Assembly (NCBI GenBank): GCA_950295325.1
Contig: OX485807.1
Coordinates: forward strand, 43,494,440 to 43,558,439
DNA: 64,000 nt
From: Polytrichum commune
Taxonomy: Eukaryota > Streptophyta > Polytrichopsida > Polytrichales > Polytrichaceae
Reading direction: 5' to 3'
The notes under the pieces are model-generated. The model saw nothing but the letters and a program-made list of their open reading frames with translations, ran no database searches and was not told the DNA's origin. Position numbers and translations under genes: made by a program. Shown here piece by piece: positions 1 through 64,000 of the stretch (the stretch's first letter is position 1; every line of letters starts with the position of its first letter).

Positions 1-1357
1 TAGACGATGTGTTCAACAATATGTTGCCAATTCGAGGTTATAACAATCAACAAAGTGGGGGAGTAGGGAGTTGGGGGGGGGGGCTTAGCATGTAAGGAAT
101 TTGTTTTCACTGTACCTCCTTTATCCATGATGGATGACTTTACACAAATGCCAGAAACCCTAACCCACATACCTTTCTTCCTCTACCATTTCTCATACGC
201 ACCCTACTTGTATAAGATATGTAATGACAAATGTGTTTGTTTTTATTACAAGCTGTTGAATTTGAACATTGTTTATAATTAGAAGTGGTAGTTCACGATA
301 ACACACAAAAATACCACCGAAACATAAATTCCATATTGGATGAGGTTTGGTGAAGCTCAATGCAAGCGCAATAGAATATCAAATTATTTACAATAATTTC
401 CATTCAAAAATAAAAATAAGTTTAAGCTCTTGCAAGCTTCTATTATAAATGAAAGGCAAGTCACTATAGCTTACTATCAAAGGCAAATGGTTGTAAGCAC
501 TCATCCATATGACAACAATTGTTTTTTTTAAATATCTCCAATCAATTAAAGTTCAAATTCTTAACAAAATTTGTATTTGGCATAAATTTCAACTCACTTA
601 TACTTTTGCACTTGTTGGTTCTCAAGAACACATCTAAAAACTTTTCTTGTATGATTGAAAGTGATGATCATTTGCTCTTCTTTTAGTTCTTCTACATCTA
701 CATTAGTGTGATCAAAATTTCCTTACTAAAAATGGGATTATCATCCAAACGTAAAATGTTTTAGTACTATTTTGTCATTAATGAAGTATTAGTGAAGTAT
801 TAGTGGAGTTGTTATGGTTGTTAATCCTATATTTTTTCAATTACTAGTGTTATTATTGGTGGTATGGTTGTTACTATTCATATAAGTGTTTAAAGCTACT
901 CTTACTGTGCATATCCTTACGTACAATTACTAAATGTTTAGTATATCATTTTAATTTAGTTTATTCTTCACAAATTTTCATTATTTTATAATTTATGAAA
1001 TACGAAAATTACCATATTCATATTTTATAATATTGTGTGTTTGCAATTTTGAATATAATTAGTTTAAAATGTTTTTATTTTCTAGTATTAAAATTTTATA
1101 AATATCATCTCTCCATTCCATGTTTGTAATCAATCCTAATATAAGAATTTCATATTTTAAGCCCTCTCTTATAAACCCGGATCGTATCTAGTATTAGAAG
1201 TACTATATACGGTAGGTTTTCTCAAGAGTTTTGGCCATATTCTCACAAAACCAATTTATATCACATTTAGACTCCCGAATATTCTTCTAGTATTTACCAA
1301 CAATCCATCAGCATCTCCATTCATATGAATGTTGATTATTTCCAACATTCAAAATGT
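1..1357. other. No recognisable gene
   Basis: AT-rich sequence with only short chance reading frames. An 11-G run lies at 73-83. I see no transposon ends, RNA gene or coding relic here. Confidence 0.6.
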
Positions 1358-1665
1358 CAGTTTAGGACAAGCCCCTCGTGGCAAAGCCACATTCCCTTGT
1401 TAGCTCTATCTCAAACTTGGGATGAAGGCATCATGGAGAACGAAATGTAGGGTGAATGCAAAAGAGTACAGCAGGTATAAAGAGTGGAGAGTGTAATGAA
1501 ATATAGTATAATAGGTTAGAGGTGAAATATAGAACCTAAGTTAAAATATGGTTTTAAATAAGGCATAAGGGAAGGGAGTTATAGGTGAGGCGAGGTAGGG
1601 TGAAATGTAGGGTCAAGATTGGTCAGAACACAACCTCTCGTAGCGAAGCTGCTTGTTCTTAACTG
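1358..1665. mobile_element. Possible hAT-type MITE (308 bp)
   Basis: The ends form an imperfect inverted repeat: the left end starts CAGTTTAGGACAAGC and the right end is the complement of CAGTTAAGAACAAGC. Ends beginning CAG and closing CTG suit hAT elements. Each end also carries a short inner inverted motif (GTGGC-AAA-GCCAC on the left). The flanking 8 bases (caaaatgt and caaagaca) are only half identical, so no clean target duplication supports it. No coding capacity. Confidence 0.4.
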
Positions 1666-4029
1666 CAAAGACATGCCACGTAACATTCAAATATAGGTGT
1701 ACAATGTAGAGGAATGGCCACATATGGCCCACACATCTTAGTCGTAGTACCCCACTTCTATGACAAAAAGATTCAACAAAAAGAAACAAACAATCAAGGG
1801 ATTCATGTCATGACAAGAGTGAAGTATTCCCTAGCCACGTGGCTCAGTGCAAACTTCGTGTTTGCCCTTGTGCAAAGGAGAATTCTTCTTGAAAAAGGTT
1901 GCTCTCTTAAGGTACGTGTGCTTAAAAGCAACACCCCTGTTTCATTTTAAAAGTGTCCACAAAAGTGAGATGGTACATTAAGCAAGCCAAAGATAACAAC
2001 CACTGTTCATATGCGGCATCAAGTACAAACCAACAACACTTTGGCCAATCATGGTGGCGGCGTAAGAAGGATGTTAAGAACGGTTTAAGAACAACGCCAA
2101 CATTGGACAATCACAATGGCTAAGCTAAGATCTAACGAGGTGGTGTAAGAAGCATTTGACAAAAGTTGAACAATACTTTCATACAATATAAGGCTCTTAT
2201 GCGCTAGAAGGGCTGATTTTAAGGTTTTTTTCACCTTATCCGAAATAGAATCTATGTGCAAGAAAAAACCCATCTCACATCGGGAGCCCCTATACGCATT
2301 GTGTGGCCACCCTTCCTAAATGGAACCCTATATCTTAAGTGACACATGGCAAGGTTTGTAGTTTAAGATGGACACTAATCAACCGTATATTATGATAAGC
2401 TTATTGGACTATGAGTTCATATTGTACCTAATAACCATTATAAGTTCATTTTTTCATGTAATTGGAAAAGGCTTATGCGAACACTTCAAGAGGCAATAAA
2501 TCTTCACTTTAACTTTCAATACTTCCTACATCTCAACTCCAAATGTGAAACTTAAATTGACAATCTACATCGTTCACATTAGCTAATTTCGTGAGACAAT
2601 CTCTTATTCAATCCAATCTCTCTCTATATATATATATAGGGTGGATTGGTCCCACATGAACACATGGTGAATGTCTCATTTGTCGTTATAAGTAGCACAA
2701 GAAACCCTCATATCAATAAGATGGAGTCTAGGTACACTCATAAATGTATTCCTTTGCCAAACCCTTGTGTATTCATCATATTCCTCAACAACATCTTCCT
2801 CTTACATACCGTAGAAATGCCATAATGAGGATGAAATCTTGAAAGTTTAAACCTTTGATGTAAGAGCAACAAACCAAATACAATGTTGTGTTGTCTTTGT
2901 TCATTTAATAAAATAATGCTTGTTTTTTTTATTCATGTATGCATTTGTGATGAAATCCTTAGAAATTTTTAATTGAGCGTTATGAAATGATTTCATGTGA
3001 GTAAATAGATATTTTTCACCCCAATGATGAATGTATAACACATGTCTATTCATTATTTACCTTTGCTATCTCTAATCCAAACTAGACTCTACTACATGTA
3101 AGACTAGAGGACTCTTATTCCAACATGTCTCAATTATCTGTAAGATTATAGGCCTCCACCCTCAGAGATTTAGAGTAAAGGCACCCATGACCGATCATTT
3201 AAGATATTTTGTGCCAAATTTGGAGAAGTACTAGGCAATGCAAATTATTCCCATGTAGGAAGATAGAAATCAAGAGGACTGCAGTTTTTTTTTGTAATCT
3301 TATTTCTTACATGGAAAAAACTATGAATGTTTGAAGCCAAAAGTTGGTCCAAACACATTACCAATATCTTGAGTCTACCATAACCGCTCATTTTTTGATA
3401 GATTCTTCTTCACTTTAGCACTCAAAACTAGGGACATGTTATAAACATGATTATCATGTTTATGTGATGTTCTCATCTTGTAAGTAACAATCGTTAGTTA
3501 AGAACACTTAATTCACTCCAAAGGCACACGAGGGAGAGCTGGTTAACTATATACTCGAGGATTAGTTGAGGGGAGCTTCAATTGTTAATTTCTACAAGTA
3601 TATATGGCTCAAGGCTAGGTGGATCATGCCTCTTATTATTTTTTTCTTTTTTCTTTTTTGAGATGTTACATTAGTACCAAAGCTTCAAGATCTTGTACCT
3701 TAGTGATTTGGAAATGTCACTTTTTATGTTGTGTAACATTTGTGTTTCAAGTTGGGGAGGCAGTTTGAGTTGCTTCACAAAGGAAGGGAACAAGTTAGTT
3801 GCTTTCTAAAGTACAAGCAGTAGAGTTTTATTTTGTTTTGTTTCAAAAGAGGCAAGAGGAGTGCTTAAGGTAGGCTTGGTAGAAATTGTCTTGCATAGTC
3901 GTGGTGAATGGACTAGCAAGGTATCTGCAAATTCTAGTTTTTTGCAAATGTTTATCAAGGTTTTCTTAGAAAATTCAAGTACTCCTTTTTAAGTTCTTCT
4001 ATTTTTATTTTATTTTATTAGGAATAGTC
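1666..4029. other. No recognisable gene
   Basis: AT-rich. Holds a short CT/AT microsatellite near 2617-2638 and a copy of a short dispersed motif (CATTCAAATATAGGTGT, near 1684) that recurs near 23196 and 63172. Open frames up to 78 codons look like chance. Confidence 0.55.
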
Positions 4030-4610
4030 AAGCTTTTGAATTAAGTCACATTAATTTCATTGTCTCTAAGTTGAGCAACGGTATTGACCTAATATTGGAC
4101 AACAATTGGCTATTACAAATACAATCACACTTGGAATTCCAATATGAATGTGTGTGATTTATAAATGTTGTTGTATAATGATTGTGTATATGAACCAAAA
4201 GCAAAATTAGAGGTTAAGTCCCCATAGACTCATTGATGTTGTATGATGATTGTGTATGTGAACTCATGCAATTCAAACAATTACTTTGGAATGGAGCAAC
4301 TTTGTTCCTAATTCAATTGATCACAATTGGAGATGACAAAGAGGACACAATGGCACCATCTTATGCCATAGTGTTGGAGGAATTTGTTGATGTGTTTTAA
4401 CCTTTATCAAGTGGATTAATTCCAAAGCATAAAATGGCCATACTATTCATCTTGCGTCCAGTTCAATCCCTTACATGTCTCCCATATTATTTGTCAAGAC
4501 AAGGATGGAGTGTGGCGAATGGTGGTTGATCTGACATTGTGGGCCCATTGTCATGGGTCAAACAAAGTTACATTGACCAAAATTATTGCGGTATGTCAAA
4601 AGTGTAGTGG
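4030..4610 (+). pseudogene. Ty3/gypsy retrotransposon pol relic
   Basis: Two conserved pieces of a Ty3/gypsy polyprotein can be read in order, with frame changes and stops. Near 4075-4115 the translation GIDLILDNNWLL matches the end of the aspartic protease (family pattern GxDxILGxDWL). Near 4370-4440 it gives VLEEFVDVF, a stop, then PLSSGLIPKHKMA, the spacer and start of reverse transcriptase. Near 4500-4600 DGVWRMVVDLTL and then NKVTLTKIIA match the RT motif around DGSWRMCVDYRALN. The catalytic YxDD region, RNase H and integrase are absent. It ends where a dispersed repeat begins. No LTRs are seen. Family assignment is good; clade is not determined. Confidence 0.7.
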
Positions 4611-4642
4611 ACCATAGTAATAGGTGTGAAAGGTGTACATTG

Positions 4643-5112
4643 TTTATGATATTTAGTGTCACATGCACAATAATGTCACTAACCCTATTTTGAGTCATAT
4701 GCTAGGTTGCACTAACGATCAACCACTTCATCATTGGTGTCATCGCACATGACATTTGGCATTCAAACGTGCTTACTAATATCTTGGCATGAGTATGATC
4801 AACAATGGTATCAGGTGTATACATATCTCACACAATGGTCTACGAGCTTACTACAATGTACGCAAGTGGTCCTTGGCATTAGTATGCTCAATAATATCTT
4901 ATCCCTTGCACACCGAACCGCAAAACTATCTCAATCTGATACGCTAAACATCGTAATGTAGATATTCTTGCACTTGAAAAATTACTTATGACGAAGAATT
5001 AATATCACATTGGCAGTTAGCATACGTGACACTTTGAGACCTCTAGGCATCGAGTTTAGGCCCTCTACCAATCTACATATAACGGACAACGTGCTGGTGG
5101 TGGTTGTGAGGT
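4643..5112 (+). repeat. Dispersed repeat, copy 1 of 2
   Basis: About 470 bp that aligns, with indels and an estimated 25-30% difference, to 58888-59388 in the same orientation. Shared anchors include TTTGAGACCTCTAGGCATC, GCTTACTA-TATCTTGGCATG and ACCCTATTTTGAG. It directly follows the gypsy pol fragment, so it could be part of the same element (non-coding or LTR) or a separate insertion. No open frame is shared by the copies. Confidence 0.65.
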
Positions 5113-6236
5113 CTGTTGCCTTGCCATTCTCCACCGTTATGAAAAGGCAGGGGACCATGGTGAAGTGACATGTTGTTATGCATGAGTGCAAAAGACCAGG
5201 ACGACACGGACCCATATACTAGTATTGTGCGTGACACGACATACCACAAACGGTGTAGTTTCGTAAACCACAAAGTTGGAGATAAATAGGCATTTACGGG
5301 ATCCCCTTATATAGCAATGCCATGAATTTGTAGCCTCGGCTTTTGAAAATATGATAATTCTAGTGTATAAGATGGGATTGGTTGGCCCCGTACAAGGGCA
5401 ACATGATAGACATGAGCTTTGAGGTGCTGTGCTTTGTACGGGAACTTATTTAGGGTTATGGGTCCGGAGCCTTCCATTGTGAGGCCCTACCAATAGGATT
5501 CTAAAAGTGGATCAATGTAAGCTAGTATAACTTAGCCTCAAATTTTGTGTGGACAAACCATACCATTCATTATAGGTTTTTGGGCGGGTCCACAAGTGGG
5601 AGTAACCTTGTCAAAGTTGTAGATCTTTGGTCCCGTTGTGGGTGGGCCCATAAAAAGAGCTCTAATAAAGCTTAGAGGTCGCTTATTATTCTATCAAAAA
5701 GGATTTTTGCTACATGGAACAAGGACGTGCCACTCTTCTTTCACATTACCTTGTAAAGTAACGTAGGGAGTGCTCGGTTTCTTTCCATCTTTGACCACGT
5801 GGCATTCAAGTGCATTTTGTGCCAATGTAGGAATGACACGTGGCAATATGCAAGGAATGTATACACTTTTGTGGTTGGAATAGAGAGCCCTCTACGAAAT
5901 TGTATAGACTATCACTATTATGCATTATTGAAAATCATGGGTTGTATTTTATGTATCACATGGCTTCATATTGGACACATTTTTACATCGGTCCTCTAAA
6001 GGAGAACCATTTACTTGAAGCCAAATTGAAGAAGGTGTTATGGTATGATGTGGCTACAATAGGACCAACATAATTCAAAGAAGGATTTACATATATAAGA
6101 CTTGATAACATGTCCAATTGTATGTCTCATGGAGCAAAATGGGCCTAGGACCTAGTGATATATGATAGGCAATGAAATTACTATAATATTATGATTTGCA
6201 ATGTTTAGTATGACCGACATGTATGGTAACAACAAA
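5113..6236. other. No recognisable gene
   Basis: Contains a short inverted repeat (CCCGTACAA near 5387 and TTGTACGGG near 5433) of uncertain meaning and two overlapping chance frames at 5799-6073. No element ends or RNA genes recognised. Confidence 0.5.
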
Positions 6237-6467
6237 ACATTGATATGTGCAATTAGGTTGCCTTTGCAAATAGGGTGTTTCGTGGCCCATGGAAATTATC
6301 TCATGTCAAAATCAGATCACAAAAAACTTAAAACTTTGTATATTCAATTGTATAGCACCCATAGTATGATGTAATCATTGTACTGTGTTGATGTACTAAT
6401 ACATGTTTAAAATAGCCTTGAATGTCAATAAATCAATATGGGGCAACCTAATTGCACATATCAATGT
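6237..6467. mobile_element. MITE-like element with 26-bp perfect inverted ends
   Basis: Bases 6237-6262 (ACATTGATATGTGCAATTAG followed by GTTGCC) are the exact reverse complement of 6442-6467. The 231-bp span has no coding capacity. No convincing target duplication is visible, so the true ends may lie slightly outside. A related sequence, ATATGCAATTAGGTTGACC, occurs at about 60362, next to another MITE. Confidence 0.6.
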
Positions 6468-7575
6468 AGATAATTGGTTGTACCCTGTACATTTTTTTTA
6501 TTTTTGTTGTTGTGAAGGCAATGTTTAGAATTGTGGGTTTACATAAAGCAAGAGATGGACAAATAGAAGAATATATTGAGAACAATTTTGACATGATGTG
6601 TCTATGGCTTGTGACACCTGTCATAATGAGTTGTGTTCACTTCCCATAGATGGCCCAAATTCAATATGATACTAAATAAACGCAACACAAGGTTCAAGAA
6701 TAATGTTCCTGGATTTGTTGGCCCCAAATAATTGTTTCTCTCCCCCTCCCACACCCCCCCCCTCTCAAGCAATGTTATGTAAAGGTGATGAAAGCTCAAT
6801 GATATTAATACCTACAAAAAATGTCTTTCTTCAATATACTATTAATCCTATGAATTATGGTTTTATCATTTGTCTATATTTTGTTTCAAAATTTGTCACT
6901 TAGCTTAGGGTGCAAGCACAATAAAGTGGACAACTCCTGATCCATGCCCAATGTAAAGTGAAAATAATTCAAAACTATGCACTAACTTTGAGTTTTGCAA
7001 AGAAGAAAAAATCACAGACATTTAAGGAACGTATTGATCTACAAAGCCAAGAAATTTATGATGACAAAAACAAGTCCAAGAAAAGTCTACGTATTTTAGA
7101 ATACAATGCAAGTGATGTGCAAGTAGGTGACATTGAACAAGTAATCATCTAAAATTTGTTTGAAATATGATAATTTTACATTAAATTGATGGATTTTTGC
7201 AAAGCTTTGTGATGATGCCCTTGAGTAGATAATGAGTTCAAGGAATATGAAGAAAATTTCCAACTTCAAAATATTTAAGGTCATGAAATCTATGTCCAAA
7301 CTACATTCAACCATAAGCAATTGAGCATCAATTTTGTTGATAAAGTTTTGAAGATCTCGACTTCATATTCTACATTGAGTATTTAACACAACAATAGAGG
7401 TACCATGAAAAGAAAGAAAATATATAATTTAAACAACACTTTGGTACTACTTTTAGGCCAATGACCCCAAAAATGACGGTTTTAGTATACATGAGCACGA
7501 TTTTGGTTCACTTTACCATGCTTGCACCCCTTACTCAAGTTCATATTTTGTGAAGTACATGGATTATCCAATGCA
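6468..7575. other. No recognisable gene
   Basis: Includes a 9-C run near 6754 and several short AT-rich frames on both strands. None resembles a known family. Confidence 0.55.
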
Positions 7576-7870
7576 ACTACACAAAATATGATATTTAGTG
7601 TTTGATACACTAAATACGAATGCATACACTAAATATCAATAACCCTATGAAAGTAAGTAACATTAAATGTAAACTCAGACACTAAATATCAACTATGGTA
7701 ACATGTGAAAGTTACATGTTTGAATTTAGTGTTAGTAAGGATATGAAAAAGAAGGATATAATAAGGAAGGTGGCAGTAGGGAAGGTAGCGGCACAGTTAT
7801 GCCTAACATTAATTGTCAAAGAATTGAACATTAGTGTTGAGCATGGTAGGGTGGTAACAACACTAGATAT
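7576..7870 (+). mobile_element. MITE related to 16251-16507
   Basis: About 295 bp aligned in direct orientation with 16251-16507. Both copies share TTTAGTGTTTGATACACTAA, CCCTATGAAAGTAAGTAACA and a GTTGAGCANGGTAGGG block. The partner copy has ACTACACTAAA ends; here the left end is ACTACACAAAA and the right end is degraded. The open frame at 7695-7919 is broken in the partner, so I do not call a gene. Confidence 0.6.
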
Positions 7871-8472
7871 GATCAAACACCAAATAACATATTTTGTGTC
7901 GTGTCGGTATGGTAAGTAGTTGAATGGATACTATTGACAATCCACATCAATGATGGTATCAAAGAATCGACCCATGGGCATAAGAATTGCAATGCCAATC
8001 ATATATTGATACCTCTAGAGTATGTTAAGGTGAGAGAATTCTTGCATATCAAAGTCAAGATGTAAGTCAGTGTCATTCTAAACCATATTGGTACTAGAAC
8101 AATTTTGCTTGGAAACTAAGCTTCTTGCATAATATATAAACTTGAATGGTATTGAAAGTAGAAATTTCCTCGACTATCCATACCCTACCGTTATAAAAAA
8201 AACGATGAAATCCACATTAACAATACCAAATTGATATCACTTGTTGCAACTTTCATGGTTGTCAACTTTTGGAGTCGCAGTTGACAAGCAAATGACACCG
8301 TGGATGTTGATGAAGTTGGAGAGAATTATTGATTTGTGGAGTAACAAGGCACAATGACTTATGCGTCACCTAATGAAACTCCAACCATGTACTGTACAAA
8401 TAGATGCACATTGCTATATACTCCACAAACCTTGACATTGTATTTGCCTAGCACTTAAGGGTTGGTATACAT
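7871..8472. other. No recognisable gene
   Basis: AT-rich intergenic sequence between two MITEs. I see no coding or structural signal. Confidence 0.5.
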
Positions 8473-9033
8473 TTAGGGGTGACCAATGACCATGACCACA
8501 ACTCTCTAGAATTTCTCACTGGTTTAGGAATGAGTGTTGGTCTCACTTTGTTTTAGACGAGGTCACCAGAAATAAAAGTGTCCATTAGTGAGCATGTAAA
8601 AAAAAAGAATGAGAAAGTGACACAGTGATGACATGGAATCCTACATGTCCATAAACGGATAATGTTTGATGGTCACTTGCATTTTTCGTACCCAAATAGG
8701 TTGCCTCAACAAATTAAATATGTTGACAATGTCATTAGGGAAAACTAGTCGTAATACCTTTGATTTCATATCATGTCTAATTATAATAATTTATTTTAAA
8801 AGCAAAGTTGTGCATTCCTTATATTTTTATTAAAGCATTGTCATGGCCTAAATCCACTTTACACTACATATTGTGATGAAGGCTTTTAAAAAGCGATGTG
8901 GATTCTTTGGGTCACAGGCTTTTAAAAAGCCATGTGGATTCTTTGGGTCATTGTCTTTGAATCACCGACAATGTCCATTGAGAAATCTTAAATCCTATTT
9001 CTCACGGCCCTTGGTCACGTATGTAAAACAACC
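8473..9033 (+). mobile_element. MITE, copy related to 15271-15763
   Basis: Aligns over most of its length with 15271-15763. Shared blocks include GAGAAAGTGRCA...GTGAYRYGGAATC, GTTGCCTCAACAAAT against GTTGTCTCAACAAAT, and the right end CTCACRRCCCTTRGTCACRT then GTAAAACRRCC. The right end resembles the inverted ends of the Tourist-like families in this window. A 36-bp tandem duplication lies inside this copy only. The left boundary is approximate and no target duplication is clear. Confidence 0.55.
8880..8951. repeat. 36-bp tandem duplication
   Basis: Two adjacent 36-bp units (8880-8915 and 8916-8951) beginning AGGCTTTTAAAAAGC, differing at two positions. It sits inside the 8473-9033 MITE and is absent from the related copy at 15271-15763, so it arose after the copies separated. 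Confidence 0.85.
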
Positions 9034-11356
9034 TAAATACCTAATGGTTATGGCTCTAACCTCATTCGTTAGACTTTGGATGTGACTCATCACTCCTTGT
9101 CCACATATTTGCTTGGAACCCTCAACAATTTGGTTACTAACAATTTCAAAATACTTTAGTCTTTTAGGTGACACCCATAGCACTGCAAATCTACTAGATG
9201 ATGATCTCTTTCCAGAGAAAGAAATTGAGACTAAAAAAGACTATGATAATTTATAGCTTATTGTCGAAACTCTACAATACATAACACGAGCACTCCACAT
9301 AAACATGGAATCCCATAATTGAAGGATGATTATGCTTGCATGTACATGGTCTCCACATAATGCAACGAAGGAGCTAAGAAAATGTTATGTCTCATATCAT
9401 TTCCTCCAATCCCCATTGTGACCTCTTCATCGAAGATGTGTACACCCTTTGTACATTCACGAAAACAATTCAAAAGCTCCTTGAACTTGGACTTCTTAAT
9501 GATGGACCATGCCCTAATTGCCAACCTATCTACCCACCTTTAAGGACCCCTTGTCATCCAACTTATTCCTTTCATCCCTTGGGCTTGGATGTTAGTTTGA
9601 AAACAACTAATATTGTTTTTCCTACATAAGTTTTGTGTGCAAACCACTATGATTTTTATTTTATTATTCCAAAACAAAATCCATTTAATTTGTCATAAAC
9701 CCATCGTTGTTGTCTAGCAACTTGGGTAGAAAACAATCAATTTTATAGGTGCCTAAATGTTCGGGAAATTAATTTTTTCGAGTGTCCCAAAAAATAAATA
9801 AACTCAAAGAGTGCCTAAAATCACAATAATGCAAGCATGGTCTCTTACCAAGACCACTCCGTATAACTCTCACACAAAGCAAAACCCTGACATACAAGTA
9901 AAAGACAAATTTTAGGGTAAGGAATGTTGGTTAAGGGAAGTGTTTAGGTTAATCGTAACCATCGTAGATAAAATCAAGGAAATCCATCCATGAACTGTAG
10001 AAATGACTTGGATGAATATTTAACTTAATTTAAATCACTTTACGAATCTGCCTAGTTTTAGAATATTATTTTTTTGAGTTACCTAACTTACTTTCACACT
10101 TTAATTAATTATTAGGCAGAAAGGTGTCCAGGCCGCTAGAGATTAGAAACCAAAGAAGCAAAAGCCTATCCACGGGCCTCACAAACTTTGGGGTGTTGAA
10201 GAGATTCACCATGCTCAATGCCTTGAGTGAAGGTTACCAAGTCTAGTAGTAGCCCCACTCTAGCCACTATGTGCTAATGATTCAAACTTTCACCGATCCA
10301 TGTCGAGTCACGTACGAAGTATCACGAGGATGGTCTAACTTAGAGATGGGGGCCAACAACCCACACCAATTGCGTTTTAGAAGGTTTTCATGCTCGAGTC
10401 AACCTTTGACCAAAGACGAAGACAAAAGTTGTGATGGAGGCTTTACACCTACTTTGAGGATCTTAAATCCTTATATTATTTTTGGGTTTAAATAGACTTA
10501 AGTCCTCTTGCGAAATAAGACCGTCATCGACCCAATAACTTGCCTCCCTATTGTTTAGGCACCAATATGGGTTGGAGTTTGCACGTGCCCAAGGAGTAGG
10601 AAGAAGAAGGAGAAGAAGAAGAAGAAGACGACAAAGACCATGTTTTTATTCCAAGTCGGTTCGTCATTTGGGAGACAACTTTCAAAAATAATGTGTCAAA
10701 TTAAGAATCGCATGTCAAATGACATGGGCAGTTGAAAATGACACGTCACTGCTTTTACAAAAGGTTGGTCTTATATCATGAATAAGAGTGGACATAGCAT
10801 TATTCAAATCCATGGAATATTGTCAGTCTCACATAACATTGTTATGGATCTAAATTAATGTTGTGGATTTCAGCACTAGAAAATGAGGTTTACGATTTTG
10901 AATTCCATGTTCTCGACATTCAAACTCTAAAGAGAGTTGATGCCTAAATTCTTGTCCTAGTGTCCGAGGTAATTAGATGTTGTGCCACTCGATGAGCAAG
11001 TTTAGTTCTCTTCAATTGTTTGCAACCTTTGTTCCTCTAAGGCCCACACCTTTACTAATATTGTCATTGATCTTTGTGTTGAATATCGTGAGACTCGAAG
11101 GAACTAGGGTCCTTCATAAGCTCTTACATGCATTTGTCAAATAAGTATTGTTTGTCCCATCTCTCGGAGTTTTAAATTTATCAGAAATTGCATTGATGAG
11201 AGAACGATGGTCATTTGTTTCGATTTACCTTATCACATGTTTTTGCCTTGAAGCAAGCTACACTAGATATTCGATCTAGTGTGATAGAAATTTGGTGTGT
11301 CATGTCAGTTGAAGGCACATGGTCTTCATTACTTATCGTGCAAAAATTGCTCTTAA
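9034..11356. other. No recognisable gene; one microsatellite
   Basis: A GAA-type microsatellite lies at about 10597-10627. A minus-strand frame at 9330-9524 and a plus frame at 10271-10495 read smoothly, but I do not recognise either and cannot extend them. No element ends seen. Confidence 0.5.
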
Positions 11357-11973
11357 GGGGTTGTTTACATCATGGACCATGAAGTCGTCCCAAGGCCGTG
11401 TAAAATATGAGATTGGTTGTTGAACTCATCATGGGACTGCTTCGGTTTTCACCAAGGGAAAAAATGTCAAAGTGACCATGCAGTTCGAGGTCCCCAATAG
11501 ACATATTTTAAGGCCTACATTATCCAATGACACGAGCCAACGGATCTTACGGTGGGAGAGGCAAAAGAGGTGCTCTAGTAGGGTTTTAAAAGAAAAACAC
11601 ACAAAAAGAAAAACAACAACAACAACAACAACAACAAGGGCCCATGGCAAAGAAATGTTGTGATATAAAATTTTAATAATTTTTTTTTTGGAAAAAAGAA
11701 GACGAAGACAAGAAAATGGTCAAACTTTTTTTCTTTCTTTCCAAAACTGCATTTTTTAGGCATAAATTTAAAAAATCAACACATTCATTTTTATGTGCAT
11801 GGTCATTCCTCTTGGTCCACATTTGTTCACACCTACTGTAGTGATGGGCCCAAAGACTTTGTAAAATGATTTTGTAAGTAATTAGACCATGGAAGTTGGA
11901 CCATGAAGTCAGACCATGGAAAAAGGCCTTCTTCCATGGTTCGACTTCATGGTCCATGGTGTAAACCGGCCCT
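11357..11973. mobile_element. Tourist-like MITE, copy A (617 bp, TAA duplication)
   Basis: Starts GGGGTTGTTTACATCATGGA and ends with the complement of AGGGCCGGTTTACACCATGG, giving imperfect inverted ends of about 34 bp. It is flanked by TAA at 11354-11356 and 11974-11976. Three-base T-N-A duplications and ends starting GG are typical of the PIF/Harbinger (Tourist) superfamily. It has no transposase; the open frames inside are chance. It contains an (AAC)n microsatellite near 11613-11636. Copy B is at 14336-14905. Confidence 0.8.
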
Positions 11974-13689
11974 TAATATTTGTGATTTAAGGTTTTGTGA
12001 CCATGATGAATTTTGTGTAGTGTTGCATTGGGTATCTTTGTGTAAGATTGGCGTTGATTTTGCATTGTTGAGGTTTGGGAAAACATGAAATAAGATGACT
12101 CCTTCCCCTAGATTGAAAACTTCAATCTTAGTATAGAGATCTCCCATTACATGTTTTCCAAGAAGTAACATGTGAGAAAAAAATTGTGCATTGGCGATGT
12201 GATTTTGCACCCATCATTTGAAAGACAATTTTTTAACTGAAAAAATGCCATTTCACACAAAAAGGAACACACCACGGAGTTAAATTCCAATATTGGTGAC
12301 ACTCCTCATAAGTGGGGCAATCAAGTCCCACTTTACTCCCCAAAATTTCCATGGTGCCTATTGGTTCTTTCATTCATAAAACATTATTATAGCTCTATGA
12401 GATACTATCTCGTAATTGTCATATACAAACATACTCTCATTCATCCAACATAAAAACGTGATCCCTATAGATTGTTGCTAATTCATCTCAAATGATTTTG
12501 AGTAGATTGATTTAGGGGTTTTAAAGCTAATTTGGGTGTAAAGTCCATTTAAAAAAGGAATATATGGGACGTATACTAGTAAGAGGTTTTATGGTGGACA
12601 CATGAGAGGTATGGTCATATATAATAATTCCCTCTCTCCTATCTAGAGTAGTCTTTGGAGCAGTACATAGTAAGAATTGAAAGCATGTTTCTACTATAAC
12701 ATGCAAAATACAAACAAACAGTCCACACAACATCATTGTTCAACACTAAGTCAAAAAAAAATCACGAAGAAAAAAGAAAAAAGAAAATCAATTTGTTCAG
12801 TCCAAGTGATCCAAGAAACATAGATGTGTAGAATGCATCCCATATGCACTTCAAACAGTGAATTGAACACACATTGATTTAACCTCTAAAGGTTGAGGCG
12901 GCCATATTTGTCCACATAGTCATTGTTGACCAAAATACTATCATACACGTTCATGTCATGATCTTTTAGTTTTGGACACGATTTTTTTTTTTTTTTTTTG
13001 TTGGAAATAATCCTAATTTTACGAAGCTTCCATCCATATGGTCAAATTTACTATAAAGAACCTCCGATTGTCTTTAATGAGCTCCCAAATTTGACTAGAT
13101 TGTCTTAGGCAATTTTTGGGGCAATCATGCTTCGGCCTTTAGGGGTTAAAGATAGCAATCACCAAGCCCATGTAAAGCTTATGTGAGAATCTTGGTCAAA
13201 AATTGGCCCCACGATAAGCCTCTTGATTATGAAATGGTGAGTCAAAATCTTCAATGCGTGAGTCAAAATCGAATGTCATTTGGCACCTATTCATATTGTT
13301 TGGGATTTGTTTTTGGTTTGATATACCTAGTAGTGGATGGCACAAGATTGTAGATGAATTTGCGTAATTCATATGCATTGACATCTTTCCAATTTAGATT
13401 GAATAAAATCATCAACATTTACAACCATTCTATTTTGTAATATTTGATAGTATGATGTCTTAAAGTATAATTATATTCATCACAAGTATTAAATAACATC
13501 AACCATTGCGATTGGAAATATGGTTTTAAAAGAATATATATATATGTATGTATGTATGTATGTGGCGCATATTGAACACATTCAATTGCATAACAATATG
13601 CAACCACCAAAGTAACACATAGAATTGAGCTTCAAGGGGACTCAAGTTAAAACCCTAATACAAAGTTTGATATTCCAAATGACATCTAA
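11974..13689. other. No gene; dispersed repeat and microsatellites
   Basis: About 12440-12660 aligns loosely with 50695-50905 (shared CATCTCAAATGA/CATCTCAGTGAC, ATGAGAGGTATGNTCATATA and a TAATTTGGGT block). A 17-T run lies near 12984-13000, and a TA/GTAT microsatellite at about 13533-13563. No gene recognised. Confidence 0.5.
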
Positions 13690-14150
13690 GTTGCTCCCAG
13701 TAACAATGAAACCTCTAACACATCACGCTGAAACAAACTCGTGCATAATATCTTGGTAAACCACGTCTGGAGCCTTAGCCAAGTCTTTCAAATTTATTTG
13801 CCACTAAAGACGCCCATATATAGTCAAGAAGAGGGTTCCACAACACTTGGCGAGGGTTTTCAATTGGACACTTCACAATGTTATACACCGAGTCATTACG
13901 TTGTCTCCAAATAATTCTACTTCAGAAATGAGACCAAATCTTGTGAAACTTCACAAGAGGCTTATTGAGACTCCTATCCAAAAGATAATAAAATAAGGAG
14001 GAAGAGCGTCTCGAATCCAAATTAAGTTTCTTTGCAAAGAGTTGCCAAATAATGTTAGCAATATATTACAACCCTTGTTGGACCAACATGCAAGATAAGG
14101 ACTACAATGTGAACATTTTTTTTTTGTCAATTTCCATGGAAATATGATTG
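13690..14150 (-). pseudogene. LINE (L1-type) ORF2 C-terminal relic
   Basis: Read on the minus strand, the translation includes SSSLFYYLLDRSLNKPLVK, KFHKIWSHF, a stop, and RIIWRQRNDSVYN followed by WNPLLDYIWASL. The pattern (...KIW..., then IIWRQRN...) is what follows the reverse transcriptase and zinc-finger part of plant L1-type LINE proteins. Upstream frames carry cysteines (CSHCS...LACW) that may be remains of the post-RT zinc finger. The reading frame breaks several times. Only the last ~150 codons are present, as expected for a 5'-truncated LINE. I did not find target duplications. Family-level confidence is moderate; there is no overlap with the LINE relic at 44 kb to test whether they are one family. 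Confidence 0.6.
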
Positions 14151-14215
14151 TCTCCACATGATAAGGACCGCAATGTAGACTAAACTTTTGTCAGTTCCCA
14201 TGGAAATACAAATGT
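14094..14215. repeat. ~66-bp imperfect tandem duplication
   Basis: Two units starting ATAAGGACTACAATGTGAAC and ATAAGGACCGCAATGTAGAC, each ending in a TTNCCATGGAAATA block. It overlaps the upstream edge of the LINE relic. Confidence 0.7.
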
Positions 14216-14335
14216 GATGACTTTTTTTAAATAGAAATACACAAGATTTTCATTGTTCTTGTTTTGAATATGAGAACCGTCATAAGATTCATGGTTTTAA
14301 GGATAACTACTATGCTCATTATGTGGTGCCACTGA

Positions 14336-14905
14336 GGGGTTGTTTAAACCATGGACCATGAAGTTGTCCCAAGGCCTTGTAAAACATGTGATTGGCTGTT
14401 GAACTTGTCTCATGACTACTGCGGTTATCACAAAGGACAAAATGTCAAAGTGACCATGAAGTTTGAGGTCCCAAAAGACATATTTTAAGGCCTTCATTAT
14501 CCACTGACATGGTCCAACATGTTTTGCGGTGGGAGAGGCAAAAGAGGTACTCTACTCAAAAAAAAAAGCAAGGGCCCATGGCAAAAAAATGATGTTATGA
14601 TAATTTTTTTGTGATTTTTATGGGGGGGAAGAGAAGACAAAGACAAGAAAAGACAAATGAATGATCAAACTTTCTTTCCTAACTGCCCTTTTTGGACATA
14701 TGTTCAAATAATAAACATGTTCACTTTTTGATGCATGGTCATTCATCTTGGTCCACCTTTGGTTTACACCTAGTGAGGGGCTCAAAAGCTTTGTAAATTG
14801 ATTTTTGAAGACATCATACCATGGAAGTCGCACCATCAAATTAAACCATGGAAAAGGACCATCTTCTATGGTCCGACTTCATGGTCCCATGGTGTAAACT
14901 GGCCT
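14336..14905. mobile_element. Tourist-like MITE, copy B (570 bp, TGA duplication)
   Basis: Same family and orientation as 11357-11973, with shared blocks such as GTCAAAGTGACCATG and GGTGGGAGAGGCAAAAGAGG. It starts GGGGTTGTTTAAACCATGGA and ends TGGTGTAAACTGGCCT. The flanks are TGA at 14333-14335 and 14906-14908. Together with TAA around copy A this fits a T-N-A target rule. Non-coding. Confidence 0.8.
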
Positions 14906-15270
14906 TGAATGTAAGTTATATGACTTGCAAAACTCTTGAGTGGGTGCTCATGGATTTGATTGAGAAATAAAGAATTAGACCTTCCAAAGTGATGTGGCAT
15001 TTGGGATACCCCATGGTAGGATATCATAGCAATTCTAAGGTCAACATGGTCAACCGTAGTTAAGATAGACCATCTAATGGTGCAATGTATGTTATCCTCT
15101 ATTAAATATTCTACAAGGGTTCCAAGTTGCCGAGAGCACATCCAGCCTCGATTGGCATTTAAACGTCTTAACGGGTGGAATTTATACTCAAATGGAATGA
15201 GACAAAATACTACTTCTTTCTTATAATAATCGGTGTCTCATGTGGATATGTAAGTTAGTACAATTCTAAT

Positions 15271-15763
15271 GGCCACTTTACACTAGAGACCATGGGCCGT
15301 GACCATTACCTTTCTCTATTCTTGAATTGGTTGAGAAACGAGTGGCAATCCCACTCCGGTTTACACAAAGTCACCAAAAAATAGCAGTGACCTTATCATA
15401 TAATGGATGAGAAAGTGGCAATGAAGTGACACGGAATCGCTCATGTCTAGAATGGATAATGTTGGGTGTTCATCCGGATTTTTCGGTGAGAGAACCCAAG
15501 CAGTTGTCTCAACAAATAATGAAGGTGACCATGTCATTAAAAAAGTATATTTTAAAACAATTACATGTCAAGAAATTCCATGATTCTAGTGATTAAAAAC
15601 ATCCGTTCAGAACACTATGCAATGGTATGAGTTCGCTTTAAGCCAATACTTTTGAAAAGTGTTTAGGAATTTCATGGGTACGGTCTTCGGATTGCCAACC
15701 ATGACCAAGAGAGATCCTAGATCCTTTGTCCTCACAACCCTTAGTCACATGTGTAAAACGGCC
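15271..15763 (+). mobile_element. MITE, copy related to 8473-9033
   Basis: Starts GGCCACTTTACACTAGAGAC and ends with the complement of GGCCGTTTTACACATGTGAC. The inverted ends match well for about 14 bases and then loosely. About 490 bp, non-coding. No target duplication is obvious in the flanks (aat / ttt). Confidence 0.6.
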
Positions 15764-16071
15764 TTTCAAGGTTTGTGACCATTAGATTTCAAAACTCATG
15801 TTGGTGGAAAATGTCAAGACTCTCCCACTTTTACTTTAAAACTAGAGCTTGAAGGCCTAAGGGACCAAGGCAATCTGGATGGATGGAACCTATATGGAGT
15901 CCCACATGCCATGCATTGGATGAAGTTTCTTGGTCTATCAGATTTTGCATCTAGCACAATATTGAGACAAGATGACACTTCAAACCCTCACAACCCTTGT
16001 TTCATTTTTTAATGGACAAAGGCCCGCATGAATAAGATAGTAATGAAATAACATTTAGTTGGGATAGCATA

Positions 16072-16170
16072 GGGTGTTGCATTTACACTACACTTGAAAG
16101 CCCATGACCACACAAATTCCAATTTCAACCTTCCATGGTTATGGCCCTCGGCCAAAAGTGTAAAATCGCC
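16072..16170. mobile_element. Short MITE candidate (~100 bp)
   Basis: The left end GGGTGTTGCATTTACACTAC and the complement of the right end (GGGCGATTTTACACTTTTGG) form an imperfect inverted repeat about 35 bp long, both continuing to a CC(C/A)ATRACCA block. The ends resemble the larger MITEs nearby, so this may be an internally deleted relative. Target duplication not clear. Confidence 0.45.
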
Positions 16171-16250
16171 CTAGTTTATAGATATTTGGAAACAAAATAA
16201 ATGAATGTCCTACTACAACCGGTCACCATCTACTCAACGACAAATGGTGC

Positions 16251-16507
16251 ACTACACTAAAAAAACAATTTAGTGTTTGATACACTAAACACGAACACAT
16301 ACATTAAATGTCAATAACCCTATGAAAGTAAGTAACATTAAATGTAAACTCAAACACTAAATATCAACTATGACAATATGTGGAAGTTACATGTAACAAT
16401 GCTAAAAGAAAAATTCCAGCATATTTTCTAGCATATCATCTAACACTAATTGTCAAGGAATTGAAATTTAATGTTGAGCAGGGTAGGGTTATCATATTTA
16501 GTGTAGT
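16251..16507 (+). mobile_element. 257-bp MITE with ACTACACTAAA ends
   Basis: ACTACACTAAA at 16251-16261 is mirrored by TTTAGTGTAGT at 16497-16507. The interior aligns with 7576-7870. The first 50 bases also contain the palindrome TTTAGTGTTTGATACACTAAA, split here to respect length: TTTAGTG-TTTGATA-CACTAAA. The element at 39940-40292 has a similar terminal TACACTAAA motif, so these may belong to one superfamily. Confidence 0.65.
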
Positions 16508-16683
16508 ATAGTTGAACTATAATTTAAAAGTCTAAGGCATCTGAAATAGAAGGCCCTTTTATCCAAATTGTTAGTATTCGTTGGTCCATAGATTGAACTC
16601 AAAAGCCACAAACGTAAGTTATGATATATATACACACACACATGTAGATCTTACTGACGAAAATCACATACAAGTTTATGCTA

Positions 16684-16800
16684 CAGTCTAACCTCCATAT
16701 ATGAACACTCAATTATACAACACCTCGACTAATACGACACATTTCCCGTTGACCAAACTTTCTAGCGTTAATTAACTTCCATGTTACGGCTACAATGTTC
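16684..16800 (+). mobile_element. Pogo-like terminal sequence (left end)
   Basis: Begins CAGTCTAACCTCCATATATG, preceded by TA, followed by evenly spaced motifs of the form GAACACTC...ACACCTCGACTAATACGACA. This matches the 5' ends of plant pogo/Emigrant-type elements and the ends of the element at 60946-61555 (CAGTCCACCCTCTATAAATG). It lies about 1.1 kb upstream of the pogo-like transposase relic at 17.8 kb and may be its left end. I did not find the matching right end. Confidence 0.5.
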
Positions 16801-16866
16801 ATAAGACGACATTTTTTAAAGTTAGGTTTATCATATAATAGACGTAATTGGTGTACATAATTGGAA

Positions 16867-17070
16867 GGGTGGCTTAAACACAAAGTCTTAACTCGGGTCC
16901 CGTGAGAATTATGAGGTTAAGCCGCCTATGGCCGGAATAATACTTGGATGGGTGACTTCCCAACACTTGGTTTTTGGTGCACCCTATCATCAACGATCCA
17001 TCCAAACATAATGGGGATATATGGGTGAGCCGGATGATTTCAATCAACCATGTGGGAATCTAGGGGCTTG
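16867..17070 (+). mobile_element. 5S-rRNA-headed short repeat, copy 1
   Basis: Positions 16867-16985 resemble plant 5S rRNA in order and spacing: GAGGTTAAGCCGCCTATGG in the box A region, CTTGGATGGGTGACTTCC as box C, and a GTGCACCCT end that can pair with the GGGTGGC start. The first ~45 bases diverge from 5S. Homology with the second copy (minus strand, 22880-23079) continues about 85 bases past the 5S end and stops abruptly at the GGGTGGC start on the other side. So this is a transposed family with a 5S-like head, not a decayed 5S gene. Candidates are a 5S-derived SINE, or a fragment of a Cassandra-type TRIM, whose LTRs carry 5S sequence. The 3' limit is approximate. Confidence 0.65.
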
Positions 17071-18293
17071 CTGTTGGGAGGGATAGGTGTTGGCTGGCTT
17101 GTTTGTGGCCGTTCACGATGTTTGCCTTTGAAAAGAGGTGGTTGTCTTCAAAAGCCCTCTAAATCTCATAATGCATGTTTCGGGACTCCATATAGATTCA
17201 GACCAACTCGAAAAATGAAGCAACACCATCCTTCGCGCGAGTGGCAACATCAAATTCGTCCGTCTTTTCTTTCTTTATGCATCATTTTTCTTCTTCTTCT
17301 GAACTAGTGTTTTGGAACATGTATGGGAACCTTGTGGAACAAATTCTCCAACTTCTCTTACTTATTAGGGTTTATGTGATTAGAGTCATTGTAGTCTTGC
17401 ATTGTGCTCTCACTGGCTTGGATCCATGCATATGAATTATATATCCTAGATGATCATACACCCATGCACCTGTGCAACTATATGCCCATTCCCGTGCATA
17501 CTCGCCATACGTATCTATGCCCATGCACATGTTCATTACCCCTCCCCCCCTGCCCATGCCCACAACCTCACCCTAGTTTCCCCCACCTTTCCACATTTGT
17601 TTCCTCTTTCTTTTGTTATAATTTTCTTTTGGGAGGGACTCAAGATTTGACATGCGTTCCCTTTGAAAAACTAGTTGAAAATGTATACATCTTTCGTGGA
17701 CTCCCACCACCACGTTGTCCATTGTATATAAATTGTATTGTGGTAGGATAAAATACTTGAAGAGAAAGAGAACAAACTTGACTAAAGAAGAGAAGAAACA
17801 TGTTGTTTTCATTGCACATGTGCAATCCAACTGCGACACAACAATAACTTGCCAATGATTTCAACCAAGAGCACGTGGGAAAAATATTTGAAGAGATATT
17901 CAATTTTCCAAGTTAAAAAAAACCTAATGAAAATTATGCAATCAAGTGATGATCGGGAAAAAGTCAAGAGGACCAAGAAGCCATGTACCCAAAGCTAGAG
18001 TCAAATAATTTTGCATGGTTCAAGTAGGTGCATTTTTTTGCCATTGTCTTTCTAATTCAATTTATGTAATATGGATTCTAGCACTCGCTTGATTTGGCCT
18101 TCATTCAATGACAAGTTCGTTTGGTTTATGTTAGATTGTTCTCTTTCAGTTGGTATTCCAATCAAATGATTTTTCATTTTCAAAATTGCATCAAAGGCAA
18201 TTGTTTGAGTGATGAGATGCTAACAACAAAAGCCAATCAATTTCATAGTGCCTCTTTGGAACAAGTTGAACTCGATGAAACCAAATTGGATAA

Positions 18294-18310
18294 GTACAAG
18301 AATTTCAAGA
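18294..18310. repeat. Target duplication, left copy (17 bp)
   Basis: GTACAAGAATTTCAAGA is repeated exactly at 19398-19414, on the other side of the LINE insertion. Removing one copy and the insert restores an open frame across the CENP-B-type domain. Confidence 0.9.
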
Positions 18311-19397
18311 AGAAAAGAAAGAAAGAAAGAAAGAAAAATTACGCCTGTACATTGTACCGGCATGAATGTGAGCCCGTTATCGAAATGCTTAACACGGTGG
18401 ACCATGTTGTAGCATGAGGAGTTATGCCTCTTTTGGGAGGTGGGCTCTATTAGTTAAAAGGTCCATTCCCCTTTTTAGGGAGGTGTGACGGTCTTTTGTT
18501 TATTATCAAGTTTTTTTTTGTTTAGTACAAGATAGGTGAGGTATTTAATGGCATTTTGGTGTATGTTTTTCATGAGAGTTTTGATGCTAGTCTTTGGGAT
18601 TTTGAGGCCAGCTAGCTTTTCAATGGATTGTTCGTGTATCGCTCCTCTTACTCCTGTTGTAATAGTGATAAGGGGGTTCGTTTTCCAACCTTTGTTTTGT
18701 ATGGCGTTAATTAGTGGGTCATATTTTGAGTGTTTTTGTGTGAGGGCTTGTTCAGGGAATTTGTCATGACAATATGTGAATTCAATGAATTTTACTGTGT
18801 GAGTGTGTGAGGGTAGTAAGGGTGTTGGAGTGTGGTTTGGGGCTCCTAGTATACAGAGGATGTCATGTCTTAGTCTGGCTTGGCATTGGCAATTTGTTTG
18901 TGGGCATGTGCATTCTATGAGCCATTATGGGAGAGTTTGTTGTTGGTTGATGTTATTGAGGTTGCCTGCATTTGTTAGTGTGTAATATCGGGTGTATTTG
19001 TTGGCTTGTACTGCCTGAGTGATGAGGTGTACCGCGTTGTTGTGGCGGGCTATTCTTAGACCTTTCACAAAAGGATGTTCGCACATTGATAGTAAATGGG
19101 TCTCTGTCATTTTTGTGGCATAATGTGCAATTGGGGTTTTGGAATTTGAGAGGCCAAAAGATGTTTTTTTTGTGATTACCCATGTATTGGGCGTATCTAA
19201 ATTTTAATGTTTGGGTAATTTGGGCGTCCGTTACTTTTTTGTTTTTCCAGAAATGGTTGGAGAGTTTTTGATTTATTTTTTTGTTAGTTAGCCATTTTTC
19301 CACATATGGGAATTTGCGTTGGGCAATTACCATTTCGCGGTCGTTGTGTTCTTTTATTATAAAATTTGTGTATGTTTCTAATGGCTCCATCGTGTGT
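18311..19397 (-). mobile_element. 5'-truncated LINE with RNase-H-family tail (copy 1, 1,087 bp)
   Basis: Minus-strand insertion bounded by a 17-bp duplication. Reading on the minus strand: EMVIAQRKFPYVEKWL and then KFRYAQYMGNHKKNIF (frame at 19390-19112), a CTLCHKNDRD cysteine motif, a one-base frameshift, THLLSMC (completing CxxC...H...C), RHNNAVHLITQ, YYTLTNAGNLNN, one in-frame TAA near 18925, then IECTCPQTNCQCQARLRHD, VKFIEFTYCHDKF and a run to a stop near 18478. The 3' region ends in a TTTC-type microsatellite (GAAA on the plus strand, 18307-18336) at the duplication. The CxxC...HxxxC segment and C-terminal domain recur in the copies at 31 and 53 kb; the last also shows RNase H. Only the part after RNase H is present here. 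Least decayed of the three. Clade not assigned. Confidence 0.8.
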
Positions 19398-19414
19398 GTA
19401 CAAGAATTTCAAGA
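19398..19414. repeat. Target duplication, right copy (17 bp)
   Basis: Exact repeat of 18294-18310, marking the 5'-truncated end of the LINE. Confidence 0.9.
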
Positions 19415-19475
19415 TATCTAATGGATGGTTAGAGAAGTTCAAGGGGAGACAACATGTTGCTAGGTAAGCTCCTTC

Positions 19476-20155
19476 AAACTCTTAAACCCTAAACCCTATT
19501 ATTATTATTCTTATTATTCTTATAATTACTATTTGATAAGTATATCATGTTCATGTAGTTGCTTAATGTACTCTATTTCTACATTTTTGTTTTGAGGAAA
19601 ATGGTTATAGACATGATTGGATTGGTTGATTGTCATGCACTACCATAGGTGATAAGCACATTCAAGACTCTGGTTTTGAAATGGTTTAGGGTTTAGAGGT
19701 GACATATGGGATTTTACAAAGGTTCTAGCTGATACAAATGTGACACGTGCCACTCCTTGAAAATTGTGATGTTGATTTGGTAAGATCAAATTGAAGTGAA
19801 TCGACCCCCAACATGCATGAGACTAGTTCTTACTAAAACTCCTTCATCCATGATGGATGAGTTCAGGGTAGGAACACCTCCAACCAAGAAATTCAGATTT
19901 TTGGCATACATGTAGTAACCGTACAAGCTTGAAAAAACTATCCCCATGTAGAAAAAGAAAGATCATGCGTACTATAATTTCTTACCCCCATCATTGAAAG
20001 AAACACAAAAAAGTGAAGTGAATATGGTGTTGTCACCCAAAAGCATTGGAGGATTGGGGGGGGGGGGGGAGTGGAGGGATTGATGTTCACAAAGTGAACA
20101 TTCTCATAATGAACATGTACATCTTACGCAAGATATTGAGGGTGTCGGTTTCAAG
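19476..20155. other. No gene; short telomere-type motif and microsatellite
   Basis: TTAAACCCTAAACCCTATT at about 19482-19499 is two units of the Arabidopsis-type telomere repeat, too short to indicate a telomere, followed by an (ATT)n stretch. A 14-G run is at 20056-20069. It may include intron or 3' part of the pogo-like gene, but I could not read any catalytic motif. Confidence 0.5.
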
Positions 20156-20157
20156 AG

Positions 20158-20442
20158 ATGTCTTGGTTTAAGGCGCTCTTAGCTTACATAGCCGTCAATG
20201 CTCCAATGTTTGTATTTGGGGACCGTGTGGAGGTATATTTTGGGGTGAGTGTCGATTGGAATGGGAAGTTCAATTGTTTAGGGAGATTCCATGGCCCGAA
20301 GAAACATCAACCTTTGTCGTTGAAGCAAATAAAAATCTTTGGGGAGGAAATTAATGAAAGTGCACGCAATCCGGAGCACGACCCACCATTCGCCAATGCT
20401 TTCGAACAAATGGGCGCATGGGCCCTCGGCCCACTAACTTAA
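20158..20442 (+). CDS. Unassigned 94-codon open frame
   Basis: An ATG-started frame ending in TAA. The composition is protein-like (GDRVEVYFGVSVDWNGKF, then GRFHGPKKHQPLSLKQIK), with no repeats, signal peptide or membrane segment, and the local GC is a little higher than the surroundings. I do not recognise the family and see no splice context or neighbour that suggests a role. It could be a fragment of an unknown element or a chance frame; the minus strand is also partly open here. Confidence 0.2.
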   Translation: MSWFKALLAYIAVNAPMFVFGDRVEVYFGVSVDWNGKFNCLGRFHGPKKHQPLSLKQIKIFGEEINESARNPEHDPPFANAFEQMGAWALGPLT

Positions 20443-20779
20443 CCGTTGTTGGAAGAGCTTTAAGGTATAGTAGTGTTGTTGTAGTAGTGGTAGTAGTAGG
20501 AGTAGTAGGGCCAACTTGAAGCCTACTAGCTAGAAAAAAGGACACCCATAGATAGAGTAAAGTCCGTCTACATGGGAATTTCTTCTTGTGCATCCGTCCA
20601 CTACCACAATTACTTCCGTTGGTCGGTGACGGAAATGGCAAGTCAACTTGGAAGGGCCGTGGGCATTTGGATGATAAATGGGCTCAGAAAAAGTGGCAGT
20701 AGTAACGATGTTGTACTTGTGTGTCAGCCTCAATTATGAGGACTCACTCGTGATATGTAAGATATGTGGGCCACAATGA
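20443..20779. other. No recognisable gene; GTA/GTT microsatellite
   Basis: An imperfect TTG/TAG trinucleotide run lies at about 20474-20510. Otherwise nothing is recognised before the minisatellite. Confidence 0.55.
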
Positions 20780-20797
20780 ATGGGGAGAGCCGACCGC

Positions 20798-21713
20798 TAC
20801 ACCCTACCCTCCGTAAAACCTTTCCCTCTCTTATATCCCCCAAACCCTAGGGAATGTATGTGCTTGGGTTACTTCTCCCTCGCCTTGATGCCACACCGTT
20901 ACACCCTACCCTCCACAATGTCATTCTCTCTCTTATATCCCCAAAACCTTAGGGAACATATGTGCTTGGGTTACTTCTCCCTCGCCTTGTTGCCACACCG
21001 CTACACCCTACCCTCCGCAATGCCATTCTCTCTCTTATATCCCCAAAACCCTAGGGAACGGATGTGCTCGGGATACTTCTCTCTCGCCTTGTTGCCACCC
21101 GCTACACCCTACCCTATGTAATGTCACTCCCTCTCTTATATCCCCAAAACCCTAGGGAACGGATGTGCTCGGGTTACTTCTCCCTCGCCTTGTTGCCACA
21201 TTGCTACACCCTACCCTCTGTAATGTCATTCTTTCTCTTATATCCCCAAAACCCTAGGGAACGGATGTGCTCGGGTTACTTCTCCCTCTCCTTGTTGCCA
21301 CACCCCTACACCTTACCCTCCGTAATGTCAGTCCCTCTCTTATATCCCCAAAACCCTAGGGAACGGATGTGCTCGGGTTACTTCTCCCTCTCCTTGTTGC
21401 CACACCCCTACACCTTACCCTCCGTAATGTCAGTCCCTCTCTTATATCCCCAAAACCCTAGGAACGGATGTGCTCGGGTTACTTCTCCCTCTCCTTGTTG
21501 CCACACCCCTACACCCTACCCTCCGTAATGTCATTCCCTCTCTTATATCCCCAAAACCCTAGGGAACGGATGTGCTCGGGTTACTTCTCCCTCTCCTTGT
21601 TGCCACACCCCTACACCCTACCCTCCGTAATGTCAATCCCTCTCTTATATCCCCAAAACCCTAGGGAACAGATGTGCTCGGATTACTTCTCCCTCTCCTT
21701 GTGGCCACATTTT
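20798..21713 (+). repeat. Nine-copy 102-bp minisatellite
   Basis: Nine head-to-tail units of 102 bp, two of them shortened by one base (near 21097 and 21462). Each unit contains CTTATATCCCCAAAACCCTA followed by GGGAACGGATGTGCTCGGG. The unit is 34 codons long and has one stop-free frame (TLPSVMSFPLLYPQNPRE, then RMCSGYFSLALLPHR), so long open frames arise automatically at 20780-21121, 21064-21528 and 21468-21737, broken by the two 1-base losses. Units 4-9 are most alike, suggesting recent expansion. I see no promoter or family that would make it a gene, and the open frame alone is weak evidence. Confidence 0.9.
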
Positions 21714-22230
21714 CTTTTCATGTATCATGGGTTTTGACATTAAAATAATCCACCAAAGAATTCAAACGACCACGTGCAAACGACACACTCGCACGCATCA
21801 CATTGTCATTATTGCAATGTTGACATTATGTTATTTCATGATGTCACATGGCACTCAATTTGTCTGTTGTCACATGTCCATGTTAACTTTGCATATCTCC
21901 TTAACATCACATGCACTTTGGTTGTCAAAGGTGTGATAATAAGGAAGTTAGAGTGTAGTTGCAAATGATCATGTTGGGTTTGAGAAGTAATTGATTGAAG
22001 ATCAAAACTTCAGGAAAATCGCCAGTCATTTAAAAGGAATCTATAGAATATACTCCAAATTAATCAAGAAGAATTGAACGATCACAACATGTAACTGATT
22101 GGACTTGGAACCGCTAGGCTTTTGATTGAATCTACCTAAAAAATCTCCACATACATTGGTGGGCTTTACTATGTGGTCACTCTTCTTAATTCAACACCTA
22201 CTACATAGGCATAATTCATTGATGTGATAA
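21714..22230. other. No recognisable gene
   Basis: AT-rich sequence with two overlapping short frames (21727-21968). I recognise nothing in them. Confidence 0.5.
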
Positions 22231-22537
22231 GGGTGGGGTTTACACTAGGGTCCAAGATCAAAGACACTCCGAAATCAAGCAATCCTTGGTTAAGGACAAA
22301 ATGGGACCCAAGGAGTTTACACTAGGCTTTGGGTCAAACGTATGGGAAAATAAAAGTGGTGCCAATGTGGCATCATTTGCTTTCCAAATCTCGTCATTCT
22401 CAACTCAAGTAAATACTCCTCCAAATTTGGATAATCAATCTTCAAACTTGGGTATGACTTGAATATGAAAATAAGGTATGTTAAGGGGTGTTGGGATCCC
22501 AAGTTTCATGGACTTGGATCCAAATGTAAACCCTCCT
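22231..22537. mobile_element. MITE with inverted ends (~307 bp)
   Basis: The left end GGGTGGGGTTTACACTAGGG, continuing TCCAAG, is mirrored by the right end, whose complement reads AGGAGGGTTTACATTTGGAT then CCAAG. The flanks are TAA (22228-22230) and CAA, one mismatch from a Tourist-type duplication. An internal copy of the terminal motif (GAGTTTACACTAGGC) lies near 22315. Non-coding. Confidence 0.6.
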
Positions 22538-22879
22538 CAAGTGCTTGCCCTTCTAGTGGACCCCTTTCAACTCCACAAATAATTTGGGATGTGGTATTAG
22601 ATTGGGAATTGTCTCATCTAGTCAATTTTTGTGACTTTGCACGTAGATTCTCAATTTAAATCTTGCATTCAAGGTAATGAATATTTATAAAAGGTACCAG
22701 ATGTCAAAGTGAATATTTCTTAACTCTTTAAAAGAAAGAAAAAACGTGCTATTTCATCTTCGCAATTGGTTCAAGTCTATATGTAATCCTCAAACAAACA
22801 TTACCATAATTACGAGGTTTTTGACGACTATTACCTCGTTTTAGAGCTGAACACTTTGAACACACTCAGACAAGTCGGG

Positions 22880-23079
22880 CTGCACCTCTCTCCCATATGG
22901 ATGGTTGAAAATATCCAGTTCACTCGGACAACCCCACTGTGGTTGGGTGGACCGTAGGTGGTAGGGTGCATCATAGGTCAAGTGCTATGTAGGTCTCCCA
23001 TCCAAATATTATTTGAGATTTAGGCGGCTTGGAGTTCCCATGGAGGTCCGGGTCAAGATATTTGAATTAAGCCACCCTC
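22880..23079 (-). mobile_element. 5S-rRNA-headed short repeat, copy 2
   Basis: The complement of 22963-23079 starts GAGGGTGGCTTAATTCAAAT, carries GGAACTCCAAGCCGCC and ATTTGGATGGGAGACC (5S box A and box C equivalents) and ends GATGCACCCT. The body beyond it (plus-strand 22880-22962) aligns with 16986-17070: GGTCCACCCAACCACAGTGG against GATCCATCCAAACATAATGG. Sequence on the other side of the GGGTGGC start shares nothing with copy 1, so the element begins at its 5S-like head. Divergence is too high for it to be a working 5S gene. Confidence 0.65.
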
Positions 23080-23279
23080 AATTTTTGAAACAATAACACT
23101 AGATTGAGAATAATGTTTGTAGTTTTAACAAATATCCAATCTCATTGTAATACATGCCTTGTTCGTGCATGTTCTTATTTATAAGCCTTGCCACATACCA
23201 TTCAAATATAGGTGTCTAGTTAAGAAGGGTTGTCACGTAAGGCTCATGTATCTTACATTAAGGTTTATAGTTAAGGTTG

Positions 23280-23312
23280 TTCATAAAAGAAAAAGAAAAA
23301 GAAAAAGAAAAC
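23280..23312. repeat. AAAAG-type microsatellite
   Basis: Purine run of AAAAGA-like units within otherwise unremarkable sequence at 23080-23540. The 139-codon frame over it (23159-23578) is a chance frame helped by this run. Confidence 0.7.
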
Positions 23313-23539
23313 ACACGTGTTACGATATGATTGAACCATGTCCTCAAATTTCACCAAACATTTTAAGTTCAATTTTGAACAAAATTGGAAGGTCGGGTAG
23401 AGCTTGGAAAACTTCATGTTGGATGGAATCTCCACCTCCATCCACTCAAGAATCTTGGATGAAATTTGCCAAACTAAGTTCTTCATCAAAAGTACTTGCA
23501 GAGGAGATGATGCCAACCGGGGGAGGGGTTGAACTCCTA

Positions 23540-23815
23540 CTTCCGGGGAACTCCATTGGGAACTTAGGGAACCTCTAGGAACCTAAAAATTCCCACACAA
23601 ATGTCTCATTTGATGGGATGCACAATCAACTCGTTCATCTTGCAAACATTAATTTTTCATCTACCAAAATTTCACATGTCGTAAGTGTTTTTTTTTAAAA
23701 AGGTTGCCCGAGTAGTTCATAAACCATAGGATGGGGCTCTGTGAATGGATGGTTTCGATGTGGTTTGCCCACGACCACACAACCTCCATTCATAGCACCT
23801 TAATGACATAAGAAA
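23540..23815 (+). repeat. Dispersed repeat, copy related to 35390-35645
   Basis: Shares GGGGAACTCCATTGGGA, CCCACACAAATG, CGTAAACCATAGGATGGGG (here CATAAACCATAGGATGGGG) and GTGGTNTGCCCACGA with 35390-35645 in the same orientation. Non-coding in both. Identity unknown. Confidence 0.7.
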
Positions 23816-24088
23816 CTCAGGGGCTTCCTTGGCCAACAATTCTTTGCAAACAATGAAAATAGTTATAACCAAGTCAGTACATTTTTGAACTCAAAGAAGT
23901 AAGAACATCGAAATGCCATCCATAACCAAAAAATAACCAACTTGTCAAATATGCGTTTGATGGTCAACTCCCTAGATTTGACATTGGACCTAAGTTTTGG
24001 GTCCTTGGTGAAGGGAGGGATGTACATGAAGCACCGTGTTGAGTGCTTTGTCCCAAAGCATTATACTTCATTTTTGCATATTATCTAA
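23816..24088. other. No recognisable gene
   Basis: Short unannotated spacer between a dispersed repeat and a MITE. It ends with the TAA target triplet at 24086-24088. Confidence 0.5.
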
Positions 24089-24482
24089 GAGCATCCTCAG
24101 TCGGTCTAGGTAAAGCTCACTGCAAACCAAGACCTATCTTGCTTAAAATGCTCAAAATTTAGAGGGAGTGCACCAAATCTTGCTTAAAAATGGACAGATC
24201 CTCCCACACTCCCTCTAAATGTCAAAAATTTGGAGGGAGTGTGGGAGGATCTTTCCATTTTTAAGCAAGATTTGGTGCACTCCCTCTAAATTTTGAAAAT
24301 GTGGTGTTTTCAATGAGGGATTTCACCTACGTCAAATTTTTACAATTCTTTTTTCTTGAGAAATATCTCACGTTTATTTAGGTGTGCTTCTAATGATGGT
24401 AATTTCAGTTTCTAATTTTAGGTCAATCAAAAGATAGGTTTTGGTTTGCAGTGAGCTTTACCTAGACCGACTGAGGATGCTC
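24089..24482. mobile_element. 394-bp Tourist-like MITE with 52-bp TIRs
   Basis: The two ends are inverted repeats of about 52 bp with one mismatch, starting GAGCATCCTCAGTCGGTCTA. The target duplication is TAA (24086-24088 and 24483-24485). Ends starting GAGCATCC are common among plant MITEs. The interior holds a second, separate inverted repeat (24153-24295). Transcripts would fold almost completely. No coding capacity. Confidence 0.9.
24153..24295. repeat. Near-perfect internal hairpin (two ~69-bp arms)
   Basis: Arm 24153-24221 pairs with 24227-24295 at about 67 of 69 positions. The loop is only a few bases. The arms contain GAGGGAGTGCACCAAATCTT and CCTCCCACACTCCCTC. The fold resembles a MITE-derived small-RNA precursor, but no expression evidence is available from sequence. 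Confidence 0.85.
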
Positions 24483-24559
24483 TAATACTCCAAGCACTCC
24501 CTCATGCCATTGAGTAGTCATCAAATTCCTTCTCCATATCCATAAATTCACTTGAGATT

Positions 24560-27078
24560 GCTTATTCATTATGGGTATGAAACACATTACAAAGTGTATC
24601 ATGGTCAACATCGGACAAATGATGGATAGCATGGACAAGAGTTATGATGGCCATGCATGGTGCACCACCAAGACAACTGACATTCATATCGAGTTTGGCC
24701 TATTTTTTCGGAGGTCTTCATGCGATGGTCATCTTGAGTGCCCTAATGACTTATGTGAGTATATTGCGCGAAATTGCATTGATTGCAACTAAACAAAATG
24801 AATTGGGATCATACCCACCAATTTCATTGTTGATTCGGAACCTCCTGTGAAACATTGGGTGCAATGCAAGGTTTGTCAAGCCTCTCTCACTTGTTTGTAT
24901 GCTCATCAATGTGTGGCAAATTAGGAGACAAAATCCCAAATTGAATGGTTGTTAGCAAACACTTTCTAGTCCACTACATCTAGAAGTCCCCTCTACCATG
25001 AGAGAAAAATTATCTACACGGAGCATCGTTGGAGGAGGTAATGGATAAATTTTGCCACTACTACTTCTCATAACCATGGGAACTTTGTGGTTGGGTCAAA
25101 GCGATCATTCAAAGTGGGACAGGTTCTCTGGATAGTATCGTGGCGTTGAAAGAAAACTTTAAATTCAATTATGTTCATGATAATCACTCTTGAGGCCAAT
25201 CCAAGGACAAGGTCTTTGTATTCCCGATGTATGTAGATCTAGTTGGAAGTGGAGTCGACCAGGTGAAGTGCATGCAATGTGGAGGTGACATGGAAAAATA
25301 TTGGACCATGTTTGATTGCGTGAAACCACTACGGGATTTGGACTCTATGGCATGTTATGTCTATGACACCAACGTTGCAAGGTGCTCACAATAGCATGTT
25401 ATGATTATCAAGCCAAGGATGCCCAACCCCAAACTATTTTTGAGGAATTTAGAATGATGGTATGTTGGAGAATGTTGTTCCTAAAGTCAAATTTGAAGGA
25501 TTTATGGTGGGTAGTGCCTGGGCAAATTGGATTGCCATGAGTTAAATATATAGTGAGGGAGGCCCAAATGTTCCTATGAAGGGTCGCGAGCATACTTGCC
25601 TTTCTCATTGTTCACAAATATGGATAAAATTATTAGAAAACAACAACAAAACCTTCATCGCAACATCAACACAAGCAAGTATGTAAAGACTACAAGTGTG
25701 CAAAAAACTATGGAAGACGCCAAGATGAAATACCATGTCATATGAGCTTTGTGGTTGTCATCTCAAGTTACTACAAAATCAAGCATATATAGTTTGTTGA
25801 AATGGATTGAGTTCTAGCATTATCAATATAGACACTAGAAGGTCATATGCTCATTGTTAAGTTTCCTCTGCTGCATGAGTTTCCTTCCTTTTTGAATGTT
25901 GTTATGAGAATATCATACCATTTGCTATGTAACTAATATTCTTCGTGATATATTATGTAGGATATGACTCTAGATCAATGTGTTGAAATGCCAACTTGCA
26001 TCATGGCACAAACAACATATAACAAGTGGTTGCAACAATATGGAAACAAAAATGATATATTTGTACAATGCAACAATGGATGACATTGTTTGGTCATTTG
26101 TGCAAGTCACCAATTATTGGCCGTGATTGAAAGGGATTGACCAAACTTCATTAAAAATTAAAGTTGTAGCACATATTGGTGATCCCAAGCTCCATGTTGA
26201 GGCAATGAGGTCCTATTTTAGGGTAGACGATCTCAAAAATTGTGCACTAGAGGAATTTGAGTTGTTTGAACCAACCAAAAGATAACTTAATTTGCCACAT
26301 GGTCTAAGTTTGACTCTCATCGTCCAGACAAACTGAACTACTTCATCCCACACCCTAACACAAACTCAAAGAGGACATGTGTTATTGAGGAATCATTCAA
26401 GCATGATGATAATATGGTGTCTCATATCACCAATGTGTTGAAGTGAGAGATTCCGAGTGGTGTAATTTGAAATTTCCTTATCCATCTAAGAAAGAATGTT
26501 GCACTCTGCAAGCCAACACAAGGCATCTAAGCAAAGTTAACATTGAGAAAGGCAGACATGGCACACATGTGCCAACTTACATTGGTATGAAGAAGGAATA
26601 TTGCTCCAACAATCTTTCTTTGTTTTTTTGGCTATGCGAAGATGACATTAATCGATGCATGCAAGAAAGCAAAAAGAAATGGGTGTTTGATTGGCCAAAT
26701 CTTTCTAGTGTGGCATTAGATGCTACAACCTCGCACATGAAGAGGCTTTCGCATTGGAGGACATTGACTTCCAACTTCAACAATGGGAGGCATTGTCACT
26801 GTGATGTTGATTGATGAAGACAATGCCAAACCATCCCATTCCGGAGTCAAATTTCCACGTCTCTCTCCAAGTCCAAATGCCCATCCCAACACCCGATTTT
26901 CTTAAGTAGTTCGATGCAACATGGCACCACCTTCACTAGAGCACACGATCAAGTGGGAGAGCGCATCACACATGGATAAGTATTATGTGGTGGGTGTCAT
27001 GGCCATCCCATACCTAGGTTACGAGTGCATCATAACCATAGTTCCCAAGGAAGACAAAACATGTTTGTTTCCAAAATA
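24560..27078 (+). pseudogene. Large transposase-like gene relic (SWIM-containing family), copy 1
   Basis: Homologous pieces run in order on the plus strand, with frequent stops and frame changes: SCDGHLECPNDLCEY (24718-24762, cysteine-rich), DKVFVFPMYVDLVGSG (about 25209), KVKFEGFMVGSAWANW (about 25484), YNKWLQQYGNKNDIF (about 26020), DDIVWSFVQVTNYWP (26079-26123), FPYPSKKECCTL (about 26472), EAFALEDIDFQLQQW (about 26741) and KWESASHMDKYYVVGVMA (about 26952). The second copy at 48.5-49.4 kb matches the last third and also has a SWIM-like cysteine motif. From memory, similar large predicted proteins occur in seedless plants, with a DDE-like middle and a SWIM finger, as in MULE-type transposases. 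I cannot confirm the superfamily. About 2.5 kb, non-functional. Confidence 0.6.
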
Positions 27079-28380
27079 AAAACTACAATAAAATGCTTCC
27101 CCTTTCAATAAAATTCTTATAACTTTGAGAAAGATCATTGTTTGCAACTCATGGCAATGGTTTTCAATTAAGTATTTTTGCATCTCCCACAATGTTGTGT
27201 CCAAATGTTCAATATCCAAACTCATTAGAATATTCTACAAAACTAAAATATCTAGTCATTTTCTTGCTCACTTCTCACAAACAACTGCTCACAACTCACG
27301 TGCTAGCTTCCCTCGCTCTTTGCGTGTTTTTTGTGAATGGAGGCTTCGGAGACTTTGAAGAAGCTCGAAACCATACGGCACTCCTCCTTGTCACACCATT
27401 GTTTGCAATTCTTGGTTCGATGGGGAGCTTACACAACTCATGGTGCTCATGCCACCTCATGAACCCCTCCCCTCACCATTGCCCGGATAAGCAATCCTTA
27501 TGAGTACGTCAATTTTTTTTTTTGGTAGAAGAATGCAAACCCTTAAAGATTCCTAGTGCACAAATATCACCAAATATATAAGTGAAGGGTGACGTAACTC
27601 TCCCAATGGAGATGTCATACGAGCATGTTTACTAAGGCTACCATCCCCCCCCCACGGGAAATAGAAAGGGAAAGTTTTTCTTAGATGTCATTTACTTTCG
27701 GTCATCCTCTTTCAACACTACACACGTTTTCTTCAAAATATTACATGGGTCAATTCATTGATATTGTCACCTAATGACTTCATATGAAATCGATATGAAA
27801 TAGTGAAGAAGATAATAAGTCACACTATTAGATCGTACCACTTATGGACCATACTTTTGGTTTGTGGGGGAGTGGGGTGTTTGAGGAAGGTTGTTTTCGG
27901 TTGTATACAATCAATCGTACTCTAGTTCAATGTCACGCATATAAGGATCGGTTCTCGGTTGTATCCCTTCACCCATAACTTTGGTGCCGTTGGCTAGAAT
28001 GGTGTTGGTTTACATATGAGAAATGGTAATGTTTCATGCCCCCCCTCCCCCCTCCCCCCTCTTCTCTAGACTTGAAGATTCCCACTAGACTTAACATGTG
28101 ATGGTCCTTTGTCCATCCGTAATTTCAACCCCTTGTTTGTGCCCTTCACTTAACTTCTTCTAGCAATGTTGACATTCGGGAAGGCTTGGGAGTGTGAATA
28201 ATGAAAGTGTGGTCCAAGGCGTCTTGGCTTGAAGGGCGATGAGGGAAAATAATTGTGCTTTGTACTGACCAAGCCAAGCCAAGCCAGTGTAATTATGATA
28301 CCTTTTTGGGGCCAGGCATAACAAAGGCTCCACAAGTACATGCTAAGTGTGGGTGGCAAAGAACTAGCTAGGAGAACCGA
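27079..28380. other. No recognisable gene
   Basis: Contains C runs at 27645-27653 and about 28039-28060, and chance frames at 27125-27503. No transposon ends seen before the TSD at 28381. Confidence 0.5.
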
Positions 28381-28640
28381 CTGCTAGTTAGATTTGGGCA
28401 AACCAATCCATACACTCGTTCCTTGTTGGATGCCTAAACCCATGCTTCCAAGGAACCAATGTACGGGTTGTTTTGCCCCAGCCCTGCTAGTTACACGTGA
28501 ACCGGGTTAAGTTTGAGAAACACACCGGTTCAAATTCCAAGGCTTCAGGAAAGTTATGGATTCATCTAGAGGAATTTTCAGAGTTTTCCTCAAATTCATC
28601 ATTTATTGGGAAAGATGTCAACCTGTAATCGGTATATATA
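28365..28640 (-). repeat. Dispersed repeat (35.2-kb type), minus-strand copy, interrupted
   Basis: Outside the 93-bp insert at 28391-28483, this matches the complement of 35150-35335: CTGCTAGTTAC...GGGTTAAGTTTGAG against CTGCTAGTTACAAATAAAGC then GGTTGAGTTTAAG, and CCGGTTCAAATTCCAAG against the matching CTTGAATT block. It shows that the target of the micro-MITE was itself an older repeat. Confidence 0.6.
28391..28483 (+). mobile_element. 93-bp micro-MITE, copy 1 (10-bp duplication)
   Basis: Flanked by exact copies of CTGCTAGTTA (28381-28390 and 28484-28493). Starts GATTTGGGCAAACCAATCC and ends GGGTTGTTTTGCCCCAGCC, giving short inverted ends around GGGCAAACCAA. The second copy (38293-38385, opposite strand) is also exactly 93 bp with a 10-bp duplication. 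Duplications of 9-11 bp suit Mutator-like elements, but the ends are short for that group. Confidence 0.85.
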
Positions 28641-28829
28641 TTGGAAGTAGTAGGATCTCTCAAGGGCCTTGGACTAAATCACATTTGTGTTTGGCTGGGC
28701 CCCGTCCCTCCCACGCCTCCTTCACTGTCTGGCCTTCCTACCCGCACTTGCGTGGGAACTCTTCCATGTTGGGAATCAATGTAACAATTCTCGGTCACTT
28801 AAGCCATTAAACTTCTTTGACATGTGAAA

Positions 28830-29720
28830 GAACTCCATCAATTAACTCGGGGATAACTTCAACCCAAACCTTGTCTTCACTGGAGTTTTCAATTTCCTTG
28901 ATGGGGGATTGACATCAATACACACCTTATCCCACTCTTGTCTCCCCTTCCTACTGTTCTTTGTCAAAGTTATGGTTTTTTGCAATGCCACTTGAGCTTT
29001 TCATATCCTCACCTTTGACACGCCTTCGCAAACTTTCTCATTCATCGCGGCATATTGGCATGCCTTGCTCATAGCATGCCCAAAGCAAGTGCCAACATGG
29101 GGCAATGCCATCCCAAATGGTCTGTAAGTCACCATAGAGCTCAACGACACTACCAATGTTGCCAAATTGGAACTATCATCCTTCAGATAAGCAACCACCT
29201 TGTCAGCTAGTTGGAATGGTTGGAGCATGCACTTAACAAGCTCTACAAGTGCAAATCCTAATGTGTCTAACGCTTCAAATAATCCCACCGTCATATGTCG
29301 TGATTGCCACTCATCATCAACATAGTTCACCACCATGGTATCAAGCCATGTGTGGCTCATCCACAAGTTAGAAGTAACATAAATAATTGCACAAACATTA
29401 AGGGCGGGTAACACAAAGCACTCCATAGTTTTAGCTAACATCCCCGGTATCAATTGATGGCTTAGTTGTTTGTGAGACGGGAAATGAACCTTAGGATCCC
29501 CATACATGACAGGTCTCCTCAACCCACTACTTTCCATAATGGAGAACACCACATGGCCCTTTGCAACAAACTAAACAAGATCCTCCAAGAACTTTAGCTA
29601 TGGTAAATTTGTCTTTTGATATGCGGTCTCAAAATTAAAGAACTTGGTGATGGAGTTCAGTGCAATGTTATTCCGCTTCTTGGACTTCTACCTCTTGTTT
29701 TCCTCCCCCATATCCTTCAA
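28830..29720 (-). pseudogene. hAT transposase relic
   Basis: The longest uninterrupted frame in the window (29001-29552, minus) reads YVTSNLWMSHTWLDTMVVNY, then EWQSRHMTVGLFEALDT, DKVVAYLKDDSSNLATLV and VGTCFGHAMSKACQYA. These match the hAT transposase core: 'T.DLWTS', the 'H...GLFE' strand, the second catalytic region around DD.SNL, and the C.H helix. Upstream, FLEDLV (stop) FVAKGHVVFSIMESSGLRR precedes it; downstream after stops LKTPVKTRFG continues the family pattern. The BED finger and C-terminal dimerisation domain were not found, nor were TIRs or an 8-bp duplication. A working enzyme would cut and paste hAT elements in the nucleus. This copy is broken at both sides. Confidence 0.7.
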
Positions 29721-29829
29721 ATCCATTTCATGTTCAAATTTCAAGTGCTTGAGCATACTAGTGCTACCATGGCTTGGATTCTACTAGAGGATCTATGCAA
29801 TCATGCACATAACCTAAAATCAACTTAGA

Positions 29830-30924
29830 AGCCGCAACTTTCCTCTCACCTTGCCTCTCCAAACTGCAAACTCCTCAGTTGCTGAGAGATCCTTTTCCAA
29901 TGGGGTTGCCTACTCCAACACCTTCAATGCATCCGTTGGAGTGCTCTCAACACTAAACCTTGTAATGCCTACCTCATCCCCACCCATTTCCAAATCACTC
30001 TCCCATGCATGTGATTCCATTCTTGGTGGCCTAATGCCAAACCACCCTAACCCAACACCAAAATCATTTTCCTAAGGTGAAATCAACAAGCAAACCTCAT
30101 ATTTGGAGCTCCGAAGTGCAACACCACCAAAAAACACAACATTCAACTGTACAAACACATTTTGTGTACCTTAGCTAGTAATGGCCACCACAAAACAAGA
30201 GCTCCAAAAAAACCCTAATGCACATCATCCGTAGCCATTAACCCTCTTCATTATGGCCATTTTTGCAACTCACCAAACAATCTCCTACCCTCATTGAAGC
30301 CCACACCCAACCCTACCACGCCACCGCAATATTGGTCCAAGGATGAAATGCCAATGTTGAAGACCAACTTGGTTGGGTTGGTTCACAATTCCCACACTCC
30401 ACGTACACCCCCCCCCCCCAAGTACAATTTTGGCTAGGTATGACCCAATGACCTACCCTTGGGGTGGGTTTGCATTATCCTAGTTGATACCCATGTTTGT
30501 TCTTGCTTCAACCCAATATACCAGATCAACATTGGATTTAACACCTGGCACAAATTGACAACTATGTGGAAGGCATCATGTGGTCTCATTGGGAATTCCA
30601 TGACAACACAACATCAAATTTTGCATTTGATGATATCGAGACTTTCCTTGCTACAAAGCGGTACTCTTTCCACCTTTAAGTGAGGAAAGTAGATTACCTC
30701 TACCTCAAGGATTTTTCCAAATACAAATGCAAGTTTTACATGTAGCAATTATTGACCCCACCACACACACACACACACACACACACAAGATCATCGTTGC
30801 TTCCCACACATCAAGTCATAGACTTGCCATCGAAAATGGACAATGATCGACTATCCATGTCTCTAGAGATTATAGATTATGCCACTTTTGCTCTTATAAT
30901 GCAATTGAAAATGAGGTAGGCTTT
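29830..30924. other. No recognisable gene; CA microsatellite and C run
   Basis: A 12-C run is at 30408-30419, and a (CA)n repeat of about 13 units at about 30760-30786. Chance frames only. Confidence 0.55.
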
Positions 30925-30971
30925 GTGTTGCAATGTCCCCTATATTACCCCATTAAAGATAAATTTGGTTC

Positions 30972-30987
30972 ACAATTTGAGAATGTA
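30972..30987. repeat. Target duplication, left copy (16 bp)
   Basis: ACAATTTGAGAATGTA recurs exactly at 31802-31817, bounding the LINE insertion between them. Confidence 0.85.
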
Positions 30988-31801
30988 GATATATAAAAGG
31001 AACATCAAAGTTTTTGCATTAACATGTGATGTATATTCACCACTTTCGACCTACCTCCATAGGGACATAGGGCAAGGGTGGCGGAGTTCCTATTTTCATA
31101 TGTGGATTGTTGGTTAGTGTCAGCGTGTTTGTAGGTGTCCAATTTAGTTGAGTGGTATAGGGGCTTGTTTATTTTCTAGTTTTCATTTGTTTAAGATAGT
31201 ATGGTCATCTAATGGCTAATTTTTAGAATGTTTCCATTAGTTTATGGATTTTAGTGGTAGGGATATGGAGATCTTGTAGTTGTTTGGTGGTTGTAGTCTC
31301 AAATTCCCGCTATGAGGATGATGGGTGGGAGTATTGACCATCCTAGTTGGGTTAGTTTTGTTTGTAGGGTGGCATATTTCACGAGTTTATGGCGGTAGCT
31401 TTGGTGGGGAATCTATCATTACAATAGGTAAATTCATGTACTTGCACTTTGAGGTTCATGTTCGCGGGCTTGGGGGGGGGGGGGGGCTCTTAATATGCAT
31501 AAAATATATGGTCAGGAGGCATGGCAAGTGCACCATGGTAGGAGGCATGTGCATGGGAGTAACCATGATGGTATTGTCGGTGTATGTTCGCTGTATTTGT
31601 TGGCATTATTGATGTGAAACATCTTATTGTGGGGTGGGCTAACAATATGTTTGTTGATGCGTGTGTTGCTTCGTTGTGATGGTTGGTCCTTAGATAATTA
31701 ATGTGACTATTTGTACAACATGATAGTTGACAGAGACATGTTTTGGTTTGTTTGGATGTACATAGACTCCAAAACGGGAAATGTCTTACTTGAGGTTATG
31801 T
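30988..31801 (-). mobile_element. 5'-truncated LINE, copy 2 (814 bp)
   Basis: Minus-strand insertion with a 16-bp duplication. The minus-strand translation keeps the order of the 18.3-kb copy but is very degraded: NSHIN...RTNHHNEATHAST then a CFTS..MPTNTANIHRQ block equivalent to RHNNAVHLITQ...YYTLTNAGN, further on a CPxH-rich stretch, and finally a KCKYMNLPIV block equivalent to KFIEFTYCHD. A 15-G run (31472-31486) lies within it. Only the region after RNase H is present. Two independent insertions of one family with duplications of 16 and 17 bp support target-primed retrotransposition. Confidence 0.65.
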
Positions 31802-31990
31802 ACAATTTGAGAATGTAATTTTAGGGAGCCACAAGTCTTTCTTTCAATTGAACCATCATGTTAACATTAACCTCTATCTCACAGACGCTACACACTCCAT
31901 CACACTAGGGAATTAGCCGGTTTGAAACCACCATGGTGTTCTCTTAGTCCCATTAGCCATTCGGTTTCATGGACTTTGAAACTACTTTGT

Positions 31991-32751
31991 TTTTATTTGG
32001 GAGAAAATATAGAATGCTATATTGAATACATGAAGCACATGAGAACTTCTTAAAAAACAAAGACCAAACAATACCATGAGCACATTCTTCACTCGTATCT
32101 ATTGTCAAAATTAAGCGAGCATACATATTGCTCAAAGAATCCGGGTATTTCGATTAAATGCGGTTCCGAAAGTACTCAATCTTTTGTTGTATTGCTATAC
32201 TGCGTTGCATTTTGTCAAGATGAATGCGTTGGACATTTATGTCTTTATTTTGATAACATCCCCCTTGAGACCAAAATGCCCTCTTCAAATTGTCTTGTAG
32301 ACCAAAGCTTAAATGGCCTTGGCTAATGAACTCTTAAGTGAAGCCTTTATGAAATAACAACATGCCAAGGGGGTAGTCAAATGAAAATGGACGAAACTAT
32401 GGATGATCTTGGAAAGTTGGATGGTGGGAAATGGTAGGTTAGTGTATAGAAGAGGTGGGCTACACTATTTATACCATTTAATGAGGGTGGTTTGGTAGTG
32501 CATGTGGGAAATTAGTGAAGGTGATACTAAATTTCTTAATGATATGAAATTTGTGACACCATAAATTCTAAGGTTCTGTGAGTTTGAAGTGTTTCCACTT
32601 ATGTTTTCTTCAAGTTTTGATAAATAGCAAGGCTATCATATCGTTTTCCAACACTGGAAGTTGTTGTTGATTCACCATTTGAGATTTGAGAATGGAAAGT
32701 TGTGACCTCAAGTTTTAAAGCACCTTAGAGCATGCATTAATTTTCTTGAAA
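31991..32751. other. No recognisable gene
   Basis: Unannotated, AT-rich. Short chance frames at 31953-32326 on both strands. Confidence 0.5.
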
Positions 32752-32895
32752 TGTTTGGTAAATGAGCATGTATTCATGAATTTAGTATCATTCAGTGCAA
32801 ATCCCAACCCTCGCTAATTTTGAGATTTTGGCAGCATAGTGTGTGTTTGGAAAATTAGCAGCACATGCATTAAATGGAATAATTAATGTAGGTGC
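32752..32895 (+). repeat. Diverged direct repeat, copy 1
   Basis: Matches 33300-33440: GTATTCATGAATTTA(G/C)TAT, AACCCTC.CTA.TTTTG and GGAATAA...GTGTAG/GTAGG blocks in the same order, about 550 bp apart. Unknown family, non-coding. Confidence 0.55.
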
Positions 32896-33299
32896 ACTTT
32901 GTACGTACTAAGCTAGGCCAATGGGATGGGGAAAGGTTTTCCCCCAAGCTCTATATAGGGCCCATTCTACTTAGTCAATATTCCTATTGCCCTTGGTGAG
33001 AATACATACACTACTAGATTTGTGGGGTCTAGAACACACTTCCTATTTGACATAGGTGGTTATTGCAACATGTGGCCATTTATTGCGACATGTGGACAAT
33101 ATGACCCCATTTATGCTATGAAATCAATGCCACCAAAAGATCTAGGGAGGATTTTTCATCCCAACACTATTCATTGAAAAATATATTCAACAACACTATG
33201 TATCGAAACTACCGACACTATTCATCCTGGCACTAATTCACTTTCGCATATAAAATTTATTTCATCACTCTACAAACACCTCAAATCACGCCTTGATTT

Positions 33300-33440
33300 A
33301 TTCAAATGTATGTATTCATGAATTTACTATGACTCAGCGAAAACCCTCACTAGTTTTGGGACTGGACCAAATAGTGCATGTTTTGGGAAATAGTACCACG
33401 CTCACTGATTGGAATAACCAGTGTAGTGATGCCACATGCT
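33300..33440 (+). repeat. Diverged direct repeat, copy 2
   Basis: Partner of 32752-32895. The interval between them (32896-33299) holds no recognisable gene, only short repeated phrases such as TTATTGCRACATGTGG at about 33060-33095. Confidence 0.55.
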
Positions 33441-33742
33441 CATGAACAACCACCAAAATGTGGTTAACTGTGTAGAGTAGGAGGCTTGAAGGTGTGCATA
33501 ACATTTATTATGCCTTCTCCATGAAAATAGAGCCAGAGATAGTAAATCAATATCACAACCACAACTATCCCCACCCCCTATTATAGACAAGTCAAGATAC
33601 ATCCACCCTCAATTAGCAAGATTGGACATCTCTTATGGACGATAGGGAGCGAGTCTTATGATTGTATTTGCGGTTATACTAGAATCTTGGTGGGTTACAA
33701 AATCCCACCAAAATGGGTGATGTGTGTGGAATAATGCCCATT

Positions 33743-33794
33743 GAGCCATATCATAGGATCTCTACTTTGAGCCATATCATAGGATCTCTACTTT
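33743..33794. repeat. Perfect 26-bp tandem duplication
   Basis: Two identical 26-bp units starting GAGCCATATCATAGGATCTC, followed by a partial third (GAGCCAT). It lies in 33441-34833, where I see no gene. Confidence 0.85.
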
Positions 33795-34833
33795 GAGCCA
33801 TGATTGGCCCATTTCAACTACTCCAACACGTGTTTCATCATTGCACTTGAGTTAGTAACCCAACTCTCGAGTAGGTTAAAACCCTCAACTACACCAAATG
33901 ATATTTCTACCTCTAATGCTACTTGTAAATCTATATGCTTGACAAAGTCCTAGATGTTGGGAACTATAAACCTCATTATTTAAGGGATCTCTCACTTAAG
34001 TGACTTTCGGGTTTCGAGTAGGAGAGTCTCCTCCTTGGTAGCTAGGCAAGTCCCATTCTGACAAACCGGAAAGAAAAAGGTTTTGTCTTATATCTTTGGA
34101 CTCATTTTGCTTGAAAGAAGAAAATTAAAGAACGAGTTCTAGAGCTTTCATGTTGACTCAACCTGCATGGCCATAAATGAAGAGTTTTGTGGTACGTTTT
34201 GGCAGGCGAGCGAAAGAAGCCATCAATGCCATTTATTGTAATGCTATATTCTTCCATGACACGGTGGCATTCAATGGGTTGCAAAATTACTCGGGCTCAT
34301 CCGAATTGCAAAGCAAGGGGTTGGGTTTCCTAACATCTACTGAGGGGGTGATAGTAATATAATGGCCGGTTTAAGACTCCAGTGAAGAAGTGCACCAATC
34401 AAGAGTTTTAGAGGACTGGAGCAATACGATTGGCTACAAAATGGGTTCTTCGTCCATCACGGTTTACACTACAGCCAAGACTCTTTAAGTGGAGGCCTTC
34501 AGGGTGGGTGAAAATTTGACATGGCTACCAACATGGCAACACTTTTTGTTAGGGGAGTTATACGGAGGTGAACTATCTTGAGCAACCTCAAACCCTCGGA
34601 CAAGAAACTTGGCCTCCTAAGCGTTCTATACTAATATTCAATGTTTTAACCTTCCCCTTCTCTCCCCTAGTTCGCCCTCCCTCTCTATAGGTGTTGTGGA
34701 CATTCAACCTCAAGATGGGGTGGTGGGATCCACTCGATTCAGCGTTGAACAACATCCAGGATGATTTCGTGTTTTACTATGTCTTCATCATAAGATTGCA
34801 TATTATCAACTTATGATGCAAATTTAGGTATTA
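33795..34833. other. No recognisable gene
   Basis: No element ends or coding relics recognised. The frame at 34177-34362 (61 codons) overlaps an equally open minus-strand frame and is taken as chance. Confidence 0.5.
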
Positions 34834-35645
34834 TCCTTTGTGTTGAAATGCCCCCTTTACAACTCCACTGGAGAAATATTTCCTTCCCTATTCCAGTATG
34901 TAACATTAGATAGCCTTGAGTCTTTCTACCAATTGGATCATCAGGTTGATATTAACCGTTGTCTCACACAAGCCACTGCATTCCGTCACTCCAAGAAATT
35001 AGCCCTTTTGACCCGACCATGATGTGCCATATTACCAAAGCACCTTTACCACTTTAATGCTAACGAAACTATTTTTAGGAACCCCTAGTATACAGTTGGC
35101 AGTAGTCCCTAAGTCGTTCGGTTCCGTAAATCAATGTTTGGGAGACTTTTTGGGCATATTCAGTCAAAGTCCTAGTGTTTCCAAGTCCAACAGGCCACTT
35201 GTTGTGATCTTCCTTTATCAATTTGAGATTATACTTCATACATTCTTCCAAAATGGTTGATGGGTTATTTTCCTGAAGTCTTGAATTCCCATCCGATCAT
35301 TTCTTAAACTCAACCGCTTTATTTGTAACTAGCAGGGTCCAAGATGACCCTAAACTACCGGGTGATACTGAAGAGGTGCCCATTTTCGAAGGGGAACTCC
35401 ATTGGGAGCTTTGGGAACCTTCAAAGTCCCACACAAATGCTCTCATACGACGGGATGAACAACACAACCCCTTCACCTTGCAACCATTGGTTTTTCATCC
35501 GCTAAAATCTCATCCGTCAGAAGTGTTTTTCCGGGCTGCCCAAGAAGTTTCGTAAACCATAGGATGGGGTGCCGTGAACGAATAGCTTGGATGTGGTCTG
35601 CCCACGAAACCACACCCTTCATTCACAACGCCCGAGTGACATGGG
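34834..35645 (+). repeat. Composite dispersed repeat (reference copy)
   Basis: Successive segments of this 0.8-kb block recur elsewhere: 34834-35140 at 30925-31990; 35150-35335 at 40336-40515 (same strand) and at 28365-28640 and 38635-38770 (opposite strand); 35335-35395 at 63875-63950; 35390-35645 at 23540-23815. All segments lie in one order here, so this may be the most complete copy of a larger non-coding element whose other copies are truncated, or a mosaic. No TIR, LTR or reading frame identifies its class. Confidence 0.55.
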
Positions 35646-36117
35646 CCACCCACCGCAAGGGAGGCAAGAAACCCCACCCTACACAGAGAAGATTCTTGAG
35701 CAGGGGAAAGCCAACATGCTCAAATTCAGGTCAGATTTCCTGACGTTGGTTATTTGTTTGTTTATTTGTAAATAGCAGTTGGTTCTCCCCAATAGTTGTT
35801 GTTGTAAACGTTAAATACAATTTTTACAAACAAACATCCAATGAGATGGAAATGGATTGTGAGTCGGGGCAATCATGCATGATGGCCACTTATTGCCATC
35901 GCCCATCTCGGTAGCCTAGACACTCCATGTGCACTTGAAATTGGACACATGGATGAATAATGAGCGGACGGATGGATGAGAAATGTTGGGGTGGGTCGAA
36001 TTGATGAGGGCCAGCCGGGCTGGAGGTGTCAACAACATTGCAACCCATGTTGTGTCGGACGTCACTTCAACTCACAATCACTTGCACCAAAAATTTCTTG
36101 GGTACATGTTCACAACT
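35646..36117. other. No recognisable gene
   Basis: Ordinary AT-rich sequence with no coding signal, up to the hAT target site. Confidence 0.5.
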
Positions 36118-36125
36118 CCTACTAC

Positions 36126-36807
36126 CAGTGGTGATTTTTCACAAGGTCCCTAGCTAACATGTCCAGGAACATGTTCATAAATAAAAACATTTCTAAGGGA
36201 CGGCTTCTTAGAAAATGAACCGGTTTTTGGACGTGTCAAATTTACTTTGGACGGGTTCTAAAAATAACAATTTTTTGATATTTTCCCCCAAAAATGAAAT
36301 GGTACAAATATCAGTTACATTATGTCATATATGACATGTGAATATAAGCATAATGCAATCAAACCACTAATACCCAATAAAAATATCATCTTGAAGTGCT
36401 TGATTCACCTGCATACATTAATTTATCAACCACAAAATTTGGAATGGGGTGTACTGGAAGGATGAGAATCGACAGCAAAAAACATATAACTGACGAACAT
36501 TGAAGGCATAATTTGTCAAGATCCTATTGTTTTGAAGTGCAACCAGTCACATGTCAACATCTTTTGGGTTTTTTATTTTTTATTTTTTATTTTTTACCAA
36601 CATTGTAAGAGACTTATTTATACCTCTTGCGGGACGGGTATTTTCATTTTCAAACCGGTTTTGGGACGGGTTGTTTTTTCTTTAACCTTTCCATGGACGG
36701 GTTGGTTTAGAAATTACCGGTTTTGAGACGGGTTGCAATTTTTTTTGCCTTTCAATTCAAGGTTTTTGGACGTGGACGGGCAAAAACTTTGTGAAAAATC
36801 AGCCCTG
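36126..36807. mobile_element. Non-autonomous hAT element (682 bp, 8-bp duplication)
   Basis: Starts CAGTGGTGATTTTTCACAAG and ends CTTTGTGAAAAATCAGCCCTG, so the terminal ~18 bp are inverted. Exact 8-bp duplications CCTACTAC lie at 36118-36125 and 36808-36815. Eight-base duplications and CAG ends are hAT hallmarks. The subterminal regions contain repeated GGACGGG-type motifs (near 36195, 36245, 36640, 36662, 36696, 36727 and 36772), likely transposase-binding sites. There is no transposase frame, so it would depend on an autonomous hAT such as the source of the relic at 29 kb; whether they match cannot be told. Confidence 0.9.
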
Positions 36808-36906
36808 CCTACTACAACTAATATTGCGGACGTTGCAAATGTAGATTCCTATATCTAACCAAATGGAACACTAACTCAAGGGTTGAGCCCCAAATTAGTA
36901 TACTAA

Positions 36907-37431
36907 TGCCCCCTCCCCACCTAACTTTAGTGAAGCCTAAAAGTTGGTTCTAAAAACACGCCCTCCACACCATCGACATTATCCTAGTGCCGAGCCTAGT
37001 TGGCAAATGATGTGGCATGGTTTTAAATTAAGTGGAGGTTTTAAGCCCCAAGCACCCACCCTCCCATTGGTACCTAGACATGAGGCAAGAATGTAGGACT
37101 TTAAAAAGTGTCGCCCCCCGCCCTTGTGATTGGTTGCTTTTTAGTCCTAGCTATGAGGGCATGAGGAGCTTCATTAACAAAAACCGATGGGAAGATAGAT
37201 GAGTAGGAAGGCATTTGGGGATGGGACAAAAACTATCCAACATTCATTGCTTGGTGGATAAAACCATGAACATGTGTGGAAGCTACTTAACTAAAATCTA
37301 CTCAAAAGTCTCCGGAGCAAGTTCTTGTAGGTGCATTGGGATAGCCAGATGCCTCCCCTATAACCGAGGGAGCTTTACCCGGTTTTAGGGAAAACTTTGG
37401 TTATTTGGTAAAGTCAGGTGGGGAGGGGGCA
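36907..37431. mobile_element. 525-bp MITE with 23-bp TIRs (TAA duplication)
   Basis: The left end TGCCCCCTCCCCACCTAACTTTA, split as TGCCCCCTCCCC-ACCTAACTTTA, matches the complement of the right end at 22 of 23 positions. TAA flanks both sides (36904-36906 and 37432-37434). PIF/Harbinger-type by duplication; the ends are unusually C-rich. Non-coding. Confidence 0.8.
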
Positions 37432-37434
37432 TAA

Positions 37435-38170
37435 GGTTAATCTAATATGAACGAGCAATCAATTTTACAGGGACATATCATTATTGCACTCCCGATAGTA
37501 GGTGTTGGGAAATGAAATCCCATTTTTGAGGAATAAGAGAAAGTCCTTCTTTCATGTTGTAAGTTGTGAGATGTGTAAGGTGTTTATTTATTTATTTTTA
37601 TCAATGCACATATGTTGTCATATGTTCATGTTAGATTGGTTGGGGACACCTTTGTTTAGTTTTAATTGGGCATATTGTCTTTTAGAAACATACTAATCAC
37701 TCACGTGATTAGTATGTGGCACTCTTTGGCGTAAATGAATTAACACCTAATTTGACCCACACATAGGGGAGTATGGGCTTACTTATGCATGCAATTCTAT
37801 AGTTGCTCCTTTCTTTGAATGCAAGGGAATTCATATGTGTTTTTCATGGATTGTGATTTTCCTAAGTTGGAGGTGTCCACATCAGCCTCCTCTACCTTTA
37901 GAGCCACTTACAGAACATTGAACGATAAAAGAGTTCTCCCCTACAACACCAAATTGGGAAACATAGAATCATTGATTGCGGAGCCTAGATCAACACCTTC
38001 CTCAACTATGATTTCAAATTATTTGGTCCTGATTGACAATTGCTAACCTACTTAAGCTTTTAATGCTCACATCCATCGGCTGGACGATTTGATAGAGTTG
38101 GAGGTGTCCACATTAGCCTCATCTACCTTAGAGCCAAAAGGTTGTTGATCGTATAGAAAGAAATCAACTT
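37435..38170. other. No gene; one perfect hairpin
   Basis: ACATACTAATCAC (37688-37700) and GTGATTAGTATGT (37705-37717) form a 13-bp perfect stem with a TCAC loop. A short repeated phrase, GGAGGTGTCCACATYAGCCTC, split as GGAGGTGTCC-ACATYAGCCTC, occurs near 37870 and 38100. Chance frames otherwise. Confidence 0.55.
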
Positions 38171-38174
38171 AACT

Positions 38175-38405
38175 TTGAGGGCCCACATTTGCCTTGGTTT
38201 CACTCAAGGTCATTATTCGAGAGCGAGATTTGAACCCATGCCTCCACAGACACAAGGCAAGTACCTTACAAGTGCACACACATCTGCCACTAGCCTGGGG
38301 CGAACCAACCCGTACATTGGTTCCTTGGAGGCAAGGGTTTAGGCATCCAACAAGGGACAAGTGCATGGGTTGGTTCACGAAAATCTCTACCACTACACCA
38401 ACTCA
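38175..38405 (-). mobile_element. tRNA-type SINE interrupted by a micro-MITE
   Basis: On the minus strand, after removing 38293-38385 and one duplication copy, the sequence reads GTTGGTGTAGTGGTAGATG (a tRNA-like A box, near 38404) and 60-70 bases later GGGTTCAAATCTC (B box, 38225-38237). This is the bipartite RNA polymerase III promoter of a tRNA-derived SINE. The 3' body runs to about 38175 and its end is not defined. The insertion splits the A box, so this copy could no longer be transcribed from its own promoter. It could also be a decayed tRNA pseudogene, but the body sequence favours a SINE. Confidence 0.6.
38293..38385 (-). mobile_element. 93-bp micro-MITE, copy 2 (10-bp duplication)
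   Basis: Flanked by TCTGCCACTA (38283-38292) and TCTACCACTA (38386-38395 region, first base 38386), 9 of 10 identical. On the minus strand it starts GATTTTCGTGAACCAACCC and ends GGGTTGGTTCGCCCCAGGC, like copy 1 at 28391-28483. Same length, same boundaries, different host sequence. Confidence 0.85.
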
Positions 38406-38634
38406 ACACATGAAGTAATTTATTAACCTTAGAGCAAGCCCACTCATCTGCAAATGCAAATGTGGGATAAGCTCTTGCTAATGTCGGTATGTAGAGTAGA
38501 CACGTGAAAAGTGCACACGACCTGCTGAACCTCCTTTCATATGTGAGAGATATGCAAGTAGGGTTACATGAATAATAAGTAGATCATTCTTTTAAACTCT
38601 GACCTACTACTTTTCTCTTGTATCAACTAGTTTT

Positions 38635-38770
38635 CGATGTACCAAATGAATTTGGGAAATAATTGGTAGAGGTTTGAGACTTCAGAATATAAACCATCAC
38701 AAATGAATCGGACAAGTTTGAAAAACAACCGGTTGGAAGTTCATGACTTCATAACATTACTAGTCATTGT
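38635..38770 (-). repeat. Dispersed repeat (35.2-kb type), minus-strand fragments
   Basis: The complement contains GAAGTCATGAACTTCCAACC then GGTTGTTTTTCAAACTTG, matching the GAAGTCTTGAATT...CCGG...TTTCAAACTCAACC block at 40455-40500, followed by a second, weaker repeat unit (GAAGTCTCAAACCTC). Confidence 0.5.
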
Positions 38771-39939
38771 AGAGGAGGTTGAAGAGTTAGAATTGAAGCG
38801 TGAATTGAAGGCAATGCAAGATGACTTATGATTTTGCATGGGTTTGCATTTGCATCCTAGACGGAGGCCATTTTTCATTCCTGGATGCATATGTAGATGG
38901 AGATCCTAGAACAACTAGGCTTTCTCTTAGCATAGTATATTATGGACCTTATATATGGCAGTCTTGGTTTTATGATGTCTCGGTGACCCCCAATGTTGAT
39001 GGCATTTTGCCTAGTCCAGTTACACCCAAAACTATATGATTGTTCCCCGAGCAACTCTTTGTTATGATATGTGATATGGGAGTTGAGGAAGATAGGTTGT
39101 ATTTGTATTTCCTCGATATTATGCAAATTTTCAATGAGTAAAATTAGTCTAACTAAAGTCCAAGCCTTCTAGGTACCCCCCCCCCCCCCAAAAAAAAAAC
39201 TAAGCCGGTGCCTTTGATTTTCTTAGCAAAAAGATTAAAAAAAATAGTGAGCGCTAGAGTGCCAACCCACAATATGTACATGTAGACCTAACAATAATAG
39301 AATTGAGTTAGCTTGCTTAGGCATATTTGGTGTGCTAGATATAGATTGGTTTCATGTAGTGAAAGCATGAATGCGGGATAGATGTATGTCATAGAGCTTG
39401 AAGTGAAGCCATTCATGTTGTCATGGCTCACAAGAGACACATCACTAAGTACGCTAAGTTTAGAAGCGCAAAATCCGAAGCAACTCTTGAAGTCAAGTTT
39501 ATTAGTATATGGTTGCATTGGTGAGGTGAATTGGAAGGCTAATTTCTCAAACCTTCAATGAAAGTTACCCCGCATTCACTCTTCATGAAATTCCCCTCTC
39601 CCAAGCGGCCCATTGAAAGGTGCACTCCCTATTTTGGTTATACGAATCTACTTCAATTCTTTCCTAATTGAAAAAAAAGGATTACTTGAATTCTCAAATT
39701 TTAAAGCCCAAATAAGTGCGTCCTCTATAGTCAGAATGCTCTTAACAAATATTCATTCAACATGACCCAACCACACCATAAAAATGTATACCAAACAACT
39801 CATATGTGTATAAACCTCTTACACCCTTTATGAACCGTGAAGGAGCAAGGGCCAAACCTGCAAATTTAGGGTTGACGTAGGAAGTATATTGATGAAATAG
39901 CGTGATGTGATTTAATCCACGTAATTATTGGGACGATAC
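38771..39939. other. No recognisable gene; C/A homopolymers
   Basis: C14 followed by A10 at 39176-39199. Chance frames at 38821-39126 on both strands. No element ends seen. Confidence 0.5.
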
Positions 39940-40292
39940 TACACTAAATAGTCCTACTAGTGTGGAAACATATAGCATGGGCCACACTAATTTTATACTC
40001 CACATGGAATCACCATGGGTCCAAGACCCCGGGTCTCCTCTAAGTCTTCATGAAGGTTTTCAACCAACACCTTACATAAAACAATATAGTCACCTTAGAT
40101 CACAAGTAGTACAAAAATACATAATCACGCACACGAATCTTCTTGAAAAATGATTTTGTGGCCCACACTAATTTTCTACTAGAAATTCAGCATGTATTGA
40201 ATGTAATGTGGCCCACGTCAAATCTCATTATGAGAATTAGCATGGGCTCTAGAAAATTACAATGACGCACAATAATAGGACTATTTAGTGTA
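39940..40292. mobile_element. 353-bp MITE with TACACTAAATAGTCCTA ends
   Basis: TACACTAAATAGTCCTA (39940-39956) is exactly mirrored at 40276-40292. Inside, the phrase GGCCCACACTAATTTT (also GGGCCACACTAATTTT) appears twice and related pieces near 40210-40250, so the interior is itself repetitive. Target duplication is uncertain. Ends resemble those at 16251-16507. Confidence 0.7.
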
Positions 40293-40335
40293 CCATGTAT
40301 TCAATTTAGTGCATGGAATATTTTTGGGCATAACC

Positions 40336-40515
40336 GGTCAAGGTCCTAGTGATTCCAAGCTCAACCGGATACATGTTGACATATTTTGGTTTTTCTTCAT
40401 GAGATTCAGGATTATTATGTAAACTGCATCTCAACGGATCGGTATTTATCTCGAAGTCTTGAATTTGAGCCGGTTAGATTTCAAACTCAACCAATTTATT
40501 TGTATCTAGCGGTTA
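40336..40515 (+). repeat. Dispersed repeat, copy of 35150-35335
   Basis: GGTCAAGGTCCTAGTGATTC against AGTCAAAGTCCTAGTGTTTC, then CGAAGTCTTGAATT and CAAACTCAACC.ATTTATTTGTA blocks in the same order. Non-coding. Confidence 0.65.
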
Positions 40516-43500
40516 GTTTCCCATGTTCATCGATTCAATTACCCTCAAAGTGTGCAGGTGGGTCATTTGATAGGACTATCATTGAATATAATAGAAAAAC
40601 CAACGTCGGGCAATCCAACGTGAATTTGAGCATGTTGGCCCTACCCTGCTCAAAAATCCCCTTGATGTAAGGTGGAGTTTACTGCCTGCCTTATGATGGG
40701 TGGGCTCTTGTGAACCATTAATGATATTTATTGTGCTTGACTTGAAGTGAAGATTTCTCAACCACCAATGAGACACCTCTCTCCCACCCAACTTGCTTCA
40801 GCCATGAATCACAGGCTGCATTATTTCTGCATCTAAAACTCAAACGGGAAGTTGTGTTGAGCCTTGACTCTTTTGTGGATAAGCTCCCGCTTATCTAACA
40901 AAAAAAAGGGGGGGTAATAGAGTTATGCATAGAGCGAAACCATGGGTTTAATATTCTTTAACAAAAAAAACTCTCTTAAGAGTTTGCTATCTCATCATAT
41001 GTCAAAGCTTTTATGAATGTTGGGTGAAACTCCCTTAGATCCCTTGCCATCTCAAGTTTTTTTAAATGTACACTAAAATTGGTGTGCCCATAGGACCTAC
41101 CTTCATGAATTCTGAATTGGCTTATCCATGGCTAGCTTAGTCCACCCATTGTAGTATAACAAGCTAAGAAGCCTATTTTTAAATAGCCTGACACCACTCT
41201 TTGAACATGGTAATTTAAATGTTAAGAGAACTTATTTAGGGGTGACCTTTATCCATGAGCTTTCAAACTCACGTTTTAGCCAACTTGTTGGGAGCACGAT
41301 TCCAAGACTTTACGCATAATTTAACACTAATAGCATTGGCTTTTCTTGCAAACTTTGCAGTGAAGCCATAGCTAGAAAATGATTCTTAGAATCACAAAGT
41401 CATGTTCTTTGTTCTTTTAAAGTAATAATGTTATTGGCACTCATTAAACTTCACCAATTATGGGTGGGGGCAAATTGGGTCATAGTCATAGACTCGGCTT
41501 TGCTTGAAACTCTTGGGTCGAGCCATTAGCCATAGCCGTAGCCATAGCTATAGCCAAACCATAGCCAACATATTTGGGGAGAGATGAAGCCAAGTTTGTT
41601 CATGTTGGAGCTACAATCTAGTTTCAACACTCACTTAGCTTCCAAGTGGCCACAAATTTTAAGTGTATTAACCCTTGAAATAGGCAAGCTTTGAGGAAGC
41701 GGATTGTAGTTGAACTATGTTTTAAAACACCGAATATAGGTGTATATGAAATCAAGGTGCTAGTGGATGAGGACCCAATGTACATTTTTTTTTAGTAAAG
41801 GCTCTTGATGGGCTTGTGGCGGGTGGGTTTTTAGGTACATGTTGCTTGACCGGTTCAAATATGTTTTACCTTTCTTTTGACGCGCTGGACATAATTTCTA
41901 TATATTCATGTAAATTTTAGTTATAAGACTTATTCATACAAACCCATGATTCATAAAACATTCACAACTAAGTAACATATGTATAAAAATATCATGGTAA
42001 GGTCAAGAAAAATCATAGTACCTAAATGTAAATATTTTGTTATATGCTAACTAGGAAAGGTTTAGGCCGGGGGGGGGGGGGGGAGGGTGGGGGGCACTTT
42101 ATTAAAATTAGTGTTGGTAGATGGAAACTCCACCCATCGGTCAAAGTTGGGCTCAAACATGTTTTTGGAGAAGTTGGCCACCCCAAACTAGTTTGAGCTA
42201 GGGTTTAGCTTGGGAACATGTTTGTGAAGGATTCTAGGCCAGGTTAGGGCTATGGCAACCTTTGAGGATTGGGATGGGCTACACAAGGTTATGGGTGGAT
42301 CAATCTCATTTGCTAGAGTGGAGGTGAGAGGCAGAGGTGAAAGCCAAAGGAAAAGGAGTAAAGTAGGATGAGGAGGCTGGTGGGGAAGGGTGCTCAAGCC
42401 AAGTTGAAGCTCGATCACCTCGTACGAGTCCTTGTTGGATTGGAGAAGTGTGGTGTATTGATGAGCAATGAAATGCTCAAGGGAGTGATGCTACTGGGTT
42501 CTTATGGGCATGTGTATGTGGCCATGATTAGGCCATAGTTGCCTTCAACGACCATGATGAGTTATTCTTCAACACATGGTATGTGTTGCATGTTGGTTGC
42601 CGTTGGATGTTTGTGTATTGACTATCTATGTATGGTATGTTTCTAGGAATGTGCAAATATATATGTTTAGCATAAATGATGTCATTGGTTTTGCTTCCAA
42701 TCACTACTTGTTGTATTGAAATAAGCATGAACCAACTTGAACCCCAAGAACCTCATATAGATAGATAGAGGGAGGGGAGGGGTGGAATTTGGCCAAAGAA
42801 GAATATCTTGAGTAGCTTACTCCTTGGCTGCAATGAATTGAATGGGAAGAATCAATGGTTGGAATGAAAGATAAGATGTCTAAATGACCATTTGTATCAA
42901 CTAGCCTCAAATTAGACCTAGCACAAGGGTACATAAGCGAAACATAAATAAATACATAAAGGGTATTTGAATGGCCATTCGAATCAACCATCCTCAAGTC
43001 AAACTTAACACAAGCATGCAAAAACCAAAAATTATGGATTAAGAGCATCTAACAGTAGCACCTCACTTTCTTTTATTTTAAAAATGGGAGGTTGTAGACA
43101 TGAAAGTAGCAATGTCTTGTATCAGCACCAAATCACTATTGTGGATGGGTTTCCTTGTCCACAAAGCCTTGACCAAACACTTAGGTAGGTGACCACTCCG
43201 TCAGCACCAAACCGACACAAACTTCGCTACCTAGGGCATTACCCAAAATGATCAAATTTTGGTCACTTTGAAGAGCCTTCCCAATAGTACATCTACATTT
43301 TCTCTCTCTCCTAGTGAGACTTATGATGTTGTCCCATGGCATCACCTCCACTTTACACAAATTTCTAGGCAGTGAGAAAGTGAACCAAGAGATTGGACCC
43401 ACTGAAGGTTTTCACATTACTGTATAGTTTGAAACCAATTTCAATTCACTCGATACAAAATTTGATACAAATAGTGCATGATTAGAAAGGTTGAAAAAAA

Positions 43501-44020
43501 TGAACGTTCCACTAGGGAATGAATACCCAAACCTCACCCAAACCCTTTCGACATTGGTCGCAATTCAATCACTTGAAGTTGGGCAAGGTTCATCAAAATG
43601 CAAGTGAAGAATCCCCTCAAAGATGGATTAGTATTTCTAAGAGGAGAAAAAACTTTCATTGTGAGATTGAAGGATGAAGAACCAAAAATAGGGAAAATGA
43701 AGAAGGGATTCAAAGTCATCACCAAGGCAAGCAACTTAAGGGTACACTTGAAGGGCGGACATGTTGAGAAACAAACCAACACACAACATCTTCATGATAT
43801 CAATGCAGGAAAGCTACTACAAAGGTCATCAACATGAAATCCTCACCCTCACCAAGCTGGGAAACGGGAAGGACTTTGGAGTGAACATAAACCATTTGTG
43901 TTAATTTCATGAGGCATCACTCTCTTGGCAATGTGCATCATATTTAGATTTCAATATGCATATTATACCTATTTCATGGTACATACAGAGAAGAGGAAAG
44001 TGGGAAACCTTGCCTAAATT
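40516..44020. other. Long stretch without a recognised gene
   Basis: Holds a CCATAG-rich hexamer patch (about 41525-41572), a 15-G run (42069-42083) and a loose ~87-bp tandem duplication at about 42882-43020 (AATGACCATTTGTATCAACT and AATGGCCATTCGAATCAACC). Frames at 42188-43048 (minus) and 43598-43837 (plus) are unrecognised. No TIRs found. Confidence 0.5.
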
Positions 44021-44024
44021 TTGC

Positions 44025-44920
44025 ATAGTGTTGGTCGGGCGTCCGGGTTGGAGATTAATTGGACCAAAAGTGTTGCCTATTGGTGTTGGCGTAGCGCCAA
44101 AATGCATTGTCTTGGTGAATATCAATAGAAGTGGGTGGAGCGAGGTGACCTCTCCAAGCTCCTTGGCACACCCTTTGGGCTCCACATTAGCCTTAAAGAT
44201 ATTGAGGACTTTATCGTTACAATAGTCAAGGGGAGACTAAAGCACTAGAGCTCAATGCATTTGTCCTTGGCGGGTTGCACTTTAATCATTAACCATGTGC
44301 TAATGTCCTCACACTGATACCTCATTGTGATGTAGGCGGGGCCAAGAAAGGTGATCACTTGGATCATAAACCTTGTAAGGAACTATTTGTGGTCATTTAT
44401 AGAGAGCATTGCTCATGTACTAGTAATTAGTTCGGATGAGCTACAATGCCATAAAAGGAGGGGGATTTGAGTTTCACCTCTCTTGAGGATGTGATACACA
44501 CATTTACAAGCATGTGGATCATTTGGGTACTGCTCCTTGGCCACTCTAACCTACAACTTATCTTGAGATATAGGATTTCCAACCTCTAGCCTTCCAAAGG
44601 AGACGAGTTCCATCCTCTCTTTGGTTGTTTTCCCCATAAACTTTCATTTCAACGTGGTTCAAAGATTTGGCATGACATTGCTAATGGATGGCAAACCATG
44701 GCAATTATTGCCAATCTCCTCCCCCTATCTACCAAGGACAATATTCTTGAACTTGGTGGAGTATAAAATATCATGGTTTGAAATATGGGATCACTATAGA
44801 TAGAACATTAGTCATGTATAAGAAAGGCCTTCATTTCTTCAAGGATTTTTTGAACCCATGTTGTAAAGATTTTACTTCATGGGAGGATGTTCAAATCAAG
44901 CTTGCACTTGCATAAGTCTT
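44025..44920 (+). pseudogene. LINE reverse-transcriptase C-terminal relic (L1-type)
   Basis: Largely in one frame: GLEINWTKSVAYWCWR, KWVERGDLSKLLGTPFGLHI, SLKDIEDFIVTIVKGRLKH, a stop, SSMHLSLAGCTLIINHVLMS, later ITWIINLVRNYLWS, and near 44850 KDFLNPCCKDFTSWEDVQIK. This is the end of a plant L1-type RT (the 'GLxINWxKS' motif after the catalytic YxDD, then LLGxPFG, the thumb 'LSLAGRxxLIxxVL' and the connection region). The FADD catalytic box upstream is not readable. At least four stops fall where the family has Trp. No 3' tail or target duplication recognised. Not functional. Confidence 0.75.
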
Positions 44921-47900
44921 TCACGACTTTTGGGAAATTTGTTACTCACTATGGGGAATTTAGAATGAAGACAATCTTGAATTAATGCTTTACCTACCAC
45001 TATTTATTTGGTTGGACTATACATAATCCTCACATACACCATGTCAGTGTGTGTGGTGAACATTGTGTACATGAAGGCACATAGTTATGGATAGGTTCAG
45101 TTGAGCGCCAACTTCATGAGGAATATTTCCAACATTTGGGTTGGGTTGCAGTCCTTCACAATGATGGAGGTGGGTCCCACTTTGTTAAATGCTACGGTAC
45201 TAGAGGCATTCCATGCGTGGTCGGTGAGAGTGAGGGTAGACACAATGGTTCATGAAGTTGCAAAGACTTGGTTTATCTTCTTCTTGGGCATATGTGTTGT
45301 TTTTTTTTTAAATAAAAAAATTGGAGAGATAATGGTGGTTGGAAATGATTTATGTTTGGAAATTTTGGCCAAATTGGGCATGACATGGATCATGAAATGA
45401 CATGAACTTAGCAAGCCTATTTTGACCAATTAGATTCTAATCCACCCTTGGTTTTCCCATGGTGGATGATTATTTGGCACAAACATAGGGCATAGATGGG
45501 TTATTTCCTTTGGTTGGTCATGCACAAAGTGGTGGTAGTGGGAAGTGCTATCGTGTAAGTGGTGAGCATTGAGTAATGAGCATTGAATAATGAGTGAAGA
45601 GCGGTAGCTTATGAGTGGTGAGGGAGAAAATATTTGGAGATACACCCACTAATATATTATACCTGTGGTATTTTAGCGTAAATAGTCACATATTTTCTTC
45701 TTAATTATTTATTTATGAGCAGGGGAAACAAAGTGCATTTTAACCTAATGAATGTAATACTCTATTATTAAAATCAACATCAGCAAGATTGCATGAAGAT
45801 TTGGAAATAATTTTTAAAATTATTGTTAGATTCAACATCCCAATTCTTCAAAATGAAATTCAAAGCACATTCAAAGTATTGATCATGCTCTAAATTATAT
45901 TTAAGATTTCACATAGGTTTGATAAATGTAGTAATGGAGGCAGTGCGGAAGAAAGAAACTTACATTTTTGGGCCTAGATGGAAGTTAAAGAGGGAATTGC
46001 TCACACAAATTAAGGTACACTCGTTGTGGCCATTTAAAAGGGAAGCCAAACCTCCAAACATTGTCACATTAATCCAAGTGACGGGCTCAAACTCTTTGTT
46101 TGTTAGTGCAATTATAAAAATACAATTGCAAACATATAGAATGTCAAACCTAGTGTAGTCCAAGTTCCAACCCAATAATATCTAACCTAATCAAACAAAT
46201 GGTGGATGGTATTGTCAACTATCTAAACGCCCATTGTCCTTTGATGCCTCTAAATGGCACAACATCTCGAATGTATATTCAATTGAAACCATTGTAATGA
46301 ACCCGGTTATGGACAAAACGACAACAACGATTTATGACTAAAACAAAGAATATGACCTCACCTCAATTATAAACTCCTCGTCATGTGCATGATCAACAAT
46401 AGACAATAGTTTCTTGAACTCCTTCATACAAATAAAGCATATGGTTTTTTTACCTTTGCTTCCACCATCACCACCCACAACCCAATAATCATCCTTTCGT
46501 CCTCAACATTGTTTTTATTGTAAAATCACACTACCTCATTAGCTGACTCCAAAATCTACATATCCACATATCAGTGAAGTGGCATCAACATCTAGAATTC
46601 ATGTAGAGAATATTACACCAACAATAATACCGTATAAAAGAGAAGTGAATGCATCAATTGTTAAGGAGTACTAAGTTGCTTTGGATCATTTTTATGCATT
46701 CTTCTTGTAGTGGTTAGTGGATTCTTTCCTTAAAATCAATCAATTTAAAGATTTCAAAATTGTGTATGCAACTTACGAACAAGGTTAGATTTGACTTGGT
46801 CACTCTCGGTTGACGTGTGAATGACATCCCATACTTGGTCAAAATGTATAACACATGTATAGTAATACCACAAGAATGTGGTTACATGGAAGAACATAAT
46901 TGCACCAAAATGTAAAACATAAAATTTCCTATTTACGTAGTGCAACGCATTTCATAAAACACCAACAAAGCTAGAAGGATTGAGGCATATACAATCGATG
47001 GATAAATGTCAATTCGATTCATATGCATGAAAATACTAAATATGATGATCCCATGTAGTAAGACGATGATTGCTCTCCCAAGCAAAAAGCAACTTCCTTT
47101 GCAACAAAGCATCGTCATCATCAGAACATAGCATATTTTCAAATACATCATTAACACACTGCCAATGCAAGCTCCAAGTGGATTTGAGTTCATGAATGAT
47201 ATTACATTGGTTTTCCTCATTGCGTGGTATTGAAATATAGATAACTATATCCACTTCCCTATATCCATAAACAATTTTACTTTGTAGTAACCGCACATCT
47301 ACCTCCGAGACTAGATGTACTACTGCTAGAGACACCAAATGACAAATTGAGATTGATATCCTTAATTTATTGAAAGGCCTAAAAATCAAGCTCTCTATTT
47401 TTAAATTGACTTTGTCTTCTTAGGTTTGGTAATATTTGTTGGACCATCATCCAATGATTCTCTATAATCATCACCGACATCTGCTTGGGTTGGCACATCT
47501 TGCGACCATCACAACCATATTAGACTCGTATCCACATGCTTAAAGATATCATGAAAATAATTAACATTTCTTTATGAACCCATTTGGTTTTAGACCTTTG
47601 CCCTCAAGAGAGAATTGATTGTCAAGTGTTGCCCCCCAATTTCTTGGAGGAGCATCCTTAGTTCTCAATTGGCCACGCTTAACCCCATACCCTATTCAAC
47701 TGACCATGCTTATTTGGTTTCTCATATTGGTCATTTAATGATCCTGAAGATATAATTGGTTCCTTATTGATGCCAACCATTGTTTGGGAGGGTGCACTCC
47801 AAGGTCTTACATACATGCATCATCCCTTACTTAAGCAAGCCACTCACACGAACCTCAAGACAAATGTGGCCTCACTCAATCACGCATGCATGCATCCACA

Positions 47901-47976
47901 AAACAAAATCAGATAAAAGGGTTCAAAATAATCTCATATACAAGATACACATTTCAATGTTTATCTTCGACCCCCC
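44921..47976. other. Long stretch without a recognised gene
   Basis: May include the decayed tail of the LINE (44.9-45.1 kb). Frames at 45101-45400 (plus) and 46933-47389 (minus) are unrecognised. A patch of ATGAGCATTGA/GTGAGCATTGA repeats lies near 45560-45600. Confidence 0.5.
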
Positions 47977-48545
47977 AATGTAATGTTTTTTTGGATATTG
48001 TTGAACCTAAAAGGGTGCAATTTCCGTTCATTGCAACCTTTTAGATGAAATTGTACATTCAAGAGGGTGGGGGGGGGGGGGGGTTCCAAAAATGGAGAGA
48101 ACAATTCTTGTACACAAGAGGCTATTTGGAGGGTTTGTTTTGATTTCATAAAGTTTTATGTTTTGGCATTTTGTTTAAGATTGAAGGTCCAATTTTTGTT
48201 TCTTGCACAATTTCAAGGAAATCGATTTTTTCTTATAAATGTATCTTGTATATTAGAGATTTATTTTGATACCACAAAATTTATTTTTTGGGTATTATGT
48301 TTAGCACAAAAGGTCTAGTTCCCGTTGGTTGTGAGCTTTCTAGAAAGTTGTGGATTCAAAAAGAGATCAAACTTGTTTTACATACCGAGAGAGTTTATTG
48401 AGGGTTTATTTTTATCCCTTTGAATTAATTTTTTGGGTATTTTTTGAAAATGAAAAGGTCCAATTAAGGATTTATTTTGATCACTGCAAATTTAGTTTTT
48501 TGGTAATTTGTTAACACAAAAAGGTTCAATTTCATGTTGCATGTA
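47977..48545 (+). repeat. Diverged tandem repeat, about five units
   Basis: A motif of the form TTTATTTTGAT..CA.AAA.TT followed by TTTTTTGGGTATT.TGTT and CACAAAAGGTCCAATTTC recurs near 47985, 48130, 48255, 48400 and 48470. Unit length varies from about 70 to 130 bp. A 15-G run at 48069-48083 lies between units 1 and 2. No reading frame is kept. Confidence 0.6.
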
Positions 48546-49450
48546 AAATGCAGCCTTGTGGAATTGGTTCACAAGAAGTGGCTACAACAATACATGAACA
48601 AAATGATTTGCCTATACAAACCCACAATGAAGGATTTGATCCAATCCTTTATTCATATTATGAATTATAGGTCATGGTTGAAAGGTGAGTGCAGTGGTGA
48701 ATGCCTTGATTCAACGTCGTTGAAGTTGAAGGCTACTACCAAGTATGGAATTCCAAAGGCATTGGCAAGTCTTACCCAAGGGTGGAAGGTCTTTACATCA
48801 TGGATTGTGCTTTAGAGGGCTCATATATGTTTGGATTCACCAAATGGAAACTCGGCTAGCCACCTAGTGTCACTCGAGGGAGAAGGTGTTGGCATTAGAG
48901 GAAGTGAAGTTCCAACTTCAACACAGAAAGGCATTTTTGCCCCGTCATAGGCTCTTTGCAACTGAGACACTCCCCATCCATGAATTACATTTTTGTGTGC
49001 AACCAAATCATGACGCCCACCCTACTCCTAGATTTGGAAAGATAATGCATTGAAATCCAACATCACCAACGACATAATGCAAATATAAATGGGAGAGCGT
49101 TGGACTCATGAACGGAGATTGTGTTGTTGGAATCATTGCCCTTATGTATTAAAGATTTGAAGTCATCATCAACATTGTCTTCAAGGAGGATAAATCTTAA
49201 TGTGTCACAATTGGTGACATCTCACAATGCACATGCATGGACTTCATCAAATTGTCCTCCATGGCTTTGGGAAAGCAAGGGAAATGCATGTACTGTAAAC
49301 AACTATACTACGTGTTCGTATTTCTATACAAGGTGGATTATAATAATGACAAGGTCATTCATGCTCCAATATATACTTACAACAAGGTCATGCAACTATT
49401 TGATGTTGACGGAGTTAATGAACACGAGTAGTGATGCTAGTGTAGTGCTC
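48530..49450 (+). pseudogene. SWIM-type transposase-like relic, copy 2
   Basis: Aligns with the last third of 24560-27078: KKWLQQYMNK against YNKWLQQYGNK; IQSFIHIMNYRSWLKG against VWSFVQVTNYWP(stop)LKG; ALEEVKFQLQHRKAFL against EDIDFQLQQWEAL; DCVVGIIAL against YYVVGVMAI. It then continues where copy 1 ends: VTIGDISQCTCMDFIKLSSM and CKQLYYVFVFLYKVDY (49205-49360), a CxC...C.(H to Q) arrangement typical of a SWIM zinc finger with its second ligand pair altered. The uninterrupted C-terminal stretch covers 49205-49428. Stops and shifts elsewhere. SWIM fingers bind DNA or protein in MULE-type transposases and relatives. Confidence 0.6.
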
Positions 49451-51430
49451 ACCCCAATGTTTCAAAATGTCAGGGAATGACATTAATCCTTAATTACTTT
49501 GGTCGCATGCAACAATGTCTCATATTCTTACAATAGAAAAATATTCTTACAACAAATATGATGGATAAGTTTACATAAAAGTACATATGGACAAACCACT
49601 TGTCCAAAAATAATAAGAGATGTGCACTTGTGGGGACAATAACCTCAACTGACAACATCAAAAACAACAATACAACAATCACAACTTCAAACGTTTGCAT
49701 TTCATGTCTGCCAACCATCACATTTGTGTAGTTTTGTGATCTAGTGTACATCACATTGACAGTTAGAATTGTCCAATATTCATGCATAAATCTAATTATA
49801 CCCAAATCTTCATTCTTAGAAGAACAAGCTTGAACCTCGGAGATATTTCTCGTTGCTTCAATATCTATTTGACAAGAATCTCAATAAGTCTCTTAACAAG
49901 TCTCATGGATTCTAGTTCTTCCTTTGTAGCGGTTTGCCTTGGGTCCTTTGAAGGCGGAGAAATGGTGGAGGAATGATATAGTGTTTGGTGTTGCTAGATG
50001 GTTTGTGGAGAGAGTCCATCAATTTGTATGAGTAATCCTTGGTGGACTCCAATTGGATTGAGTGGCAAGGTATCTCTAAGGACTTCAAAAAGTCTCCTCA
50101 TATTGGTTACGAAGATGTTATGGATGAGTTTTGACTCGATGCGATGTGTGAAAGGTCTTGTTGCCAATAGATATAACTAGTGATTACTTTGGATGGGCGA
50201 TATTATTTGACTCCCCTTACGATCCCATGACGGGATATTTTCCCCTTGGTCATTGTACTCTCATTACCTCTTGCAATTGAATGCGATCAATTCACATACA
50301 CATCTCTCTCTCCCTTTCTCACCCACAACCACGTCTAAAACAAGTCAATACAATATCAACAAGCATCATTGTCCATAGCCAACGAGTGAAAAAGACTTAG
50401 TAAAGTTACCAATGACATGATTGACGCTTCTCTTACAAAGCATGTGACATGTGTAACACAACTTACAAACCAACCATGATCTCCCCCCCTTTGTTTTAAT
50501 ACAAAAATACTAACGACAAACCAAAAAAATAAAAATAAAAATTCAATGACTTATTTGAAAGTCTAGTGAGCCGTTTATCCCATCACTACAACAATGTTTT
50601 TGGTTAGATGGATGGATGTGCATGAAGAGACGTTCTAGGCCAAGCACATGACCCATGCTCAAGGGAGAGAAGGAATCCTCATATGCAAGGGTGCCTCTTA
50701 TCCAACCAACATAAAACTTGATATTTTCTAGGTTTGTTCCCGATTCATCTCAGTGACTTCAAGTAGACTAATTTGGGTTTTTGAAATCAATCATGATGTC
50801 AAACAACTTTAAAAAGTAACCTTGGCAATGCAAACTATTTCAGGACTTTGATTTTAGATAAATGAGAGGTATGCTCATATATGATGATTCTTTCTCTCAG
50901 TGCTCAAGTATGTCATTACTAAGCATACTGGTCATTGCTATCATGCGTATTTTTTTCATTTTTTTTACTTTATTGGTACAACACCAAAAGAATATGATAT
51001 TTGGTGAGGGGTTATAGAGATTTTTACACGGGCCAACCAAATGAAACCATGTGTCAAGTAGGGGTTGACCCTTTAGAGGATTTGGGGGGTCAATGTATAC
51101 TATACATACATGAGCCTCATCTAGTCTTAAAACCGTTTTTGAAGACATTGGGGATTTGAACATGTACTTGATACATTGTCTTATGTCAATGATAGGTTTA
51201 AAGTATACATATAGGTAAAATTCATGATTGGAATAGAAATGTTTATTTGTCCCCAAGGTGGTGAACCTAAATATTCAATAATATACAGATGTTTTAACTT
51301 ATTCAGAAAGTGCACTCTAAGAATAAGTTAAATTCAGATATGCTCATTTGGACACAGTGTGCTTACAATGGACGTATACAACATAAATACACGATTTTGT
51401 GCAAGGAACAGCTGAATGCGGACATCTCAA
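49451..51430. other. No gene; one diverged dispersed repeat
   Basis: About 50695-50905 aligns with 12440-12660. Otherwise chance frames only (49494-49805 and 50897-51256, minus). Confidence 0.5.
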
Positions 51431-51926
51431 TGCCACTTCACACACGAGCCAAGAGCCGTGACCATGAAATTGTGAGAGCCCCAAAGAAAGTGTCCAAAGG
51501 CCGTCCCAACACACCTCCAAAATCTTGTAGTGCGGTCACGGATTCTCAAGTATAGTTGGAAGCCATATGTGACCGGGTCCTCAACCAAATTCTAATTCTA
51601 TGAATTTCTATTCATGCGGGTCCTCACATATGATAAAACATAATAAATCAATGGTTGTGAGCGTTTGGAGTTTGTGGTCTCCTGGTTTGGTGTTAGGCCT
51701 ACCTCCAAGAGGTGGTTTTTGAAAATAGTCCAAGTGACCATGAAACATGATTCATTCGATGCCATGTAGGAATCCATGTAGGCTTTACATCCATCTTGCA
51801 TTCACATCCTCCATTGGTCCCTCGAGCGTAGTGTGAGGCGAACTTGGACCGGCTCCATCTTTTCCACCAATGAGAGTGCTTGAAGTGTAAGGGTCACGGG
51901 TTCAGAGTCTCATGTGTACAAGTTCT
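51431..51926 (-). mobile_element. ~497-bp Tourist-like MITE, left arm of inverted pair
   Basis: The complement of this copy matches 51945-52439 and 60389-60887 along its whole length. The outer end reads GCCACTTCACACACGAGCC, with the expected GGG changed; the inner end is degraded to GTACAAGTTCT before TAA. The minus-strand frame at 51598-51801 is shared with the other arm but contains no recognised domain and is broken in the 60-kb copy. Confidence 0.8.
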
Positions 51927-51944
51927 TAACATTTAAGCATATTA

Positions 51945-52439
51945 GGGCCACTTCACACACAAGACTCAGAGCCCATGACAAGTTTACTTCAAGCACTCTC
52001 ATTGGTGGAATAAGTAGAGCCGGTCCAAGTTCGCTTCACACTACGCTCGAGGGACCAATGGAGGATGTGAATGCAAGATGGATGTAAAGCCTACATGGAT
52101 TCCTACATGGCATCGAATGAATCATGTTTCATGGTCACTTGGACTATTTTCAAAAACCACCTCTTGGAAGTAGGCCTAACACTAAACCAGGAGACCATGA
52201 AACTCCAAACACTCACAACCGTTGATTTATTATGTTTTATCATGTGTGAGGACCCGCATGAATAGAAATTCATAGAATTAGAATTTGGTTGAGGACCCAG
52301 TCACATATGGCTTCCAACTACACTTCAGAAACCGTGACCGCACTACAAGATTTTGGAGGTGAGTTCGGACGGCCTTTCAACACTTTCTTTTGGGCTCTCA
52401 CATTTTCATGGTCACGGCTCTTGGCTCGTGAAGTGGCCC
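51945..52439 (+). mobile_element. ~497-bp Tourist-like MITE, right arm of inverted pair
   Basis: Starts GGGCCACTTCACACACAAGA, preceded by TTA, and ends GTGAAGTGGCCC followed by TAA. Its plus frame at 52071-52265 mirrors the minus frame of the left arm. Confidence 0.8.
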
Positions 52440-52813
52440 TAATATTGGAGAAGCTCCAACTTTTTGCAAGCTTTTGAACCACCATCTCGCTATCCACTAC
52501 TACACAAGAAGGACTAGGCTTGCCACAACTTCATACCAAAAAGCCTGCAACTTAAATTCTTCTTCTCAACAATAATAGACATTCTTATCCCCATAATTAT
52601 GGCCGTCTCTTAAAAGTGTAGAACTGATCTTCCCTCGTCATTAATGTGATGATTCTTTCCCGAAAGTATGTATGCTTATTGGTAAGTAATTAACCCCCTC
52701 AATGAGAATCTTTAGGAACCAAAAAGGTCTCAAGTTGAGGCACCTATCACCGCCCACCTTATCCATTGTGACCAATAATTGGAAGCCAGTGCCAGCCTTC
52801 CACGTGGTACAAC
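52440..52813. other. No recognisable gene
   Basis: Short spacer between two MITEs of one family. Nothing recognised. Confidence 0.5.
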
Positions 52814-52816
52814 TGA

Positions 52817-53146
52817 GGGCCCCTTCACACACGAGACTGAAGGCCTGTGACCATTGTAACCTAAGTTCTCTTAGTGGTCGAAAAGGCCAAGACTGTCCAA
52901 GTTCACTTCACATTAGAAAGTATCATGAATGACAACTCTACATGGAATTTTACATGGCAGACTATGGATGGTGTTTCATGGTTTATCGGAATTTGCGTCA
53001 AGTCCACCTCCAAGAGTAGGTCTAACACAAATTCATGCAGACCATGTCAGAGTCAAGGGTCTTAGACAACTGGTACTATGTTAGATGAGAGTCAAATGCC
53101 TTCACAATAATGGTTGCGGTCCTTGTCTCGTGTATGAAGTGGTCCC
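52817..53146 (+). mobile_element. 330-bp Tourist-like MITE with TGA duplication
   Basis: Starts GGGCCCCTTCACACACGAGA and ends GTGTATGAAGTGGTCCC. TGA lies at 52814-52816 and 53147-53149. The terminal 40 bp match the 497-bp family; the interior is shorter and diverged (shared GTCCAAGTTCRCTTCACA, CACCTCCAAGAG). Confidence 0.8.
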
Positions 53147-53217
53147 TGAGCGTCACCATGATCCCTCGTTAAAGGATTGCAAGGGCTAATAATTAGACTG
53201 TGGTTAATGTTCGTCCA

Positions 53218-55260
53218 TGTGAAAAAGAAAGAAAAGAACAGGAATATCATTGTTTTACATTGACATGCGAGGTCCAACCACCATCTCCGACCCCCAATCA
53301 TGTGGCCATGGGAAGGGGTGGGAGTGGCTTAATGCGTGTCACCGCAAGTGGACTGTTTGTTAGTTGTAGGTATGTTTTGGGTTTCATAGTTGATTTAAGT
53401 CCAATAGGACTAGGGTTTATTTCTTTTCTAGTGTTCTTTTTGTTTAGAATAATGTTTGTTAGGTATTTTATGGCAATTTGTGAGAAGATCTATGTTGAAT
53501 TACATGTTTTAGATGTGCGGTTGGAGGTATTGAAGGTGTCAAAGGTTGTTGTGTGTATGGCTCCTCAAATTCATGTTGTGATGGTGATGGGTGGTAGTAC
53601 TTCCCATCTGATTTGGACTAAGAGTAGGAGGATGATAGGGTATTTTCCAAGTTGCGGGTTGTGGCTTCTATATGGATTCGACTATATGCACTTTGTAGTA
53701 TGTGAATTCGACTATTTGCACTTTGAAATTTGGGCTAGGCACAAAGGGTGGTTTGGATATAGGGGAGCACCTAATATGCATAGTATGTGTGGTCTAAGTC
53801 GCGTGGGGCATTTGTATCTTCGAAGGTAGCAAGTGCATGGTAGTAGCCATGGGGGTGGGTGTTCTCATATGTGCGGTCTTTGAATTCATTGGCGTTTACG
53901 AGTGTAAAACATCGTGTGGTGGGGTGGGCAAGAAGTTTTGTTTTGTTGTGTGTGCGTGTGTGTTGTTTTGTTGTGCCTACAAGTGCATAGGTTATTTATG
54001 TGTTGTTTTGTGCAATATGATAGCAAGTGTGATTTTGTTGGGTTTTACATAGTTGTGATTTTTTTATAAAATTTTTTAATCTTAATTTTAACTTTTTTTT
54101 TTCCTTGGGTGATAGTTTCGTAGATATCTCTCATAGCGGACTTTCAATATTTCATAAGTCGCGCATATGTTATCCAGGGGGGCATCCCAAAATAGGTTTG
54201 ATCATTTATGGTGGATGTCGGAGTTGGATAGCCCTTCGTTTACATAAGGGAGAGTGTTCTTTTGCATGGGAAATTGTGGCACTTACATGTTCATTTTCAA
54301 TGTATCTTTTTAGGTTTCAGACCGAAGCATCATGTTATAGGGAGGTTGGGGAATTGATGGCTAGTATGTGTTTGGTGTCCAATAAGGTGGAAGGGGGTGG
54401 CCATGATACATGGGGCTTGCACTTATTTATTGGGCCAATTTATCAACTTCTTCATTGCCAAATATGTTTGTGTATGCCCTAACTTTGTGAATGGTGATAT
54501 TATGGGAGGAGATTTTTATTGTATTTATGGTGCGAATAATGAGGAGTTTGTCAGGGTGGTAAAATTATGAGGAGGAATGTTTGATGCGGTTGAGTAGAAG
54601 GTATATTCTATTTGAATTGTTAGTGAATATGAAGGTATTTGTGGTAAGCATTTTGGTTTGTTCAATTGCTAATAGCAAAGCATATAATTTAGTGCAGAGG
54701 ATGTTTGGGTATCCGGGTAGGCAAGCGGCAATGTTGAGTTGTAGCAGGCTATTGTATACTCATGAACATGCTATTTGTCGTTACCTTCACTGTCCATGTA
54801 GTATGGTTATATGGATGGTGGGACGGGCTTGGGGGGGGGGGGATTAAATGGGTGGTTGGGTTGAATGCCATGTTTTTGGGAATTTGGTAAGTGGTGTGAT
54901 TGTTTATAGGGGTGGTATGATGGGGTAAGTGGTGCATTTAGATAGGAGTGAGTTAGGGTGGTCTTGTAAGAAGGTATGTATCAAGGGTGGGTCGGGGTTG
55001 TGGGAGATTAGTAGGATGAAGATGAGTTAGGGTTCTTTAGTTTGGTAGTATGTTGGAGGGTTGATGATACGGGGTATTGCATAAGTGAGGAGGGGGGGGG
55101 GGATGGTGATTATAGGTGTAGTATGGGTTTGTTGGAGTGGGTGAATGTCCACATGTCATGTGGAATGGTGATGTTTGTTGTGGAATTATGGGTGGTGTGG
55201 GTGGCAAGTCTTGCCCATTGACTTTTGAGAGGAGTCTGAGTTATGTTGAGTGGGCTAACC
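53218..55260 (-). mobile_element. RNase-H-bearing LINE, copy 3 (longest)
   Basis: Minus strand, 5' to 3': TPLKSQWARLATHTTHNS (about 55200, possibly the region after RT), then RNase H with ALLLAIEQTKMLTTNTFIFT and NNSNRIYLLLNRIKHSSS (about 54560-54690) and HKVRAYTNIFGNEEVDKLAQ (54432-54490). Further on, FKVQIVEFTYYKVHIVE (about 53690-53740) is equivalent to VKFIEFTYCHDKF in copy 1. The second RNase H Asp (FTDS in the family) is Asn here, and many stops are present. The plus-strand left edge has a GAAA-rich run (53220-53236) like the tail of copy 1. The 5' edge and a target duplication were not found. G runs at 54831-54842 and 55092-55102. Confidence 0.7.
54432..54700 (-). pseudogene. RNase H domain of the LINE
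   Basis: Shows LYALLLAIEQ (around the conserved Glu helix), FIFTNN (family FTDS) and KVRAYTNIFGNEEVDKLA (family KVxAHxGIxGNExADxLA). Two frames are needed, and a stop separates HSSS from FYHPDKLLIIRTI. Removes RNA from RNA-DNA hybrids in intact elements; dead here. Confidence 0.7.
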
Positions 55261-55468
55261 ATGCCATGTCCATTGAATAGAGAATGTTGGGCCTAGTGAG
55301 CCAAAAATGATGTCTCTTTCATATGGGGAGTGATATTGTAAGAAAATTGTGGGGAATGTAAGTGGATTGGAGAAGTATGAGTGGGTTGGTTGGAAGGTTT
55401 GCAGAGGTTATCTAATATTGGTTGTGGTAGTATATGGTGGTGTGGACAATACTCTGATGGTGTGGACG

Positions 55469-55506
55469 ATACTTGGGGGTGAGAGGGTGTCTTCACCCCC
55501 AAGTAT
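55469..55506. repeat. Perfect 14-bp hairpin
   Basis: ATACTTGGGGGTGA (55469-55482) and TCACCCCCAAGTAT (55493-55506) with a 10-base loop. It lies just outside the LINE copy. Could be a small foldback remnant. Confidence 0.8.
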
Positions 55507-58500
55507 TGTACTCATTAGACTTATGTGAGACACCTAGAAGATACAAGAATCACCTTTAAAGTGGTTCCTAATTGTTTCTTGAGTTTTTGTCCTATCCACA
55601 CCATCAGAATTAGAAGACCATAGACTTCTTTTGAGTTCTTCCCCTTTTTCTTCTTGGATTTCTGACTATTATATATTTTCTTGTTTTGATACTTTAGCTT
55701 GACAAGTACACCATTCATTTTCATTCATTCAAACTATCTTCTTTTAAAAAGTAACAGCTTGGAAATTGTTTCATCTTAGCAGTCAATGGCCTTTCCCCTC
55801 TTAACCCTTCATTACCTTATCCTTCCAAAGGTTGCAGGAATCCACCAAGGCTCATTCTTTTGGTTGAGACTATGACATGTTCACATTCAACTTTTGGCAT
55901 GCTCTCAAGGTTTCATGCATATACTCAATTATAATTCCTACATACTACAACGCCAACTTCACTTTTTAAACATATTTACTTTGGGGGCATGTTTTGCTTA
56001 TTTGTTTGAAGACCAAAGTCTTCATAGAGTTTACCTTGCTCAGTAGTTCACAAGGGGGAATCCAAATTCTATCCTCACTCAATCATTCCATAGTCTTATT
56101 CAATCCTTTCTACTTGATTCAATTCTCCAGCATATCTACATTCCCTTCTACTCATAAGTATCTTCCAACTTCATGATCATCCTTAGTCATGACTTGTGAT
56201 TAATTCTTAATCCCCCACAATACTAATGAGAAGATTGCCTTGCCAATACAACCACTCATAATCAAAAGGTTCTCAGCCCACTTCTCACGTTGTATAAATG
56301 CTTGACTTGAATGTACAAGTAGTTTCCACAACTACTAAGCCAACTTCATCTCAAAAGTAAGCCTCAAAATAAGACCAATACATAGGCTATGGTCCGAAGA
56401 GACACACTTTCCTTATCCTCTCAATCACTATGAGTAAATCAGTTTATAGTACATTCCCAAGAATATGGTCATAGAACTTAATTCTCAAATGTATTGAAAT
56501 AGATTCAAAGTTCAAGGTCACAATCAAAAATTGATGATTGAGGATACAATGGACAAAGGAATCTCTCCCCTTCCAATACTTACACAAGGCCCAAACCTTC
56601 ACAATATGGGATAAGCCTACTTGCAAAGGAACAATCCTTGATCCTACATTAATGTAATCAATTCTCCAAAACTATTGTCAAAAAAACCTTAGAAGTTCAA
56701 GATGAAGATCAAAATAATACTCTCCCTCTTTCATGAAGAAGATAGCTTACTTATTCACAATAGTGCATGTGCTAATCTTAAGGGTAGCACCTTCTCCAAT
56801 CAAACCATAGTCCCTTCAAATCCTTCATGTTTCCATTCTCCTTGATTATGGTCTTCTTACTCACCTGTCAATTAGATATCTAGCATGAATTGTGCTCCTT
56901 TTACATTATTTTTCCTATCTTCCTTAAATTTACCAATTTTCTTTGCTTCACAACCTCCAAAAAAGAAAAAAAACAATTGCATTGAAAAAGGGAGTTGTCA
57001 TCCCGACCCTTGAATTCACGATGTATTATTAACCTTGGTCCACGTCACCTCAAAATTCACTTATGTCAAATGTGATAATGAATATGGCTTAGTTAGGAAG
57101 ATTTATTTACATGATCCTGTAGATGCAAAGAGCTTAGATGAATTTGTGGGAAACTCATAGTTGTAAGAATTGCATTGTTGTTGATCAAGCTTAAACACGT
57201 GCCCGTTGTTGACAATATTGATGGGCATTTGATTCTTTGCATACAATAATGCTATATATTTGACTTATGTTGTAGATTCATTTCTTTGTGTTTTTAAACA
57301 CAATTACTTGAATGTAAACCATCTAAGTTTATCCTTCGTTGTAGCTTTTGTTCATGTTTTTTTGAGGGTTACCCACACCTAATTGCAACGTTTTAGGCAT
57401 TGAGTACAATTGCTATTATTTAAAAGTTCCACTAATGTATTGTTGTCGTTTTGTTACAAATTAACGTCAATTTTTATCAATATTCCAAAGATTTTGATAA
57501 ATGGTACAACTCACAAATAAAATAGAGTCTATAAAAGAAGTGCATTGTGTATATTACATTTACCAATAGGGTCTTAAAAATACCTCAAAGTACCATTCCA
57601 TCTACTAATAGGGTGCCAAATACTCAAGAAATTTAGATAAATAGCCCATCTTTAAATAACCATGACCACACGTGGTTTACAAAAGTATATAGCTAGTGAC
57701 CTCCTCGTGCAACTGCCACCCAAAGAAACTGCTAACGTGGTTCGCTCTAGCATATCATGGAAGGGGGGGGGGGGGTCATCTGTAGGAGCAAGTAGTCAAC
57801 ATCGCAAAGAAATGGTTTTAGAGGGTTTCAGAGGGATACTGAAAGTTGGGATATTTTCGCATGAGTTGTTAAGGAGAGCGGGGCAAGGAGACTATGATTG
57901 TTGCATTTGTGTGTGGTATTTATGTATAGAATAACATTTTTTGGGAAGTAGGGTTCCAGTTATGTGATGTGTATGTGTGTGACATTTTTGTTATTGATGC
58001 ATTGTTATACAAATCATTTTTTACAACAACATGTGGTTTATGGTACATGAATGTTAGTATTTATAGTGTATTCCTATTTCTGTACATGCCAATGTATGCT
58101 AGTATTTTTGCAATACGTTACATGATGCATGTCACACCTAACATTCTATAATAAACACATGTGCTAATAAAAATACATGTACTAATTATAAGTATATGAA
58201 GGGTGCCAACAATTACAAATTGTTTTAATGATTAGGTAACAATAGCCCACCATATTTAACGCTAAGGCAAAACAACGTTGCTTAAAAAATGTGCCATTTT
58301 CTCACATTTTGCAATGCATCTAACACGGAGTGCAATCACTAGCGGTAGAGCTTTAGTTTTAGATTGTAATAGAGCTTCGGAATTGGACAAGGTTTAGTTT
58401 TGGATGAACTTAAATGCTTGTATGCTTATTACAATGCATTGGAAGACCTTTGGTTTGAGTTTATTTCATGGTTCGCTTCAAATGGAAGAGTTTTAATTTT

Positions 58501-58887
58501 GTCATGCATGTTTAAATGAGTTTTATACATTGCTTATCACTCCGCTATTGCCTAAATCTCCTTTGGTTCAACCAATACAATCATGGGACATTGGTTTGAA
58601 AGAAATCTCCATTGTGACATATACCTTGAAAGTATCTATCTTTTGTGTGAATTAAACATAATCTGCATTTGACAATCTAATTTTTGGACAACCAACACTT
58701 GTAATACAAGTTTTTGTAAATAATTTGTTTAAATTATAATAAAAATAAAAATAATACGATTTTTATAATTTTAATGGTTTCATGACCCTAAACCCATTGG
58801 AACATGAGGATAACAAATAATCAAAAGAACCAACCAAAACTATATTTCACTTTTCCCCTCGGAACGCAATGTGGACTTGGACTACAC
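55507..58887. other. Long stretch without a recognised gene
   Basis: A 13-G run lies at 57763-57775. Minus-strand frames at 55521-55724 and 56444-56626 are lysine-rich or LINE-endonuclease-like at best and were not accepted. No TIRs, tandem repeats or RNA genes recognised. Confidence 0.5.
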
Positions 58888-59388
58888 CATTTATGGTATA
58901 TAGTGTCACATACATAGCAGTGTCACTTACCCTATTTTGAGGCGTACACTAGGTTACATTGTCGATTAACAACTTTATCATAAGTGTCAACTCATGACAC
59001 TGGGCGTTCAATGTGCTTACTAGTATCTTGGCATGCGTACGTTCGATAGGATTATGAGGTGCATGCATGTGGTATACAATGGTTTACTGTTTGAATATAT
59101 TGTACACAAATGATACTTGCCATTAGTATTCTTAAAAATATATTTATTCCCTTGCATACTAAAACGCAATGCTATCATCTAACATGTTCCAATGTGTTGT
59201 TGGAAAAGTCAGAATGTAGATATCTTTTCACTTAAAGAAGTTACTTGTGTTGACAAATAAAATCATATTGGCAATTGGCAGACATGACATTTTGAGACCT
59301 CTAGGCATCCATTTTAGGCCCTGCGCAAATAATGTACGTGACATTTGATAACATTGACGGCGTACTTGTCCTCGGTGGTGGGTATGAG
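58888..59388 (+). repeat. Dispersed repeat, copy 2 of 2
   Basis: Partner of 4643-5112, in the same orientation 54 kb away, with the same order of blocks (ATAGTGTCACATRCA, CTTACTARTATCTTGGCATG, TTTTGAGACCTCTAGGCATC). Not next to a gypsy fragment here, which argues that the repeat is a separate element. Confidence 0.65.
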
Positions 59389-59889
59389 CTTTGGGAGTTG
59401 TCCTTGGTGGTTGCTCTTGACTCTTTCATGTACGTGACAGTGTGACACGCTTGAGGGGTTTTGCCTCCCTTCAGAGGTGGGTGTCTCTTTGTGATTCTTA
59501 ATTCATTCTTGGTGTTGGCTTATTGACCTCTTATCTACTTTGTTTTATTCTACCTCATGAAGAATAGGACAACCCACCATACCTCTATAAATAATAAGAA
59601 CGTCACGACGTGTGTCATTGGACTACCTTTTGTGCGTGGCAAGAAAAAATCCTTAATGCAATACATTGTTTATGACATTTTATTTTGGATGTAAATTTTT
59701 GATCTATATATCATATTTTGCTAGGAAATTGTCAAATAGGCATAAGTAATTTTACTTGGTCAAGAAAATTACATTCTAAGTAAAACATTTGAACATGGTG
59801 TATCTTTTAAGAGTACGTAAGTGATATTAAAATGTCTAGATTGGTGTAAAGTTCAAATTATGAAGTGTTTTTCTATTTATTAATTCCCT

Positions 59890-60078
59890 GCCCACACCTA
59901 CTAGTGTGCACATCCAATTGATGGCTCCCCACTAGAATGGGGGACTTTTTGCTTGCTTCAGCTAGTGAATGGTTGAAACTCATATAGGTTACATCCAGCC
60001 ATTGGCTACAAGTGGTGGAAAAGTCCCCCTTCATGGTGGGAGCTATCCATTGGATGTGCCCACCATTAGGTGTGGTCA
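59890..60078. mobile_element. Foldback/MITE-like element (~190 bp)
   Basis: The left arm CCCACACCTACTAGTGTGCA, continuing CATCCAATTGATGGCTCCCC, pairs imperfectly with the right arm, whose complement reads CCACACCTAATGGTGGGCAC then ATCCAATGGATAGCTCCC. Arms are about 55-60 bp and both reach GGGGGACTTTT. Target duplication not clear. The overlapping minus frame is a by-product. Confidence 0.65.
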
Positions 60079-60388
60079 AGGTACAAGTATAAAGAAAAGG
60101 GTGAAGTTTTGTGACACCTACCATGGGGGAGGGTGAAATGCACAAGATTACTCTGTATCCTAATCATTTATATTTTAAGCCATATAGACCCCTAATTTCA
60201 TGATCAGGGAAACTGATTTAGCCTAGTGGGATCCAATTGAAGTGAATTAACAACAAAATCTTTTGAAAGGTGTTATAAACTGAAATCCTTTGAACACTAA
60301 TTTGTAGTAGACATGTATCCATCCATCATTGTATATCTTGCCACCATCATGTACATTTCATATATGCAATTAGGTTGACCCACACTAA

Positions 60389-60887
60389 GGGCCACTTCAC
60401 ACACGAGACTGAGAGCCCGTGACCATTACACTCCAAGCACTCTCATTGGTGGAAAGGTGGAGCCGGTCCAAGTTCGCTTCACACTACGCTTGAGGGACCA
60501 ACGGAGCAGGTGAATGCAAGACGGATGTAAAGTCTACATGGATTCCTACATGGCATCAAATGCATCATGTTTCGTGGTCACTTGGATTATTTTCAAAAAC
60601 CACCTCTTGGAGGTAGGCCTCACACAAAACCGGAAGGACCATGGCACTCCGAACGTTCAAAATCGTTGGTTTATTTTATTTTATCATGTGTGAGGATCCA
60701 CATGAATAGAAATTCATTGAAATAGCATTTGGTTGAGGCCCCGGTCACATATGGCTTCACACTACACTTGAAAATCCGTGACCACACTACATGATGTTGG
60801 AGGTGTCTTGGGACGGCCTTGGGACACTTTCTTTTGGGCTCCCACAATTTCATGGTCACAGCTCTTGGCTCATGTGTGAAGTGACCC
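60389..60887 (+). mobile_element. 499-bp Tourist-like MITE (TAA duplication)
   Basis: Starts GGGCCACTTCACACACGAGA and ends GTGTGAAGTGACCC, with TAA at 60386-60388 and 60888-60890. Inverted ends of about 38 bp (both lead to GTGACCAT). Full-length relative of both arms at 51.4-52.4 kb. Non-coding. Confidence 0.9.
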
Positions 60888-60945
60888 TAACATATCAACA
60901 ATCCACACTATTTTGAACAATAACAATAACACACACACATATATA

Positions 60946-61555
60946 CAGTCCACCCTCTATAAATGTTACACCGATAAGTGTTAACCCTCTCTAAATGTTA
61001 ACTTTCTTCTACTCCCCACATATTGCACACTATAAATGTTAAACGTGTTAATTGTTAACAAAATGGTACTCCCTTCTTTGTAAATTTGACTCTATAAATG
61101 TTAACGAATGAAATACAACCATAATATGATGATTGTGAGGGAGAGGATCGTGAGGTGGAACCCATTCCATCTTATAGTGACTTGCAATCTAGTTTTGGTA
61201 CCATTAGAAGGCACATGGAATCACGTTCATGTGATGTGTCCAAGTATGTGGGTTTGTTGGTGCAGATTGAGAAATATTTGCAAGTTGTGCATGCAGATGA
61301 ATCTCACCAAAGAACCATTGATTCATACTTCACCCGTGATTTGTAAACTTGATATTGAATAAAGTTTTGATTGGGTTTGCAATTTTATGAATGGTATTCT
61401 CTCACAAGGACTCTTCACAATTGCTTATATTTATAAATGTTAAGATTTGTATATTGCTCAAAAAAGTAATTTTATAATTGTTAACTGTTAACACCTCTAT
61501 AAATGTTACCTTTGATCCACTCCCGAGGGTTAACATTTATAGAGGGTAGACTGTA
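60946..61555 (+). mobile_element. 610-bp pogo/Emigrant-type deletion derivative
   Basis: TA lies just outside each end. The left end CAGTCCACCCTCTATAAATG then TTA is mirrored by the right end TAACATTTATAGAGGGTAGA then CTG, 23-25 bp inverted. TA duplication and CAGT...ACCTCTATAAAT ends are those of plant pogo-superfamily elements. Subterminal copies of CTATAAATGTTAA recur inward from both ends. The interior keeps the last ~74 codons of the transposase. Confidence 0.9.
61125..61349 (+). pseudogene. Pogo-like transposase C-terminus with PIP-box-like motif
   Basis: The frame after the TAA at 61122 reads YDDCEGEDREVEPIPSYSDL, then QSSFGTIRRHMES and LLVQIEKYLQVVHADE, and ends ESHQRTIDSYFTRDL before a stop (61347-61349). 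An acidic segment followed by a helical stretch and a short tail is the normal end of pogo/Tigger-type transposases. QRTIDSYF fits the PCNA-binding PIP box (Q-x-x-I/L/M-x-x-F/Y-F/Y), known in the same place in Drosophila pogo. No in-frame ATG and no catalytic domain, so it is a remnant. Its survival without stops over 74 codons suggests a fairly recent internal deletion. Confidence 0.75.
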
Positions 61556-63874
61556 TCTATATATCTATATATATATACATACATGTTTATATTTTTGGAG
61601 TGTGGTCGTTGTATGCATGAACAAACAAACGTATAATTAGTGTTTGTGTTCGGGTGTTGAGGCAAGGTACCTTGCATGGTATTTATAAAGAGACAAGCTA
61701 TTTACAACGTCAACCGAATTGCACTTTTTCAGTGTAAGTTACACGAGGGATTCAAATTTGAGGCGACTTTAGCTCCAAAGTCAAGGAGCCAAGGAGAGAG
61801 CCGGGCACTAATTAAGTGTAATATATTGGGGCCAGGGTGGAGGAAGCAAAATGAGGCCCAATACCATCTCCAAATTAAGGGGCACTTCTAATTCCAATTG
61901 TATTTATTATTATTATTCATTGTGCAACTTGGAAGGCCCTAAAGATGGTGGGAATTGCCAGCCTACTTCAGGCTGGCCAATGATGCCACCTCAACGCTAT
62001 GAAGCACAAGGTTTGAAAGGCATTAGTTTATTGAGACCTTTAACTTGAATCCTTGCGACTTTGAAAGCACTAGCCCTAAATTTGACTCTCGCACTTGAAA
62101 ATCCGCGACACGATTCTATATATGGTCATCAAGGTAGACGTGTCACGTGTGTATCTTTCTCCACCCACTTCTCATTCGATATGGAACACACACTTCACTT
62201 AAGGTAGAGGGTGCTTAAACCAACACTTTAAGCTATTGCACATACATATGGCTATGTGGTTGATATATAAAATATATATTCATGTTAGTCTTTGGGCTGA
62301 ACATAGGTATCAAGAAAGAAAAAATAAATTTAGTCTCAATTGAATATTTGATGAATATTCAAAGTCAAAACTAGCTCTTTATACCAATCCATAGGCCCCG
62401 TGTATGGCAACCTCACATATGATGAGGACCCCCACCTTCATTGCCTAGAACCAACATAACATAGCTGGGTACTAGACCCAAACTACATCAAAGCCCAAGT
62501 AGTAATGGTATGCAAAGCCACACGGGCTACCTCCATGATCCCTCCCGGTTTGCTTGCAAAACCATCACCTTGCATCCCGGGAACCGACCCCCTTGCATCC
62601 CGGGAAATGACCCTTTTGTGCTTTGTGGGCCTACCTCCTTGGCTTTGTGAATAGAATGACTAGAATAGGCATTGACAAGCCACCCTAATCCCACCTTGAA
62701 CCAACCCGAGATAGAGTGGAGCCCGTTACATACCCTACATGAAGGTCATGGAGGCCGCTATGAGGTGGCACCACTAATGGCACCTAAAACCGTCACTCCG
62801 TGGGCCCAGACACTCCTACACCGCCGGGTACGGTTCAAGGTTGTAGAGTGTTGGCAATTGGGAGGCATTTATAGGCGTTGGTTTTGGATGGGGTGTTGGT
62901 TTTAGCACCCTCTACCTTATCTTAGAGCAAGATCATTAGCAAATCCAAATGGTGCCCATAGCAATTTGTTTCATAAATTTCGGAGCTTATATGAGTATCT
63001 TGTTTATTACGAAACTGAAGATTCTCGTGCTCACTAAGTGGTCATATAGATCTTCCAATCATGTTGACTATGGAGCCTGGAACAATTGGCATATTTGGAG
63101 CACGCGTTCTGATCTATTTTCATCGCATGTCTTTGTGGTGCACATGTTCTTAGATCCGCACCTGACTTCATACCACTCAAATATAGGTGTCCGTAGTATT
63201 GTTACATGTTGGAATTACCCTATTCGAATTCAAAGTCTTAAACTATTTTGATGCATGTGTGCATTTAAAAAAGAAGTTGAAGTGGGCATGTTCGGAGGAA
63301 AACCATTCTAGGGAATCTAGAAGCAACAATCTAATTCATTTTTAGACTCCAAAATTGCAAGCGAGTCAATGGTTGTTAGTAAGTGAGCCGTATAATATAC
63401 ATGCATATACAAAAATTAATTTGAAAGCATTCAAGCTTGAAATTGTGGTAGTAATAATGGCTATTTAAAACTAGAGCATAGTGTAATCACAATTCAGGAT
63501 CATGGTTAATATGATTAGCCTTGGCTCAAGTAAGCAAGAGGGGCTAACTTCTCTACCGGTTGTTTTATGGGCTTCAATAAACTAAGGGCCATCCTCTAAG
63601 TGGGCTTTTGATTTGGTGGAGATCATGACAAAGTTGTGTGACCCACAAAGAACTAGAAACGGAGAAATGACAACACTCTCTAAAGAGTGCAATAAAAGCT
63701 TCATAGAGTATTCAAAAATTTCATTGCACCCTTTTAATTCATGGTATAATGTTTGTCAAAATTGCAAATTGTATAACGGTACATCCCAAAGAGTATGGAA
63801 AACAAGAGTAGGCGCATGGGGCAAGTTCCACAACCAAACATTCTCTAACCGTGAATATTGTTGTGACAAGGGAG
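61556..63874. other. No gene; short tandem duplication
   Basis: TA-rich microsatellite at about 61556-61580. A 23-bp tandem duplication (CCTTGCATCCCGGGAA-type) lies at 62568-62613. A copy of CATACCACTCAAATATAGGTG lies near 63170. Frames at 61676-63251 unrecognised. Confidence 0.5.
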
Positions 63875-64000
63875 GTTCGAGATGACCCTAAACTACAGGT
63901 CGATAGTGGAGAGGTACCCATTTTCGAATGGAGTGGTTGGCAGTTCGATTCCTGATGTGAAATCTTCTCTCTACTTTACAAAAAATCAAACTGACTAGAT
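63875..64000 (+). repeat. Dispersed repeat / possible SINE head, cut by window end
   Basis: AGATGACCCTAAACTAC and GAGAGGTACCCATTTTCGAA match 35337-35392. GTTCGATTCCTGA (about 63936) resembles a tRNA B box, so the segment may be a pol-III-type SINE head, but a convincing A box at the right spacing is not clear. Confidence 0.45.

Follow-up and report, generated by a model that had tools for sequence, protein, structure and literature searches.

SINE3 elements are SINEs headed by 5S rRNA, named from vertebrates and insects (PMC7245038) and also reported in Aspergillus (PMC5063351). In land plants, the retroelement described as carrying 5S is the Cassandra TRIM (PMC10886601, PMC10853983). According to one speculation it was born when a SINE3 inserted into an LTR (PMC10886601), whereas other authors favour the view that promoter regions were captured from arrays of 5S genes (PMC10853983). 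A further paper places 5S-homologous sequences among SINE3 'including plants', the reference given being the Cassandra paper (PMC3095306). Our literature search returned no plant SINE3 or 5S-headed SINE among the matches listed. The relation between SINEs and LINEs in land plants has been called controversial: the LINEs of flowering plants are described as almost exclusively L1, and three matched SINE/LINE pairs are given (PMC3747384).

Here we analyse a stretch of 64,000 nucleotides from Polytrichum commune (the window) and find two repeats that very probably represent dead members of a SINE3-type retrotransposon family of a green plant, about 394 bp long without the tail; a LINE probably mobilised the element. 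Like known SINE3, the family has a 5S-derived head with an internal promoter, an unrelated body, a LINE-like 3' end, target duplications and dispersed single copies. It differs from them in three respects. Its head fits the plant host's own 5S type, which points to an independent origin; a module of its body also occurs in a tRNA-like SINE of the host; and its candidate partner is a plant APE/RT/RNase H LINE. The Cassandra TRIM also uses a 5S internal promoter and occurs in land plants, but it is an LTR retrotransposon with 5S inside its LTRs, whereas here 5S lies at the 5' terminus and no LTRs are seen.

Two copies of a 5S-headed repeat in the window

The first-pass annotation had proposed two repeat copies with a 5S-like head, and both were confirmed (Table 1). 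The head of the family consensus scored 100 against host 5S, compared with maxima of 33 for 1,000 dinucleotide shuffles and 20 for windows of the element body. The repeat had been thought to be about 200 bp long, with homology running some 85 bp past the 5S; the element is in fact about 400 bp, and the blastn alignment of copy a with copy b spans 363-370 columns with 63% identity. The start of copy b, previously put at 23079 on the minus strand, moves to 23077. Copy a is 83% identical to the family consensus and has its tail motif at 17260-17279. Copy b (76%) is older, has a T-rich tail, and lacks about 24 bp of body as well as the terminal stem-loop. We considered copy b as a separate subfamily; since its best non-self matches were 68-84% identical and mostly partial, we regard it as an old copy that has suffered deletions. 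The third-best window match to a profile built from family copies had an E value of 0.24. Neither copy has a convincing target duplication. When the copies were compared singly with an Arabidopsis 5S sequence, copy a scored 58 (maximum of 500 mononucleotide shuffles, 32) and copy b 34 (shuffle maximum, 30), the latter being marginal by itself.

Table 1. Features of the two SINE copies and the intervening LINE in the window
Feature	Position	Strand	Details and evidence
SINE copy a	16867..17276	+	core 16867-17260; T-rich tail ends at about 17276; nhmmer E 1e-112
Copy a, 5S rRNA-derived head	16867..16985	+	aligned to 5S; consensus head compared with host 5S
Copy a, box A-like part of 5S internal control region	16914..16927	+	read off sequence
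Copy a, intermediate element GGCCGG	16930..16935	+	sequence; 6/6 against host 5S in consensus
Copy a, box C-like part of 5S internal control region	16947..16961	+	sequence; consensus 16/18 against host 5S
Copy a, body module adjoining head, common with tRNA-like SINE	16986..17018	+	module from two family consensuses; placement read off copy a
Decayed LINE 3' part (putative partner family), lying between SINE copies a and b	18306..19363	-	tblastn and 3' end
LINE 3' end: ATTCATGCCGGT, stem-loop, (TTTC)n tail; resembles SINE 3' end	18306..18368	-	
SINE copy b	22730..23077	-	nhmmer 23077-22735, E 4.7e-76; tail motif 22749-22726
Copy b, 5S rRNA-derived head	22963..23077	-	5S alignment

Ends, copy number and target duplications of the family

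The family has a 394-bp core, made up of a 119-bp 5S rRNA-derived head, a body and a short stem-loop end, which is followed by a (TTTC)n tail. About 1,000 or more copies are dispersed in the genome. Pattern matches, which lie in both orientations, numbered 713 in one count and 1,028 in another, the latter with a 24-base core pattern, and the reversed controls gave 0. Copies are short and mostly stand alone, although some form dimers or overlapping pairs (L041, L057). Among 55 copies, even the two most similar differ by 14.6%, and the family therefore looks extinct as judged from these sequences.

An alignment of 41 sequences (39 genome loci plus the two window copies) has sharp edges at GGGTGGC on the 5' side and GTCGTC-TTTC on the 3' side. 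The first-pass annotation had claimed that homology stops abruptly at the head's first base, and the 39 additional loci bear this out: 37 of them start no more than 3 nt from query base 1, and their flanks are unrelated. Homology extending upstream of GGGTGGC, named there as a finding that would speak against a transposed element, was not seen in the 41 rows, where the majority base accounts for about 0.2-0.6 of rows in the ten upstream columns and at least 0.8 across GGGTGGC. A permissive pairwise alignment of the window copies extends about 75 bases upstream of the head. Their 100-base upstream flanks, however, score 20, which does not surpass shuffled sequence (mean 20.9; 589/1,000 shuffles reach 20) and is ordinary among 820 flank pairs. 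Of 20 less selected places, roughly 10 retain the 5' head as counted by eye.

As suggested in the same annotation, genome copies were searched for a shared 3' end, for a tail and for target duplications, and all three were found. Target duplications scored at least 9 in 9 of 54 copies, compared with 11 of 2,862 mismatched pairs, when abutment to the head was required; the corresponding figures were 8/39 against 8/1,482, and 2/20 against 2/380 for the less selected places. The clear ones vary in length, roughly between 8 and 18 bp. The other 45 of the 54 copies fell below 9, as is expected for old copies, an expectation that is not proof. Cumulatively, the 5'-terminal 5S head, the dispersed, short and mostly single copies and the variable-length target duplications are features of SINE3.

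The head resembles host 5S most in its promoter part

Head scores were highest with host 5S (88), followed by an Arabidopsis 5S sequence (72) and a TFIIIA 5S mimic (64). The mimic, which we considered as the source of the head, was rejected because host 5S scored higher. Identity of the consensus to the host 5S string peaks in the promoter part, as delimited by the plant 5S boxes. Positions 65-79 agree at 14 of 15 sites, with the intermediate element (67-72) identical throughout (6/6), and box C (80-97) at 16 of 18. For box A (50-64) the alignment used gives agreement at just 10 of 15 sites, and for the outer parts at 15/26 and 12/22. No 5S was called by Rfam at gathering level in the window, nor at E <= 0.1 in six other copies, so that the match to the 5S covariance model expected of a functional 5S rRNA gene is absent from both.

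A module is shared with a tRNA-like SINE

The same genome holds a tRNA-like SINE family of about 350 bp that is younger than the 5S-headed one. It falls in the same size class, as do tRNA-headed SINEs (SINE2) generally. The two family consensuses have in common a module of 32 columns directly behind the head, and both families end in a hairpin and a T-rich stretch. By contrast, the head of the family described here is 5S and not tRNA-like, and the bodies beyond the module are not detectably related. Nor do the 3' end sequences of the two SINEs show significant likeness (912/1,000 shuffles reach the score), and where the tRNA-like SINE best matches the LINE end, the hairpin is not included (46/2,000 shuffles reach the score). 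One locus, L042, was examined as a composite of 5S and tRNA-like SINE. As the 39 other full matches have their start behind the 5S, at about query base 122-151, we interpret it as a tRNA-like SINE that landed beside a 5S pseudogene.

A LINE with a similar 3' end lies between the two copies

With the C-terminal protein of the LINE, tblastn matched 19363-19100 (75%, E 7e-39) and 19131-18478 (67%, E 1.6e-90). The LINE carries APE, RT and RNase H. Its RT is nearer to R2 (115 bits) than to human L1 (63), whereas another LINE of this genome, which ends in poly(A), has an RT closer to L1 (149 vs 81). By RT similarity, then, the candidate partner is not L1-like, in contrast to the LINEs of the three plant pairs reported in PMC3747384. 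A possible PCIF1-like domain gave a sub-threshold match in two copies of the LINE, and L067 has no NPP[FYW] or DPP[YFW] motif.

Twelve LINE 3' regions in three homology groups, and 20 more ends of one group, were compared with the SINE end. The SINE and LINE ends have AATTCACGCCGGT in common at an equal distance from the tail. Their likeness covers the final ~35 nt and the tail, and consists of a 13-nt word at the same offset, the same hairpin layout and the same tail type. In stringent-type SINE/LINE pairs, too, the SINE end resembles the LINE 3' terminus; here only this short stretch and the tail are alike. Of 23 LINE ends, 22 fold into a hairpin at the shared place (L105 does not, and L097 and L098 are shortened), and both sides of a pair have changed in L069, L099, L100 and L103. 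The shared sequence is short: without regard to position, its score is reached by 3 of 2,000 mononucleotide shuffles, and another LINE, L063, equals the score of 13 by chance at an arbitrary place. The comparison with the group to which it belongs (L061-L066) is weak because the true 3' end of that group is undefined.

These features suggest that a larger autonomous LINE of the same genome probably copied the 5S-headed SINE. It is also conceivable that the SINE was moved by a different LINE, or through recognition of its T-rich tail alone. The brevity of the shared sequence leaves room for this, as do the small number of LINE ends examined relative to the abundance of RT matches (of 2,620 candidates, 150 were scored) and at least one other repeat of the genome that ends in a hairpin and a (TTC)n tail. 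Since the 13-nt word, offset, hairpin layout and tail type all coincide with those of the window LINE copy, we regard a different LINE or tail recognition alone as unlikely.

Pseudogenes and Cassandra as alternative sources

The window repeats could instead be dispersed 5S pseudogenes or 5S spacer fragments that form no mobile family. Pseudogenes of this kind are present in the genome (e.g. L042-L048, L050, L051, L053 and L054). What they share is the 5S and, for a few pairs, further sequence distinct from the SINE body: L051/L053 are a segmental duplicate, L044/L048 share a repeat 3' end, and L046/L054 a separate 97-base stretch. In L001 and L002 no SINE body directly follows the 5S, and L002 has a SINE 3' piece about 1.3 kb from its 5S. 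Members of the family, on the other hand, have about 275 bp behind the head in common, together with a fixed tail and target duplications, which makes a pseudogene origin highly improbable. L044/L048 were also tried as a second 5S-headed family; none of 20 fetched relatives was preceded by 5S (best scores 14-25), indicating that their shared sequence is the 3' end of another repeat. A 5.8S search of the genome gave two matches, neither of them near a 5S match.

Direct repeats on both sides of the 5S were found by blastn in none of 13 5S-like loci, two of the 12 strongest 5S matches being among the loci retrieved; L001 and L002 have direct repeats on one side only, and reading by eye revealed none around the 5S in four TFIIIA-like loci. 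The paired LTRs or TG...CA ends that the first-pass annotation had proposed to look for do not surround the 5S part in the loci read, and the absence of LTR pairs argues against Cassandra. Target duplications of plant LTR elements are typically 5 bp long. That the repeats are solo LTRs or fragments of Cassandra, the described land-plant element with 5S, is the least probable reading and can practically be dismissed, because 5S stands at the element's first base and not within an LTR, the clear target duplications are not 5 bp, the element ends in a T-rich tail without TG...CA ends, and the copies are single apart from the few dimers or overlapping pairs. The earlier preference for a transposed 5S SINE over Cassandra is thereby upheld by the start at GGGTGGC, the tail, the target duplications and the lack of LTR pairs.

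Discussion

For the SINE3-type element, we infer from its sequence that RNA polymerase III would transcribe it from the 5S promoter. TFIIIA and TFIIIC would occupy the internal control region that the head derives from 5S, and the polymerase would initiate at the element's first base, so that each copy would carry its promoter along. The transcript would end in a short stem-loop and a (UUUC)n tail, like the end of the APE/RT/RNase H LINE. The reverse transcriptase of this candidate LINE may then recognise the SINE RNA end and insert the RNA by target-primed reverse transcription, an event that would leave target duplications of roughly 8-18 bp.

On balance, we lean towards the view that this is the first plant SINE3 family to be recognised, in which a 5S head of the host lineage was joined to the module of a tRNA-like SINE and which was driven by a non-L1 RNase H LINE via a 3' hairpin. 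If this is true, 5S-headed SINEs can arise in plants, as is required by the proposal that Cassandra came from a SINE3 in an LTR, and a plant SINE3 makes that origin testable. A candidate pair of a SINE and a non-L1 LINE with a common 3' hairpin would add to the question of how SINEs and LINEs are related in land plants, and the second SINE, with another head and the same module, would exemplify how plant SINEs can be born from modules.

Copies and anatomy of the family

The two window repeats, copy a and copy b, belong to a real 5S rRNA-headed SINE family, as seen in its anatomy, copies, ends, duplications and 3′ likeness to a LINE. The first-pass annotation had taken both stretches as related repeats, and a family profile confirms this (table), the third-best match in the window having an E value of 0.24. 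The length of 200 bp proposed there does not hold: homology between the copies covers about 365 columns at 63% identity.

Searching the 407.8-Mb genome assembly with copy a gave 41 matches of 73-100% identity (best 40 of 1,497 first-look candidates scored), the 100% match being copy a itself. Thirty-six of the 41 span query base 3 or earlier to base 380 or later (query 414). All 39 other loci were fetched with their flanks; one, L041, holds two matches. A shared start is uninformative alone because the query itself began at 16867. In the 41-sequence alignment, the fraction of rows with the majority base is at least 0.8 over GGGTGGC but about 0.2-0.6 in each of the ten columns 5′ of the head. 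Pairwise scores among 100-base upstream flanks (41 copies, 820 pairs) reached a maximum of 34, with a median of 17. At the 3′ end, conservation drops off past GTCGTC then TTTCTTTC, and the core is 394 bp long. Dimeric or overlapping head-to-tail copies were seen at L041 (C5:41418948-41420304; C1-C7 denote assembly sequences) and L057 (C1:30979832-30980832), and as paired 3′-end pattern matches at C6:30884291/30884486 and C4:4091301/4091617.

Features in the window, and identity of the consensus head to the host 5S gene by position (host 5S position numbers are off by about one because the host string begins about one base early)
Feature	Position	Strand	Observation
Copy a	window 16867-17260	+	family profile, E 1e-112
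Copy b	window 23077-22735	-	family profile, E 4.7e-76
LINE relative, protein matches	window 19363-18478	-	between the two SINEs
Window LINE 3′ end	window 18368-18306		ATTCATGCCGGT, hairpin-like stretch, SINE-like (TTTC)n tail
Consensus head vs host 5S	positions 1-26		15/26 identical
Consensus head vs host 5S	positions 27-49		18/23 identical
Consensus head vs host 5S	positions 50-64		10/15 identical
Consensus head vs host 5S	positions 65-79		14/15 identical
Consensus head vs host 5S	positions 80-97		16/18 identical
Consensus head vs host 5S	positions 98-119		12/22 identical

Copy number, age and target-site duplications

Two patterns allowing up to 3 mismatches were found at 713 and 1,028 places of the whole assembly, counts that leave out copies of greater divergence, copy b among them; both patterns reversed gave no match there. 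A 37-base 3′-end pattern occurred at 264 places versus 0 in its control. As the 39 loci had been picked by similarity to copy a, a second sample was taken of 20 of the 65 exact first-pattern matches listed, hand-picked rather than random. About 10 of these 20 retain the 5′ head, judged by eye; the others are truncated or rearranged. Mean divergence from the consensus among 55 copies is 14.7% (13.1% outside CpG and 39.7% at 24 CpG positions), and pairwise difference has a minimum of 14.6% and a median of 22.6%. L041 and five of the 20 hand-picked copies, at most 0.79 identical (L074, L075, L076, L079 and L087), were left out of this count. The family looks long extinct. For the candidate partner LINE described below, four other 3′ ends are 98-99% identical.

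To assess target-site duplications, each 5′ flank was aligned locally to what lies behind the core, all mismatched copy pairs serving as control. A score of at least 9 was reached by 8 of 39 copies versus 8 of 1,482 mismatched pairs, and in the hand-picked sample by 2 of 20 versus 2 of 380. When head abutment was required and 15 of the 20 were added, the numbers were 9 of 54 versus 11 of 2,862, the score being below 9 in 45 of the 54 copies. Copy b and L041 were left out of the 39- and 54-copy counts, and the five diverged copies out of the latter. Clear duplications of 10-18 bp (flank/head and tail/flank) are present at L022, L020, L015, L011, L012, L071 and L086.

The 5S-derived head and other 5S-like loci

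The consensus head aligns locally with the host 5S gene (from L001) at a score of 100, against maxima of 33 in 1,000 dinucleotide shuffles and 20 in windows of the element body. The host gene itself is about 84% identical to Arabidopsis 5S, suggesting a lineage remote from flowering plants, as would suit a moss. With box positions taken from plant 5S genes, conservation of the head is highest around the intermediate element and box C, and less clear for box A. Neither the window nor any of six copies received a 5S call from Rfam. Judged from sequence, this is what a promoter retained without rRNA function would look like.

A template-switch event may be seen at L044 (C1:27314007-27315125) and L048 (C2:64754199-64755316), where a 5S pseudogene runs straight into a different repeat's 3′ end, which has a hairpin and a (TTC)n tail; 5S RNA may here have been joined to a LINE-like terminus. 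They are not family members. All 20 fetched relatives of the joined repeat are without 5S. Such a joint is the kind of event able to found a 5S SINE. At L042 (C2:11360323-11361441), a 5S pseudogene is followed by a tRNA-like SINE. The 40 other matches of this SINE (best 40 of 1,495 candidates scored; 41 with L042) begin behind the 5S; the adjacency is therefore accidental, and a composite of 5S and tRNA-like SINE was ruled out.

The 5S-bearing repeats are not Cassandra, a TRIM with 5S in its LTRs. Among the best 47 of 15,430 candidates scored, 29 are 5S-like matches. Twelve of them, at 98 bits or more, are regarded as 5S genes; the other 17 score lower. We read two of the strong ones (L001, L002) and all 17 weaker matches (15 loci). 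Four of these loci resemble TFIIIA genes with 5S mimics. In the other 13, compared by blastn, direct repeats were found at L001 and L002 alone, there on one side of the 5S, and none flanked 5S on both sides; a rare Cassandra might escape detection because scoring was confined to the best candidates. Sequence common to pairs of loci beyond the 5S amounts to 950 bp in L051/L053, a segmental duplicate, about 140 bp in L044/L048, a separate 97-bp stretch in L046/L054 and about 1.7 kb in L001/L002.

The 5S mimic of plant TFIIIA is known as single and as a land-plant feature, and its presence here suggests a land-plant host. A 5S-like mimic occurs twice, about 184 bp apart, in three of the four TFIIIA-like loci (L049, C2:59433093; L052, C7:14287627; L055, C4:54347259; L056, C1:23658434), and the C2H2 exon of L049 was read as RPYTCPVENCGKSYKRQDHLNRHS. 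Three high-scoring 5S genes (C3:24068742, 24082519 and 24112633) lie about 13.8 and 30.1 kb apart, with no tight tandem array.

A candidate partner LINE

From the best 150 of 2,620 reverse-transcriptase (RT) candidates scored, 12 downstream regions were fetched, and these form three homology groups. In one group (L067-L069), homology extends about 3,760 nt past the RT, and the element terminates in ...AATTCACGCCGGTATT..ATACGGGCGTTATTTTTTCTTTTC; the 5S SINE terminates in ...AATTCACGCCGGTGGCAACATCGGAGTCGTC(TTTC)n. A LINE 3′-end consensus was built from 20 further ends. Thirteen bases are common to SINE and LINE at equal distance from the tail. Their score was reached by 3 of 2,000 mononucleotide shuffles, position ignored. 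Folding predicts a hairpin immediately before the tail in both elements. It occupies this place in 22 of 23 LINE ends (not in L105; shortened in L097 and L098), with two-sided base-pair changes, counted by eye, in L069, L099, L100 and L103. Against this pairing, another LINE, L063, reaches an equal score at an arbitrary place. The LINE with the similar 3′ end is the likely partner, and a relative lies between the two window SINEs (table).

A frame of this LINE from C5:33407885 (L090, L067) encodes an APE-type endonuclease (PF14529, 1.8e-7), RVT_1 (6.8e-33) and RNase H (PF00075, 6.1e-15). Among solved structures, its RT is closer to R2 (115 bits) than to human L1 (63 bits), whereas that of a poly(A)-ended control LINE of the same genome is closer to L1 (149) than to R2 (81). 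By this comparison of RT sequences, the partner candidate is not L1-like. Behind the RT, L067 (C5:33411394-33415594) and L068 have sub-threshold PCIF1_WW matches (28.3 and 27.8 bits; cut-off 31.1), and no NPP[FYW] motif was found in L067.

The window also holds more distant LINE C-terminal fragments at 53406-55404 (-) and 31153-31658 (-), with 29-55% identity over the main stretches and 80% in one 15-residue piece. Elsewhere, of 74 candidates scored for chlorophyll a/b-binding proteins, 58 match at E ≤ 0.001, which marks the host as a green plant; among 14 control genomes, Synechococcus alone gave a signal. Fourteen equal-scoring matches cluster in about 95 kb at C5:1751760-1846160.

A second SINE with a common module

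The tRNA-like SINE has a consensus of about 350 bp (16 copies, L112-L127) and is a young family, its copies being 91-96% identical to that of L042. Its tRNA likeness is presumed from box A/B motifs; ARAGORN found no tRNA in L042. This SINE and the 5S SINE both have a module directly behind the head, ACCACCT(A)T.GTCCACCCAA..AT.GTGGGGG, whose score of 41 exceeds that of all 1,000 mononucleotide shuffles, the highest scoring 39. The 3′ end of the tRNA-like SINE is a hairpin starting TCACGC and a T-rich (T/C-rich) tail, without significant similarity to the 5S SINE end (912 of 1,000 shuffles reach the score). The closest similarity between this 3′ end and that of the LINE falls outside the hairpin, and 46 of 2,000 shuffles reached its score. 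The 3′-end likeness is one of layout only.

Classification and significance

The Polytrichum commune family has the tested features of SINE3, the class of 5S-headed SINEs. SINE3 is described from vertebrates and insects (PMC7245038) and reportedly also from Aspergillus (PMC5063351). Targeted literature searches, with most subscription journals and Repbase outside their reach, found no plant SINE3; within that literature the family is unreported in plants, and its mechanism is ordinary. It would presumably have been transcribed by Pol III and mobilised by the candidate LINE as its putative driver. For Cassandra, one paper proposes a SINE3 origin (PMC10886601) and another a rival origin from 5S arrays (PMC10853983). 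Given these two competing views of Cassandra's 5S origin, a plant SINE3 is useful.
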